Below, in pieces: positions 1 through 64,000 of a DNA stretch of 64,000 nucleotides. This DNA is from Nannochloropsis salina CCMP1776 (lineage: Eukaryota > Sar > Eustigmatophyceae > Eustigmatales > Monodopsidaceae): NCBI GenBank assembly GCA_004565275.1, contig SDOX01000009.1:451007-515006 (forward strand). The letters are read 5' to 3'. Within the stretch, counting starts at the first letter, position 1, and each line of letters starts with the position of its first letter. The notes under the pieces were generated by a model. The model was given only the letters and a program-made list of their open reading frames with translations, did not search any database and was not told where the DNA came from. Made by a program: the position numbers and the translations under genes.

Positions 1-281
1 AGACATCCGCCTTTCCTGACCCCCCTCCTCTCGCCATATTCTATTCCAGCATGCACAATTATACAGTCCGAGAATGTAAATAATGCTGCACACATGGTGA
101 TGAACCATGAAACCGAGCAAGGAAAGAGCATCACTGGGAATTACCGTAGCACCACCAGGCCGAGCAATTCCCATTCGAATACCTGATTTGTTTCAGCCTT
201 GGCCTTATTTGTTTTCTTTTCCTTGTTTATGGCTATACACGTCGACTAGCATCGCTGCCACTATTCACATTACAAAGAGTC
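1..281. other. Left-edge flank
   Basis: 3' flank of the exopolyphosphatase gene and whatever lies to the left of the window. The 89-codon plus-strand frame at 107-376 overlaps the exopolyphosphatase end and shows no family features. Confidence 0.3.
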
Positions 282-2334
282 TCATTTCGGGAACAGGATC
301 CCCTCGTTGTCCTCCAGTAAGCGGCGCAAGATGGGCTCTACCTGCTTACGAGATGCCTGCACGTTGCCTTGCTTGAAGCACCACAGCCGCTGCTCTCTAT
401 CGCCCCCTTCGTTGCATCGCTCTCGGTCCCCCCACTCGGGGCGTGGCCAGAGCTCTAGCAGCAGATCGCCCGCTTCCGTTTCGGGTGTGAGCAGCAAGGT
501 CGCCAAGGTCCGCGCAAGGACGGGACAGGACGCATACACGGCCAAGGTGCGTTGTATACCTCCGTCCTTTGCTCCCCCTGCGGGCATGACCAGCGACATG
601 AGCACAAGCAGCTCCACACCCCGAGAGGACGCGAATCGCTCCAAGACGGACTCCACGCCTGAGACCTTGCACAGGAGGTCTGGAGGGGCATGTGGGGAAG
701 GAAAGCCTCGCTCGGTGCCTGTGACAGCAATGCAGTTCACAAGGACCTGAACAAGGCCCTCGGGCTGCACACAAGGCCTGTCGCTCAGTTGTCGGAGCCA
801 CGATATCCCGTTGATCCCCTCCATCCCTAATGTCAGGGATTGCAACACGTACCGTGCAGAGCGACGAGGACGGAGCTCATGCCAAACCGGAGAGCTTGCC
901 GAGTCTGTAAGCTGGCGGCGAAAGACTTGTAGTCGAGCCCCAAGGCCTCGTTCACCTCTAAGGACTGCCACCATCTGGAAGGAGATGGAACAGGGAGGTT
1001 GACATCGGAGGGCTTAGTGAGGGTAGACTAAGCCAGTCACTGCTAGCACAACACGTGTCTCGAAGAGTTCGGGTGGATACTTTTTTGACTCAATCGTAGA
1101 AAAGGCGAAAGCTCCAACCCACCCTTGATCGAACTTAGCCCCCGATAGATCCCTGTAGAGGGCCTGCTCGCTCTTCCACTCCCTGTCACTCCTCCCGGCC
1201 AAGCCTGCTGCCAACGCCTTCGCCACTGCCTCGTCTCGAGAAGTGACCTTGCCTGCGCTGGCATCTAAGCACACGGAGTCCAAAAGTACAACGCCAAGGA
1301 GAAGCATGGCGACGGCCGGGCAGAGCAAGTCGGGATTGGACAGATACCGCTCTGCAACGAGGGTGCATGTCGAAGCTACAAGGGCACGACCCCCCGCCGT
1401 GCTGCTGTTGCTGCTCAGGCTCGGGACACGACTGATTCCACTTTGTTTTTGCTGCGCGCTTGAGTACAAGGCGTCGAAGCCCTCAGCGTCGGCGGCAAAG
1501 GCAATGTCGCGGTTCCCGCCCGTTACCTTCTCGTAGAGACCTTGGTCCTCGTGATGGTCCACGATGCGCTCAACCACCTGTGCAAGGTCCATTCAGATAC
1601 AGTTACGGGGATGGACGGAGATTGGCAAGCACAGTACAGCATGAACCTGCAGGCACCGAGAGAAAGGCGGGGCTCCTTCTAGTACTTGGGTCCTAATTTG
1701 ACTCAAGAAATAGACAGGTACAAAAGAAAATAACCAAGTGAGTAAGAGTTCGGCCACGATCTCCTACCGGTCCTAGGTTCTGCAATGAGGCCGTGAGCTT
1801 GTTGTGGTCGACCAGCACTAAACCCGTCAGGGCATCTTTTGCGTGCGCGCCTAGTAAGTCCACCTCGTCGATGCAGACCGTGTCCCTGTAGGTGCGGAGG
1901 AAGCGGTATGAGAAGGGCCATTGAACATAGCGGATTTGAAGAAAGATTATGCATTTATTTCACATCGTTAAGTGTGACAAATCCATACAGTGACAGCAAA
2001 TCCTTCGCAAGATTCATGCTTACCGGAGAGCCTCCAAGATGCCGGCAAGGCGGAATAGAAGCAAGGTTTCGGGACGCAACTTTAGCTCTGTGCGACGCAA
2101 GGGCAAGATTGGAACATAATGCACACTTCCCAATTTGTCAGTAGATGATCGAGTCATCTGCAAGAATTGGGCTAGACAAATGGATGACACAATGCTATCC
2201 GCGTCGGCAGCTTCGTTTCCCAACACTACTTTGACCCGTGCCTTCTTTTCATTGCACAAGAGTAGTGCCGCTCGACCCTTCTTCAAAAAGGTTGGTAAGT
2301 CTTGTGTGGTTGGCGAGGATAATATCGGTTCCAT
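282..2334 (-). CDS. PPX1: DHH-family exopolyphosphatase (PPX1/prune type), five exons
   Basis: Likely cytosolic metal-dependent phosphoesterase that removes terminal phosphate from short polyphosphate. I read exons 2334-2024, 1885-1768, 1577-1123, 974-853 and 658-282, all GT-AG and phase-consistent, giving about 460 residues (yeast PPX1 is about 397, human prune about 453). All four DHH-family metal motifs are visible: VVLGNEAADADSIVSS near the start, CIDEVDLL at the exon 1/2 junction, VLVDHN at the end of exon 2, and RIVDHHEDQ opening exon 3. The DHHA2 domain follows, with LDYKSFAASLQTRQALRFG in exon 4 and the C-terminal FKQGNVQASRKQVEPIL signature. The start at 2334 (MEPILSS) is the last Met before the first motif; the frame is open upstream without a better ATG. 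The last acceptor could instead be at 718, adding 20 residues. Family assignment is firm; substrate is inferred from the family. Confidence 0.85.
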
Positions 2335-2901
2335 GTGGCTCGAGAGAGTCGTCCGTGCAAGACAGTATCGGGAGACCAAACGATAGGGGAGGTTACCAAG
2401 GGGACCGCAGACCGAAAAAGAAAAAGCCACCGTGAAGGCGGCGCACACTGGTGGCAAGGCGCAGGAGATGTACGACAATTTGGATGAAGCACGCATTCAA
2501 GGCCTACTTTTGGCCTATGATGAAGAAATAGAAAGCTTTATATAATTCGTGTCACAGCGGGCGAAAGACGGACCTGGTGCTAGACTCTCCGACCGACAAC
2601 TTGCTGAACATGCGGCTGTCAAACATTGTCAAGGTCGTGCAAAATCTGCAACCCTTAGTTTGCGTGACAGCGTGCGCACGGCACGTTTCGCCTCTTCACG
2701 GCAAGTCACGGCACGGTCCCAAACTTCAAACATCTCGGCGCCGCTGGGAGTGCCACAGCTGTCAGCATCGAATGTCTCGCCCAGACTGCCGCTCCGGCGA
2801 CTTCGTCTTTGTTCTGCCGAATTACTTTTTCCTCTTCGACATTCGCATTCGGCACGCCCACCTCTATTCCTGCCATTCCTCTTTAAACCTATCCAGTAAT
2901 T
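2335..2901. other. Divergent intergenic region, exopolyphosphatase / cyclophilin
   Basis: About 570 bases between two genes transcribed away from each other, so it should hold both promoters. The end next to the cyclophilin start is pyrimidine-rich. I see no further gene and no motif I can name. Confidence 0.4.
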
Positions 2902-3848
2902 ATGGCCTTTGCCAAGTCTCTTGCGTTCATGCTCGGCATGGCCACCTTCGCTCTCAGGTTCGTGTAGGTCCTCTGGCCATGGTGCTTCATCTCTCGATCG
3001 CGAAACCCGATGAATCGCATTTAAGACCTATTTTCTTGATCTTTTGCAATTTGTTGCCATACATACAGTCAAGCTGATGACCTCACGAAAGTAACGCACA
3101 AAGTTTTTTTCGACATCAATGTAGCGGATAAGGTACGTAAATATGAAGAAATAAGTTTTTAGCAGCGACGCGACTCATCACTCCTTTGTCATCTCCTGCT
3201 TTTCTCTCCCGACCGGCACAATTTTCCAGCCTGCTGGTCGTATTGTCTTTGGACTGTATGGGAACACCGTACCCAGGACGGTGGAAAACTTCCGTGCGCT
3301 CTGCACCGGCGAGAAAGGAATTGGAGGCGCAGGCCGCCCCCTCCACTACAAGGGTTCAAAATTTCACCGAGTGATCCCCTCCTTCATGCTGCAGGGGGGC
3401 GATTTCACTCACAACAATGGCATGGGCGGAGAGTCCATCTACGGGTTAGTACTAGAATTCAAAGAGATGGGGGCCGGTTCTGGGGGAAAGTTTCGGAATT
3501 GTTTAGGCGATTCACGGACGAAGAGCTGTAAATACTGTGATTGCTCACCCAGCGTTCCCCGTGCACGCTCATCCCTATCGTCATGACAGCGGTAAATTCG
3601 CTGACGAGAACTTCAAATTGAAGCACACCCGACCCGGCCTCCTCTCCATGGCGAACGCAGGGCGCGACACGAACGGCTCCCAGTTCTTCATCACCACCGT
3701 AGTGACCTCCTGGCTCGACGGGCGCCACGTCGTTTTCGGAGAGGTCCTGGAAGGTATGGACGTAGTGAAGATGATCGAGGGCCTGGGCAGCGATGACGGA
3801 ACCGTGAAGAAGCCCGTGATCATCGCGGACTCCGGCGAGCTCAAGTAG
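2902..3848 (+). CDS. Secretory-pathway cyclophilin (peptidyl-prolyl isomerase), four exons
   Basis: Cyclophilin-type isomerase catalysing cis/trans interconversion of prolyl bonds, probably in the ER lumen or outside the cell. Exons 2902-2957, 3069-3132, 3230-3444 and 3590-3848 join in phase to 197 residues. Exon 1 encodes a signal peptide ([19 protein letters not shown]) followed by the mature start [16 protein letters not shown]. The core carries the cyclophilin signatures [16 protein letters not shown] (catalytic Arg in FHRVIP), [17 protein letters not shown] and [12 protein letters not shown]. It ends SGELK, with no KDEL-type retention signal, so it may be secreted or held by partners as animal cyclophilin B is. 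The gene converges on the carrier gene downstream. Family assignment is essentially certain; location rests on the signal peptide alone. Confidence 0.93.
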
Positions 3849-4347
3849 AGAGTGAGCGCGAGGGACCTTTTGGGACTAAACACTGGGTTATGGGAAGCAG
3901 CGACAATTAGGGATGAAGATAGCCAGAAACGGCCGGGAAGCGAGTCTTGACATAGATGACTCTGTCAGAAGGGTGCTTTATCACAGGGCCCGGTCGTTGA
4001 GGTTGTTGACGCCGTAGCACGCCTCACAATGGTTTCGGTTTGGGTGTTTAGGAGAGCCTAAAGTACGAAGGGAGCGAGAAATAATGACAAGCAAATGCCC
4101 AGCCTGGCGTAAGACGCTCTCGGCGCGTACCGATGCGTGAAAATTTGTTTCTTTGTTACAAAGGGCTTGTTCGCCCCCGGGGCCTGGGGTTCCTTGTCGC
4201 CCTGTGCTCCCATCACGATATTGTACAAGCCGGGCAGAGATTTACCACGGTCCGTAACCTCACGAATCTTAAAACACGACTTTGCTGCCGCTCACTTCTC
4301 TGCTCCAGTTGGGGCGCGGCCCCTCACCCCTTTCCCCCGCCAGCCCA
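3849..4347. other. Convergent 3' intergenic region
   Basis: Tail-to-tail space between cyclophilin (+) and the carrier gene (-). It should contain both 3' UTRs. Reading frames here are short and unlike any family I know. Confidence 0.4.
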
Positions 4348-5712
4348 TCAGTGTCGACTCGATCCCTTCGCGTCCTCTTCCCCCCCTGCCTCTCCAACGC
4401 CCAGCAAGGCCTTGCTCGCCTCGAAGGAGGAAAACCCCACCGCCGTGAAGAGAGCCGAGTACATGACCCTGAACCGCACGCCCGCGTAGAGCCCCGGCAC
4501 CCCCTCCTTCTGAGCAACGTCCAGCAAGCAGCCCAGGACATCGCGGCCGGGGGGGCAGGCGTTGATCGCCATGCGCGTCTTGATCACGTCGAGAGGAGTT
4601 GTGGCTGCGCTCGAGAGGGCTCCGGCTAGGGCTCCCGCGACCACGGCCACGCGCGGTCCACTCAGGGAGATAGCGCCCCACAAGGCCTGCCCCCCCAGGT
4701 ACAATTTGAACTCCTCGTAAAGAGCAAAGCGGAGGACAGCCGACGGGATGTTGCGAAGCAACGTCGCGCGGTAACCGCTGTAGAGGCCTCTGACGCCCTT
4801 CTCCCTGAGGATGGATGCGAAGACCCCCGGGAAGCCCAGACTCGCTCCTCCGTGGGCGTTGCGGTACATCTGCAGCTGCTGTTTCAGTACTTCTTTCGGT
4901 ACGAAGATTAAAGAACTGGCGGTATTTCCTGCGGCGGCTGCTAAGGCGTGAGCCGTCCAGCGTCGTAGAACTTGTGCACGCCGCTGGTAGAGCTCCTTGC
5001 TCCCGTCGCTTGAGACCGAGGACGACGCCTCGGTGCGCGGCCTGATGCCGGCGACCAAACGGCGCTTTACATACTCGTACACACCAAAGTACAACGCTGA
5101 GGAGGGCATGGATCCGAGCACGGCGGGTGTCAGGCCTGCCCACAGGGAGCCCAACCCATAGATGCGGGCTTGTGACGAGAGGGACGCACCCCTCGAGGCT
5201 GGTCCCGCCTGACGCAGCGTCTTCGCAACGTCGATGGGGTAGAGCACCATGTTGCTAAAACCACCCGCCAACGCGCCGGCCAAAGCCAGACGCGTGCCGC
5301 TGTTCATCCGTGCGAGAAGCTCTTGTATTCGACCCCCGTCGGCAAGAGCGATAGATGTACGTCGCTGTCTTCTTCGAGAAGGTCTTCCGACGACCTTTTG
5401 CGCAAATTTGGACGGGACATCATCTTCAAGTCGCCTCGTTTCTAGACTAAGCGATGTTCTGGTGGCAGTGCTGGAAGCATACTGTCTCGAGGAAGACGCG
5501 GCTAAGTACGGCGATAGAAGAAGGAAAGTGACGAGCAGGAGGGGAAGCCATGAGGAGGAAGCACGCTGGGAAGATGGAAACCATGAAATCCAACGCCAAT
5601 GAGGTGGACGTGACGCGCTTGTCCTCATCGATGCTGCCATACTGCTGTAAGCTACCTGTGCAACGTGAAAAGCAATGTAGTCTGAGAGCTTTGCGTCATA
5701 GGTCAAGGACAT
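4348..5712 (-). CDS. Mitochondrial carrier family (SLC25) transporter with N-terminal extension
   Basis: Membrane solute carrier of the six-helix, three-repeat SLC25 family. One exon, 454 residues from the ATG at 5712; a second Met at 5640 is also plausible. The three repeat signatures Px[D/E]xx[K/R] are present as PIDVAKT, PKEVLKQ and PLDVIKT, each followed by the expected paired helices and GLYxG-type motifs (GLYSGYRATLLRNIP, GLYAGVRFRVMYSA). About 130 residues precede the first repeat and contain one extra hydrophobic segment (WLPLLLVTFLLLSPYLAA) and an Arg-rich stretch. Family carriers are usually about 300 residues, so the extension may be targeting sequence, possibly to the plastid envelope. 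The arrangement recalls S-adenosylmethionine carriers, but the substrate cannot be assigned from sequence alone. Confidence 0.88.
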   Translation of the reverse strand: MSLTYDAKLSDYIAFHVAQVAYSSMAASMRTSASRPPHWRWISWFPSSQRASSSWLPLLLVTFLLLSPYLAASSSRQYASSTATRTSLSLETRRLEDDVPSKFAQKVVGRPSRRRQRRTSIALADGGRIQELLARMNSGTRLALAGALAGGFSNMVLYPIDVAKTLRQAGPASRGASLSSQARIYGLGSLWAGLTPAVLGSMPSSALYFGVYEYVKRRLVAGIRPRTEASSSVSSDGSKELYQRRAQVLRRWTAHALAAAAGNTASSLIFVPKEVLKQQLQMYRNAHGGASLGFPGVFASILREKGVRGLYSGYRATLLRNIPSAVLRFALYEEFKLYLGGQALWGAISLSGPRVAVVAGALAGALSSAATTPLDVIKTRMAINACPPGRDVLGCLLDVAQKEGVPGLYAGVRFRVMYSALFTAVGFSSFEASKALLGVGEAGGEEDAKGSSRH

Positions 5713-5982
5713 GGCCGCAGGCGGCGACTCGGGAGGTTTGCAGCGAGGGTAGGGGTCGAGTCCATCCCTAGCCTCAAGCGAGAGATGCGAGTTGAGGAAC
5801 TTCTTGTAAATGCCTTAGAGAGGTACGGGATGATAGATGCGATATCGATATCCTCTCTTGTAATTTTAATTGTCCTTTCCGAGTGAGACGCGTGCATCAC
5901 GCTGGATCTTACCATCCCCTACCTCCCCTACCTCCCCTACCTCCCCTACCTCCCGACTATCCTCGAAGGAGCCATCAGAGGA
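5713..5982. other. Short divergent promoter region, carrier / methyltransferase
   Basis: 270 bases separate two head-to-head genes, so a shared bidirectional promoter is likely. It includes the 9-base tandem repeat annotated separately. If the methyltransferase starts at its second Met (6031) the region is 48 bases longer. Confidence 0.4.
5916..5954. repeat. 9-base tandem repeat (acctcccct, about four copies)
   Basis: Four nearly perfect copies of the pyrimidine-only unit acctcccct lie about 30-75 bases upstream of the methyltransferase ORF. It may act in the promoter or 5' UTR, or be simple slippage sequence. Confidence 0.8.
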
Positions 5983-7683
5983 ATGTGCAGGCCCACTTGG
6001 CAAGATAAGCTACATCCGCGTGCTAGTAAAATGGCCTTCGCCCTTCTTTTCATAAGGAATACAATAGGGAGAAGAGTTGCAAGCGATTCGTTTCCGTCAT
6101 CAGCTGGTTTTTCATGTCAAAGTCCTGTATCTACATTCGTCCGCGCCGGCTCTTTCATTGGCTCCTACCTACCCGCGAGGTACTCGCTTGGGCGTGGCGG
6201 ATCGACCATAAGATATCTCACTGAGGATGAGGAGGGAGGCATGCTTTTGTCGGAAGGAACGAGATCAGTCGTGACAGGATCGAAGCAGAGGAGAGGCCGC
6301 AAATCCAAGCCGTGGCAGGGTCCGTTTGCTTACCATGAGGAGCTGGAACTCACTGTGGAAAGCCTGACTAACCTTGGTTGGGGGATCTGTCGTGCATCGT
6401 TACCTAGTGTACCGGATGCACAATCCCCCCAAATGCCATTGCCAACGCCTTCTACACCGGGCGGGCCGAGAGAGAGCCCGGAAAGTTGGGTGGTGATGGT
6501 CCCGGGAGTGATTCCCGGCGAGCGAATCCGGCTCCGGATCTATCGCAACCACAAAAACTACTCCGAGGCAGACTTGATGCATGTGCTTGAGAGTTCGTCT
6601 GAGCGCGTCGAACCTGTGTGCCCTCTCTTCGGCAGGTGCGGCGGGTGTCAGTATCAGCACATGAGCGTTGCGGCCCAGCGAGCCTGGAAACGCGAGCACG
6701 TGCTCCAGGTGCTGGCGCGGACAGGAAACGTGACGGGGATAACCGTGCAGGAAGCGATAGGGACCGAGCACACCCTTGGATACCGGTCCAAGATTACGCC
6801 GCATCACGAAAAGCCGCGAGGGGGGGAGATCCGCGAGATCGGCTTCCTGAAACTCGGGTCTCGGGCCCTGGTCGACGTGCCAGAGTGCGCCATCGCCACC
6901 CCGGCGATCAATGCCCGCTTGCGCGGACTGCGAGAGGAGGTGCGGGTGACGGCCAGGGCAGCTGCAGTTGCTGAGACGCCGAGGAAACCGAAAGGGGCGA
7001 CTTTGCTGCTCCGGGAGACTCGGGAGGGGGTGGTCACGGACCCGCGGGCAGAGGTCTCGGACCAGGTGGGGGGCCTCCTCTTCAAGTACACTGCGGGGAG
7101 CTTCTTCCAAAACAATCCGTATGTATTGCCGCACATGGTTGAATATGTGGTGCGCAAGGCCGGGGCGCCCAATGTCCGCTACCTGGTGGATGCGTACTGC
7201 GGGGGCGGTCTCTTCTGCCTCTCGGCGAGCAAAAACTTCGAGGCGTGCTACGGCGTGGAAATTAGCGAGTTGGCCATCTTGAGCGCTCAGAGAAACGCGG
7301 AGCTGAACAAGATTGGGAACTGTCACTTCCAGGCGGGGGACGCGACGGACATCTTCGCCGGCATCGGCCACATTTCCGGAGCGGACACGGTGACGATCCT
7401 CGACCCCCCCCGCAAGGGCTGCGATGAGGGCTTCTTGACGCAGCTCTGTAGATTTCGCCCAGCCCGCATTGTGTACGTGAGCTGTGACCCCGCGACACAG
7501 GCCAGGGACGCCCGCTTCCTCCTAGAGCGCGGCTATGACATCGAGGAGGTGCAGCCCTTCGACCTCTTTCCGCAGACGCGACACATCGAGAACGTCATTG
7601 TTTTTGTTGAGGCTCACCGCACGGGTGCCGGAGCCGGATCCATGCCTTCCTGGGCCGGTGAAGGGGGAACGGCGAGCTTATAA
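5983..7683 (+). CDS. RNA m5U methyltransferase, TrmA/RlmD (RumA) family with Fe-S motif, organelle-targeted
   Basis: SAM-dependent enzyme that methylates C5 of uracil in tRNA or rRNA. 566 residues from 5983; the second Met at 6031 (MAFALLFIRNTIG) gives a better targeting presequence. In order: N-terminal presequence, a TRAM-like RNA-binding segment ending in a basic stretch (IRLRIYRNHKNY), the 4Fe-4S cysteine cluster CPLFGRCGGC around residues 213-222 with the fourth Cys in VPECAIA, then the Rossmann SAM site LVDAYCGGGLFCLSA, the LDPPRKGCD motif, and the catalytic nucleophile Cys501 in YVSCDPATQARD. All RumA/RlmD catalytic features are present, so activity is expected. Target (mitochondrial or plastid rRNA versus tRNA) is unknown. 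No introns seen. Confidence 0.9.
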   Translation: MCRPTWQDKLHPRASKMAFALLFIRNTIGRRVASDSFPSSAGFSCQSPVSTFVRAGSFIGSYLPARYSLGRGGSTIRYLTEDEEGGMLLSEGTRSVVTGSKQRRGRKSKPWQGPFAYHEELELTVESLTNLGWGICRASLPSVPDAQSPQMPLPTPSTPGGPRESPESWVVMVPGVIPGERIRLRIYRNHKNYSEADLMHVLESSSERVEPVCPLFGRCGGCQYQHMSVAAQRAWKREHVLQVLARTGNVTGITVQEAIGTEHTLGYRSKITPHHEKPRGGEIREIGFLKLGSRALVDVPECAIATPAINARLRGLREEVRVTARAAAVAETPRKPKGATLLLRETREGVVTDPRAEVSDQVGGLLFKYTAGSFFQNNPYVLPHMVEYVVRKAGAPNVRYLVDAYCGGGLFCLSASKNFEACYGVEISELAILSAQRNAELNKIGNCHFQAGDATDIFAGIGHISGADTVTILDPPRKGCDEGFLTQLCRFRPARIVYVSCDPATQARDARFLLERGYDIEEVQPFDLFPQTRHIENVIVFVEAHRTGAGAGSMPSWAGEGGTASL

Positions 7684-7888
7684 TGTAGAAAAAGTGCAAG
7701 GCGCTTGATGTAACATACAGATATCTTTGGCGAAGGAAGGAAGAGGGGGGGGGCGCAAAGCAGACAGGCGACTCTTTTCGGAATATTCTTTGTTCTTTCT
7801 CAGGACAGGGCAAAAAAGGCAGACCCTTATCTTTTTATTTATCTCAGGGAGGGATGAGTCCATCTTTCTTCAATCGCTATGATTATAT

Positions 7889-9966
7889 TTACATAACGCG
7901 AAGTAAATTCTTGACTGCGACCTGCGACACCTCCCTTTCATTACCCTTCGCCGCCATTTCCTCCTTCTTTTCCTTTCCCCCGGCCCCCTTCAATCCCATT
8001 CGTTTCTCCTCTTCTCCCTGCTCGGAGGGGCTGAACGCATTGGGATCGAACCACGTGCCATCCAGGAAGAGCATAAAGAGCTTCAAAGCTGTGTCCGGTG
8101 TGTACGTTGGGACCTCTGTGGTATTATGTGGATGGTAATATATTAATTCCGCAGAACATTAATGAGATAAGCTCAAGCCAATCATGCCATATAAACCCCC
8201 TCAAAAAGGAGGTAAAGGCGGTACCTGACAGGATGCAGTGAGAATCGACGAGTAACCCACCTAGCCCCTCCAACCGCCCCCCCACTCACCATGGCCCGCG
8301 CCAGCGACCGTGGCCAGTGTCAGGTTGCCTCCAAACTGCGTCACAAAGCCCGCCACCTGCCCCTCGTCGTCGCGCCAGGGCACCCAAGGCCTCAGGACCC
8401 TCTGGCCCAGGCCGTGCATCCACTTCTGCGTGCCCCAGGTCCCACACACGGAATCGTCGTCCCCACTGTACACAAGCATTTTCAATCCGTACTTTCCCCC
8501 CAGCAAGAGCTTGTAAAGGGGCTCCATGGGTACGAAAAAGTCGCGGAGATCGTAGTTGAGCACGCTGGAGCACTCCTTCCACTCAATTCCCGGGTCGACA
8601 TGCATGGCCACCTTCACCGCCTCCTGATTGAGATACTTCACAAGGTAGTTATCTTCACAGGGCTCGTAGTCCGCAATATCGATGATGCCCACCCCCACTT
8701 GCGCCATGCGTTCCCTAACCTCAGGCGGCGAGGCGTGGTGGAGCAGCCAAGTGCGCTGAGCACGGCCGCGCTTAGAGAGGCGAACATTCGGCACTGTGTC
8801 CAGACAAACGGGATAGGAAAGCGCCTGTTCATTGAAGCGATTCAAAAATGACAATGTGAGACGATCAGAGATGGAATTATATTTGACGAGGGCATGTGAT
8901 AGTCCTGTCAACCGGACTCGGGCCAAGGACAGAAGCTCGTTGAACGCGAGGCTCCTCAATCACATAGCCCTCCGAGAAGACGTATGCCTACACGCTAGCA
9001 GTCACCTACATAAGGATTGATCTCCGCCATTTCCACGTTCATCCGCGCCTCCAATTCGATGCAGTCGGTCAGGAGGTACTCTGGGGCGACGCGGATGTGT
9101 GCACACTGCCTTTCCCAGGCGGCGGCAGTGGGATACGAAACGAGTGAGTGCCCGACGAGGGCTTTTACCGTTGCCTGGTGGTTATTCACCCAGCTTGTGT
9201 AGGGGTTGCCGACGAGAAAGCCCACGAAATTGAGCTTCGGCGAGGCGCCGGGTCGACCCTGTTGACGGACAATCTCCACGGAGAGCGTGGGTATATAGTG
9301 CCCACCCCAGCTCTCGCTTGAAATGACGAATTCATTGGACAAGTACTGAGGGAACTTCTGGAAAAAACGCAGGATAAACTCGTAGTTGTCTTTGGCGGCT
9401 TGTCGATCTCCGAGCTCGTAGTCGTGCATTGGATCGTCACTGAAAGAGAAACCAACGCCAACTGGGAAGAGCGCCCCAAGAAAATGCAGAGTTTGAGCAT
9501 GAGATTTCCACTCGCAGTGTATCAGGCCACCCTGACAGGGAGAGAATTTCCCACCCTACACCCTACCTGGTTGTTCCACGAACAGCATGTTTGCCACCTT
9601 GTTCCAGCGATAGGCGTTTTGCTCGAGGATCCCCTCCGCGTTGGGCTTAAAGGGACCCTGCTCCGTGAAAAGACCCAAAAGACCACTGCATCCTGGACCT
9701 CCGTTGGTCCACCACACGACAGGGTCCTTTTCGGGGGCGCTCTCGGACTCGATGAAGTGGTAGTGCACGTGCTTGGTGGCGTTGGGCGCGATGCCAGGGA
9801 TGTCGATGTAGCCTGAGAAGTGACGGAAGGCTGGCATGTATTCCAGGCCAGGCAGGTCTGTAATTTCATCATCAAGTGCAGCTTGCAGGTAGTTTACATT
9901 TCTGCCTGCATTTACGCCAGAAGTAAGCGCAAACACAGTCAGCAACTGGGGGAGGAAAGTCGGCAT
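7889..9966 (-). CDS. Secreted serine carboxypeptidase (peptidase family S10), four exons
   Basis: Lysosomal/vacuolar or secreted serine peptidase removing C-terminal residues. Exons 9966-9567, 9461-9010, 8824-8290 and 8115-7889 join in phase to about 537 residues. A signal peptide (MPTFLPQLLTVFALTSGVNA) starts the protein. Family landmarks: WWTNGGPGCSGLLGLFTEQGP (oxyanion region), VEQPVGVGFSFSDDP across junction 1/2, nucleophile Ser in SSESWGGHYIPT, Asp in LVYSGDDDSVCG, and His in GAGHEVPTYTPDTA, reconstituted exactly by the exon 3/4 junction. Typical SCPs have GESYAGHY at the serine; ESWGGHY is a mild variant. After the last catalytic block there is an unusual Lys/Glu-rich tail of about 50 residues (GLKGAGGKEKKEEMAAKGNE) not normal for the family. 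The first frame codon is GTG, so the ATG one codon later is taken as the start. Confidence 0.92.
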
Positions 9967-10637
9967 CACTTTTCTCTAGGTGACAAGCTCTCCAGCGCTT
10001 TCCAAAGAATTGGTGTCTGGGTGACGCTCGCGACTACAGGGAAATAATCACAATGGTAGGAAAATGTGAAAATTTTAAACGCATATTTTCCTTCGCCGGG
10101 TTTTAAAAAGAGTGCCATGCGTGCCAGTCTTGCGAAGCGGGCATATTACCACCTCACCCTGACGCTCACTCGCAGGCGCCAACAAGCAGCGGGCCAGGGC
10201 AGCTTTTGATAAGTTTTGCTCGAAAGCTTGCTATGAATGCGCCACGACGAGCTCGCCAAATTTGTATCGGAGTGCCAAAAGGGCCAGTCCTGGTCTGCGG
10301 CGTGCATTCGGTAGAACCTCGGCCATGCCTGGTTCAAGCTCGCTGGGAGCGACCCGACCGGTGGGGCGCCGGACCGGAGGGAAGTCATGGTGGACACCCC
10401 GCAACGACGACAGGTTTACAGTCGTAGCCTGCAGGGCTCCTCCGCCCAAATACGTTATATGTCAAGGTCATTGTCTGCTCGCGCCGTCCCTGTCCTTGAG
10501 CGTGTGCGCAAAGTTTTCGTGGAATTAAAAGGGCTGTGTACGACAACATTCTAACCGACGTGCTCTCTTGAATCATGCCAGGGAAAGGCCTTACGGCGGG
10601 CTAGGGCTTCAGAAGCGGAGCATACTCTACACAGTAG
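9967..10637. other. Divergent intergenic region, carboxypeptidase / CBS-PP2C
   Basis: About 670 bases holding two divergent promoters. A 25-codon frame beginning with ATG at 10235 has coding-like composition and two cysteines, and stops inside a GTAGAAC splice-donor-like site. I could not find a partner exon, so no gene is called. Confidence 0.35.
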
Positions 10638-12596
10638 ATGAAGCGGACTTCAGCCTCCTATATACTTCGTAAAGCAGGCGCGACGGGCACCCAGCGGCCT
10701 CGTGTCAACCATTACCCCTTCTGTCCCTCCGACCGTGTCTTCAACGGTAGCGTAGCGACGCGCGCGGGCGCCATTGTCACAAGCCGGAGGCGGCCAAGAA
10801 TAGCCCTTGATGGAGGAGAAATACGTTCTTTGCTGTGTTTCTTTGTTGCGAGGCCAAGTGCTGGACGCGATTACCCGCGCTTGACTTCGCAGCTCCCCTA
10901 CTACGCATCCCGTGCTTTTAGCTCCCAAACCTCCCAAGTCGAAAAGCACGACGCTCCAGGAGACGATGATAAGCAAGGCGCGGGCCCTGTCAGAACTGAT
11001 AGTGACGATGAGCACTCGACGTACTCAACAGTAGGGTACAAAGGCAAAAGGTCGGACAGGCCAAACCATAATAGCAAAATTACGGCGGCGCATATAGTCA
11101 AGCAGCGGCAACGAAAGGTGTGTCAGATAAGTAGCGGAGCCACATTGGAAGAGGCCATTAAAATTTTAGCATCCAACAATGCCAACACTTCAATGGTATA
11201 CAATGAACGAACCCCGGGAGGCGCAAAGGAGGTGGTGGGGATCTTCACGGCGCAGGACGTGATTAAGACACTGAGCAAGCAGGCGGACAAAGCAGAAGCG
11301 CTCCAGTCGCTGGTCAAAAATGCCATGACGCCCATGTCGCGAGTTATCTATTGCTCGCCCGATGACACGCTGGAGAAGGTCCAGTACATCATGGTGGAGT
11401 TGCAGATCAGGACGCTGCCCGTGGTGAAGGACGGGGTCATCTACGGGATCATCACCCTGGGGGACGTCATCAATCATCACTACTCCTCCGAGGAGATCGG
11501 GGGCAAGAAGGCCTTTATCAAGGGCGTGGCGGGTCGGTTGGGTTTGCCGAGCGGCACGCAGGTGGCCTCGCACGTGGTCAAGGAGGGGGTCAAGAAGAGC
11601 ATTAAGTGGAAGGTGGGCGTGGCGGCTCTGCCACACCCCTTCAAGCGTCGGGATGGCGTGGCTGCGAGCCTCCGTCTCCATGGCCCCAAAGACTACGCCA
11701 CGGACCTAGATCTATCGGAGGACGCCTCCTTCGTGCTGAACTTGCCCTGGCCCCACGAGCACGGAGACGAGGCAACCTACGTGGGCATCGCGGACGGAGT
11801 GGGGTCCTGGCGGGAGCATGGGGTGGATCCGCGCGAGTATTCTCACCGACTCATGCAGCTCTGCGAGCAGTTCATCCGCTCCATGGCTCCCAAGGCGCCC
11901 AACCTGGTAACACCGATGGTGCGGCCCCTGGACGTGCTCTCGAGTGCCTGGGAGACCATCACCAAGGAGAAGGTGGTGGGCTCGAGCACGGCCTGTATCG
12001 CGACGCTCGACATGGAGCTGAACCAGCTCTCCTTCTGCAACGTGGGGGACAGTGGGATTATCATTATGCGGCACATTGACTCGGACGTAGCGGGTTACAT
12101 GCGCGATAAGACGACTCCGCGGCCCCTGCGCACCAACGACTTCCGTATCGCCTTTGTCTCCCGGCAGCAGCTCCGCTCCTTCAACCTTCCGTACCAAATG
12201 GGTTACACTAACACGCAGCCCGAAAATTGCTTCGACACGCCCTCGGACGCGGACAATTCCTCCATTCCCATCATGAGAGGTGACGTCATCATAATGGGCA
12301 CGGATGGTCTCTTCGACAATGTGGAGCTCGATGAGATCTGTTCTATTGCCCTCGCTTGGGAGCAGAAGTGGTTTGGGAGTGGCGCCCACTCCAGTGGCCT
12401 TCGCGCCTCTGACTTTCCTGAAGAGAGCGTCCAAGAGCTGGCCATGACGCTGTGCCGGCGCGCGCGGGAGCTGAGCCTGGACCAAAAACGAGACTCCCCC
12501 TTCGCGATTTTGGCCAAGGAGAACGACATCATGTGGGGAGGGGGCATGCCCGATGACTGTACCATCTTTGCCATGCGGGTGGTCAAGACAACTTAA
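10638..12596 (+). CDS. Fusion of a CBS-domain pair with a PP2C (PPTC7/PTC7-like) protein phosphatase
   Basis: Predicted Mg/Mn-dependent Ser/Thr phosphatase with a built-in ligand-sensing module; one exon, 652 residues. Residues 1-110 are Arg/Ser/Ala-rich like a mitochondrial (or plastid) presequence. Residues about 160-285 form two CBS motifs: ATLEEAIKILASNNANTSMV with EVVGIFTAQDVIKTL, then TLEKVQYIMVELQIRTLPVV with IYGIITLGDVI. Residues about 325-650 are PP2C of the PPTC7 group: GIADGVGSWREHGVDPREYS (metal-binding Asp), SSTACIATLD, NVGDSGIIIMR, IIMGTDGLFDNVE and the final DDCTIFAMRV. Known PPTC7 proteins act in the mitochondrial matrix without CBS domains; CBS pairs commonly bind adenine nucleotides. 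Regulation of the phosphatase by AMP, ATP or SAM is therefore inferred. Confidence 0.9.
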   Translation: MKRTSASYILRKAGATGTQRPRVNHYPFCPSDRVFNGSVATRAGAIVTSRRRPRIALDGGEIRSLLCFFVARPSAGRDYPRLTSQLPYYASRAFSSQTSQVEKHDAPGDDDKQGAGPVRTDSDDEHSTYSTVGYKGKRSDRPNHNSKITAAHIVKQRQRKVCQISSGATLEEAIKILASNNANTSMVYNERTPGGAKEVVGIFTAQDVIKTLSKQADKAEALQSLVKNAMTPMSRVIYCSPDDTLEKVQYIMVELQIRTLPVVKDGVIYGIITLGDVINHHYSSEEIGGKKAFIKGVAGRLGLPSGTQVASHVVKEGVKKSIKWKVGVAALPHPFKRRDGVAASLRLHGPKDYATDLDLSEDASFVLNLPWPHEHGDEATYVGIADGVGSWREHGVDPREYSHRLMQLCEQFIRSMAPKAPNLVTPMVRPLDVLSSAWETITKEKVVGSSTACIATLDMELNQLSFCNVGDSGIIIMRHIDSDVAGYMRDKTTPRPLRTNDFRIAFVSRQQLRSFNLPYQMGYTNTQPENCFDTPSDADNSSIPIMRGDVIIMGTDGLFDNVELDEICSIALAWEQKWFGSGAHSSGLRASDFPEESVQELAMTLCRRARELSLDQKRDSPFAILAKENDIMWGGGMPDDCTIFAMRVVKTT

Positions 12597-13140
12597 AGGT
12601 ACACGCGGGGTATGAGAAAAGACAGGGAAAGCGGCATGGCTTGTCAAGGATTCACTGCGCATGCGCTTCATGTCTCTGAGATCAGTAGCCACTAGTATGG
12701 CTCTGGTAAATGTATGGGTGCACTTGCGTGTCTACAGCTTTTAAAAGGCTCACAATAGGGGCACGGGACATGTATTGGCGATTCAGATCGGGGAGAGTCA
12801 AACGTAGCTAAAACATTGTAAGGATTACAGTGGAATGGTCAAATTGTGGGCTAAAAGAAGAAATGGAAACATGCTGTCTCACGGTACGGAGTACTCAGTT
12901 CCGTCTCTAGCTTTTATCACTGTTTCTCATCGCTACACAAGCTGTCCGTATGTAGTTGGTCAGAGTTCCTGGGCTAATTCTGTTCCTCTTCGTCTCGAGG
13001 TGCTTCTTTACATCACGTGTACTTCCTCGGTCTGACCCAACGCCTTATTGCGCATATCTTCGGGTTACAGAGCCCTTTAAGCCTGCAACCTGGTCCCCCG
13101 CGGTCTACTGTACATAGTCGCATGTTGTTACCATAATGAG
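12597..13140. other. Convergent 3' intergenic region
   Basis: Tail-to-tail space between the CBS-PP2C gene and topoisomerase VI A. No coding frame worth calling; 3' UTRs expected. Confidence 0.4.
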
Positions 13141-14862
13141 CTAAATCCAATCCCCCTTCTCCAGTTTCCGCGGCAAGTAATCCTCCGTGATGTATTGGAA
13201 ACCAAAGGCGGACAAGGCCTGTATCTCCGCCTTTTTCTTCATCTTCAGCATCAGTTGCAACTCCTTGACCCATTCTGGGTTCTTCTGGATGAAATCCTCC
13301 TGTAGAAGCTGGCGTCCTGTGCGCATATCGTGATCCGTCATATCCAGACGGCACTGGGGCGGGATCCCGTACTTGTCCAGGTCGGACGGCCGCACTCCCA
13401 GCCACTTGATGTCCGACGTCGTGAGCGAGGCCGAATCGTAGGACATGTTTTTGGAGCCTGTCATGTAGACGGAGAGGATCTTCAGGCCGTAGGGATCGGA
13501 GTCGACCAAACCCAGGACCGGAATATGCAGCTCTGTCTTGAGCTTCTTCAGAAAGAGCCTGGTGGCCACGTCGGGCTGCCCCTTGGCCGTGATGACGATG
13601 CAGGGGTACTTGTTGTAGAAGCGGTCCTCTGCCAGGCGCATGTAGGCCGCCTCTTTCTCGACGAGGAGGATAAACTTGGCGTCGCTCTGGATGCGCGCGA
13701 TCTTGTCAACGTAGGGCGGGATGGCCTTACCCCCCACCCCCATGCGCGTGCAGTCGATGAAGTCGCCATCCTCCTCGAACTGGACGCGGCCCACGACCAG
13801 GCCCTTCTCCGAGGCGACTACGTTCAGGCAGGAGCGCGTGCACCCGAGCATGCATGCCACGTCGTCGAGCACCACGTCGGAATCCTTCTGGTCCCGGAAC
13901 AGCTTCACGTCCGTGTAAAACATGTCCCGCTTGGTGATGTGGATCCCCTTGCTCAGCACTTCGTGCACCAGCTGCATGATCCGCGTCGTGATGGCCGTCT
14001 TTCTGACCTCTCGCGGGTTCAAGAAGGCCCGGGTGGCGACTTTGTCGGACAAGACGATGCGGTCCAACTCGGCAATGTAGAGCTGGTTCGTGGCCGACCG
14101 GGTCGGTACCTGGTACGAGAAGCCCTCTCCGCGCAGAATCATGCCTGCCGCCGCGAGTATTGTCTTTTCGATTTCGAAGAGCACTCCCTCTGGCGCCATA
14201 TCCGACACCTCTCGCACCGTGGTAATTCCCAAGTCTGCCAACGTCGGGTTGGGGGCGTCGTCCCGCCGGGACCGCAGCATCAATTGACGCACCTCCTCCA
14301 AGACCTTGTCCACCTTGCTATTTCCAACACCGGTGACATTTAAGCCCTTGGTCTTGCGTGGATTCTTTCCGGTCCTCCTCCTCGTGCTGCCTCCTCGGCG
14401 TTTACCTTCTGGTTCGTCGTCGTCATCTTCCTCCTCATCCTCATCGTACACTTCTTTTGCCTCGTCTTCCTCCTTCCCTTCCTCTTCATCATCTTCCTCT
14501 CTTTCCAACTTTCTCCGTTTTCGGCCTGCTAGAGTACCAGGAGATGTGGTACCTGTTCTGGCTGCAGCAGATTTTCGGGGGACTGTCCCGTGCCCTCCTC
14601 CTCTCTTCCCCTCTTTTTTTCCAAGACTGCGTGATTGGCTCGGGCTCTTCTTCTTCGACGCCGAGGACGTCAGCGTAGCAGCGGTATGACTTCTTGCAAT
14701 GGATAGCTCAGGCGCAGCTTTGGTAATCTTCTTCCCTTTCCTTGTAGTGGCCTCCAAAGGGGAAAAATCACTGTCTTCATCTTCCTCATCGGACGATGAT
14801 ACCTCCTCCTCCTCCTCCTCTTCAGATGACGTGTCATCCTCGACACTCCTGCGCCGCACCAT
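13141..14862 (-). CDS. TOP6A: DNA topoisomerase VI subunit A (SPO11-3/TOP6A-like)
   Basis: Catalytic subunit of the type IIB topoisomerase that cuts both DNA strands with 5' phosphotyrosyl links; in plants it supports endoreduplication together with TOP6B. I prefer the ATG at 14862 ([16 protein letters not shown], 573 residues); an upstream ATG at 15066 in the same frame would add 68 residues. The first 170 residues or so are low-complexity Glu/Asp, Ser and Lys/Arg blocks. The conserved part has the winged-helix with catalytic Tyr316 (numbered from 14862) in [12 protein letters not shown], then the Toprim domain: [12 protein letters not shown] with the metal-binding Glu, [13 protein letters not shown] with the DxD pair, and the ending [19 protein letters not shown] meiotic SPO11 is less likely because the C-terminal match is to the Topo VI A type. 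The acidic N-terminal arm is unusual. Confidence 0.9.
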
Positions 14863-15447
14863 AATTGCACCAGGCACAGGCTCTTGTCCCAAACACTGTG
14901 CCTGAGAGCGGGTGTCGGAGCGTAAGTGTGGGAGGGCAGTCGAGACGGCGAAGACCAGGCGAGCGGGGCTCGAGCCCTCATCTTGGCCCCTCAGGCTCCA
15001 GCAACGGGTTTGGACAGGCAGGAGTCGCGCGGACACTGGCTTTACGCAGGGGCGTGCGGAGAGCATCGCGCCCCCCCCGCTTTCGACATGTCATCCTCCC
15101 ATGACGTGATAGAAAGGATGGTGGGGACGGGAAATGAGTCATGGGGCATTTTCTGTGTGGCTTGGATATCTTGACTCAGTCCGTCCACTAGATGCACTTG
15201 GGGATCCGGCGCTGATGTCAATTAGAGCTGTAGAGCCGCGCCGGAATTGCGTACATCTTCTTAAGCCCTTTTTCAATGCAGAGCGTGAACAAGTGTGGTG
15301 TCGATGACCTGATCGGATGTCATGTGTGCTCTTCCAACTACAAAACCGTCACTCCACCTCAAGTGCAACAGACTGCTCCAACACGACTCACCTTCCACGT
15401 TGATAATTTCACCGCGCAGGTTTCGCAGTAAATAAAATAAAGAAGAT
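14863..15447. other. Divergent region between TOP6A and ascorbate peroxidase
   Basis: Divergent promoters for the two flanking genes. The left 200 bases are an open continuation of the TOP6A frame and would be coding if the upstream ATG at 15066 is used. Confidence 0.4.
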
Positions 15448-16479
15448 ATGGCACGGCTATTTTTCGCAACATCCTCCGTTCTGCTGCTTCAGGCAGCCCT
15501 GGGCTTTATGCCTGCAAGCAAGTTGGCTCTAGCACCACGCACTGCAGCTCGCACTTCCGTCCCGAGCCGCTCTGGCCTCCGAATGGCTGCCACGGCAGAG
15601 GAGTACAAAGCTTGCTATGTGGACTTACTCGAGACCGTGAATAAGGCTAACTGCGCTCCTATAGTGGTACGCCTGGCATGGCACGACGCGGGTACCTTCA
15701 ACAAGGCCAACGCAGACAAGCCCTTCCCCGACCGCGGGGGCGCTAACGGGTCCATCCGATTTGATCCCGAGCTCGCGCACGGGGCCAACGCCGGCCTGGG
15801 CATCGCCCTTAAGCTCCTGGAGCCAGTCAAGAAGAGGCACCCTAACGTGGGCTGGGCGGACCTGATGCAGGCAGCATCCGCAGCAGGCATCGAGGCCACT
15901 GGCGGCCCGCGCATCCCCATGCGTTACGGCCGGAAAGACGCTGCGGGCCCCGAGGACTGCCCCAAAGAGGGCAACTTGCCCGGTGCCAACATCCCGGGTC
16001 AACAAACGGGCCCCTTCCCGGACGGTACCCCCACCCCCGCCGACCACCTGCGCAAGGTCTTCCACCGGATGGGCCTCTCGGACCAGGACATCGTGGCGCT
16101 GTCGGGGGCACACACGCTGGGGCGGGCCTACAAGGACCGCTCGGGCCTGGGAAAGGAGTCGACCAAGTTCACGGAGGGGGACGCGGCGCCTCGCGGGGAC
16201 GGCGCCAAGGGCTACGGGCGAAAGGGCGGGCAACCCTGGACAGAGAAATGGCTGAAATTCGACAACTCCTACTTCGCGACCATGTACGACCCGAACGCGG
16301 ACCCGGAGCTCCTGAAATTGGACACTGACCTGTGCATTTTCGGCGACGAGGGATTCCGCCCCCACTCCATGAAGTACAAGGACGACCAGGACGCTTTTTA
16401 CAAGGACTACTGCGTCTCCCATGCCAAGCTCTCCGAGCTGGGCGTTGAGTGGGAGGTCCCTGGGGGCGTGACTTTCTAG
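15448..16479 (+). CDS. APX: Plastid ascorbate peroxidase / class I haem peroxidase
   Basis: Haem enzyme reducing H2O2 with ascorbate (or cytochrome c), here predicted plastidial. One exon, 343 residues. The N-terminus is a textbook heterokont bipartite signal: a hydrophobic signal peptide MARLFFATSSVLLLQAALG, then Phe20 (GFMPASK) and an Arg/Ser-rich transit-like stretch to about residue 45. Catalytic residues are all visible: distal Arg75, Trp78 and His79 in VRLAWHDAG, proximal His222 in ALSGAHTLGRAY, and the later KLDTDLCIF segment. Length after processing (about 295) suits class I peroxidases. The insert GKESTKFTEGDAAPRGDGAKG resembles that of ascorbate-peroxidase/cytochrome-c-peroxidase hybrids, so donor specificity is open. 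The gene lies head to head with TOP6A. Confidence 0.92.
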   Translation: MARLFFATSSVLLLQAALGFMPASKLALAPRTAARTSVPSRSGLRMAATAEEYKACYVDLLETVNKANCAPIVVRLAWHDAGTFNKANADKPFPDRGGANGSIRFDPELAHGANAGLGIALKLLEPVKKRHPNVGWADLMQAASAAGIEATGGPRIPMRYGRKDAAGPEDCPKEGNLPGANIPGQQTGPFPDGTPTPADHLRKVFHRMGLSDQDIVALSGAHTLGRAYKDRSGLGKESTKFTEGDAAPRGDGAKGYGRKGGQPWTEKWLKFDNSYFATMYDPNADPELLKLDTDLCIFGDEGFRPHSMKYKDDQDAFYKDYCVSHAKLSELGVEWEVPGGVTF

Positions 16480-16857
16480 AGGGGATGCTCGTATCTGGGG
16501 CGTCGGAGTGCGGAAGAATGGCTCCGCCATGACCTTGGAGGCAAGTAGAGTGGCAGGGAAAAGAGATGCGGCATCGTTATTCAGAGACGGGCGCGAGGCT
16601 GCTTAGGACTGACTGACTGAGAGGGGAGGACAGGACCACACTCGCATGATTTTTATTGAAATGCTGATTGATAGGAGCCATGAAAGAGAGACAAAGAGTC
16701 CGGGAGAAATGGCCCGAGGCTTCTGGAGCCCGGCCCTGGGAGTGCGATGACGGAACAAAAAATCATATCAGGCTCCTACGCCGACGAGACGAGTACGTTT
16801 TGTTTTTCTTTCCTAACGCCACGCCCCCCCCCTTTCGCCCGCCGTCGCCCTGCCGCT
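16480..16857. other. Convergent 3' intergenic region
   Basis: Tail-to-tail space between the peroxidase and the TMEM205-like gene. Nothing but expected 3' UTRs is visible. Confidence 0.4.
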
Positions 16858-17831
16858 CTAGAGCATAAGGCTTAGATAGTAAGCGTGGACGAAGCCCCCC
16901 ACCACCGTGACCAAGTTGACCATGGAGGATGCTCCGTGGAGGGCCCCGAAGCGCTTGGCGAGCTCCCTGTACTCGGCCTCCTCCCGCCTGTTCTGCTTCT
17001 CCAGAGCGTACCGCTGGAACATGACCTTGGTCGAAGCCGGCTCCAAGAAGAGTGAGTTGATGAGGGCGGCGGCCAGGGAGGCTGCGAGCCAGCGCATGGC
17101 CTTGGCTGGCAGGCCCAGGGTCTTGCCGGTCAGAAGCTGCAGAGCCAAAGCCAAAGCGGACCAGGCGAAATAGATGGGGAAGAGCTGGATAGCAGGGAGA
17201 AGAAAGCCGTGAGTGAGGCGGTCATTCTCGCGTGATGCTGCTGTGGGCGCCGTCACGCAATAGTTGTGATTTGTGCATCGCAGGCAGCGCCTTACTCGCC
17301 CAGACAGGGACGGAGAGAGGACAACCAATGTTCGCATCCCGACACTTTGCCGCTCACCTTGCTCTGAAGTCTCCCAAACGTCTGTCGGGGCAAGTGCTTG
17401 ATCATAACCAACCCCAGGACGAAAGTAGTGTACATGACACTCCCGAAATTGGCGCCGAACATGAGAAGGTGAATGTACGTGGCTGCCGACTTGGGTAGGG
17501 CCATGCCGGAGTTTTTCATTGCGATGGAGATACCTGCAAGCACCGCCAGGATTCGCACGCTCAATTTGTTGTGGAAGGCGGGCTCAATCCACGGTTGGAC
17601 TCCAGCGCTGTCCCCCTCTGCTCCCTTGGCGTCGGAGGCGCGTAAGACCTGCGACATGACGCCAGCACACTGCACCGGGTTGCTGGATGGAGGAACTGAC
17701 CACCGGTTCAACGTTGAGGACGAGGATGTCCGGACTAGGCGTGCACCAATGGGTATTTTGAAGGCTTCGTGCAGGGGCAGCAACAAAGCTGCCGTGCTGA
17801 CGAGAAGGAGGACAGAGCAAGGTTTCTTCAT
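16858..17831 (-). CDS. TMEM205-like (DUF4149) membrane protein with plastid-type signal, two exons
   Basis: Polytopic membrane protein of unknown function. Exons 17831-17358 and 17184-16858 join in phase 0 to 266 residues; the intron has a GTGAGC donor and an AG after CTATC. The N-terminus is a signal peptide (MKKPCSVLLLVSTAALLLPLHEA) directly followed by FKIPIGARLVRTS, matching the Ala-Phe plastid cleavage rule of heterokonts. Four hydrophobic segments follow, with the TMEM205 hallmarks MFGANFGSVMYTTFVLG, QLFPIYFAWSAL, LEPASTKVMFQRYALE and KRFGALHGASSMVNL. Human TMEM205 is linked to cisplatin resistance, and plant relatives carry LEA-like extensions; neither tells what this one does. Location in a plastid membrane is inferred from the signal. 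Confidence 0.82.
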
Positions 17832-18130
17832 GGTAATGAGCTACGGAGGGGTACAACACAGGTGAGAGAAAGATAGTTAGAGGGCGAGCGACGATGACAA
17901 TCTTATTTCTCTTGACCACTGAGCAGTACGAATGAGCGTCGATATGCTGTGAGACCCGACTGAGTCAAGCGCAATGAGGCTAGGCGAGTAAGCGAGGACG
18001 TTGATATCGCCGCCGGAGCGACTGGAACCGGGCCCCGGCCACAGGCTCTTTCGCATGTGGCATCTTTCAGCACAGCCTTTCCTCAAGCGAGCGCGCAAAT
18101 TTCTCCTTTTCCTTTCTTGTCTGTCCACAA
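17832..18130. other. Short intergenic region
   Basis: About 300 bases upstream of the TMEM205-like gene (minus strand) and of the uncertain plus-strand locus. The plus-strand end is pyrimidine-rich (ttctccttttcctttcttg) just before ATG 18131, as in promoters or 5' UTRs elsewhere in the window. Confidence 0.3.
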
Positions 18131-18800
18131 ATGGCGCTCCTGGGACGCACAGTATCGTCGCTTGAAGATCTGGCCACGCTTGCCACTTACCTGGCCAACG
18201 AGGTGCGAATCAAGTTTCACGCCAGAATACATGGGATGATCACATTTCTTCTCAAATGCTCAGGGGATGCGCAAATACGAGCGGCGCTGGGGCTCGCAGG
18301 AAGGAGCAATGCCGGGGATAGCAAGTGGGGGTGAAGCTATAAGGAGAAGTCCTTGCAAGCACTTGAATTGGTGAGCGCGGAGAAGTTGAGCCATACGCAA
18401 TCCCGGCCACAGGCAAGGACGGTGATGAGCTGGTACAAGCACTGGACTACACTTCTGACCTTGAAATGGCAGCGCACGTAGAAAGGGGCATCGGGAACAG
18501 TCGTAGAAAGCTTCGACGGAACACCTTTGCACCCGGCGGCACTGGCAGGGTCCGGTGGCGTGGTTGAAGCATTGTTTGACATGGGCGGGAGCCAACGTAA
18601 GAAAAACCGATGAATCTCTGCACTCGAGCAGCAATATTGCTGTCATTCTCGCCGGGGATGCTGCCCATTCAGTGCTGCATAGGAAGAAAGACGTAAGATG
18701 TGACGTTGCGTTGCGGACCAAGATGATGGTCTCCCAGTGCAGGCCCTGCCCGCACGACCGCGGCATAGACTTTGCGTCAACGAGCGTGATTGAGAAGTGA
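18131..18800 (+). CDS. Possible multi-exon gene or decayed gene, unrecognised
   Basis: I do not recognise this locus. It contains coding-like fragments bordered by splice-like sites: MALLGRTVSSLEDLATLATY ending before a GTGCGAA donor; GMRKYERRWGSQEGAMPGIA after an AG at 18262; a fragment around 18385-18480 (EPYAIPATGKDGDELVQALD); VVESFDGTPLHPAALAGSGG to a GTAAGA donor near 18597; then fragments up to CPHDRGIDFASTSVIEK and a stop at 18800. The frames change between fragments, and I could not join all of them with consistent phases. It is either a gene with several very short introns or a pseudogene. The first exon start has a pyrimidine-rich leader, which favours a real transcript. Confidence 0.25.
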
Positions 18801-19480
18801 AACATCCCTTTTCAAGAAGCATGTCGCATGAGAGTGCTTGCCGCGGTAAAGATTTGCGGTCATGAGGGCTTCAAAGAAGGCCCCACCAAAGAGGGCCTCT
18901 GCCTACTCCGCGTCGTATGCTCTTCTCCTGACTATCCTCTTCGGGCCTGGGGAGGCAGCGGAAGTTACAAAACGGCGCAGACATAAAGAATATGGGGTGT
19001 GCACGCGCTTGGATCCGTTTTGTCGGCCACAATCACGGTCTGCTTGGAAGGCGTCGCTTACGTCGACGGTGAGTCGAGGGTACGCAAACCTCGGATACTG
19101 TGTTAGCAAAGAGTGTCACAAGGTAGCAGGATGGCGTCTATTACAGAGGTCGAACTTGACAAGTCAGTATGGCAGTATGGCATATTGTAAGAGAATGCAT
19201 GACAAAATGGAGCCAGCTAGCTTTGAGACTCTCTCCTCGTGATACTTGCTGCTATACAAAACACGTTTTTGTCATCAATTTGAACTGATGCTTCTCAAGA
19301 TTGAGCAAAAATATGATACACACTTTCGTGCACCCCTTCGTTCTCCTTGCCCTCCTCGTCAATTGTGGGGTGATTTGACATGAGAGAGACACCCCAAGTT
19401 TTTACCAAAATTACTTTCTCCTGAAGCAAAATTCGCCTGTCAGCCCGTTGTCTGACTGCTTTTTCCCAATTCCTCCGTGC
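18801..19480. other. Intergenic region with one weak ORF
   Basis: Contains a 126-codon plus-strand frame (18862-19242) that begins with a basic segment and a hydrophobic stretch (SASYALLLTILFGPGEAAEV), like a signal peptide. It has no family resemblance and a possible donor (GTGAGT) at 19072. I do not call it a gene. The rest is 3' flank of PRMT1. Confidence 0.25.
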
Positions 19481-21485
<2,005 letters not shown>

Positions 21486-22288
21486 ATGGTCTGCATTCCC
21501 AAGGAGCGCAAGACCTTTTGCAAGGGCAAGAAATGTAAGAAGCATACCGTACATAAGGTCACGCAGTACAAGGCTGGCAAGGCTTCCAATTATGCACAGG
21601 TGCGTGTTTAAGTTAACATCGGACACGGAGGGGAAAGGAACGCGAAGTTCGTAGTGATCATTAAGCGGATGATTATCAAGCATTGTGCCATCTTTCAGTG
21701 ACACTGTAAAACCCATTTATTTTGGCAAGCTGCATTTCAACGCGGCACGGCTATGAGAAGGGTAGGGGCGCCCATCATTTTGGATTGTGGTGAATGAAGC
21801 TGGGAAGCTGTCACAGTTAAGGGGGCCCGTCCTGTAGAAACTTGTTTGTGAGGCATGAAGTGATCGATCCATTTGTCTTCTTTGAGTTGTGTATGAAAAA
21901 AGAGAAACTTAGTGCCGAGGCACGTGCGGAGGGATGTTAAAGGAAGCATCTCGACACGTCGCAGTCACCACGTGTTGGCGATGGCTTGTTTGAACGTCCG
22001 TAAGGCAGTGTTTGAGAAGTGTTGGGGCTATCCGCGTCTCAACGTTACTTTTATCCCGGTCTCTTCCCAATGGAACATGGCTCCCAGGGCAAACGGCGCT
22101 ACGACCGAAAGCAACAAGGGTACGGCGGTCAGACGAAGCCCATCCTGCACAAGAAGGCCAAGACCACGAAGAAGGTGACCTTGCGCCTCGAATGCAAGGA
22201 GTGCAAGACAAAGAAGCAGTTGGTCATCAAGCGCACCAAACACTTTGAGTTGGGCGAGAAAAAGAAGGCGACGGGACACCAGTACTAA
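21486..22288 (+). CDS. RPL44: 60S ribosomal protein eL42 (L44/L36a), two exons
   Basis: Structural protein of the large cytosolic ribosomal subunit at the E site. Exon 1 21486-21599 ([20 protein letters not shown] to NYAQ) and exon 2 22088-22288 ([20 protein letters not shown] to GHQY) join in phase 0 to 104 residues, the normal family length. The four zinc-binding cysteines are present (CKGKKC and CKECK). The proline in [13 protein letters not shown] is the residue associated with cycloheximide sensitivity in yeasts, where Gln gives resistance. The 488-base intron is the longest of the short-gene introns here; I saw no convincing snoRNA boxes in it. The exon 1 frame is too short to show as an ORF and was found by homology to the family. 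Confidence 0.95.
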
Positions 22289-23069
22289 TGAGAAACCTGG
22301 CGGGCAAGCCTAGGAGACCGGTTACGGTGTAAAGCAAGCAGAAAAGAAAAGGGTAAATCAGGACTCCGCGCTCACTTCCATCGATGGAGGGCATTTGTGG
22401 AGTTTTTGTCAAAGCTGGGGCGAAATGTAGGCCTACGCGTCATAACGGCTATTTAGCAAGCTATGCTATTGGTACGCTAGAGGCTATTTTCCCTTTCTTT
22501 TTCCTTCATGCTTTCAAAAGAAATAACACGGTTACCTCTTACGAATTTCTGTACTCGATTTTTTCCTTTGACTCATATTTTCGCAAATCCCTTGGCACTC
22601 TTCTTGCTTTCCTACCTCTCAATTTGTCATGCCTTTTTGAAATTACTTTTTCCGAGGAATATCGATACTCCCTGTACGGTGAATTGAATGAGTAAGAAAG
22701 CTTGAGATTTCGATGAATGACCAAACTGCATCGAATAGAAATTCCATCATGTATAGTTTGAGCATCATTCTCGACTCGCTTCAATTTCTCGCGAACAAAG
22801 ACGGCCTGAGAATCCGTGCATCCAGTAGATTGTCTGCCACTATGATCCTTGACGGCCTTCAGATGGGCCACGCTTCCTGGAGCATCCGAGGCGCTATTCG
22901 TACACCCACTCAACCCAAAGAACTCTGACGGGAAACGGACGTGTTTTCGTGTATTGAGCATGCGAGTGGCGATGAAAAAAAGTTTTCCGTACAGGTTTTC
23001 CGCAAACATGCTAGAAAACAGGACCCAGCTGTAAAATAAAAGCAATGCGGCGATTGGAAGAGTCAAGTC
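22289..23069. other. Intergenic region
   Basis: About 780 AT-richer bases between eL42 and the tRNA gene. A T-run at about 23035 on the minus strand could terminate RNA polymerase III after the tRNA. Overlapping frames on both strands show no family features. Confidence 0.35.
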
Positions 23070-23142
23070 TTCCCACGTGAGGGCTTGAACCTCAGACCGC
23101 GGCGTTATTAGCACCGTGCTCTACCAACTGAGCTACGCGGGA
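23070..23142 (-). tRNA. trnI-AAU: tRNA-Ile (anticodon AAU)
   Basis: A 73-base cloverleaf reads on the minus strand. Acceptor TCCCGCG pairs with CGTGGGA apart from one mismatch or wobble. The D arm is GCTC-AGTTGGTA-GAGC. The anticodon stem CGGTG/CGCCG encloses loop CTAATAA with anticodon AAT. The T arm is TGAGG-TTCAAGC-CCTCA, and the discriminator is A. Internal polymerase III boxes (TAGCTCAGTTGG and GGTTCAAGCCC) are intact. There is no intron. Anticodon AAU (edited to IAU in eukaryotes) reads isoleucine codons and confirms a nuclear eukaryotic gene. CCA is not encoded. Confidence 0.95.
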
Positions 23143-23903
23143 CTGCCAACGTGTAGAACTCGAGACTTAAACTAATATCAATGTCCACATCGCATCTACA
23201 TGTCTCAGGCTCTGCTGCCTCAACGAATCGGCCTCCAACGCCCCGTACAGCTTTCGAGCTTGCTCGAGTGTCGCAGTACGTGAGGGGAAGTTGGGAGTTC
23301 GCGCAGCCTGCATTGATGAAGCGGCGGTCCGAGCCACCCACTGGCTGACTTTTAAGCCTCCCTGAATTATTCAATGGGTTCAGGACTGACGAGTGTTGTC
23401 ATGTCGTACGACGGGCCGGATTGGCGATCAATAAAAACTTCAGGCGTGGCGTAGATCGACCCCGTCTTCTTGAGTTGGGCAGACCAAAACCACTCTATGA
23501 ATGTCGCATTCCCCAGGGCGGCGCCCATGTAACTGTGTACGAGCATCCTCTAGGGTCGTGTCACGTTCGCACGCGTCCATCCCTCTCGACTGACGCTACA
23601 GGTGGCGCTTACGATTTGTTTTGCCACTCTTCACGTTCCAACCTACGGTGACATTTCAAACGCATCGCCACGATACATAACATCATATGTACTTGTGAGG
23701 GTGCAATCATGTTGCCACTTCGATTTTCGACACACATTGTGGGGCCACTCCCCTTCAACCTCCTCACACCCCAAAGCACTGGAAAGAGCATCTACTTTGT
23801 ACCGAACAACTGGACCACCACTGCACAAAGTGTTTACCAATTTGAAACCTGATTTGTTTTTCGGTATGCTGATCTTTATGCTCTTACCTACATTATAGAG
23901 GCA
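23143..23903. other. Intergenic region upstream of SecA
   Basis: About 760 bases between the tRNA gene and SecA. I see no second tRNA, snRNA or coding region. It presumably carries the SecA promoter. Confidence 0.35.
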
Positions 23904-26897
23904 ATGCATCCGCCGGCGGAATCTTCACATGCCTCGCCGTCCGCGGCAGCACCACCTCCAAGGAACACTCACCGCATCGCACTCCTCCTGCTCACCTTCC
24001 TTTCTTTCATCTGTTCAAGCACCTCTTTCTTCACTGCCTACCCGGCATCTTTCACGAGGCCGTCCCCCCGGTCGGTCACTCGGCGCCATGCCGCCCCAAT
24101 GTCCCGGGGAGCCCTTACCATGGGCCTCCTGGACGGCCTCAAGAAAGCCATGACCAGCGCGGGCGTGGCTTCCGGTGCGATCGATACCTCCATGAACGGT
24201 CCACCAGAGATGGAGAACGCCGCATTGATCAAGCAGTACGAGGAGCGGGTGGTGCGCATCAACGCCATGGAAGACGCCTTCGAAAAGCTGAGCGACGAAG
24301 AGCTCCGCGCCAAAACAACTGAGTTCCAGCGCCTCATCCGCGAGGGGAAGGAGGATGTGACGGGGCCGCTGCTTGAAGAAGCGTTTGCGGTGGTGCGAGA
24401 GGCTGCCTGGCGCGTGCTGCAGCTGCGGCATTACGACGTCCAGCTCATGGGGGGCATGGCTCTCAACGAGGGCCGGCTGGCGGAGATGGCAACAGGTGAA
24501 GGCAAAACGCTCGTGGCTACTCTGCCGGCTTACTTGAACGGGTTGACGGGAAACGGGGCCTTTCTGGTTACAGCAAACGATTACCTGGCGCGGCGCGACG
24601 CGGAGCTGATGGGCCAAGTCCACCGCTTCCTGGGCCTCTCGGTGGGGCTCATCCAGACCGGGATGACCTACCCGGAGCGCCGGGAGGCCTATGCCTGCGA
24701 CGTGACCTACGTGACGAACGTGGAGCTGGGCTTCGACTACCTGCGGGACAATCTGGCATTGACCGAGGACGAGACGGTGCTGCGGGCCCGGCCCCTGGAG
24801 AGGGCCTTCTGTCTAGTGGACGAGGCCGACTCCATCCTCATCGATGAGGCGCGTACCCCCCTCATCATCAGCAAGCAGATCAACGCCCCCCAGCCCAAGT
24901 ATGGGGCGGCCAAGAAGCTGGTGGATTTCTTGAAGCCGGGCGTGCATTACGAGGTGGACGAGAAAGCGCAGAACGTGGTCCTTACCGACCAGGGCGTGAA
25001 GGACTGCGAGAAGGTGCTGGGCAAGAGCCTCTTCGACCTCCAGGACCCCTGGATGAGCTTCGTGACCAACGGGCTTAAGGCCAAGGAGCTCCTGACTCGG
25101 GACAAGGACTACATCGTCCGCGGGCAGGACATCGCCATTGTGGACCGATTCTCGGGCCGGGTCTTGGAGGGGCGCAAGTACTCGGACGGGCTGCAGCAGA
25201 GCATCCAGATCAAGGAGGGCTTGTCGTGCTCGAGCCAGAGCCAAGTCATCGCAACAATTACGTACCAAAGTCTTTTTCGGCTCTTCTACAAGCTGGCGGG
25301 GATGACGGGCACGGCACTGACGGATTACAAAGACTTCGTCACCACGTACAATCTGCCCGTGGTCGCCATCCCTACCGCTCTGCCCAACGCGCGCAAAGAC
25401 TACCCAGACGCTATCTTCCGCTCGAAGGAGGGTAAGCTTCGCGCGCTTTTGCGTGAGACCCGGCGCGCGCACAAGACAGGGCAGCCCATTCTGATCGGCA
25501 CCACCTCGGTGGAGACCTCGGAGCTGATCGCTGACGCCCTGCAGGAGCTGAACATCTCCTGCAAGGTCTTGAACGCGCGGCCCGAGAACATCGAGAAAGA
25601 GTCCCAGATTGTCGCTCAAGCGGGGCGGTTGGGTGCGGTGACTGTGGCCACCAACATGGCGGGTCGGGGCACAGACATCCTCTTGGGCGGGAACCCGGCC
25701 CTGATGGCGAGGATCAAGCTTAAGCTCGAGCTGGCGCGCGGGGTGCTGGGGTCGCAAGCGGGGGCGGAGGCAATGGACGACTTTTTCCCCGTAGAAGTGA
25801 GCCCCGCTGGAGACCAGTTGATCCAGACAGCCGTAGCCCTGGCCAAGGAGAAGATCGGAGCGGAGGGCATGAGCCTCTTCAAGATCGAGGAGATGATTGC
25901 AGTGGCAGCGGAGAACTCGCCCGTGACGAACCCCGTTTTGTTGGCGCTTCGGGACGCCTACGACGAAGTAAAGCGTCAGTATCAAGACGTGCTGGCTGAC
26001 GAGAAGGTTCAGGTCAAGAGACTGGGGGGTCTCTACGTGCTGGGCACCGAGAGGCACGAATCCCGTCGCATAGACAACCAGCTCCGAGGTCGGGCAGGCC
26101 GACAGGGGGACTCGGGGGCGACGAGATTTTTCCTGTCCTTGGAGGACGACGTGTTTCGGATCTTTGGCGGCGACAAAATCCAAAGCGTCATGGACACCTT
26201 CCGGGTCGGCGATGACCTGCCCATCGAGAGCCCGACGGTTAGTGAGGCCCTGGACAAGGTGCAACAGCAAGTGGAGTCTTACTACTTTGATATCCGTCAG
26301 AAGCTCCTGGCCTTCGACAATGTAATCAGCAAGCAGCGCCAGGAGTTGTACGAAATTCGCGCGGCCATCGTTGCCCATGACGCGGCGCAACTGCACACGA
26401 TGATGCGGGACTTCGCCAGGCAGACAACGGAGGACATCGTGGACGCCAATTTCGAGACGGAGAAACGGGGCAAGATTGTGGAGAAGGTCCGTCAATTTTT
26501 CCCCACGTTGGGACCCGTCGATGATAAAGAGATTATGAAGATGACGCGGCAGCAGACGTCCGCTTGCATGCATGAGGCGGTAGATAAAACATTGGAGAGA
26601 AAGAAAGCGGACTTGGCCACGCACAAGGCTGAACTTTACGCTGAAACGGTTCGATACTTGACGTTGCTTCAGATTGACAATTTGTGGGCACAGCAGCTGG
26701 AGGCTCTGGAGCAACTCAAGGAGATATCGGTCTTGCAGCGCTTTAAGGGCGCGGACCCTATGCTTGAATATGAGAAGCGCACAAGCGCTTTTTTCCGGGA
26801 TTTGATCGGCAATGTCCGTCGCAATACGGTATATTCACTTTTTCAATACCAGCCGAAGGGGACGGCATCAGGTGGTGGCGAGACGGTGGCGAAGTAA
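23904..26897 (+). CDS. secA: Nucleus-encoded plastid SecA translocase ATPase (possibly SecA2 type)
   Basis: ATP-driven motor pushing proteins through a SecY channel; here predicted to act at plastid membranes. One exon, 997 residues. The first 70 residues contain a signal-peptide-like segment (RIALLLLTFLSFICSSTS) followed by FF and a basic transit-like region. The mature part starts near GLLDGLKKAM. Motor motifs: Walker A EMATGEGKTLVATLPA near residue 195, VTNVELGFDYLRDN, DEAD-type LVDEADSILIDEARTPLIIS, the TYQSLFRLFYKLAGMTGTA block, VATNMAGRGTDILLGGNPAL, and ESRRIDNQLRGRAGRQGDSG with the arginine finger. The helical scaffold and wing follow. The C-terminal zinc-binding cysteine cluster of bacterial SecA is absent, as usual in plastids. 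Many heterokont plastomes encode secA themselves, so this nuclear copy may be a second, SecA2-like system. Confidence 0.92.
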   Translation: MHPPAESSHASPSAAAPPPRNTHRIALLLLTFLSFICSSTSFFTAYPASFTRPSPRSVTRRHAAPMSRGALTMGLLDGLKKAMTSAGVASGAIDTSMNGPPEMENAALIKQYEERVVRINAMEDAFEKLSDEELRAKTTEFQRLIREGKEDVTGPLLEEAFAVVREAAWRVLQLRHYDVQLMGGMALNEGRLAEMATGEGKTLVATLPAYLNGLTGNGAFLVTANDYLARRDAELMGQVHRFLGLSVGLIQTGMTYPERREAYACDVTYVTNVELGFDYLRDNLALTEDETVLRARPLERAFCLVDEADSILIDEARTPLIISKQINAPQPKYGAAKKLVDFLKPGVHYEVDEKAQNVVLTDQGVKDCEKVLGKSLFDLQDPWMSFVTNGLKAKELLTRDKDYIVRGQDIAIVDRFSGRVLEGRKYSDGLQQSIQIKEGLSCSSQSQVIATITYQSLFRLFYKLAGMTGTALTDYKDFVTTYNLPVVAIPTALPNARKDYPDAIFRSKEGKLRALLRETRRAHKTGQPILIGTTSVETSELIADALQELNISCKVLNARPENIEKESQIVAQAGRLGAVTVATNMAGRGTDILLGGNPALMARIKLKLELARGVLGSQAGAEAMDDFFPVEVSPAGDQLIQTAVALAKEKIGAEGMSLFKIEEMIAVAAENSPVTNPVLLALRDAYDEVKRQYQDVLADEKVQVKRLGGLYVLGTERHESRRIDNQLRGRAGRQGDSGATRFFLSLEDDVFRIFGGDKIQSVMDTFRVGDDLPIESPTVSEALDKVQQQVESYYFDIRQKLLAFDNVISKQRQELYEIRAAIVAHDAAQLHTMMRDFARQTTEDIVDANFETEKRGKIVEKVRQFFPTLGPVDDKEIMKMTRQQTSACMHEAVDKTLERKKADLATHKAELYAETVRYLTLLQIDNLWAQQLEALEQLKEISVLQRFKGADPMLEYEKRTSAFFRDLIGNVRRNTVYSLFQYQPKGTASGGGETVAK

Positions 26898-27658
26898 AAT
26901 TTACGAGACTTCTCTTGTGACCTTCGGCTTTATTCGTTTAAGAGTATAAAAGGAAAAAAACACAAAACTCATTCAAACCACTTCCAATTAGAACGGTGTG
27001 CATGGTAGAAAGCTTGTAAGTTATAGTTGATTTATGAGCAATTCATAATGAAGAGCATTCGCCAATATGGGAATACGGTAGGGCAAGGCCGGGCGGCGTC
27101 AAATCAGTGGCCCGGCATTTTGAGGTCGGCCCCCGTCGCACTGCTAGAAGTTGGCACGGATACTAGACCATAAAGCCCGACTTCGCTTTTTAATTGGAAA
27201 TACCACGCAGGTGGATGGAACGCAAGGCTCTCATTAAGCACGTCCGCGTGGTCTAGGGGAATCTCTAATGTTGTATGCCCCCTAAGCGGAGGTAATGTGG
27301 CAATGGGGAGATCGACAGTTTCCAAGTCCGTCCGCTGGAACGCATACGTTCCATAATGCCCGCCTCCCTTTCAGGACGGCAAATTGTTGTGAAGACCCGC
27401 AAAGGCATTGATGCTGGTGTGTGACGTGTTACTCCGTCGTGCCTTCTCGACTCCACTCGCCTAGTGGACTTTCTTTTCTACGGCATTGCCACAATATTAT
27501 TATCTCATCGTATCAGCATTCGTTGAAATGTATGCAGCCTTACTTCGACCGAACTCCACAAATAACAAAATATCAACAGGCATTATGGCATGCTTAACTT
27601 ACTCTGGACAAAGAAAGAGGCTTTTGACTAGAAAATTAAGATAGTAAACCGACAGGAC
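26898..27658. other. Intergenic region
   Basis: About 760 AT-rich bases between SecA and the giant channel-like gene. Minus-strand frames at 27104-27456 have no recognisable family. Presumed SecA 3' UTR and promoter of the downstream gene. Confidence 0.35.
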
Positions 27659-30600
27659 ATGGAGGAGAAGGTCGAAGATTCGTCCACAGGGGATAGGGAT
27701 AAGGGCAGCGTTGCAGATCTGGAGTTCGGCAGCAACTCTGTCGATAGCATGGGCAGCGACTGTAGTAATTGTGTGAGCACACCTCGAAGGCAGCTGATGC
27801 ATCTAAGCATGGGAAAGAATTGCGAAAATTCAAGTCGGGGGCGTGGCGATGGAAACGCCTTTAAAAATGAGAGCGAGCTCCCCTCACTGTTGACGGCCGC
27901 TGGTCGTGGCTTGAGTAACAACCAGACCGGTGGTAATCGAGGGAATAGTAAATGCTATGGGAACGAGACAGTGAACAGTAACGGGTCCGTTCACGCCGGC
28001 GCCAGCAGTAACAGCAATGGAAAAGCTGAGTCTACAGACAACGGCAGCAAGGACAGTGGGGATGGGACGCTCTCTGTGCATCCCAAGCCTAAGTTGCAGG
28101 GCATATTGAAAAAAGATGGGCTAACTGGCGGGAATCTTGGAAGGTCAGGTATGGGAAGGCGAAGCTCATCGTTCTACGCGCCGAAAGGCTTAAGTCGAAG
28201 CAGCAACTCCCTTAGCACGCGCTTCCATTTGGTCCCTCCTACAAAGACGGTCCGCTTTCGACTCGAGAGCGATAACGAGAAGCGGCCATGGTTTGCTCTA
28301 TTGGAAATCATGGACCCGGGCTCGCTTTTCATGGTGCGCTGGAAGAGCCTGTGTATCGTCTTCCTGTCGATCTCCTTCTTTCGATTGCCAGTCATTATGG
28401 CGTTTGGGGCCCATGGCCTCCTCATCGACTTTATATGTGACGTCTATTTTTTAATAGACAACGTTTTCGCCCTGCACACGGCCTATTTGAAAAAGGGAGA
28501 GCTCATAATCGACCGGCGGCGCATTGCACGGCGATACTTTAGCTGGAAGACCTTCATGAGGGGAGAGCGTTGGTCGTACCTCGTCTTTCTCATGGAATTC
28601 GTCCCCTTCTATTCGGCCATCATCATTATGGCCTTCTACACCCTGCCGGACTGGTTTCTGACCCTGTGTGCCGCATCGCGAGCCCGCCGAATGTACGATC
28701 TCCTTTCCTACTTCCATGCGCTCGAGTTGCGGCTTGACAGCGACCTGCGCGTGCTGGCCGTCACCAAGTACGGACTTGTCCTCTTTGGGAGCGCGCACTG
28801 GTTCGGCTGCGTCTGGTGGGCCGTGGCACGATTTTCGGGATTTACGGAGAGCTGCTGGGTGTCGCAATTTCTGCGACTGACAGCGAGGCCCGTCTCGGAG
28901 GAGAGCTTTCGGAGCACGTCCTTCAATTATTTTCTCTCCTTGTATTGGGGCTTTACCGTCCTCACAGGCACTATGGTGCCAGGATATGCGCCAGACAGCA
29001 GCCAAGAGACGATTCTGTCGATCGTGTCGATCTTCAGCCAAGTCCTCATTTTCTCCTTCCTGTTCGGTATCCTGCTCCATTACATTGTCAAAAAGGACGC
29101 CAATCAGGAGAAGTACAAATCCTTGATAGACAAGGTGGAGCGCTATGCCAAGATGCACGAGCTTCCACGGCGTTTAGAATCCTCCATAAAGCTTTGCTTC
29201 ACATTTCAGCACCAAAATCGCATTGGCCAAGACGAGGAGATCCTCTCTGCTATTCCCATGACCATGAAAACCAAGATCCTTGCCTACCGCTACCAAATGG
29301 TGGCCGCCAACGAGATCTTTGAAGGCTGCCAGGAGCATTTTGTCACTTCTGTTTTGGCCGTCCTTCGCCCCAAGATCCTCATTCCTGGCGTGACAATATT
29401 CAACAGGGACGACATGACCCGGGAGGCCGTGTTCCTGGAGGAGGGTGAGGTGGAGGTGCACGCCGAGGACGACGCGGGCGCTTTTCGAATGATCAAACCC
29501 TCTGAGGATGTCTTCCCTGTCGTGGGCGCCATTGCATTTTTTCTCGGTATTCCACAACCCTACACGCATAAAGCTAGCATGAAGTCGCACGTTAAACTCC
29601 TGACCTTGTCCAAAGACGACTACGAGGATATCAGAGACCGCTACCCCGAGTCTCGAGACCAGCTCATCGGCAATATCACGGCGGCCGTTGGATTGACGCG
29701 GGACGGCGACATGGATGACATTAGCAAGGCGGTGGTTCTGGAAATGGAGAGCCCTATGGGCATGCCGACGGATGTGGACGGAGATAGCAATGCTGCTCGA
29801 CTGCAAGAGCAGCGGCAACGACGGCAGCAGCAGCAGCAGGATCTGTCACAGTCTCAGGCAGCAACCGCTGCAGATTTAGGCGTGCGAACGGGGGAAACCG
29901 AAAAGGTCGCACTTCGACGTAAGGTGGCGTTAGGGCTGCGGAAGAAAATGGATGACGAGCTCGCCACCATGTTTAACGCCGTCGAGGAGGGCGACCTGGA
30001 ATCCGTCAAGCTGCTGCTTGACAAGGGCTTTAAGGTAAATACGACCGACTACGACCTACGTTCGAGCTTGCATTTTGCTGCCACGAGGGGCGAAGACAAA
30101 ATCGTAGAACTGCTCACTCAACGGGGGGCTGACGTGCACTCGCGAGATCGGTGGGGCCGGAATGCGCTTCAGGATGCTATCGACAATGGATGCACAGTCG
30201 TGGCAAGCATGCTGGCGGCCCAGGGCGCTGAACTGAGACTGCGAAATTCAGCAGGTCGGCTGTGTGCAGCGGCGTTTACTGATAATTTGTTCGAGCTCCA
30301 GCGTTTGATCGAGAATGGCGTTGATTGCAACGTCGTTGACTACGATGGACGCACAGCACTGCACCTAGGGGCTTGCGAGGGCAATAACAAGGTTGTGGAA
30401 TATCTACTGCTGCCTATAAATAAATGCAATCCAGGAGTTTTGGATCGATGGGGAATTTCTCCACTTTTTGACGCCATCAAGCACGGAAATTTGTCCGTAG
30501 CACGCGTTCTCTACGAGAATGGCGCCCGCCTGTCCAAGGGCAAGGCGGCAACATTTTTGTGTACGGCCGCAGCCAACGGGGACTCTTCATTGCTGCAAAT

Positions 30601-33600
30601 GCTGTTTGAGTGCGGCGTAGAAACTAATATCGGTGATTATGATTATAGATATCCAATCCACTTGGCAGCAGCCGAGGGTGAGGTTATATCTGTTGAGTTT
30701 CTTGCATATGCACACGCTGAACTTAGCGTCAAAGATCGGTGGGGTCGCACTCCATTGGACGACGCCATAACCGAAGGGCATCTTTGCTGTGCGAAGATGC
30801 TGATGAGCTTTGGTGCTGAGTATACAATTTCCATTGATGCGGCGACTCAAGCGCGTATTGACGCCGTGGACCTAAAGGAAGTGCGGGCGATGGTCAGGGC
30901 AGAGCGGACAGTGCAAAATCAGCATAAAAGCGTCGCGAAACAATTGAGAGAGATGGTCAAGTGGATGGCCGCAGAAACCGAAACTTGGCAGAAGAGTGTT
31001 GAGGAGCGTCTCAAACATTTGAAGCGGACAACAGATCGCATGATTTCGGGGGACGAAATCGACGACTTTCACCTGGACACGCAGGATTTCCTCGCGCAAT
31101 CTGACTTATCCATTCTAGTTTCAGAGCGCCCAGAACGTGTCACAATTGAGTCAAACATGAGCTATCCGGATTCATACATGCTGAGCCGCTTTATAAGCGA
31201 GGCGTCATCAAGTTCTGACAGTGCAAGGGAATTTACTAGCACGAGTTATGCTGCAAACGGGGCTATATCTAGTGAAGCGACAAGCAGCGATCGGAAACAA
31301 AACCATGGCCTAAAGTCAATGCAGCATTTTTTTCTGAAGTGGAGCCTTATTCACTCTGCGATCAAAAACTGGAAGGAAAATCTGATTGTAACGGCTCGGC
31401 GCGACATGCACGAGCCGCCTGGTATAAATCAGACTGCCCTAGGTATTGCCCTCCGCTCATTAGGAGTTTCTGTCACCGATCACGATCTCGATCGAGCATT
31501 CGAAGCGTGCAAAAGTGGTACAGAGGAGGTAGATACTGCTCAAAGGGTGAGCGGTCTTGGAGAGGTTGAGGAAATGACATTTTGGGAAGGAAATGCTATG
31601 ATATCTGCAGACAAGGCGGCAACCGCTCCTGAATCGGTGTCGTGCGAAGACGTAGTAATGGCCATGCCTGTCTGGTCGCTCATCATGCATGCCCCAGCCG
31701 CGGGTGGTAGCGATTTATCTCGGCTTCAGGAGGCAGTGCACGTGATTTGCGAAGGCTATCGTTTGCTGACTCGGCATGGAAACGGTAAGCTAGGCCGTGC
31801 TGCTTGGATGATTCAAAAGAGAGAAACTGACTTGGGCGAGTTTAGCTCGGTTATCGATCAAGTATTTCTTGATCAGGATGTCATCGACAAGGAATCGTTT
31901 TTCTTGACCGTTGCACGTTGGGCTGCGCTTCGTGACGAGGATAATGGCGTCTCAGATGACTACGGGTCAGGTGCGTATGAAAAAAGTACAGTTTTAGGCT
32001 TGAGCCCCGATGATGACGCCTCATTTCAAAGTGAGGGAGGAGATTTGGACAAGATGCCTTCCGGCGTTGCGAACTCGGGTACTCTACGGGAGAGCCGCAT
32101 GCCGTGTGACCTGGGGCATAGCCTGAGCAACTCAAGTTGGCCTGAACTGGCGGCAAACCGTCTATACTTAGAAAGGATTGAGAGCGATTCCAGCCTTCAA
32201 GGGCAGATGAGCTCCCTTTCTGCCAATCAAATCCCACATTTATACGTAAAAAAACGCAATTTGTGGACTCGTCTGTGCACTGCCTGGAAATTATTTTGTA
32301 TAAAGCGGAAGTTACGTGCTTCTTTAAAAGCCGGCGAGGGTCAGTCCAGGACACAGCTGGCAATGCCAGACTTCGCACGGCATTTCGCCCGACTAGATCT
32401 AGAGCGGTGCGACTGGCTTGATCGTAACCGTACCGAGCTTCTGCTTGCTCGAGGCTTCGATGCCGACCTGAGTCGAGGAGAGTGGGGCTTACTTGCCGAG
32501 TCCTTGAAAGACAATGTAGTAGGCAAGGTCAGTCTAGCAGCTGTGGAGCGTTTTTGGATGGAGTTGAATGGTGTCTCAGCCAAATTGCAAGTGGCGTCAG
32601 CGCTGGATGCCTCACGACGGGGCATTAACTCCTTAAATCCATCTCAACGCGTCCTCAAGGATAATGCTGCCTTTGATGCCGAGGGCAGTAAGCGCATTCC
32701 TGGCGCGATGATTTTGGTAGAGCGCCGATCCTGGAGCGAAGCCCTTTTGTTCGACAGGAAGGGGTGGTTCATCTCGATGTGGGTCGTGGTTATGATAGTG
32801 AATGCGCTGTATTATTTTTTGAGCGTACCTTTCATTATCGCCTTCCTGCGAGACGAGATTCTTGGTGAATATGAAAGCTGTCTTTGGGTTGCATATGCTT
32901 TTGATTGCCTCCTACTCTGTGACGTCCTGGTCAAGCTCAATACAAGTTTTATAGATACTTCATGCAGTGTTTTAGTCGTCAATCGGCGCCGAATTCGTCA
33001 TCGCTACTTGACGGGAGGCTTCCTCAGAGATCTTGTCGGGATGCTACCTGTCGATATCCTTGTGCGATTTTTGGGTGGCTCAGGCACGCTTGTGGCGTTC
33101 CTGCGTCTGCCTAAACTCATTTTTTGCTACCGCCTCGTCAATTTTTTCAGACGCCGCTCCCTCAATTCTTCCTCTCGCTTGGCTGTAGATCTTCAAGCCC
33201 TGCTTTTCTCAGCGCTCGGCATGATTCACATTCTTACATGTGTTTGGTTCTTTATGACCGAGGGTGATCCGGGCAATTATCAGGCCTTGAGCGGTTATGA
33301 AGATTACGGAAACTACACAAATGATCCTTCCGGTGGTGGACCCTTCCGGCTCGAATATTACATTTTTTGCTACATGTTGATCACTACGATCATCTCCACT
33401 CAAGGTATTTACGACGTTGTGATGGGGCAGGCGCGCGAAATATGGTTCACCATGTTTATACTTCTGCTGAATCTCTCCGCCTGGGCCTATCTAATGGGGA
33501 CTATTTCCGGCCTTTGCGTGACAGCGGACGAGTCGATCGCACAGTCTCACGAGCTAATGACTGCTGTTTCCCGCTTTATTCAACACAATCCAATGCCTCC

Positions 33601-36100
33601 CGGTGTGTCGGAGGAGCTCAAGGGTTATTTTAACATAAATGCCCAGCAAAAAACGCAGTTGTCGCTGACAGAGCAGACACAAATATATCATAGCCTACCA
33701 CTGTCTCTACAAGTTGAGGCTGCACGGCATATTTCCCGGGACTCTTTATTGTGTGTCGAAATTTTCACGAAGACCAGTGAGTATTTCCTGGACTCTGTTT
33801 CTACGCTTTTAGACATGGAACTCTTTGGGGTGGGCGACTATGTGTACAAGGCGGACGACATCTGCCGCTCGCTGTACATCGTTGCTTCAGGTAGCGTGGA
33901 AGTAGGAAAGATGAATTCAGAGACTAACGAGTTCGAAGTCGACGAGATCGCTGGGGTCGGTTATGCGCTCGGACAGCTAGAGTTTCTCTTCGATGTGCGA
34001 TACATGACCTCAGCAAGAGTGTCGGGCGCGGACGATGTGCGGGTTTTTAGGTTGGGTAAGGAGGACTTCACACGTGTCATCAAATTGTATCCCATGGACG
34101 AGGACATTTTGTACGAAAATCTCTCACGCTTGGCGGACGATAAGATGGAAACCAGTTCGAGGGCACCAAGCACAGCCCAGAGCATGTCCACGCACTCGCT
34201 AGACTTCACAGTCGTAGGCGGTGATGACCTCATGGAAAAGGCTATGGATAGCATTGACAAAGCTAAAAAGCGGAGCAAGGAGCAGCGTATCCGCTCTTTT
34301 TGCAATGCGGCCGCCGAAGGGAACATGGACATCCTGCAGCGCCTCCTCCGGAGTGGTATCGACATAAATGGACGAGATTGTAACGAGCGTACTGCACTAA
34401 TGCTGGCGACCTCTGCAGGCAATTTCGAGCTTGTCAAATGGTTAGTCTCTTTGGGAGCAGAAGTAAATTTGCGAGACAAGTTTGGGGGCTCCGCGTTACT
34501 GGATGCCATGCGTCATAGTACACCCTTGCATATGGAGATTATGGGCTTTTTAAGCAAACAAGGGGCCGTCTTAGAACTGGACGATGCAGCGGGAGAGCTT
34601 TGTCAGGCAGCAGCAGACGGAGAGAGAGAAAAACTGGCTCGGATGCTTGAATTGAATACATCACCAGATGTAGCTGATTACGATAAACGTACTCCCCTAC
34701 ATCTGGCTGCTTCAGAAGGTCGCCTAGATTGTGTGAAACTCCTGCTGGAGTATTGGGCAGACGTAAACCCTATTGACCGAATGGGTGGGACTCCCTTGTC
34801 GGATGCGGTACGGCATGGGCACCTTCACATTCAGACACTTCTACGCCAGCATGGTGGTAAGCTCAATATGGACCCTTTCGAGCTTGGGACGTGCGCGTGT
34901 GAGGCAGGGTCCTCGGGCGACCTGGACAGCATCCGTGTGCTGGTAGAGAATGGTGCCGACATCAACACAGGAGACTACGACGGTCGCACGGCGTTGCACA
35001 TGGCTACTTGTTATAATCGGTTGAGCGTCATCGAATATTTGGTCTCGTTGCCGTCGATCAACCTCAATCCACTGGATCGTCTCGTAAATACGCCTCTTGA
35101 CGACGCGGAAAGGGAGGGCCAAGGTGCTATTGTTAAAATTCTTCAAGCCCGTGGGGGCGTTCCAGGCACTCATCCATCGTTGAAAGACCAAGTTGCTCAA
35201 CAAAAACAGAAAAAAGCTGAAGCCGAGGCCGCCAAAAAAATGCGTCGTGAGGCGGCCGCGCGCTTATTTGAGGAGTGGAGCCTCGTGCAAGAGGACCTGT
35301 CGCGAGTCTACAGCTTTATGAGTGAGTACTTGCCATCACTCTGTAAAAACATCAACATTTTAAGCATGACCCTGCGGAGTCGACGAACACAAAGTACGAT
35401 CGATCGTTCCCCCCGGCCCGATCTTGCGGAAACCCGGCTCTATTTTTATAAGTCTTTCCTAGCGTTCTTAGAGCGGCGTTACAAAGTTAATCTGGAGATG
35501 TCCTTGACGCTCATCGAAGAACTAGAGGAAATAACTTCTTTTGAAGACAAGGCGCGAATCGCAGGGTACATCGTGGAACGCTTTCTTGACGCGAAATCTT
35601 CAGATCGTGTGCACTTTCATCCCACACAGGTCGGGCTGGTGAAGGAGCGCCTACTCGCTGCATTTCCGGGGAAAGTATTTCCTGTCGATTTACTCGAGCC
35701 TTTTCGAGCCAGTGTTGTTGAAAAGATGGAGGAATTACTGCCAGACTATTTTAAATCAGATTTTTATTACCGTGCTTGTCGGCAGCCTAATGGCTTCCTG
35801 TGGAGAGTGATGAAACTCTCTCGTTTGCTGCATGGGCTGTGTAATCAGATACTTGTCGATGTCATTAATCCTTTTCTAAAGCTATGCAATCGAGATGCAC
35901 TTGCATGCGTGCCACACTATTCAAAAAGCAATAGGCAGGCTTTTCGAGAGGAATTTGTAAAGCTAAAAATTAACATTACGTCGCTGCAACCAGTCTTGCA
36001 CATTGTCGGGTACAAGTCCAAGCATGACGCAATGCAAGAATGTATCAAGGAGCGCCGAGAGAAGCGCACAGGAACCGGAGGTACCGGACATAGGAAGTAG
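27659..36100 (+). CDS. Giant tandem channel-like protein: two 6-TM/CNBD/ankyrin units plus C-terminal RGS-like segment
   Basis: A single uninterrupted frame of 2813 residues. Residues 1-200 are Ser/Gly/Asn-rich. Unit 1: six hydrophobic segments at about 230-480, pore-loop region LTGTMVPGYAPDS near 435, a C-linker, a cyclic-nucleotide-binding-like fold at about 555-690, then ankyrin repeats at about 768-1060 (for example NTTDYDLRSSLHFAATRGED). A 600-residue linker follows. Unit 2: transmembrane segments at about 1708-1960, pore region TTIISTQGIYDVV near 1909-1921, a clearer cyclic-nucleotide-binding domain at about 2036-2158, ankyrins at about 2211-2501. Residues about 2590-2705 resemble an RGS domain (SFLAFLERRY at one end, EELLPDYFKSDFYYR at the other). 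The layout of each unit is that of plant AKT/KAT or animal EAG/HCN channels, but neither pore has the K+ filter T-x-G-Y-G. Transported ion, if any, is unknown; two units could form a pseudo-dimer. Confidence 0.85.
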   Translation: MEEKVEDSSTGDRDKGSVADLEFGSNSVDSMGSDCSNCVSTPRRQLMHLSMGKNCENSSRGRGDGNAFKNESELPSLLTAAGRGLSNNQTGGNRGNSKCYGNETVNSNGSVHAGASSNSNGKAESTDNGSKDSGDGTLSVHPKPKLQGILKKDGLTGGNLGRSGMGRRSSSFYAPKGLSRSSNSLSTRFHLVPPTKTVRFRLESDNEKRPWFALLEIMDPGSLFMVRWKSLCIVFLSISFFRLPVIMAFGAHGLLIDFICDVYFLIDNVFALHTAYLKKGELIIDRRRIARRYFSWKTFMRGERWSYLVFLMEFVPFYSAIIIMAFYTLPDWFLTLCAASRARRMYDLLSYFHALELRLDSDLRVLAVTKYGLVLFGSAHWFGCVWWAVARFSGFTESCWVSQFLRLTARPVSEESFRSTSFNYFLSLYWGFTVLTGTMVPGYAPDSSQETILSIVSIFSQVLIFSFLFGILLHYIVKKDANQEKYKSLIDKVERYAKMHELPRRLESSIKLCFTFQHQNRIGQDEEILSAIPMTMKTKILAYRYQMVAANEIFEGCQEHFVTSVLAVLRPKILIPGVTIFNRDDMTREAVFLEEGEVEVHAEDDAGAFRMIKPSEDVFPVVGAIAFFLGIPQPYTHKASMKSHVKLLTLSKDDYEDIRDRYPESRDQLIGNITAAVGLTRDGDMDDISKAVVLEMESPMGMPTDVDGDSNAARLQEQRQRRQQQQQDLSQSQAATAADLGVRTGETEKVALRRKVALGLRKKMDDELATMFNAVEEGDLESVKLLLDKGFKVNTTDYDLRSSLHFAATRGEDKIVELLTQRGADVHSRDRWGRNALQDAIDNGCTVVASMLAAQGAELRLRNSAGRLCAAAFTDNLFELQRLIENGVDCNVVDYDGRTALHLGACEGNNKVVEYLLLPINKCNPGVLDRWGISPLFDAIKHGNLSVARVLYENGARLSKGKAATFLCTAAANGDSSLLQMLFECGVETNIGDYDYRYPIHLAAAEGEVISVEFLAYAHAELSVKDRWGRTPLDDAITEGHLCCAKMLMSFGAEYTISIDAATQARIDAVDLKEVRAMVRAERTVQNQHKSVAKQLREMVKWMAAETETWQKSVEERLKHLKRTTDRMISGDEIDDFHLDTQDFLAQSDLSILVSERPERVTIESNMSYPDSYMLSRFISEASSSSDSAREFTSTSYAANGAISSEATSSDRKQNHGLKSMQHFFLKWSLIHSAIKNWKENLIVTARRDMHEPPGINQTALGIALRSLGVSVTDHDLDRAFEACKSGTEEVDTAQRVSGLGEVEEMTFWEGNAMISADKAATAPESVSCEDVVMAMPVWSLIMHAPAAGGSDLSRLQEAVHVICEGYRLLTRHGNGKLGRAAWMIQKRETDLGEFSSVIDQVFLDQDVIDKESFFLTVARWAALRDEDNGVSDDYGSGAYEKSTVLGLSPDDDASFQSEGGDLDKMPSGVANSGTLRESRMPCDLGHSLSNSSWPELAANRLYLERIESDSSLQGQMSSLSANQIPHLYVKKRNLWTRLCTAWKLFCIKRKLRASLKAGEGQSRTQLAMPDFARHFARLDLERCDWLDRNRTELLLARGFDADLSRGEWGLLAESLKDNVVGKVSLAAVERFWMELNGVSAKLQVASALDASRRGINSLNPSQRVLKDNAAFDAEGSKRIPGAMILVERRSWSEALLFDRKGWFISMWVVVMIVNALYYFLSVPFIIAFLRDEILGEYESCLWVAYAFDCLLLCDVLVKLNTSFIDTSCSVLVVNRRRIRHRYLTGGFLRDLVGMLPVDILVRFLGGSGTLVAFLRLPKLIFCYRLVNFFRRRSLNSSSRLAVDLQALLFSALGMIHILTCVWFFMTEGDPGNYQALSGYEDYGNYTNDPSGGGPFRLEYYIFCYMLITTIISTQGIYDVVMGQAREIWFTMFILLLNLSAWAYLMGTISGLCVTADESIAQSHELMTAVSRFIQHNPMPPGVSEELKGYFNINAQQKTQLSLTEQTQIYHSLPLSLQVEAARHISRDSLLCVEIFTKTSEYFLDSVSTLLDMELFGVGDYVYKADDICRSLYIVASGSVEVGKMNSETNEFEVDEIAGVGYALGQLEFLFDVRYMTSARVSGADDVRVFRLGKEDFTRVIKLYPMDEDILYENLSRLADDKMETSSRAPSTAQSMSTHSLDFTVVGGDDLMEKAMDSIDKAKKRSKEQRIRSFCNAAAEGNMDILQRLLRSGIDINGRDCNERTALMLATSAGNFELVKWLVSLGAEVNLRDKFGGSALLDAMRHSTPLHMEIMGFLSKQGAVLELDDAAGELCQAAADGEREKLARMLELNTSPDVADYDKRTPLHLAASEGRLDCVKLLLEYWADVNPIDRMGGTPLSDAVRHGHLHIQTLLRQHGGKLNMDPFELGTCACEAGSSGDLDSIRVLVENGADINTGDYDGRTALHMATCYNRLSVIEYLVSLPSINLNPLDRLVNTPLDDAEREGQGAIVKILQARGGVPGTHPSLKDQVAQQKQKKAEAEAAKKMRREAAARLFEEWSLVQEDLSRVYSFMSEYLPSLCKNINILSMTLRSRRTQSTIDRSPRPDLAETRLYFYKSFLAFLERRYKVNLEMSLTLIEELEEITSFEDKARIAGYIVERFLDAKSSDRVHFHPTQVGLVKERLLAAFPGKVFPVDLLEPFRASVVEKMEELLPDYFKSDFYYRACRQPNGFLWRVMKLSRLLHGLCNQILVDVINPFLKLCNRDALACVPHYSKSNRQAFREEFVKLKINITSLQPVLHIVGYKSKHDAMQECIKERREKRTGTGGTGHRK

Positions 36101-36978
36101 AATGCGAATTTTGACTCAGGAAGCGGAGTAAAAATTGTAAGCTCCAGCTGCCGTGAAGCTGTCCAGGTTGTTCCGGGACAAGAGAAACTTTAAATTTGAA
36201 TGATCTGGGTGCACGACCTCTGGGTGCACGACCTTGCGTGAACTCGCGGTTCATTGAAGACGGGGGTAAAAAATGATCGGACCTGAAACAGGCAGTGTAA
36301 AGCTATGCCATTGCGCTACATGGGGAAAGGAAAGAGCGCAGTAACTCTGTTCCGAGACTATTGTGCAGCAAAATTCCATCGCCTCGAGACGATCTTGAGA
36401 AATTTATGACGTGCGATGGTCGTCGAGATCAGAAAGTGGCTTCATTTTATTCGTTATTCTACAATGTTATCTAGGTGGTTCCATTCATGTGACAAAAGAT
36501 TCTCTAAGAATAAGCTAGATTCATATGAAAGAAACATGTCGCACACGGCAGCTGACTTCTTCCCTTTGTATTGCATTGAGAACAAGAAATATTCTTCAAG
36601 GTTCGCCTAAGACATTCAGCCTTGCCATTTTCCCTGGTGTTCAGCCGTCTATATCTCCAGTTCAGGCCATCCTCATATTGGCGTTCTCTCGTATTAAATC
36701 TCATCGTCGGGACCCAGACGTCAAACCCGCCTCACTATGGAGGAGTCTTATTTTTCTTACATCTGTCGCATCACAAAGACCAAGGGCTTTTCGAAAAGAT
36801 TCCTATCATAGGAATTTGTGTCACCGATTACCGCTTTTGCCGTAAAAAGTGCTCAAACCTTGGTTACCATAACCTGATATCACCTTAGCCCATCCTATTC
36901 CATTATGCTCTTTAATTTTCAACCTTATCATTCCCTCTACATCTTGTACCTTTTCATCTGCTGCGTGAGCGTGCGCTT
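36101..36978. other. Convergent 3' intergenic region
   Basis: About 880 bases between the giant channel-like gene (+) and the beta-helix gene (-), with no coding frame worth calling. It includes the 15-base tandem duplication annotated separately. Confidence 0.4.
36205..36234. repeat. Perfect 15-base tandem duplication
   Basis: Unit ctgggtgcacgacct occurs twice head to tail, about 105 bases past the stop of the channel-like gene. Likely slippage in the 3' flank. Confidence 0.85.
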
Positions 36979-39900
36979 CTAGCTTTGGGTCGAGGCTGTC
37001 ACATCGAAAGGCTGCGTACAGAAGCTGACCGCATATTGTGTGGCCTTGATGGAGTATGTCTGTGGAGCTAGGTCAGCAGGCACCTCAAAGGGAATCGCAA
37101 GGGAACCCTTGCCCTTGGGGACGATTTGGCCGATTGGGATGTCATCACTTGAGCCCAAACCGCATTTCTTTGTCAGCGTCAGGCCTACGGGCGCCGTCGA
37201 TGAGAATCCAGAAATCATCACTTTGCCCGTCTCTCCCTGACTAAACGTCGGGAGGGCAAGACGCTCGCCGGTTTCCGTCGAGACTAGGACAGTGGGCACC
37301 AAATTGCCCGAGAGCGCTCCGACGACAGAGCTCATCACCGTCGATGAAGCCTGGGGCAGGGCCATTCCTCTCACCTTGTGGGTAGTCACGAAGTCAGCGT
37401 TGCTCTCGTCTATCAATACATCGACAGGCAGCGTCTCACCAAGGACCGCCACGAAGTTCGCGGCCTTGAATTGTTTGACCCAATCCGAGGCGAGAGCGGC
37501 GCACTCGTCGTCGTGTGTCGTGAAAGAGAGGTCGTAGACCTCTGTGAGCTCTGAGTCCTTGAAGAAAGCCTCTGCATTGGACAAAGCGAACTCCTGCAGC
37601 TCGGGATGTCTGATACTATTCTTCTTCTGCACGTTCACTCGCGCACAGTCGTCGCCGAGGGCCTTGGAAATGGCCGATTGCAGGTCAGACGGCAGTGCGC
37701 ATTGTTCCGGCGCTGATTCCGCGCTGCTAGAGCATCCAAGCTTCAGAATCGCTGTTGTCACTTGAGTATCGATCAGAGGCATGTCCGCGCTGCTTTCATC
37801 GAACAGATTGCTTGCCTGTTTGATCCACTTGGGGAGCGCCTGGGCGGTTCCATCCGTGCCCAGCACCCGAACATCTTCGAGGGAGCAGGCAGACAGCTCT
37901 TCTTCGCTGAGCTCGCAGGCCCCCGCGTTCTCGCCGACGATCTGTTTGTTCATATTGCCCTTGAAGCCGCAGGGGTTGCAGGCAATGGGGCCGTTGACCG
38001 CCGCGTAGTGTGTCTGAGGTGTGTTCGTTCCCACAGAGCCTAGGGGCGAGTCCTTCACCGCCTGCACGAAGGCATTCGGGGTGCCCGCCGAGAAGGTGTT
38101 CTCGCCTTCTAAGACCGTGAAACTCGAGGCAGGAATGGCGGATGCTTGCGACTCCGCGGAGGCGATCTCGAAATCCTCCAACTCCGCTGCCAGCGGCTGC
38201 ACCAGATAGTTCTCCTGCACTTCCTCGTCCATATCCTCCTCCACGTCGTCGTCCTCGACGGCGTTCTCATCGGACTCTTGATCCTGCCGCCGGCCTTTTC
38301 TGATACCGTCTGGGAAAGCATGAAGGGCGCATGGGAGTGAGAACTAATTTATTTCTGGCAATATTGACAATTGCATACAGGAAGAGTCATCTCATACTTA
38401 CAAGAATAGAAATCGTCGTCGTCCATTACGTGGTTTTCAACAGGAATGACGTCGTCATGATCTTTGCCATTAAGATCGATGACATCTTCAACCTCATCCT
38501 CTTCGAAAGTTCTGTCCTCATCGTCTTCTTTCTCTGCCTCATCCTCGTCCTCGAGGTCGTCCTCGTCATCGAGGTCATCCTCCGGGCCTTCATCCTCCTT
38601 CAAGTCATCTGTGAGCTCCTCCTCCCCGGCATTGATGTCAGCATCGTCAAAATCAAGGTCATCTTCCTCAACGTCATCGTCCTCGTACTCTTCGTCCTCG
38701 AAATCATCCTCTGAAGCGCCTTCCACATCATCGTCCTCGACGTCATCGTCCGCCGCACCGTGCTCGACCTCCACATCGTCGTCCTCGACGTCATCGTCCG
38801 CCGCACCGTGCTCCACCTCCACATCGTCGTCCTCGACGTCATCGTCCGCCGCACCGTGCTCGACCTCCACATCATCGTCCTCGACGTCATCGTCCGCCGC
38901 ACCGTGCTCGACCTCCACATCATCGTCCTCGACGTCATCGTCCGCCGTACCGTGCTCGACCTCCACATCGTCGTCCTCGACGTCATCGTCCGCCGCACCG
39001 TGCTCGACCTCCACATCATCGTCCTCGACGTCATCGTCCGCAGCACCGTGCTCGACCTCCACATCGTCGTCCTCGACGTCATCGTCCGCCGCACCGTGCT
39101 CCACCTCCATATCATCGTCCTCGACGTCATCGTCCGCCGCACCGTGCTTGACCTCCACATCGTCGTCCTCGACGTCATCGTCCGCCGCACCGTGCTCGAC
39201 CTCCACATCGTCGTCCTCGACGTCATCGTCCGCCGCACCGTGATCGACCTCTACATCATCGTCCTCGACGTCATCGTCGGCCGCACCGTGCTCGACCTCT
39301 ACGTCATCGTCCTCGGCGTCATCGTCCGCCGCACCGTGCTCGACCTCCATATCGTCGTCCTCGACGTCATCGTCGTGAGTAGCAAGCTCAGCTTCTGAGT
39401 TGGTTTGCATCATATCATCGTCTTCGAAGTCGTCATCTTGACCGGAACCACTCTTGACGTCATCGTCAAATGCTCCGTCGAATCCAAGGTCCTGATTGTC
39501 GAACAGGTCATCGTCACGCTCCACCCCGAATGTCTCAAGGTCATCGTCACGGGCATCTTGCTCATACAAATCATCATCCTCCTGAGTTTCCTCGTCGTCG
39601 AGGCTAAGGTCCTGGTTGTCGAACAGGTCATCGTCACGCTCCACCCCGAATTCCTCGAGGTCATCGTCACGGGCATCTTGCTCATACAAATCATCATCCT
39701 CCTGAGTTTCCTCGTCGTCGAGGCCGAGGTCCTGGTTGTCGAACAGGTCATCGTCACGCTCCACCCCGAATTCCTCGAGGTCGTCATCCGTCTCGCCAAC
39801 CACGCCGAGGTCCTGCTTGGGACTTCTCACAAGTGGGGTCTCCAAGTCGTCATCGCGCAAATCCCCCGCTTCTTCGTCGTCGTCCCAGCCCCCGAGCCCA

Positions 39901-42588
39901 GCGCCTTGATCAAGCATGTCGTCGTCTGTGGGGGCCACTTCCGAGTCATCGTTCCCACCGGCACCGAGATCATCGTCCCATATGTCGTCGTCCGTGGCAC
40001 CGCTCGCCCAGTCGGTCTCCTCGTCGTCGTCATCGAATCCGGTATCCGAGTTGGCCTCCTTGTCATCATCATCTGCGCCCCAGCCGCCGCCCCCCTCAAG
40101 CGCCTCCCGATCGTCGTCCCCCCACCATTCTTCCCAGTCATCATCCCCTGCTTTCCCGGGTGTGTATCCCCCTCCGCCATAGTTCGTTTCCCAGTCGTCA
40201 TCGTACCATTCCCAATCATCGTCCCAACCCCATTCCTCCTCATCGTCATCTCGACCGAGCTTCTTCTTCATTCTGTTCATCATTTTTTTGACAAAACCGT
40301 CATTCTCTTCGTCATCGTCGCCCAGGAAAGCGCCGAAACCAAAGTCGAAGCTCTTGAATAGGTCCTTATCAGCCTTGTCTCGGGGCACGATTGCAGTGGC
40401 GTTGCCCTTGCCTACCAATTTGAAATTCTTGAAACTGGCGGGGACGGCCTGGCCGTTCACGAAGTACTGAGAGACTGGGGGGGCGATGTAGGCCACGCCC
40501 GTGTTCACGGCCGAGGGGGAGCCCCGAACCACGATAGCACCTGCTCCCACGAAGGCGTCGAAGCCGAGGAAGAATGCGAAAAGGACCCCGACGTTCTTAG
40601 CCATGGGGGAGCCGATGTCGATTAGGATCCCCGCGCCCAGGAAATAGTTCCCGCCGATCAGGACCACGGAGGCGACCCCATAGTTGTCCACGTTCGCGGC
40701 CCCGACCACGACCAGCACCCCCGCGCCGACAGCCATGGTCCCCCCGATTCCATACACGCCCGCCACTCCCACGTTTCGAGACTGGGAAAAGCCAACGATC
40801 ACTGCCGAACCTGCCCCCACCCAATTAAGGACACCTGCTCCTGCGTAGAAGTCCACCCCGGCCGAGAGCTGTTGAGTCACTCCTGTCATTGTCAGAGTGC
40901 CCCCTCCAAGGGAGACCATCACGCCCGTCCCGCATTCGATGGCAACCCCCAAGCTAGCGGAGAAAGCGCCGCCAGAAATGACGATCACCCCCCCGCCCAC
41001 AAAGAGCTCGAGGCCCGTGCCGAAATGCGAGAAAACGGCCAAGTTTGCCACCCAGGCACAACCCGAGAAGATGCCCACGCCCCCGCCGAGAAAGACTAAA
41101 ATCCCGGCACCACTGGCATTAATGGCCAGGAAATTGATCGTGAAAGTACAGCCCGAGCTAACGAGTACACCGCCCAGAACTGCGACCAAAAAGCCGACCC
41201 CAAAGCCATTGATGAAGAGCTGCGAGTTCGTAAATGTCACACCGGACAGAACAGCGACGCCCGCAACCACGAGCAGATCAGCCCCCACAACGTAGATCTC
41301 ACGGAAAAGCACACCTGGCTGCAAGACCCAGAAATGTGAAAGCGTGATGGTAACGATCCCACCGGTGACAAAAACCTGACCACCGAACACGCGAACGGCG
41401 CGGGAGACATCGGGGGCGATCAGAATAGCAGGCATGCCCACAGGCGGGGCGTTCGTGAAAATGACACCGAATGCCGAAAAGCGGCCGCCAAGTTCAACCA
41501 AAGCCGTCCCACCGCGCAAGACGGGGATGGTAGCAATGAGTTCACCGCCACCTCGGTATGTGCGCACAAATTGGAGGTCGAGGTTGCCGCCCGCCACAAT
41601 GTGGAAGATGCGCTTCGAGTCGGCGCCATCGATCGTGGGCAGGGAGATAGGATTACCGATAATGACCTTGCGAGTGGAAATAGTAATGTCATCATCGCTG
41701 TCCGGCAAGGCCACATTATATATCTTGCCCGGGAGCAGGCTTATGATTGCGCAACGGGAGGGGTCTTCCGCCATCTGCCTCAACTCCATACCCGACTGAG
41801 GAACGCAGGCGCTACCAGAAATCAGACTCGTATCCTTTAACATGGTGCTGAAGAAATCTTCACTAGTTGCGCCAGCTTCTTCTCCAAACACGCCACCGAT
41901 CAGATCCGAAGACTTCTCAGCCACCCCGTCGAGCACTTTGTATCCGGGTAAAGAGCCCCCGGGGCCGTCGGGGAGGCTCTCCGTACTGACCTCTTCTGGC
42001 TCGACGGGCTCTGCAACAATAGGAGCTTTGTCCTGTTCGTAGAGATGAAGGAGTGTCGTCATGAGCAAGGGTCTTGTCATGGAAGTAGCATCGCCTTACG
42101 TACCGCGGGGCTCGGGGGTGGTACGACGGTTTCAATGCTGCTCGCCTCCTCGACTACTCCGTCGGCGGGCTGTAAATGTATTTTAAAAAATAGAAATAGA
42201 GGAAGAGATGTCACTGTGTACATTCACTTATGAAGGGTAGTTATAGAGAAATCACACGTAACCTCCAACGATTTTCAAGAGCATTCAATGCCTCCGTATC
42301 TTACCAAAGGAGACTGCGAGGCATGCTTTTCCTCAGGTTGGAAGGCTATCACTATCCCCGCAATAAGACCGATTGTAGCTAGTGCAGCGAAAAGAAGAAG
42401 CAGAGACTTTTTCCTGGGAGTGATATAGTGCGAAGCATTGACAAAGTGAAGTGAATTTCGTGATCCTTATGTTCTCCTGTCCCACTCGTGCCCTGCCTTG
42501 ACCGCATTTCTTCTTAGTATTTTTTTCAAACTTACCATCCTCGTCTCTGCCACCACGGCTCGATGGGCCGCGTGCCCTCGACAGCCAT
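36979..42588 (-). CDS. Signal-anchored protein with Pmp-like beta-helix and acidic tandem repeats, five exons
   Basis: Exons 42588-42536, 42413-42305, 42169-42104, 42032-38402 and 38309-36979 have GT-AG borders and consistent phases and give 1729 residues. Exons 1-2 create a short basic N-terminus (MAVEGTRPIEPWWQRRGW) and one membrane helix (KKSLLLLFAALATIGLIAGI), so it is probably a type II anchored or secreted protein. Residues about 165-600 are a Gly/Val-rich series of roughly 20-residue turns (GGGVGIFSGCAWVANLAVF, GGVLVSSGCTFTINFLAI), the pattern of right-handed beta-helices and of chlamydial Pmp repeats (GGA-I and FxxN). Residues about 635-1285 are extremely Asp/Glu-rich, built on DDD triplets with two tandem repeat blocks. 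The C-terminal 440 residues have several cysteines (CNPCGFKG, CELSEEELSAC) suggesting an extracellular domain. Function unknown; cell-surface adhesion or Ca2+ binding is only inference. Confidence 0.75.
38728..39380 (-). repeat. 48-base coding tandem repeat, 13 copies (EVEHGAADDDVEDDDV)
   Basis: Thirteen nearly identical 48-base units in exon 4 of the beta-helix gene encode a 16-residue acidic unit with one His. Variants are mostly single residues (VDHG, VKHG, HGTA, DDDM). Because 48 is divisible by three, several other frames stay open here, including Ser-rich frames on the plus strand; these are by-products. Confidence 0.95.
39480..39800 (-). repeat. 120-base coding tandem repeat, nearly three copies
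   Basis: A second repeat block in the same exon encodes a 40-residue unit including ERDDDLFDNQDL, LDDEETQEDDDLYEQDA and RDDDLEEFGV. Copies are almost identical at DNA level, so the block expanded recently. Confidence 0.9.
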
Positions 42589-44451
42589 AGCGCACAGGAA
42601 ATCAGGTGTCTAAGAGCAGCCGAAGTAGATATACAAAGCTCGCAGGCCGTATAAGGCTTGAACACTTGAGGCCTGTGAGAATAGTGTCGACGGGAAAGTT
42701 TTGACATAGCGATTGGATTATTTAAAATAAAAGCTAAACGTACTATTAAGATTTGCGCTTGAAAACTGTTGCGGCCGATACATGTGGGGCAAAGCTTAAA
42801 AGCCCAATGAGCTTGAATCTAGCCTGCAGCCAACGGTTGAGCTCCTCTCCACCTTTAAAAAACATTTCCCAATGGAAGTAACAATCACACTTCAATAAAT
42901 ACAACTACACACTTCATATCGAGTAATTACCAGCCAAGGAGTACTCTGCTAAAATGCTCGATCAAGAAATTCTATGCATGGGCCGGCATGGGCCCGCGCC
43001 CAACTGCGGTCGCCCCAACACGTGATGCGTACAAAGACCAGAATACAAGACGAGTTTGCAATGATCATGACAGGTGCTCTGCACGAATATAGCACTACGA
43101 TTAGCGCACAAGAGCAAGGTGGTCAGGACATGATGTCAAGACGAAAGCGCACATATTCAGTCAGGCCTAATTCCGGTGAGAAACCGATGGCAAGCTTGAG
43201 AGACGGACGCAGGTACCGGTCGCCTCTAACGGCCGGCCGGCGGCTGCCCCATCCCCCCGACGAGCCATTGTTCATGTTAAAAATTTCCTGTCGCCCACCA
43301 CAAGCCTAACCGTATCATATTCTTCCCTTTATTGTGAGCAACATAAGAAAATTTGATCGATCATGCCTTGTACGATTCTCAGATAACTGGGAGATAATCC
43401 ATTCCAATCCGTTCATCCGTTGGCGCTGCCTATAACGTGACATTGCAATTAAAATTGAGAGACTCACTATTTGTCACCAAGCGCGATTAGATGGCCACTC
43501 CACTGGCTTATCAAAATTTCTAAAACGAAAATTTTCATTCCAACAATGCGTCGTCTTACCTCTGAAGTCAAGGACGGCATTGCGATGACAGACCCAAGAG
43601 CAAGTAATGGGAGGCTTTTAAGATACAAAAGTTCATCAGATTCGTGAACGGTTTGTGAAAATGTAAATCTGCTAAAGTGCAGTTTCAATGTTGTATGATG
43701 TACTGATGGAGTCATCTAGGTCTTGAATACCCGTGAGTGAAAAAGCGTTTTCTAAAACGTGTGAGATGGGAAGTATATATATGTAGAGGTGAAAAATGTT
43801 TTTTGTTAGACACAAGGTGTGAGAAATTCTACAATCAGACCTTAATTTTTCCAGGTATAGATTAAGATCTACGTACTCAAGGAAAAAAATGTATAATTTT
43901 AAAAGATTCGTTTTAACGTTGTTTCCTGTCGTGGGAGCTGTACGAAAGATAAAGTGCTTTATGGGAGAACTAGCCACGACATTCCGGGCACAAGCAAATT
44001 ACGTGGCGATTTCTGCATTTATCTTCAATTTTATGCTTCCATCATCACAATTTAACGTTTGCACCTATTACTCGTCGACGAGGAATGCCGTCACACCGTA
44101 AGGTTCCGCTTCCAGGCTACCCGGATGTGGCCCTCGGCCGTTAGCCGGACTCGCTGCTCGAGTTCCGCTGCGTACGGAGGCGCCCATCACCGCGGGCACC
44201 CAGCCCCGCTATCGCATCTTGTACAAATAAGTTCATGTTGGCTCTTCTCCAAATGTCTTATTTCTTTATTTTTGATGTAGTCGGCGGGCTGTAAGGGAGA
44301 TAGGCAGAGAGAGCCGATCGCAAAACTCTCACGGCCCATGTCGTTGACATAGCTCCTCACACGTTCCGGCCTTTCATTTTTTCCCCCCTTACGCTTATAG
44401 ACACTCACACCTAGTAAGTATAAGATATACTCACGGAGTTTTGGGAAAAAG
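42589..44451. other. Largest gene-poor stretch in the window, AT-rich
   Basis: About 1.86 kb between divergent genes. From about 43,300 to 44,050 it is strikingly AT-rich compared with its surroundings, then a GC-rich island of about 150 bases (44,095-44,215) follows. Frames on both strands are short and unlike known families. The two divergent promoters must lie here; a replication origin or a missed noncoding RNA cannot be excluded. Confidence 0.4.
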
Positions 44452-45487
44452 ATGCGCGCTTCCTTCCGGGTAGCCCTCTTCGCCGCGGTGTTGGGATTGG
44501 TGGCTGCATCCAATACTTTGCTACCCAGAACGATGTGGGAACGCAGGGCTCGGACTGATAAGCGCCGCGCTGAGAATCTAGGTGAAAAAACGATTCCAAC
44601 AAGTACAGATGAACTTCGAGAAATGCTTAAGATCAACGAGGGCTCTCTATCGTCATTCAGCAAGGTGGCCATGGACCTCGTCAGGTAACAAACGATAAGT
44701 AGCGTTTTGAGAAGCCAGTCAGCGAGTTCGATGTCGTTATGTTTTTCGGGCTCCAGCCCAGCAGTCTCCTGTACATTCCTTATACTTCAGCCAATGAGTG
44801 GATGTATCACTTTTCATCCTCTTCTCCTCGTTTTGCACTGCAGCAAGGTAGACTTTGCTTCCGCGGACCCGCAGCTCTTCGACCGGATGTTCAGCACTTT
44901 CAAGATTCTGAAGCAGTCTCCCGCTTATACAGATGCCATGAAATCTGACTCTGGACTTGATATGACAAATACGGCCACGGTGCGTTTCTGGCAGGGATAA
45001 AAGGGACGATGCGACCCTACGTGGTAAATAATGGATGCTTTTCAATGTACCCTCAACATTTCCTGGACCCTCCTCTTTGATACCACAGAAAAGCAAAGTA
45101 CTCGCCGATGCCGTAGGACAACTCATTAACCTTGGCGTGAATTTGCGAGGAGGTATGGCGTCGGTCAACTCGAAGGAAGGTGGAATCAACAACAAGGTCT
45201 TGGAGTTCTTGAAGAATGGGGACGAGGCCACGCTTGCTCTGGCCGAGAAGGTGAAAGCGGGAGATAGCTCAGCGATCTGGGACCTTCAACAAAAATTCAT
45301 GTCGGCGGAATTCCCGGGCTTGAATTTAAAGGAACTGCCGGACGACGACTTCATCAAAGCCGCCCGCGCCCTCTTCACCAAGGACGAGGGTCTGAGCGGG
45401 CTGATCGGCGAGGAGAACACCCTGGAGGTGCTCATGGACGAAGACCTTCTCTTCGGGAACAACCCCACGCTGCAAGGACTCATCTAA
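44452..45487 (+). CDS. Small secreted or organelle-lumen protein of unknown function, three exons
   Basis: I do not recognise the family. Exons 44452-44684, 44844-44979 and 45089-45487 join in phase (GTAACA, GTGCGT donors; GCAG and ACAG acceptors) to 255 residues. A clear signal peptide (MRASFRVALFAAVLGLVAAS) begins the protein; the following residue is Asn rather than Phe, so the plastid rule is not met. The mature part is helical and acidic, with no transmembrane segment and no cysteines after the signal: FSKVAMDLVSKVDFASADPQ, KVLADAVGQLINLGVNLRGG, and a conserved-looking acidic end (NTLEVLMDEDLLFGNNPTLQ). The consistent splice phases and good codon content make it a real gene. Secretion is inferred from the signal alone. 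Confidence 0.75.
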
Positions 45488-46198
45488 AAGATGGGCGAGT
45501 GGACGAAAACATGACGAAAGGAGCGACGGGGGGCGGTGGGGGCGGGAGGAAGTTGTAGGGAGGCCAGAGGGGCGGGACAGATGGCTCGGAAGCAGGGTGG
45601 GTAGCGCCCCGAATCAGTAATATGGTTTTCCATTGGGCTGAGAATGAATAGGATGGGGCACTGAAACCCCTGTGCAGGAGGGACGGGTATGAGTGTTCGT
45701 GTGATGAATATAGCGCAGGAGCGAGTGCTGCAAGAGGGATAATCAGGAGAGAAGTGGGCTGCTCCATAGAAGATTCATCGATGGGGGGGCTGGCAACTAC
45801 TGTGAAGGAGGCTCAGAGCCAATGGCTGGGCAGTCGTGGCGGAGAGAAATGAAGTACCTCGCAACGACGATGTCATGACAAAAGAATCAAACCCAAACGT
45901 TAGCCGGCAACGGTCAATTAGCATAGCAACCACAAACTTTAGCTAGCATTATGAAAAAAAAGATTTATCCGCATGATTTAAAGAAAGCTTAGGCTAGCCT
46001 AAGATTTTATTCTGTAACTCTGTAGGACGCATGCCCCACATACCCCCAGGATGTCCCTGTGCTGCCGCATGTGACTGCGCGTGCTCGGAAAATTGTCCCC
46101 TCTATGTACACGACAGCTTTTCACAACCTTAGACAGACTGTTCTGCCTTTTTTACCTCCGTATTTGCCTTCTGCGCTCTCTCTTCCTCCCTTGGGAGT
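45488..46198. other. Convergent 3' intergenic region
   Basis: About 710 bases between a plus-strand and a minus-strand gene. A G-run-rich stretch (45,530-45,560) follows the upstream stop; otherwise nothing is recognisable. Confidence 0.4.
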
Positions 46199-47374
46199 CT
46201 AGCTTGCCGGGGGGGGTGCTTGCATCCCATCAGTCATAACAATCGAAAACGGGAGGCTTTCATTTAAGGCTACCAGATCCCCACCTCGGCTTCGCTGCTG
46301 TCCACCTACCCCTCCAGCTTGTGCCATCGCCGCAAATCCAGCCTGCGATTCCCCAGCCCCTCCTAGTCCCCCCCCTTGGCCCCCAAAACTCCGAGCTCTC
46401 TTGCTATGCTGCGCATGTCTCGAGCGGGAGGAAAATTTCTCCTCCATTTCCATAGATGGAGGCTCCTGCTGTATAAGAGATGCAACCGAGACAGCTCGAG
46501 ACCTTCCAGAGCCTGGGTCGGGGCGGATGCTATCAAGGGTGTGGAAGGCTTCGAACTTTTCATCGATGCACATGGCCTCCAAGCCCCGCTCAGGCGGTTC
46601 GGTCTCGTTTAAAGCTTTTCGTTTTCGCGCAGAGCAGTCAAGCTCACAGGTGCTGACAAGCGTGTCCATAGTCGTGCTTGCGCTTGACCCTGACGGCACA
46701 GATATGGCCTCCGCGGCGGGGTGAGACGCGAACGACGGAAGCTCCGGAAGTGTGCTCGTAGTCCGGCCTCTTTTGTCGCCAGCGCTGGTCCTCCACACAG
46801 CTTGCCCTCTCAGCATTTCTCTGGCTTGTGCGTGGTAACGATCCGTGTGGTGCACGTAGGCTTCTGCTGCAGCCGAATTGACTGCCACGTCAACATTAGC
46901 TTCCAAGAGCGCGAGATGGATGCCGAAGATGAGGGTGCTGAGCGACAGAGTAGGCCGCCAGTCTTCCCCGATGATAGGCAGGATGACTTGCCCTGTCGAG
47001 GCGCACACGTTGGGATGCCAACAGCAGGAGTGGCAGGTGACACGGGGCGGCTTGAAGGGGTAGGAAGGGGGCACTTCCAGCTCGAAGAGAAGGGGTACGC
47101 CTTCGAAAGGGCTTTCCCGCGGCCCTAGCATGGTCACGTGCCAATGAAGCAGCTTTTGAATGTCTTCGGGTGCATTACTACATTTAAGATCGGCGTTGCA
47201 TTGTTTTGTACCAAATTTTCTGCTCGCCCAGGGCTGGACAGAGCAGTTGGGGGGCAACTCGCTCTGCTGAAGCTCCTTCTTCACACGGATTACTGCTCTC
47301 CCGTAGTTGTCCTGACTATTTTGTGGCCGTTGAATACGATAATGATCTGAATTATAACCATAGCCCTCGTGCAT
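46199..47374 (-). CDS. E2 ubiquitin-conjugating-like protein lacking the catalytic cysteine
   Basis: UBC-fold protein of 391 residues from the first ATG (47374); the frame is open further upstream but only with a TTG. The UBC fold covers about residues 25-190: RVKKELQQSELPPNCSVQP, WHVTMLGPRESPFEGVPLLF, LEVPPSYPFKPPRVTCHS, then HPNVCASTGQVILPIIGEDW and RPTLSLSTLIFGIHLALL. The alignment to Ubc9-type E2s (HPNV...G.VCL) puts Ile131 where the active-site Cys belongs, while the HPN motif is kept. The protein is therefore probably a non-catalytic UEV-like partner, unless Cys124 within HPNVCAS takes over. The last 200 residues are low-complexity Ser/Gly/Arg with a basic cluster (CSARKRKALNETE) that could be a nuclear signal. 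An upstream exon is possible. Confidence 0.8.
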   Translation of the reverse strand: MHEGYGYNSDHYRIQRPQNSQDNYGRAVIRVKKELQQSELPPNCSVQPWASRKFGTKQCNADLKCSNAPEDIQKLLHWHVTMLGPRESPFEGVPLLFELEVPPSYPFKPPRVTCHSCCWHPNVCASTGQVILPIIGEDWRPTLSLSTLIFGIHLALLEANVDVAVNSAAAEAYVHHTDRYHAQAREMLRGQAVWRTSAGDKRGRTTSTLPELPSFASHPAAEAISVPSGSSASTTMDTLVSTCELDCSARKRKALNETEPPERGLEAMCIDEKFEAFHTLDSIRPDPGSGRSRAVSVASLIQQEPPSMEMEEKFSSRSRHAQHSKRARSFGGQGGGLGGAGESQAGFAAMAQAGGVGGQQRSRGGDLVALNESLPFSIVMTDGMQAPPPAS

Positions 47375-47858
47375 ACTGCCTCCGCCGTCTGGCCACGTGC
47401 TAGAGAAGGGGCCAGCTACTGACTGCCAGTCGTGAGCTCGATGTCCGTCCTCCAGCAGCCGTCTTTCAATCCACAACAAAAATTGGCTTCTACCACACGC
47501 TTTCTTCCAAGCACGACAGGAACAGGAGAAAATTTCAACTGCGATCGCGTGCCTTCTGTAAGGATGTGAAATTTGAGTACTTGAAGATGTTTATGGGCAC
47601 GGAAATGTGTACAGGGGCCGCTTGTAACCATGTTGCCCATCCCTGTGAGTCCGGGTAGCTTTTCTCAGGCCCCTGCCACCTGGCCTGCAATCGCACGTGT
47701 GCACGTCGGTGTTCAAGGTGAAAATGACATTTACCAGTGAGCAAAATTTGAACCATGGAAGTTTCTGTGTTATTGGTGCTTTCTTCTACAACGGTCCATT
47801 TCATCTTTTTGAGAGTCCGATGACTTCTCAACTGCTTCCTCTCCCAGAGATTTTATTT
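47375..47858. other. Intergenic region between co-oriented genes
   Basis: About 480 bases between the RtcB stop and the E2-like start, both minus strand. It probably holds the RtcB 3' UTR and the E2-like promoter; part could be an unrecognised 5' exon of the latter. Confidence 0.35.
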
Positions 47859-49513
47859 TCAACCCTTCACGACAGCGATCGGGCGAAGCTTAATTGCTTT
47901 TCGGCTTATACCAGCCTCGTGACACGTATCTACTACCTGTGTCACATCCTTGTACGACTCTGGTGCCTCCTCCATGACCAGTTTCGGACTAGCGACGCGA
48001 ATAGATATCCCTTTCTCCTCCAAGGCCGCCAACACCTCTGTGTATTCCAGGGTTTTCCGACTCTTGTTTCGACTCTGCGCCCGCCCAGCCCCGTGACACG
48101 TGCTACCGAAAGTCTCCTCCAAGCCTTTGTCCGTGCCTGTGAGTACATAGCTGCATGTGCCCATGGTCCCCCCTATCAAGACAGGCTGACCAGTGAACTG
48201 GTAGTCCACTGGAATGAGGGGATGATTTGGCGGGAAAGCGCGCGTGGAGCCTTTCCGGTGGACCAACAAGGTCTTGGGCCTCCCTTGGTACATGTGCTCT
48301 TCCACCTTGGCGATGTTGTGGGAGACGTCGTAGATCACGTGCATGTCCAGGTCGTCGGGCGTCGCCTCGAACATCTTCGCGAAGGCCTGCCGCGTCAAAA
48401 AGGTCATGCTCGACCGGTTTACCCAGGCAAAATTCGCGGCAGCCGCCATGGCCGCCAGGTAGTTCTGTCCCTCCGGACTCTGGATCCGGGCGCAGGCCAG
48501 TTGCCTGTCGTTCGTGAGGATGCCGTCCCTGGCCATGGCCCTCTCCATCTCCACCAAGGCGTCAGTGGCCACCTGGTGCCCCAAGCCCCGGCTTCCCGAG
48601 TGAATCATCACACACACCTGTCCAATCTGATCGATCCCCATCCTCGCTGCCGCCCGCGGGTCGTGGATCTCCTCCACCACCTGGATCTCTGCATAGTGGT
48701 TCCCAGCGCCCAGAGTACCCAGCTGCGGCAGGCCTCTCTTCTTGGCCCGCATTCCCACCTTGGTCGGGTCTGCTTGCCGCATACGCCCGTTCTCCTCGCA
48801 GTGCTCGTTGTCCTCCGCCCAGGCGTACCCCTCTCTCAGGGACCAGTCCATGCCCATCTCCAAGGCGGCCTCCAAGTCCGCCGCTGAGGTCGGAATGACG
48901 CCTTTCGACCCCACGCCCACGGGAATGTGGTCAAACAGTGACTGTGTCAGCTCTTCTCGCTTTCCGCGCACGTCTTCTTCCGTCAAATTGGTCCGAATCA
49001 GGCGAACACCACAGTTGATGTCGAATCCCACCCCCCCCGGCGAGACAATAGCTTCCGTGTCGGCAACGGCGAACGCGGCCACGTTGCCTATCGCAAAACC
49101 ATAGCCGGAGTGGACATCGGGCAAACCGATGGACTAACGGGGGGGGAAGACGAGTAAGAAACGAACGCGAGCGACTTCTCGAGTCCTAAAACGCGCTACG
49201 ATGAGCCCTCTCGCGAGAAACAGAGATTCGCCTCCCTCTTAGCCATCCCACCTACCCGTCCCACGATCCCCGGCAATGCCGCCACATTTGCGATCTGTTT
49301 CACAGCTGGGAGAAATCCGCCGACGCCACCCGCTGTTGTATGCTGCTTGAGCTCCGCGAACATCAGCTCCTCTAATTTGGTGTTGACGTAGAAGGCACCT
49401 TCCACCTTCATGTTGGGCACGCAGCCCTTGTCAATGCGGAATCGTGTTGGCGTCTCGCGGTGAAGAAATCCCATTTCTTCTTCAAATGTGCGCACAACGC
49501 TTCCATTGGCCAT
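47859..49513 (-). CDS. RTCB: RtcB-type tRNA-splicing RNA ligase, two exons
   Basis: Catalytic subunit of the tRNA ligase that joins 2',3'-cyclic phosphate and 5'-OH ends with GTP and Mn2+, sealing spliced tRNAs and, in animals, XBP1 mRNA. Exons 49513-49256 and 49133-47859 join in phase 0 to 510 residues (human RTCB is 505). The ATG at 49513 ([10 protein letters not shown]) is the first true start; the longer frame begins only with TTG. Nearly every family block is intact: GGGVGGFLP-type [35 protein letters not shown] spanning the exon junction, [12 protein letters not shown] (Mn-binding Asp and Cys), [51 protein letters not shown], and [11 protein letters not shown] with the guanylylated His. 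The ending [10 protein letters not shown] matches animal RTCB. Very strong conservation supports an essential role. Confidence 0.96.
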
Positions 49514-50106
49514 GCTTGTGTGCAATCCTCGAATGACTTTGCTGTGTGGCGGGCCCTGCTCGCGCGGATTGTGAAAACGGATGAGATAAGCCGAGTGTAC
49601 CCAATACAAACGAGACCGATGACTTCACGTACTCGCTCTACTATTCAACGTGCATATTATTCGAAGTACAACAAAAAGCACCCAAGATTGCTGTGGGGAG
49701 CTGTGGCAAAGGAGGGTGGGGAGGTCAAGGCAAGAAGTTACTAACTACAGTATGCGACGTCTTTGCTACACACGTCACTCACTTCCTAACCAGACGCACG
49801 TATTGATGAGCTCGACAACACTCGCAAAATCTCTCTTCTTGTGTAGATAAAGCGCCATGACATTGGCGGAACGTTCAGGGACTGAGGGCGTACGGCTGTG
49901 TAGGCGGGACATGCTGGCAGCAGCTAGCGACCCGCCCCCACGTTCTTATTTATGCACGATCACTGGGACTGACAGGGACACTCTTTCTAACACATATTAT
50001 AGCATGTGGACGCTGTGTATTCTTGACGGGGTTCCGATGTTTGAAAATTTTACTCTACCTGCGGACGCATAGTCTCCTGGCGCCTCGTCTTTCCCAACGT
50101 GATACT
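49514..50106. other. Divergent intergenic region, RTCB / glycine-rich protein
   Basis: About 590 bases with two divergent promoters. A small plus-strand frame at 49857-50072 overlaps the downstream 5' region and could be an upstream ORF, but it resembles nothing known. Confidence 0.35.
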
Positions 50107-52467
50107 ATGACCCCCCCCAGCTCCTCCACCATCGATGCCCTGAAAGCCCTGAATTGTAGCGCGCAGCACTTCGTTGCGGTTGTGGCTTCATGGCTGGTTA
50201 CTGCCTCGACGCCATCCACATCGCAAAACCCCCTTCAATTCCCGACATATTTGTCATTCAACTACACCATGCACCACTCCCCTCCCTCACTCGGCGAAAA
50301 GGCCGCAGCTGCTGAGGCTTTAGCCGAAAGTCAAACACAGTGTGGCAACGTCTCACGTCTGGCGTGCGGGGCCTTGGTGGAGGACGAGGCTACAATTGGA
50401 GCGAAGCGCCTGGGCGAGTACTTGGTTCGACTGCTGCGGGGGGAGTCCCTCGCTGCCCCTTCGACCTTACTGCAAGAGACGTCCGCGTTCGGGTGGCTCC
50501 CGGCCCACGCTTTTGTCCAACGTCACCTCGGTGAGGACAACCATGTGCACTCGTGGCCAAAGATGGATAAAGAGCAATTAAAGCAGAGAAAAGCGTTCCG
50601 CATTGAAGGGGGGGGGGGAAGTGGAGCGGGGTTCCAGGTGTACTGCGGGCGAAGTTTGCTCATCTCGGCAGGCGGAGGTGGTGGAGGGGGCGTCGAGGGG
50701 AGGCTGTTGTTGGGGAAGAAGGGGAGGTCGTATTCCGTGGGGGGGGGCGGGGGGGGCGGCGCTCAGTACCGGTGTCTGGAGGGTTTAAGTGGAGAGGAGG
50801 ACGACGCTGTAGGGAAAGGGGAAAAGCGCGGAAACGTGCGGGAAGCCGGGGAACAGCAAAAGCAGAAGAAGATTTCGCTGAATCGGCTTGGAAAGTGGAC
50901 GTCCGTAGGCGGCGGAGGCGGGTGTGGCACTGAACGAGGGGGAACTGAGCGGCTGCATGTCGCGGGGCTTGGCAGGGAGGGAAGTCAGCAGGGACAGAAT
51001 CCAAGGCGTGCCTACGCACCGCAACCGGACGGTGGGAGCCCTCCAAGTAATGCCACTGGAAACGTGGGGATCTTGTGCGGGCAAGCATTGGACGCAGGGA
51101 CGCCGGGGAAGAAGGAGCTGGACAAGGGCGCTCGGGCGCTGGCGGCCACCTTGCAGTGGTGCCTGGGGGAGGGGCAGGCCTTGCGCATGACGGGCGGGGG
51201 CGGCGGAGGAGGTGGTACTGCGGAATGCTGCGAGCCGATGCAGCTGGGCTATGGCTTCTCTTTTGAGGTGGTGCTGGAAAGGGGGCGGGGGACGCGCGCG
51301 GAGGGGAGGGGCGCGAACCTAGGCGGGGAGGACGGGGGCTGGAGGGTAGGGGAGGGTCGGCCTCTGAGCGCAGATAGCCTTAGCAGGGTGTCGGAGGCGG
51401 GGCGATGGCAGGCTTTGAGGACGGGGAAGCAAGTGCAAGGCTTGAGCTCTCGGGCGAGGAGCGAAACCGCGCCCGATGCCGCTCCCCCTTCAGAAGGAGC
51501 CTTCCAGACCCAAGATATTGCGAGGATCAAGGGCGAGACAGCAGCCGTGGACGCCCAGCTCCGGTACGACCCTCTATTCCGCTACCTGCACGAGGCTTCT
51601 CAGGCCTGTCCTCGAGGCTTCCAGGACTGGTGTTGCCTGTGTACCAAAGCCAAGGCTGCGCTTCGGAAGGACGAGCACAGGGGCGAAAGGAGAGAATTCG
51701 ACGAGAGGAGTACCGCCTGGTTTACCCGCGTTACGTGCTGTCGGAAAGAGGACACAGCCGCCAGTGCGGGCGCAGCATCAGCCGGTGGGTCCACCGTCGT
51801 TCCCCCGCTAGGGCGCGGCTCCCATCCGTGGAGCCCTCAGGATGACCTTCCCGCAGACGGCCCCCCCGAGGCCTCGCTTGGTGCTAGAGGTCGAAGCAGC
51901 GAGGTAAGGGCAGGCTGCGCTCTTGCGGTTGGGCGAAAAGGCCTTGTCGTAGTGCCTGCAGCAGTTGCTCACCTGGACTCCTCTCCTCCAAGCGCCTCCT
52001 CGACGGCCTTGGGCGTGGTCGCTGCCGTTGCCTCTATCGGGTCCCTGAATCGGCACGAGGCGGAGGTTCAACCGTCCTATCACGCGCAGCCAGTCTCGTG
52101 GCCGCTTGATTTCCGAAGCGACAGCTTCTCTTCACCGGGTCGTCCCTTTTCTGCTTCCTCCTCAGCTCCCTCTTCAGCCCACAATGCGCTCGTACCTTGC
52201 TCACGGACTGATGTTCAGGCATGTCAGTGGACGTTCTGCTTTCTCGTCGTGGGCCTTCTTGCCGCCGGGCTCGGACTCTTTCTTCGACGTGCTAGCTCTC
52301 GGCGGGTGGAGAAGACAGGTTGCAAGGTGTGGACGCGTCGCCGGAGAATTGAGAGAGCGAAGGAGGAAGTGGTGGAGGAGGAAAGGCGCGCGTTGTTGCC
52401 GCTGTCGTCCACAGGGCCGAGGGGCCGACAAGAGCCGCGCTATGGTGCCACGGATGTTTCACAGTGA
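50107..52467 (+). CDS. Glycine-rich single-pass membrane protein with ALK-like poly-Gly segments
   Basis: Not assignable to a named protein. 786 residues from the first ATG (50107; the longer frame begins only with TTG). A hydrophobic stretch at about residues 20-36 (FVAVVASWLVTA) may be a signal peptide. Between about 180 and 420 there are repeated strands each ending in a run of five to eight glycines: SLLISAGGGGGGGVEG, SYSVGGGGGGGAQYRC, TSVGGGGGCGTE and MTGGGGGGGGTAECCEP. That strand-plus-polyglycine pattern is what the glycine-rich domain of ALK/LTK receptors and related extracellular proteins shows. A Cys-rich patch follows (CPRGFQDWCCLCTKAK, VTCCRKED), then one transmembrane helix near 710-730 (WTFCFLVVGLLAAGLGLFL) and a short, very basic cytoplasmic tail. 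No kinase domain is present. Topology suggests a cell-surface protein with its large domain outside. Confidence 0.7.
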   Translation: MTPPSSSTIDALKALNCSAQHFVAVVASWLVTASTPSTSQNPLQFPTYLSFNYTMHHSPPSLGEKAAAAEALAESQTQCGNVSRLACGALVEDEATIGAKRLGEYLVRLLRGESLAAPSTLLQETSAFGWLPAHAFVQRHLGEDNHVHSWPKMDKEQLKQRKAFRIEGGGGSGAGFQVYCGRSLLISAGGGGGGGVEGRLLLGKKGRSYSVGGGGGGGAQYRCLEGLSGEEDDAVGKGEKRGNVREAGEQQKQKKISLNRLGKWTSVGGGGGCGTERGGTERLHVAGLGREGSQQGQNPRRAYAPQPDGGSPPSNATGNVGILCGQALDAGTPGKKELDKGARALAATLQWCLGEGQALRMTGGGGGGGGTAECCEPMQLGYGFSFEVVLERGRGTRAEGRGANLGGEDGGWRVGEGRPLSADSLSRVSEAGRWQALRTGKQVQGLSSRARSETAPDAAPPSEGAFQTQDIARIKGETAAVDAQLRYDPLFRYLHEASQACPRGFQDWCCLCTKAKAALRKDEHRGERREFDERSTAWFTRVTCCRKEDTAASAGAASAGGSTVVPPLGRGSHPWSPQDDLPADGPPEASLGARGRSSEVRAGCALAVGRKGLVVVPAAVAHLDSSPPSASSTALGVVAAVASIGSLNRHEAEVQPSYHAQPVSWPLDFRSDSFSSPGRPFSASSSAPSSAHNALVPCSRTDVQACQWTFCFLVVGLLAAGLGLFLRRASSRRVEKTGCKVWTRRRRIERAKEEVVEEERRALLPLSSTGPRGRQEPRYGATDVSQ

Positions 52468-52941
52468 GAGACGTAAAAAGAAGTATGTACTGAAAAGGCA
52501 TGAAAAACAGACATCTCTCGGGCATGGACGCAAGAAGGTGATGGCGTGGTCAGTGAGGATTTTCTTTATAGGGTTATTTGTCCTCTTCGTCGAAGTCTCT
52601 ATCTATGACAGCATGCGAGGGCACGGCCGCTTCTTGGCACCTGGTCCCGTCTTGGGAATGTCCCTCCCTTTTCTCCCCCTCTCCCCTCCTGATTTGTCAA
52701 GCTTGCTCTGAGGGCATCCCACCCTCTAATTTCTCCGCCTCGATTGCCTTGCTCTCATTTCTTTGAACTTGTTCGCCCTTGCTTTTCGTCTTCTGCCCTC
52801 TTCAAGCTTAGGCGGCCAGTCCTTCTGCTATCAGTCCCTTTCGCTTGCCGCGTGCCCCTTTATTCATAGGCCTTCTCCCTCATTGCAAAACGGGGGTCAC
52901 ACCTCGCCTTCCTCTCTCACCGACACACACCCCGACAGAGC
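52468..52941. other. Convergent 3' intergenic region
   Basis: About 470 pyrimidine-rich bases between the glycine-rich gene and geranylgeranyl reductase. No further gene seen. Confidence 0.4.
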
Positions 52942-54823
52942 TTACAGACGCTTCAAGCTCTCCACCGGGTTGTAGACGGGCTTGTCGCGGGGGGCCAAAG
53001 CGTTCCCGCGCATCAGGGCCCCGATCGTCTTGAACAGCAGCTTGATATCCTCTACAGGGTTGTTTCCTTGCACGCGTTTGTACAGGTAGGAGTCAAATGT
53101 CACCTTCTGGACGTACTCAGACTCGCAGAGCTCCACGAAGGCCTCGCGGGCCGCGTTGGAGGAGTAGAACACGCGCTGCAAAATGTCCAGCACGGTGTAG
53201 GTGGGACCGTAGAGTCGATCGTAGTCCTTGATGTATGTGTCCTTGATCTCCTTCTCGGTAGGCAAGCGCGTGCCTCCCGCCATGAGCTCTCGGATCGACT
53301 GGGCGGCCATGCGTCCTGACTTGGCGGCGAAGTAAATGCCCTCTCCCGAGCACTTGGTCACGTAGCCGGCCGCGTCTCCGATCAGAGCCACCCGGCCCAC
53401 CACACGTCGGGGACGGGGGTGCTCGGGAATCGGGTGCGCCTCTACCTTAATGATCTTCCCGTTCGCGATCTTGTCCCCCGCTCGGTCTCGGATGGCCTTC
53501 TGATACATCTTGATCGCGGGGCGGTTGATGACGGTGCCAGTGCCCACCCCCACGTGGTCGTACTTGGGGAAGACCCAGGCATAGAAATCGGGCGACACGT
53601 CGTCCCCCACGTACATCTCTGCCAGTTCCTCGTAGAAGTTCATCTTCTCCTCCGAGATCTTGATACGCTCCTGGAAGGCGATCGCGTAATTGTACTCGCC
53701 AGCATCGATCGCCTTGGCCACGCGGGAATTGGCGCCGTCCGCACCGATGATCACGTCCGCCTCGATGGTCTCGGGAATCCCCGCAGCGCCAGTTCCCTTC
53801 TCAAAATTGGAGTAGTGAATCTTGTACCGCCCTCCCTCGGTGGTGGGGAGCTCCACCTTGGTCACCAGGCCGTTGATCGCAGTGGCGCCCGTGTTCACCG
53901 CGCGCTGTCGGAGGAAACCGTCCAGGACCTCCCGCCGTGTCATCCCAATGTACTCGTTGGGCTTGAGGGTCTGCCCGATGTCCACCTCGCGATTGGTCGG
54001 GCTGATCATCTTCATCTTGCGCACCTTCCGGTCGATGATCTCGGCGGGCAGGTCGAACTCGGAGACCATGCACAGAGGGATGGCACCGCCGCACGGCTTG
54101 GCGTTGTCCATTTTTCGCTCCAGCAAGACGGTCTCGATGTTCTTGTCCTTGGCAAGCTCCTCCGCGGCGCACGACCCCGAGGGCCCCCCACCGACCACCA
54201 CAACGCGATACTTCATGTCCATGTCTGCATGTACAAGGGAAGATGATTAAGACCACGAAATGTATTCTACCCTAGCCATTAATTGCCCGACAGAAGTCAA
54301 GACCTCGCTCGGAGACGTGGGGAAGGGCACTGTGGACGCCGCATGCTTCGACCTCTGAGCCACGCGCGCGGGAAACTGACCACAGACCGCACACAATTAT
54401 TCCATACAACCCTGCACACACACAACTTGGACGACAAGCGGGGTATGAAAATCATTCACAGCGTCACAAAGTAATGTAGAGTACTGATAGATACTTGAGG
54501 AGACAGGTCGCGAATTCGGGTGAAGTTACACAAGAAAGAATATTCACAATCTTTTATTTCCCGAGCTTAGCAAAGCCCCTGAAAGACATTGAGAGAGGCA
54601 ACACAGCATGCTGAGGCGGTCTGCAGCGAATATCTTAGATTTCCGGACTCTTCTCGTCCATCCCCTGCCCACAATTTTCTGACTCACCGCCTCGGGTCCT
54701 GACAGCACGAATGGGCTCGGCACGGGCTGCCTGGCGCTGTACGAAGGCGTTGTTCAAGGGAAGCGTGGGGTTGAACGCTTGGGCCCCAACAAGGAGGGAG
54801 GAGACGAAGAATGCGGACTTCAT
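52942..54823 (-). CDS. CHLP: Plastid geranylgeranyl reductase, two exons
   Basis: FAD/NADPH enzyme reducing geranylgeranyl groups to phytyl for chlorophyll, tocopherol and phylloquinone, on thylakoid or inner plastid membranes. Exon 2 (54224-52942) alone carries the whole enzyme; exon 1 (54823-54688) supplies targeting. Joined in phase across a 463-base intron they give 472 residues. Exon 1 reads MKSAFFVSSLLVGAQAFNPT, a signal peptide with the Ala-Phe heterokont cleavage site and a basic transit part ending RAVRTRGG. The enzyme begins MDMKYRVVVVGGGPSGSCAA (FAD GxGxxG), then KPCGGAIPLCMVSEFDLP, GADGANSRVAKAID, the DFYAWVFPKYDHVGVGTGTV block, and GDAAGYVTKCSGEGIYFAAK. The ending NPVESLKRL is typical. 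Without exon 1 the protein would have no plastid signal, so the joined model is strongly preferred. Confidence 0.95.
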
Positions 54824-55943
54824 GGTGGCGGCTTCCTGTTCAAACAGGGACAGGTGGGAGGGCGACAGGGAATACGGTATTGATTTAGTAAGACAACAAG
54901 CGTGGGCAAGAATATTCACGACTACTCGGTCGTAACATAGGACCATGCTCTATACATGTAAACACAGCTTCACTAAACACGTGCTTGCAACGGGGGGGAA
55001 GGCGAGTAGGAAGCCTCGCTTGCAGTGCTGCACCCAACTGCAAGGCAAAGATACAGTGCGCAGGGTGTGTGGCTGAGGCAGAGGCAAAATAAGCGCGATG
55101 GAGACGCATTCCTTTCATATTTTGAAAGGCCAGTAAAACTACTATGCAACAACAATGCCTGAATAGATGCTCAGGTAGTGACAATCGTTTACTAAATAGG
55201 GACTCAGGAGAAAAGGTCAACAGGGGCACTTGCAGTAGGAACAATGTTTGGATTCCGCTCAAGGTGTACTAGAGCCTTCCCGACCCCAGTCGGTTGACCT
55301 GGAACCGCGGTCATCGGGTCGTGCACTTTCGGAGCTATCACTCCTTTCCTCTGATTGTTTTTTTGGTCGCGCACGCATTAATCTGCGCGGAAAGAGGTCG
55401 TGTACACAGTGGTGTGGACTTGTTTCTTCCAGTGGAAACGCCGTTGAAGTGCGTATCAATCAGGCGGTTAGGCCTCGCGACAGTCCCGAGCGAGGAGGAA
55501 GAGCCGTAAAGCCTGTCGCACACTGCGGTCAGCGTGCTAAGAGAAACCGCGAGCGAGTACTTCAACACAAAGGGAAGGGCCCATGCGTCACATTCTCTTC
55601 TTTCTGGCTCTTTTCGAGGTACTCCGTGTTGGAAAGACGGCTTCTACCTCCCGCTCCTCCCAGTGTGCATGTTTTTTCCATGTCACTCATCCAAGTTGGA
55701 CCGAATCAGCTTCTAGTTCCCGGTCCATCGCATTAAACGATAGCCGCTTGTAATCAAAGCGTATCCTTTCCTCGCGTTGCGAGTGCGCTCAGCTGCAAAT
55801 GACTCTCTTTTGATTTAAGTCCGTTTCCTATCGACAAAGAATAGGAGTTTTTTTCCAGCATCAGCGAGGAAATTGCCTTCATACCGGGCTCCATATCATT
55901 TCGTGGATACATTTCTACATTTTTCCTCTTTTAAAGATACTCG
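54824..55943. other. Divergent intergenic region, CHLP / CobS
   Basis: About 1.1 kb with the two promoters. A 162-codon plus-strand frame (55248-55736) has no family features or splice support and is not called. Nothing else is recognisable. Confidence 0.4.
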
Positions 55944-57086
55944 ATGGCGCCAAATCGTCGTGGCGGGCCCTTAACTCGCAGCAGCAGTGGGAATACTCCG
56001 ACAAAAAGGACTAAAGCAACGCCCAAAGCGTCTGAGACATCCTCAGCTGTTCATGACAATGATTTGTCGGTCATTTCCAAGAAAGAGATTGAAGACCGTG
56101 GAGCGGGCACGGACGAAGACACAGACACTTATGTTGACCTGCCGTTCCTGCGCGGAGAGAAGCGTGTTTTTTTTACTGCTGTCATTTTCCTAACGCGTTT
56201 AAATGTCCCTCGTTGGGCAGAGGCCGACCATCACCCCGCTTATCTAATGCGGTCGATGATGCATTTCCCCTTCTTAGGGCTCTGTGTAGGAATTTGGGCG
56301 GCTGTCTGGCTCGAGGCCGCGGCGGTGCTCTGGACACCTTTTGTCGCAGCAGCGGCTTCGACATTAGCTGGTGTATGGATAACGGGAGCCTTTCATGAAG
56401 ACGGACTCGCAGATTCTCTGGATGCCTTTGGGGGAGGGTGGGGGCGCTTGCAAATCTTGCGCATTATGACAGACACTCGCGTGGGAACGTATGCATTGGT
56501 GGGCATGATTCTCGTCATGGGGATGAAACTAAAGAGCTTGGAGGTTTTGCAATCCTTGTCGCAGTCGGACATAACGACAAGCACTTTTTTGCCCTCCTTA
56601 TCCCTTTCTCCCGCCAGCGTGGCCCTGCTAGTGGCCCATACAGTGTCTCGATGGACTGTCCTTCCTCTCATATACTCCTGCCACTACATTCAAGATGAGC
56701 AAAGTGCCAAGCGAGGGCTTTACAATTGGTTTGCGGACTCTCAGAGGCTCCTGACTCTCCCTCGTCTCTGCTTGGGCACACTGGTCACGATCCTTGTTCC
56801 CGTGTTGCTCCTCCCTGTTGAGCAAGCCATGAGTGTCTTCCTGGTCGTGGTTCTGGTCACTCTTGGGGCGTCGTATTACGGAAATTTGATCATTGGGGGG
56901 GTCATTGGCGATTATTTAGGCGCAACGATTCAGGTCTGCGAGCTGTGCGTATATCTGCTCTTGAGCGCTGATCTCAAGCAGGCGCAGACAAACCCCTTCC
57001 CTCTCGTCATGCTGGCAGGTACGGCCGTTTTACCTATTTTGACATCTCGGCCTTTGATTGACTTTGGCTTTCGCGCCGAGTGTTAG
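55944..57086 (+). CDS. cobS: CobS: adenosylcobinamide-GDP ribazoletransferase (cobalamin synthase)
   Basis: Integral membrane enzyme joining adenosylcobinamide-GDP to alpha-ribazole (phosphate), the last joining step of cobalamin nucleotide-loop assembly. One exon, 380 residues. The first 70 are hydrophilic and absent from bacterial CobS (about 250 residues). Then come RVFFTAVIFLTRLNVPRW, the diagnostic acidic block WITGAFHEDGLADSLDAFGG with RLQILRIMTDTRVGTYA (metal-binding His/Glu/Asp residues), and five or so membrane helices with GNLIIGGVIGDYLGATIQ and ELCVYLLLSADL. The tail-to-tail neighbour is CobT, which makes the alpha-ribazole phosphate that CobS consumes. With no complete corrin pathway visible, a role in salvaging or remodelling external corrinoids is inferred. 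Which membrane it sits in is unknown. Confidence 0.93.
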   Translation: MAPNRRGGPLTRSSSGNTPTKRTKATPKASETSSAVHDNDLSVISKKEIEDRGAGTDEDTDTYVDLPFLRGEKRVFFTAVIFLTRLNVPRWAEADHHPAYLMRSMMHFPFLGLCVGIWAAVWLEAAAVLWTPFVAAAASTLAGVWITGAFHEDGLADSLDAFGGGWGRLQILRIMTDTRVGTYALVGMILVMGMKLKSLEVLQSLSQSDITTSTFLPSLSLSPASVALLVAHTVSRWTVLPLIYSCHYIQDEQSAKRGLYNWFADSQRLLTLPRLCLGTLVTILVPVLLLPVEQAMSVFLVVVLVTLGASYYGNLIIGGVIGDYLGATIQVCELCVYLLLSADLKQAQTNPFPLVMLAGTAVLPILTSRPLIDFGFRAEC

Positions 57087-57254
57087 CAAGAAAAGTTATT
57101 TACAAAAGTACAAGCATGTCTGTCACACTGTGGAAAAAAAATTGGGCGAATAAATTGGAGGTGGTAAAAAGTACTTCATAGCTTTGAAACTTGAATCTTG
57201 CAGTCCCCCTTCCCATTTTTATCGACTACTTCGTCCCCTTCCCATTTTTATCGA
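57087..57254. other. Short convergent gap, CobS / CobT
   Basis: Only 168 bases lie between the two stop codons, so the 3' UTRs of the two genes very probably overlap. Confidence 0.5.
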
Positions 57255-57262
57255 CTACTTCG
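57206..57262. repeat. 28-base tandem duplication spanning the CobT stop codon
   Basis: Two identical 28-base units (57206-57233 and 57235-57262) separated by one base. The second contains the CobT stop (57255-57257), so the last three codons and stop of CobT are duplicated into its 3' UTR. The effect on the protein is nil in the present arrangement. Confidence 0.9.
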
Positions 57263-58627
57263 GCCCGAGTTCCTTCTTGTCCTGGTTACTTCCTGTTTCG
57301 CTGTCAATGCCGCGACACTCTTTCTTTCCTTCGACCATGGAGTCCATGGTTACCATCTCCCGCATGATCGCACAGGCGGATCTCAGGAGGGGCAAAGCCA
57401 GAAGAGCCCCAGTTCCCTCCCCAAGTCGGAGACTCATCATGAGAGGCGGCGGGAAATAGGGTACATCGATTTCCTTTGCCTTGGTTGCCACGGCCTGCAG
57501 CAATACTGAGGCCCCCTTCTCGTCTGACTGGTGGCTCCAGAACAAGAATGCTGCAAGAGGAGGGTGAAAATGGAGCGCGACCAGAGCCGCTGCCCCCGAC
57601 ACGAAGCCATCGACCACGATAGGCATGCGCCATCGACCCGCTTCCAAGTAAGCGCCTACCATGGCGGCCAATTCGAGACCCCCAACAGCTTCGAGGACGT
57701 GGGCGGGATCCCTCCCCCGGACCAGCTCACTGTTGGCAGCAAGAGCTTTTTCAATAGCTTGAGCCTTCAGGTTCACCCCGTCCGGAGCTAGACCCGTTCC
57801 TTTGCCCGTGACCAGCGCTGCTGGCGAGCCTGTTAACGCGGCTATGAGTGCAGCGGCAGCGGTGGTATTTCCAATGCCAAGTTCACCAATGCAGAGCGCA
57901 AGCCTCGAATGAGAACTCGCCCCTTCCGTTGTGTCCTCGTTGCAACTGATGGCACCCGGGGCAGGGTGGGCCTTCGCATGTTCAGCAAGGTATCTTCGCA
58001 CAGCCTCAGCTCCCACGCCTTGGGCTGCAGCCCGTTCCTCGGGGGTTAGCGCTGGGCCCTGCGTCATGTCTCTCGAGCCCCTACTCACCTTCGCTTGAGT
58101 CACAGTGATGTGATGCGCCCCGCCGGCAATCGTGAAGGAATCACCGCCATTCTCATGTGGATATCTTTCATCCTTACATGAATCAATGCCTACGTCAACG
58201 ATGTTCAGCTCGCAGCCGTTGCTTCGGCTTAGAATTGCACTTGCTCCAGTCCCTGAAGCGATGTCTTGAAATATAGGTCTTGTCACTTCACGGGGATACG
58301 CTGACACGCCCGGATGAGATAGCGTAATGCCGTGGTCACCTGTTCTTTGAGAAATAGGATTATAATGAAGCCTGATACATTCTGTCACATAATTTGGATT
58401 TTTCTCTCTGCCAATACATCACCTGCGAAGAGTACTAGGCGAGCAGCAGAAATATGTGGGCGCAGAGTTTGTTGGATGTCTGAGATTTTAACTGCCCAGT
58501 CCTCCAGTAAACCTAAAGACCCCGGTGGCTTTGCCTTGGCATCAATCTCTTGGCGGGCTTCTAAAAGCCATGGTGATGATAAAGTAGTTGAACCATTATG
58601 TAGGAGGACGGCGCCGGTTTCGCTCAT
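57255..58627 (-). CDS. cobT: CobT: nicotinate-nucleotide:dimethylbenzimidazole phosphoribosyltransferase, two exons
   Basis: Activates the lower-ligand base (dimethylbenzimidazole) with nicotinate mononucleotide to alpha-ribazole phosphate. Exons 58627-58423 and 58339-57255 join in phase to 429 residues (bacterial CobT is about 350). The start is the ATG of MSETGAVLLHNG; the longer frame has only TTG. The junction rebuilds the family motif VLFAGDHGITLSHPGVSAYP. Further signatures: LCIGELGIGNTTAAAALIAA, VVDGFVSGAAALVAL, FLFWSHQSDEKGASVLLQAV and MSLRLGEGTGALLALPLL, whose Glu is the catalytic base in Salmonella CobT. An inserted segment (about residues 110-150, with CKDERYPHENGGDSFTIAGG) is longer than in bacteria. 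It sits tail to tail with CobS, only 168 bases apart. No organelle signal is obvious. Confidence 0.94.
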
Positions 58628-59055
58628 CTGAGATTCACAGCCTTTTGAGCACAATAGACAAGATTGGGAAGTATGAACATGAGCGAATAAAGAGTTAAAA
58701 GTTCGGTATGTAAAGAATATTCACTTCTGTTCGGCTGAAATCCCTAGTGCTTGGTTTTGTCACTGGCCCGCTGGGTCCGACTAAAGGGTTCTTCGTGCTT
58801 CTCATGTTCTTGTTGCTCAAGTAGATCCCAAGTTGATCCAGCGGCAACTTGCGCAATGGCATGGTGCTATTTTGAAGATATGGTTAGTTTATAACCAGTT
58901 GATAACAAACAACTCCTTCTACTTAAGTATAACGATGCGCCAGGGCTGCGAAAAAGCCCGGCCAACGTCGGCAGTATCAAAAAAGGCCTCGGCCAGTTTT
59001 GGCGAACCATTCCTCCTTTTCTTCACCCCTAGCTCCCCCACAACCACAGCTATCG
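58628..59055. other. Divergent intergenic region, CobT / TBCD
   Basis: About 430 bases with the two promoters. The TBCD frame is open back to 58999 but begins there with TTG, so the stretch is treated as noncoding. Confidence 0.4.
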
Positions 59056-62000
59056 ATGGAAAGCTGCCCAGACGACTCCAACAATGGCCACGACAGGGAT
59101 GAGGAAGAGACTTCTTGCGAGTCGACCTATTTCGTGGAGCGAGATGAAGTGCTAGCTCGGCTTACGCTTCTAGCAGGGCCGGAGCCCCCCGCCTCTCTCA
59201 CGGGGGAGCTCGAATGGCTACAAAAAGTACTGGACAAATATATAGAGCAAAGTACTCTGTTAGATCCTGCCATGGAAAAGATGTTAGCCCTAACCATGGG
59301 GCGAGCCCGACTTATCATTTTGAGCTGGCACAATAAACGGCTAGCTGAACAGGTAACGGCGCCGGCTCCCTCATTCCCTTTCCAAATATTTCGCAACGCC
59401 CAACTTGATGCGCTTTTCGCCTTCGTATACGTGCTATGCCGGCTACGCGGTTACAAGACCGTGATTACCTTCTTTCCTCATGAAGCAACCGACCTGGAGC
59501 CGGTCCTTCACGCCTTGCAATCACAAGACCGGCAGGATTGCGGACTATGGCAGACCCGATACATACTCCTACTCTGGCTTAGCATGCTCGTCCTTGTGCC
59601 CTTCAACATATGCTCAATCGATTCAGGCGTAGGCGCAGGACAGTCTGGGCGGCCACAGTCAAGCTTGACGCTGGTGGGTGCTATCTGTGACCAGGCAACC
59701 GAGTACTTGCGGGATCCAGGGCCCACGCGGGAAGCCGCCGCCGTCTGCCTCGCGAGTCTTTTGAAGCGCCCGGACATGGAATGCGGGCAGCTCGCCGTCT
59801 TTCTGAAGTGGGCTGAAGGCGTCCTGGGGGTGCGCGATCCTTCGGCAGGTGCGGAAATGGAGGAAAGGGGGCAGAGAGGGACTGGAGGAGGAGGACTCGA
59901 GGCTACCCTGGCCGCGCCAGGGGAGGCATTTTTACCTCTGGGGGTGCTGCAGACTCTGTCAGTGCTGCTCAAAGCTGGTCACCGACAAAATCTGCTCGCA
60001 TTTCTGCCCTCCCTCTTGCGCTGCCTTGCGCAGGGCCCATCCAGTGACCTGGGAAGCCTCACGCTGAGTCGGAAGCTGAAGATAAAACTTTTACAGCGCA
60101 TCGCCCTCGCCTACTTGCCTCCGCGCGTCGCGGCGTGGCGGTACCGGCGGGGACAACGGTCATTGCTGGACAATTTGCGCAGCGTCCAGGAGGCCGGAGG
60201 GGGGCGACGATTGGGACCGGAGAGAGGGACCGAGGAGGGGGGCGAGGAAGAGGAGGTTGAGGAGGGGAAGGACGAGGAGGACGTGCCGGAAGCGTTGGAG
60301 GACATCGTGGAGGAACTTCTTTTAGGCCTCCGAGACCGTGACACCGTGGTTCGCTGGTCCGCCGCAAAGGGTTTAGGTCGGATCGCCAGTCGGCTGCCCG
60401 AGTCCTACGCGGACGAGGTGGTGGCCTCTGTCCTCTCCTCTTTCACGGAGAGCGCCCCAGACAGCGCCTGGCACGGCGGCTGCCTTGCTCTCGCCGAGTT
60501 GGCCCGACGCGGGTCGCTCTTGCCGGAAAGACTGGGGCTGGCGGTGCCGGTGGTGACCCGAGCCTTGCGGTACGACGTCCGCCGGGGGCAGGCCAGCGTC
60601 GGGGCCCACGTGCGGGACGCGGCCTGCTACGTCTGCTGGGCCTTCGCGCGGGCATACTCACCCCAAGCAATGCGCCCCTATGTGCAGAGACTGGCAACTG
60701 GCATGCTTCTGACCGCGCTCTTCGACAGAGAGATCAACTGCCGAAGGGCGGCAGCGGCGGCTTTCCAGGAAAACGTGGGCCGTCAGGGGGGCCGGAATTT
60801 TGCCCACGGGATCGCCATTCTCACGGCGGCCGACTACTTCACCCTGGGGAACCGACAGGCTGCCTACCTGTCCATCGGTCCCGCGGTGGCTCACTTTCCG
60901 CCTTACACTCGGTCCATCATCGAGCACTTGGCTCTGGTCAAGCTCAGGCACCCAGACCCGTCCATACGCCTGTTAGGCAGCCAGGCCCTCCATCGCATGG
61001 CCGGCCTGGCCCCTTCCTTCCTGGTGGACGATATCCTCCCCACCCTTGTCGCGCAGGTGGACGCACTGGACATTTACTGTCGCCATGGAGCCTTGCTGGG
61101 CGTTGCCGAGCTCCTGCTTGGCTTGAGCCAGCTCCCCTCCTTCCTGCCCGGGGAGACCCTCAAGGCTGTAGTGGCCATCGTGCCTCGAATCGAGCAGGCC
61201 CGCCTTTACCGAGGCCGTGGCGGAGAACTCGTGCGCGCGGCTGCTTGTCGTTTGATCGAGTGCCTGGCCCTGGCTCTCGTGCCTCTTTCCGTCAAAACGC
61301 AACTCCGCTTGCTCGACTCCCTGGACGAGAATTTGAGGCACCCGACAGACGCGGTCCGGGCGCACGCCGTCGCAGCCATCCGGGCCTTTACCCATGCCTA
61401 CTTCGGAAGGGGCATGGACGAGCCCTCAGCACGTGTGCAGGCGCGGGTTGTGGACAAATACCGGCGTCTGGTGGAGACGGACGAGAACGTTGCTCTCACC
61501 CGAGGCTTTCTTCGGGCCTTAGGCGCCCTCCCCTCGCGGCTCCTTTTTCCGTCCTTTCCAGCGCTTTTGGACACCATAGAGACCCAGTTGGCGCCTGATC
61601 GGAGGGTAGGGGATGAGCCAGATGCGGAAACCCGCCGGAACGGCATACTGGCCTTGGGAGAGATGGCAGAGACTCTGGGTGTCGAGGTGTCGGGGGGGGA
61701 GAGGAAGGGGGCTAGGGGAATGAACAGAGCGCAGGTGCATCGGTTGATTAGTCTCTTGCTGAAGGGCACCGATGACTACGCGATGGACAAACGGGGAGAC
61801 GTCGGGTCGTGGGTGCGCATGGCGGCTTTGCAGGGCCTGGAGAAGACCGTGACGCTGGTGCGACGCGGAGGGGGGGGCTTGACGGGGGGGGCGGTCGAAG
61901 ATAGCCGGGAAGGGTGGCAGGACGGCCAGCGGCCACTCCGAGTCGGAGACTGGGTCTTGACGACCCACGGTCGGGGCCAAGTGCGAGACCTTCGATGCAA

Positions 62001-63342
62001 TGAGCATCTGTGCGAAATCGCTTTCCCCCCCGGGCAGGCAGGCGCCTATCTCTTCCCGTATGGACCAGGGTGCGGCCTGTTCCCGAGGCAGTCCTGCCAG
62101 CCTTTGTCGGTATCGGATGAGGTGAAGGATGCCAGGACGGACGACGCAGCCGCCACTGCGGTGGGGACGGCATCGATAGGGGACGCGGAGGTGGCACGAT
62201 TTGCTTCCTCGACGTCTTTGATAAGTCCTGAGCTCACGACCGCCATCGTCTCGGCGGTTCTGAAACAGCTCTGTGAGAAGCTGGACGCGGTCCGAGAATG
62301 TGCCGGCCGTGTCCTCTCCACCATTCTGCCCCTCGCACGGGACGCAGAGGCCTACTCCACGCTTCTGGCGGCGTTTTTGAGCGAGGCGGAAGGAGGCTTC
62401 TCCCTCAAAGGAGGGGACTCCGCAGCGGTCTACCCCCGGGTCGTCAGGTTGCTGGGGGTTCGGGCTTACCACGAGGCGATCGTCGCCGGCCTCGTGATCA
62501 GCGTGGGGGGGCTCACAGAGAGTGTGGTGAAAGCCAGTGTTGCTGCAGTGGTGGAGTGGGCGCGTCAGCAGCGCCTCTCGAAGCGCGAGAGGCAGGAGGA
62601 ATGCCGGTCCAACGCCTGCAAAGACGGGCACAAGATGCCCCCACGTCTTCAGGAATTCTCTGAAAGCCTGCTAGGTCTGTTTGACGCGCACAGGGGGAAC
62701 GACCGCGTCATCATGCCTCTGCTCCGCTCCCTCGATTTGTTTTATCAAAAAGGAGTCCTAGTGCCCCGCGCCCAGGCGGCAGGATGGGAGGTGGGCAGCG
62801 AGGACGGGAAGCACGCAGGTAAGGCAAGCCTTTCCTGGAGACTGGCTGACCGGCTGCTGCGCGAGGTCACAGGCTGCCGCAACGTCACAAAGCTTCTCGC
62901 CTGTCTCAGAGTCGCCCTCCATCTCCTCTCTCCCCTGACCTTCCGAGCCGGCCAAGAAGAGGAAGAAGCCGGCGCTGCAGCCCTGCGTCTCGTCCTCCTC
63001 CTCCTAGGACATCGCTTCCCCCGTGTGCGCAAGCTTGCCGCACAAGAATTGTATACCGCGCTGCTTCTTCACGACCATCTCTTGGCAGGTGGCGGGGACG
63101 CGCAAGAGCGGGTGCTGGAGGCTTTGCTGGGAGCCGCGTGGGAGGAGGAGGACCTGCAGGCCCTGTGCGGGGTGCGGGACGAGATATGTGCGGTGTTAGT
63201 GCTGGCCCCACTGGGGGCGGGAGGCACTCTGGGGGCGGGAGGCACTGTGGTGTCGAGGCGCGGGTCGGACGAAGGGGGCAGGGAGGGGGCCGGGGAGGAG
63301 CTGGCATCGTACGCGGCCTTGGTGAAGGAGATGGGCTACTAG
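59056..63342 (+). CDS. TBCD: Tubulin-folding cofactor D (beta-tubulin cofactor D)
   Basis: HEAT-repeat chaperone that captures beta-tubulin and, with cofactors C and E, assembles alpha/beta-tubulin dimers; cytosolic. One exon, 1428 residues from the first ATG (59056); human TBCD is about 1190. The N-terminus has the family block LDKYIEQSTLLDPAMEKML, then YVLCRLRGYKTVITFFPHEA and LWQTRYILLLWLSMLVLVPF. Central HEAT repeats include DTVVRWSAAKGLGRIASRLP (the best-conserved TBCD motif) and SAWHGGCLALAELARRGSLL, then VRDAACYVCWAFARAY, INCRRAAAAAFQENVGRQG, ILTAADYFTLGNRQAAYL. Two acidic/Gly linkers are inserted. At about residues 960-1010 a small beta-rich insert (VGDWVLTTHGRGQVRDLR, FPPGQAGAYLFP) interrupts the usual C-terminal repeats. 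Intronless over 4.3 kb. Confidence 0.92.
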   Translation: MESCPDDSNNGHDRDEEETSCESTYFVERDEVLARLTLLAGPEPPASLTGELEWLQKVLDKYIEQSTLLDPAMEKMLALTMGRARLIILSWHNKRLAEQVTAPAPSFPFQIFRNAQLDALFAFVYVLCRLRGYKTVITFFPHEATDLEPVLHALQSQDRQDCGLWQTRYILLLWLSMLVLVPFNICSIDSGVGAGQSGRPQSSLTLVGAICDQATEYLRDPGPTREAAAVCLASLLKRPDMECGQLAVFLKWAEGVLGVRDPSAGAEMEERGQRGTGGGGLEATLAAPGEAFLPLGVLQTLSVLLKAGHRQNLLAFLPSLLRCLAQGPSSDLGSLTLSRKLKIKLLQRIALAYLPPRVAAWRYRRGQRSLLDNLRSVQEAGGGRRLGPERGTEEGGEEEEVEEGKDEEDVPEALEDIVEELLLGLRDRDTVVRWSAAKGLGRIASRLPESYADEVVASVLSSFTESAPDSAWHGGCLALAELARRGSLLPERLGLAVPVVTRALRYDVRRGQASVGAHVRDAACYVCWAFARAYSPQAMRPYVQRLATGMLLTALFDREINCRRAAAAAFQENVGRQGGRNFAHGIAILTAADYFTLGNRQAAYLSIGPAVAHFPPYTRSIIEHLALVKLRHPDPSIRLLGSQALHRMAGLAPSFLVDDILPTLVAQVDALDIYCRHGALLGVAELLLGLSQLPSFLPGETLKAVVAIVPRIEQARLYRGRGGELVRAAACRLIECLALALVPLSVKTQLRLLDSLDENLRHPTDAVRAHAVAAIRAFTHAYFGRGMDEPSARVQARVVDKYRRLVETDENVALTRGFLRALGALPSRLLFPSFPALLDTIETQLAPDRRVGDEPDAETRRNGILALGEMAETLGVEVSGGERKGARGMNRAQVHRLISLLLKGTDDYAMDKRGDVGSWVRMAALQGLEKTVTLVRRGGGGLTGGAVEDSREGWQDGQRPLRVGDWVLTTHGRGQVRDLRCNEHLCEIAFPPGQAGAYLFPYGPGCGLFPRQSCQPLSVSDEVKDARTDDAAATAVGTASIGDAEVARFASSTSLISPELTTAIVSAVLKQLCEKLDAVRECAGRVLSTILPLARDAEAYSTLLAAFLSEAEGGFSLKGGDSAAVYPRVVRLLGVRAYHEAIVAGLVISVGGLTESVVKASVAAVVEWARQQRLSKRERQEECRSNACKDGHKMPPRLQEFSESLLGLFDAHRGNDRVIMPLLRSLDLFYQKGVLVPRAQAAGWEVGSEDGKHAGKASLSWRLADRLLREVTGCRNVTKLLACLRVALHLLSPLTFRAGQEEEEAGAAALRLVLLLLGHRFPRVRKLAAQELYTALLLHDHLLAGGGDAQERVLEALLGAAWEEEDLQALCGVRDEICAVLVLAPLGAGGTLGAGGTVVSRRGSDEGGREGAGEELASYAALVKEMGY

Positions 63343-63661
63343 GGAGGGGCGCGTGTACCATGTATTGTCATGTAAATTTAAAGCAAGAATGTAGAGAACG
63401 TCCTTGAGCCAGAATCCTAGTTGGCCTTTGGTTGCCTTGATTGCCCCCTAGCGATGTGCTTTGCTTTCGGTCCACCGCCCGACGCCTGATGTTTTGTCGT
63501 CCTCCCCCTTACCCCTCCACTCCGTCTCCACGGTCCACGGTCTTGTCGTGATTAAGAAGAACAGAGAATCCTCTTTCAGCTCACCGCCCATACCGTTCTA
63601 AAGGCACAAAATTGTCCCCACAACACACTAGATCTCCCCGCCATCTCATCTACTCCCCCCC
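63343..63661. other. Convergent 3' intergenic region
   Basis: About 320 bases between TBCD and the partial gene at the right edge; only 3' flanks expected. Confidence 0.4.
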
Positions 63662-64000
63662 CTAGTCTGACACCAAATCTCCGGGCCCGTCGTTGGCCAT
63701 CCGCCTCTTCTGCCGCAAATAGTTCTTCCTCATCTTCGGCGGCATTTTCTGCAGCTCCCTCTCCTCCACCCAGTCGCCAAAACTCCACTCCTTGTCCTCC
63801 CAGATCCGGGCTTGGACCAGCTCCGTCTTCTCCTCCTCTTCCAGCGACTTCCACCGTCCCGGCCCCACCATTCGCGCCGCCAAGTACGCCTCTTCCTCCT
63901 CGCTGAAGGGCTGGCCTCGCAAAGTGTGGTTCACGTACCAGCGCGTCTGAAAGAGCAGGGAGGCCCCTAGGAAGGCAGGGAGCCGGAAGAGCTTGACAAC
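63662..64000 (-). CDS. 3' part of an unrecognised gene, runs off the window
   Basis: The last 112 codons of a minus-strand gene whose beginning lies beyond position 64000. The visible part starts with a moderately hydrophobic stretch (LFRLPAFLGASLLFQTRWYV), possibly the end of a membrane helix, then an amphipathic acidic region (GQPFSEEEEAYLAARMVGPG, WKSLEEEEKTELVQARIWED) and a basic end (PPKMRKNYLRQKRRMAND). I cannot assign a family. The frame is open through the edge, codon content is gene-like, and the apparent first Met in this frame is really an internal GTG. Confidence 0.6.
   Translation of the reverse strand, partial: VVKLFRLPAFLGASLLFQTRWYVNHTLRGQPFSEEEEAYLAARMVGPGRWKSLEEEEKTELVQARIWEDKEWSFGDWVEERELQKMPPKMRKNYLRQKRRMANDGPGDLVSD

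Follow-up and report, generated by a model that had tools for sequence, protein, structure and literature searches.

Does the long open frame at this locus encode one protein built from two complete channel units and, if so, what kind of channel could it be? The window (the whole 64,000-nt stretch of Nannochloropsis salina DNA that was analysed) carries on its forward strand a frame that is open from position 27632, with an ATG at 27659 and a stop ending at 36100. The 8.4-kb frame without stop or intron claimed in the initial annotation is therefore real: positions 27659-36100 (+) are open and encode 2813 residues, about 310 kDa by residue count. Each of the other five frames holds 88-142 stops over the same positions, and with stops at such a density, 2813 consecutive open codons would arise by chance with a probability of ~10^-53. 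The regions of the gene are as follows.

27659..36100, + strand: whole gene, tandem 6TM-CNBD-ankyrin protein of 2813 aa; single intron-free open frame with an N. oceanica orthologue
27659..28270, + strand: N-terminal tail, residues 1-204; 48% identity to N. oceanica
28331..29098, + strand: half 1 S1-S6, residues 225-480; PDB and Pfam matches, S2 FLID and S4 SRARRM by eye
28925..29014, + strand: half 1 pore loop, residues 423-452; WGFTVLTGTMVPGYAPD, without TxGYG, 25/30 identical in N. oceanica
29099..29698, + strand: half 1 C-linker and CNBD, residues 481-680; PQPYT as in SKOR, without FGE and binding Arg
29699..29953, + strand: half 1 CNBD-ankyrin bridge, residues 681-765 (85 aa); Gln-rich, 35% identity to N. 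oceanica
29954..30868, + strand: half 1 ankyrin block, residues 766-1070; SKOR/GORK-like triplets
30869..32728, + strand: inter-unit linker, residues 1071-1690; segments 25-74% identical to N. oceanica
32759..33523, + strand: half 2 S1-S6, residues 1701-1955; S4 K1819 and R1825 occupy two of the four SKOR arginine positions
33350..33439, + strand: half 2 pore loop, residues 1898-1927; TIISTQGIYD, without TxGYG, 20/30 identical in N. oceanica
33524..34138, + strand: half 2 C-linker and CNBD, residues 1956-2160; Glu of FGE replaced by Q2106, SKOR Q482 by Y2115
34139..34273, + strand: half 2 CNBD-ankyrin bridge, residues 2161-2205 (45 aa); 84% identity to N. oceanica
34274..35158, + strand: half 2 ankyrin block, residues 2206-2500; Pfam match, confident part of the half-2 model
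35450..35773, + strand: C-terminal RGS-like stretch, residues 2598-2705; PF00615 at 13.4 bits, below the 23.9 cut-off

The fusion of the two halves is no assembly accident, because Nannochloropsis oceanica has a collinear 2904-residue orthologue (P0002) that shares 73% identity and spans the linker. Both proteins open with the same four residues, MEEK. The initial annotation had pointed to other eustigmatophytes as the place to look for the same tandem, and in N. oceanica it is present. At the sequence level, both units are conserved between the two species at similar strength: identity was 79% (half 1) and 81% (half 2) in S1-S6, 86% and 91% in the C-linker plus CNBD, and 86% in each of the ankyrin blocks. 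Given this similar conservation, neither half is decaying as a whole.

Other features of the window lie on either side of the gene. A complete SecA (997 aa; 23904-26894, + strand) is encoded ~0.8 kb upstream; since the SecA of such algae is usually plastid-encoded, this nuclear copy may be a second SecA. Cobalamin-5-phosphate synthase, CobS (55944-57083, + strand; 139 bits), represents a gene of B12 remodelling or synthesis in an algal genome. Beyond the channel gene there is a 1243-aa open frame on the reverse strand (38349-42080) with no Pfam match at E up to 0.001, and at 38-40 kb of the window the GC skew takes strongly negative values. The only tRNA found within the window was a tRNA-Ile with anticodon AAT (23070-23142, - strand).

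The claim of two complete channel/CNBD/ankyrin units per polypeptide was upheld by comparisons with solved structures: both halves matched CNBD channels from S1 to the CNBD and then continued into ankyrins, so that the predicted chain is one with two complete 6TM-C-linker-CNBD-ankyrin units. For half 1 the best PDB match was CNGA3 (E 3.8e-28; residues 17-468 of a 500-residue query, S1 to CNBD), with a weaker match to SKOR (E 2.6e-15). For half 2 it was SKOR (E 4.8e-25; residues 17-470 of a 520-residue query, S1 to CNBD), although its lead over the second match, CNGA4 (E 1.1e-24), was small. Compared directly, the two cores shared 21% identity (E 7e-19). Eight core-to-channel comparisons, each controlled with 40 shuffles, gave real scores of 35-129 bits, and no shuffle scored above 1.9 bits.

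Profile searches of the halves gave part of what had been foreseen. PF00027 was present in both halves, PF00520 in half 1 near its cut-off and Ank_2 in both, but PF00520 was not found in half 2 in either the protein scan or the genome scan. Specifically, PF00520 scored 20.7 bits for half 1 in the protein scan (below the cut-off of 25) and 25.1 bits in the genome scan (just above), while PF00027 scored 24.8 bits (below the cut-off of 27.5) and 29.6 bits (above). In half 2, PF00027 was above its cut-off in both scans (35.8 and 41.2 bits). Despite the weak Pfam results, half 2 is by sequence clearly channel-derived, given its sequence-to-structure matches and the shuffle control. A structure prediction of half 2 with the tail (residues 1690-2813; alignment of 3 sequences) had a mean pLDDT of 46.3 and was confident in the ankyrin block only; in a Foldseek search with this low-confidence model, GORK and SKOR chains took ranks 1-15, with TM-scores of 0.16-0.17 to the query.

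The whole protein contains six Ank_2 stretches in Pfam, three per half, and the two ankyrin blocks share 36% identity over 287 residues. We read each block as three triplets, every triplet having one repeat with DYD.R, one of the DRWG type and one that is degenerate, which would amount to about nine ankyrin repeats per half. GORK is described as having two ankyrin triplets (PMC12742848), and SKOR six ankyrin repeats, of which the third and sixth are without a hairpin (PMC10313817). In the search with block 1, SKOR and GORK were the only natural proteins with a single stretch at E<1e-20 (best 60 of 111 rows); ankyrin-1 and NompC reached higher totals than SKOR (up to 189 vs 140 bits) with several registers summed, again among the best 60 of 111. 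The best single stretches were SKOR and GORK in block 1 and AKT1 in block 2, and these three were also the solved channels that shared the 6TM-CNBD-ankyrin order in the PDB search. The NCBIfam matches lay far below the cut-offs; they were to ankyrin repeats within models for other proteins and are uninformative on function.

A tree of 13 rows, with two species and one metagenomic protein for the two clades of interest, placed the first and second repeats in separate clades, in agreement with the comparison scores. Support was 100/100 for the first halves and 100/99 for the second halves together with the metagenomic protein P0005, which was flagged as a long branch. Whether the halves are sisters is not resolved in this tree, with six of ten inner branches open, and they therefore need not share one SKOR-like parent. 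P0005 (1715 aa) scored 128.5 bits to half 2 and 35.4 bits to half 1. Like half 2, it has a CNBD, ankyrins and no recognisable filter motif; unlike the window protein, it shows one unit, and its 8.2-kb contig may or may not carry a first unit upstream. Given the position of P0005 beside the second halves, units of this second type probably existed before the two Nannochloropsis-like species separated. We note that the protein searches for tandem relatives rely on exact shared words, and the relatives described here are those among the matches listed. The absence of further tandem relatives proves nothing, because one search missed P0005, a true relative.

With regard to the pore, alignment showed that the TxGYG K+ filter is absent from both halves in both the window protein and N. 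oceanica. The filter position reads LTGTMVPGYAPD in half 1 (N. oceanica counterpart, LTGTMIQGYAPD) and IISTQGIYD in half 2 (LLSTQAIYD in N. oceanica; loop TIISTQGIYD vs TLLSTQAIYD). SKOR has a GYG filter, and its ATVGYGD aligned to a stretch of half 2 without glycine-tyrosine-glycine. A TIGE-type filter is likewise absent (GTMVPGYAP in half 1, STQGIYD in half 2). The membrane segments around the loops are strongly kept, with 25-29 of 28-31 residues of S5 and S6 identical in N. oceanica across both halves, and the half-1 block SLYWGFTVLTGTM is the same in both species. In half 2, the pore loop (20/30) is less conserved than S5 (27/29) and S6 (25/29), which fits a loop without importance as well as a loop with a changed role. 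For this pore, a non-selective cation pathway is likelier than one for K+.

The N. oceanica orthologue is labelled 'potassium channel skor-like'. We rejected this label on the filter residues; the public label 'potassium channel' has no backing from the filter sequence. In a published survey, departures from TVGY/FG were rare (PMC7576140). A single-unit channel of the same genome (L004; contig C57, 292-2616), with a CNBD match beside it, has the pore TTFSISPYNPP, also without GYG, and the absence of GYG may for that reason be a trend of the lineage. The L004 pore may also mean that the K+ filter was lost more than once among the CNBD channels of this lineage.

FGE and an arginine are the usual ligand-binding residues of a CNBD. 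Both were absent from both CNBDs in our alignment, and by this measure neither CNBD is one with standard ligand-contacting residues. In SKOR, Q482 is set beside cAMP, and the current shows no obvious cNMP effect (PMC10313817); the corresponding place in half 1, read by eye, is Q633 within the same PQPYT. Neither K+ selectivity nor cyclic-nucleotide gating is expected of the tandem protein. Cyclic-nucleotide gating was rejected on the cassette residues. Two cyclase-type loci were found in the genome scan and cyclic nucleotides may be made in the alga, but the tandem protein would not be an obvious receptor for them.

As for voltage, half 1 has R341, R343 and R344 in S4 and FLID in S2 (read by eye). 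The S4 arginines named for SKOR are R185, R191, R194 and R197 (PMC10313817); in our SKOR alignment they correspond to A1813, K1819, F1822 and R1825 of half 2, which has an additional R1816. At the positions of SKOR F125, D128 and D164, half 2 has L1752, D1755 and D1791. Half 2 might contain a weak voltage sensor. The earlier wording 'voltage- or ligand-gated' went further than the data allow: the K+ filter is absent in both halves, as are the ligand-binding residues in both CNBDs, and the initial annotation had remarked on neither.

The linker consists of blocks with 66-74% identity to N. oceanica among patches of 25-57%. Two of its conserved stretches looked EF-hand-like by eye only, and the EF-hand-like linker is an impression that is unproven. 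The linker piece 1216-1600 matched no Pfam family at E up to 1, residues 1051-1123 gave two weak sub-threshold Pfam matches (13-15 bits), and a strict EF-loop pattern had no match in the window protein, P0002 or P0005 and one in P0053. P0053 is a CNBD channel from a eukaryote; it has an EF-hand-like loop ahead of S1 (pattern match at residue 327) and lacks a GYG filter. A profile comparison of the linker with the N-terminus of P0005 aligned 22 columns at a probability of 0.2%.

The RGS-like tail is similarly unproven. PF00615 scored its 13.4 bits for the half-2 piece and was not listed when the whole protein was scanned; the N. oceanica orthologue had no RGS match, and the genome scan, with E allowed up to 10, gave two RGS matches, neither of them this tail. 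A model of the tail (residues 2500-2813; 2 aligned sequences) had a mean pLDDT of 43.2 with no confident part, and in Foldseek this poor model gave a best match at E 0.19, with RGS16 at rank 39 (E 2.4). Elsewhere in the genome, two RGS loci exceed the cut-off, and a G-alpha gene is present (383 bits). Against the RGS domain of P0044, the tail scored 5.0 bits in the window protein and -0.6 bits in the orthologue, and a profile comparison aligned 34 columns at a probability of 15.8%. P0044 is a metagenomic protein of 2554 aa that combines four 6TM and two CNBD stretches with an RGS domain at its C-terminus (63.1 bits). Like the window protein it is a multi-repeat CNBD channel, and its C-terminal RGS is a possible parallel; it differs in its four 6TM stretches, its G[YF]G filters, the lack of an ankyrin match and its RGS score (63.1 vs 13.4 bits). 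P0044 thus appears as a four-repeat channel fused to a G-protein regulator, a fusion unseen among the matches listed from open-licence PMC papers.

Taken as a whole, the explanation that we prefer, and to which we give an even chance of being right, is a natural concatemer in which two diverged CNBD channel subunits, each with ankyrins, are joined in one chain. Dimeric assembly is the natural inference from two units per chain: two chains would assemble head to tail into a 1-2-1-2 pseudo-tetramer with C2 symmetry and one pore. In SKOR and GORK, the change from C4 to C2 goes with pairing of neighbouring ankyrin domains (PMC10313817, PMC12742848, PMC12318183). This pairing keeps GORK autoinhibited, and ankyrin truncation frees the channel (PMC12742848). 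The CNBD-ankyrin bridge of SKOR/GORK-type channels is treated in PMC12318183, and neighbouring SKOR subunits are reported to differ in this linker (PMC10313817); in our protein the two bridges differ in sequence itself (85 variable vs 45 conserved residues). We infer a C2 dimer gated by ankyrin release because two unlike ankyrin units and bridges could pair in cis. The ankyrin pair would lie within one chain, so that the gene itself would fix the pairing; the channel would be gated when a partner, phosphorylation or the linker released the pair, and the CNBDs would act as structural rings rather than cyclic-nucleotide receptors. The assembly, conduction and gating proposed for the tandem protein are putative, and the symmetry argument is by analogy. 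Several points count against this explanation: half 1 is nearer CNGA3 than SKOR, the SKOR lead in half 2 is small, the half-2 pore loop is less conserved than its flanking S5 and S6, ankyrin-1 and NompC exceed SKOR in total ankyrin score, the half-2 and tail models are of low confidence, and the tree does not resolve the halves as sisters. In its boldest form, which we consider rather unlikely, eustigmatophytes would have fixed GORK's switchable inhibitory ankyrin pairing in the gene. The result would be a channel whose C2 symmetry is covalent, whose pore is not one for K+ and which does not respond to cyclic nucleotides; its gate would be the ankyrin pair within the chain, and a degenerate EF-hand linker and RGS-like tail might connect it to Ca2+ and G-protein signals.

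Other readings of the locus have to be weighed against the concatemer. It is scarcely credible that two genes were read as one, with an internal start, stop or splicing giving two proteins; the long patchy linker (25-74% identity by segment) is the sole point in favour, against the ~10^-53 chance of the open frame and a collinear 2904-aa orthologue with linker blocks kept at 66-74% identity. The membrane part could instead be non-conducting, leaving a membrane-bound voltage or protein sensor with an ankyrin scaffold. This would suit the loss of TxGYG in both halves, a half-2 loop less conserved than its own S5 and S6, and a metagenomic second-half relative (P0005) likewise without a recognisable filter; yet the 25-29 of 28-31 identical residues in S5/S6 and the unchanged SLYWGFTVLTGTM suggest a kept pore. 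Animal CNG channels, too, conduct without a GYG filter. Their filter is TIGE (PMC7576140). We regard a non-conducting protein as unlikely, though deserving of serious weight.

That the protein is an ordinary SKOR-like K+ channel, merely duplicated, as the orthologue label says, is very improbable. SKOR is the best PDB match of the half 2 core, and the best single ankyrin stretches are SKOR/GORK in block 1 and AKT1 in block 2, but a TVGYG-like filter is missing from either half in either species, and such departures are rare, with tandem channels keeping TVGYG or close variants (PMC7576140). The chain might also work only in a heteromer with another CNBD subunit. One such subunit could be L004, which in this genome encodes a single channel unit, has a CNBD match beside it and also lacks GYG; modulatory partners have a precedent in the beta subunits of animal CNG channels. 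A two-unit chain, however, already fills half a tetramer, and we consider this reading quite improbable.

Compared with known systems, the claim of a new architecture stands in part. Tandem CNBD channels had already been described: a 2020 survey described two-repeat forms from oomycetes and dinoflagellates and, as far as its available part goes, found none in diatoms, brown algae or labyrinthulids (PMC7576140). The same available part makes no mention of ankyrins, eustigmatophytes or Nannochloropsis. Ankyrins in each half, on the other hand, were not found described; among the matches listed from open-licence PMC papers, there was no described channel with ankyrins in both halves, or with both halves lacking a K+ filter. 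The oomycete and dinoflagellate channels likewise have two 6TM-CNBD repeats per chain (established for the window protein at the DNA level), with low inter-repeat identity and first and second repeats in their own clades; they carry TVGYG or close filter variants, and the window protein differs in host, in the ankyrins of both halves and in having no TVGYG-like filter (PMC7576140). CNGK, a four-repeat, K+-selective channel of animals and choanoflagellates, also has several 6TM-CNBD repeats per chain, whereas our protein has two, no K+ filter and added ankyrins (PMC7576140).

Each half follows the order of SKOR, GORK and AKT1 (6TM, C-linker, CNBD-like ring, ankyrin block), with triplet-type ankyrins as in SKOR and GORK and, in half 1, the PQPYT of SKOR. 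GORK and AKT1, like SKOR, carry a GYG filter. All three have one unit per chain with that filter, while the window protein has two units and no GYG; SKOR and GORK have six ankyrin repeats and, in our reading, the window protein about nine per half. Three features are new within the open-licence PMC matches listed: an ochrophyte host, an ankyrin block in each half, and two halves that have both lost the K+ filter. With this locus, the range of tandem CNBD channels comes to include photosynthetic stramenopiles, here in a form with ankyrins in each half. Ankyrin pairing is the proposed switch of a plant guard-cell K+ channel, and if the symmetry idea is true, this protein would be a natural concatemer for testing such pairing at defined stoichiometry.
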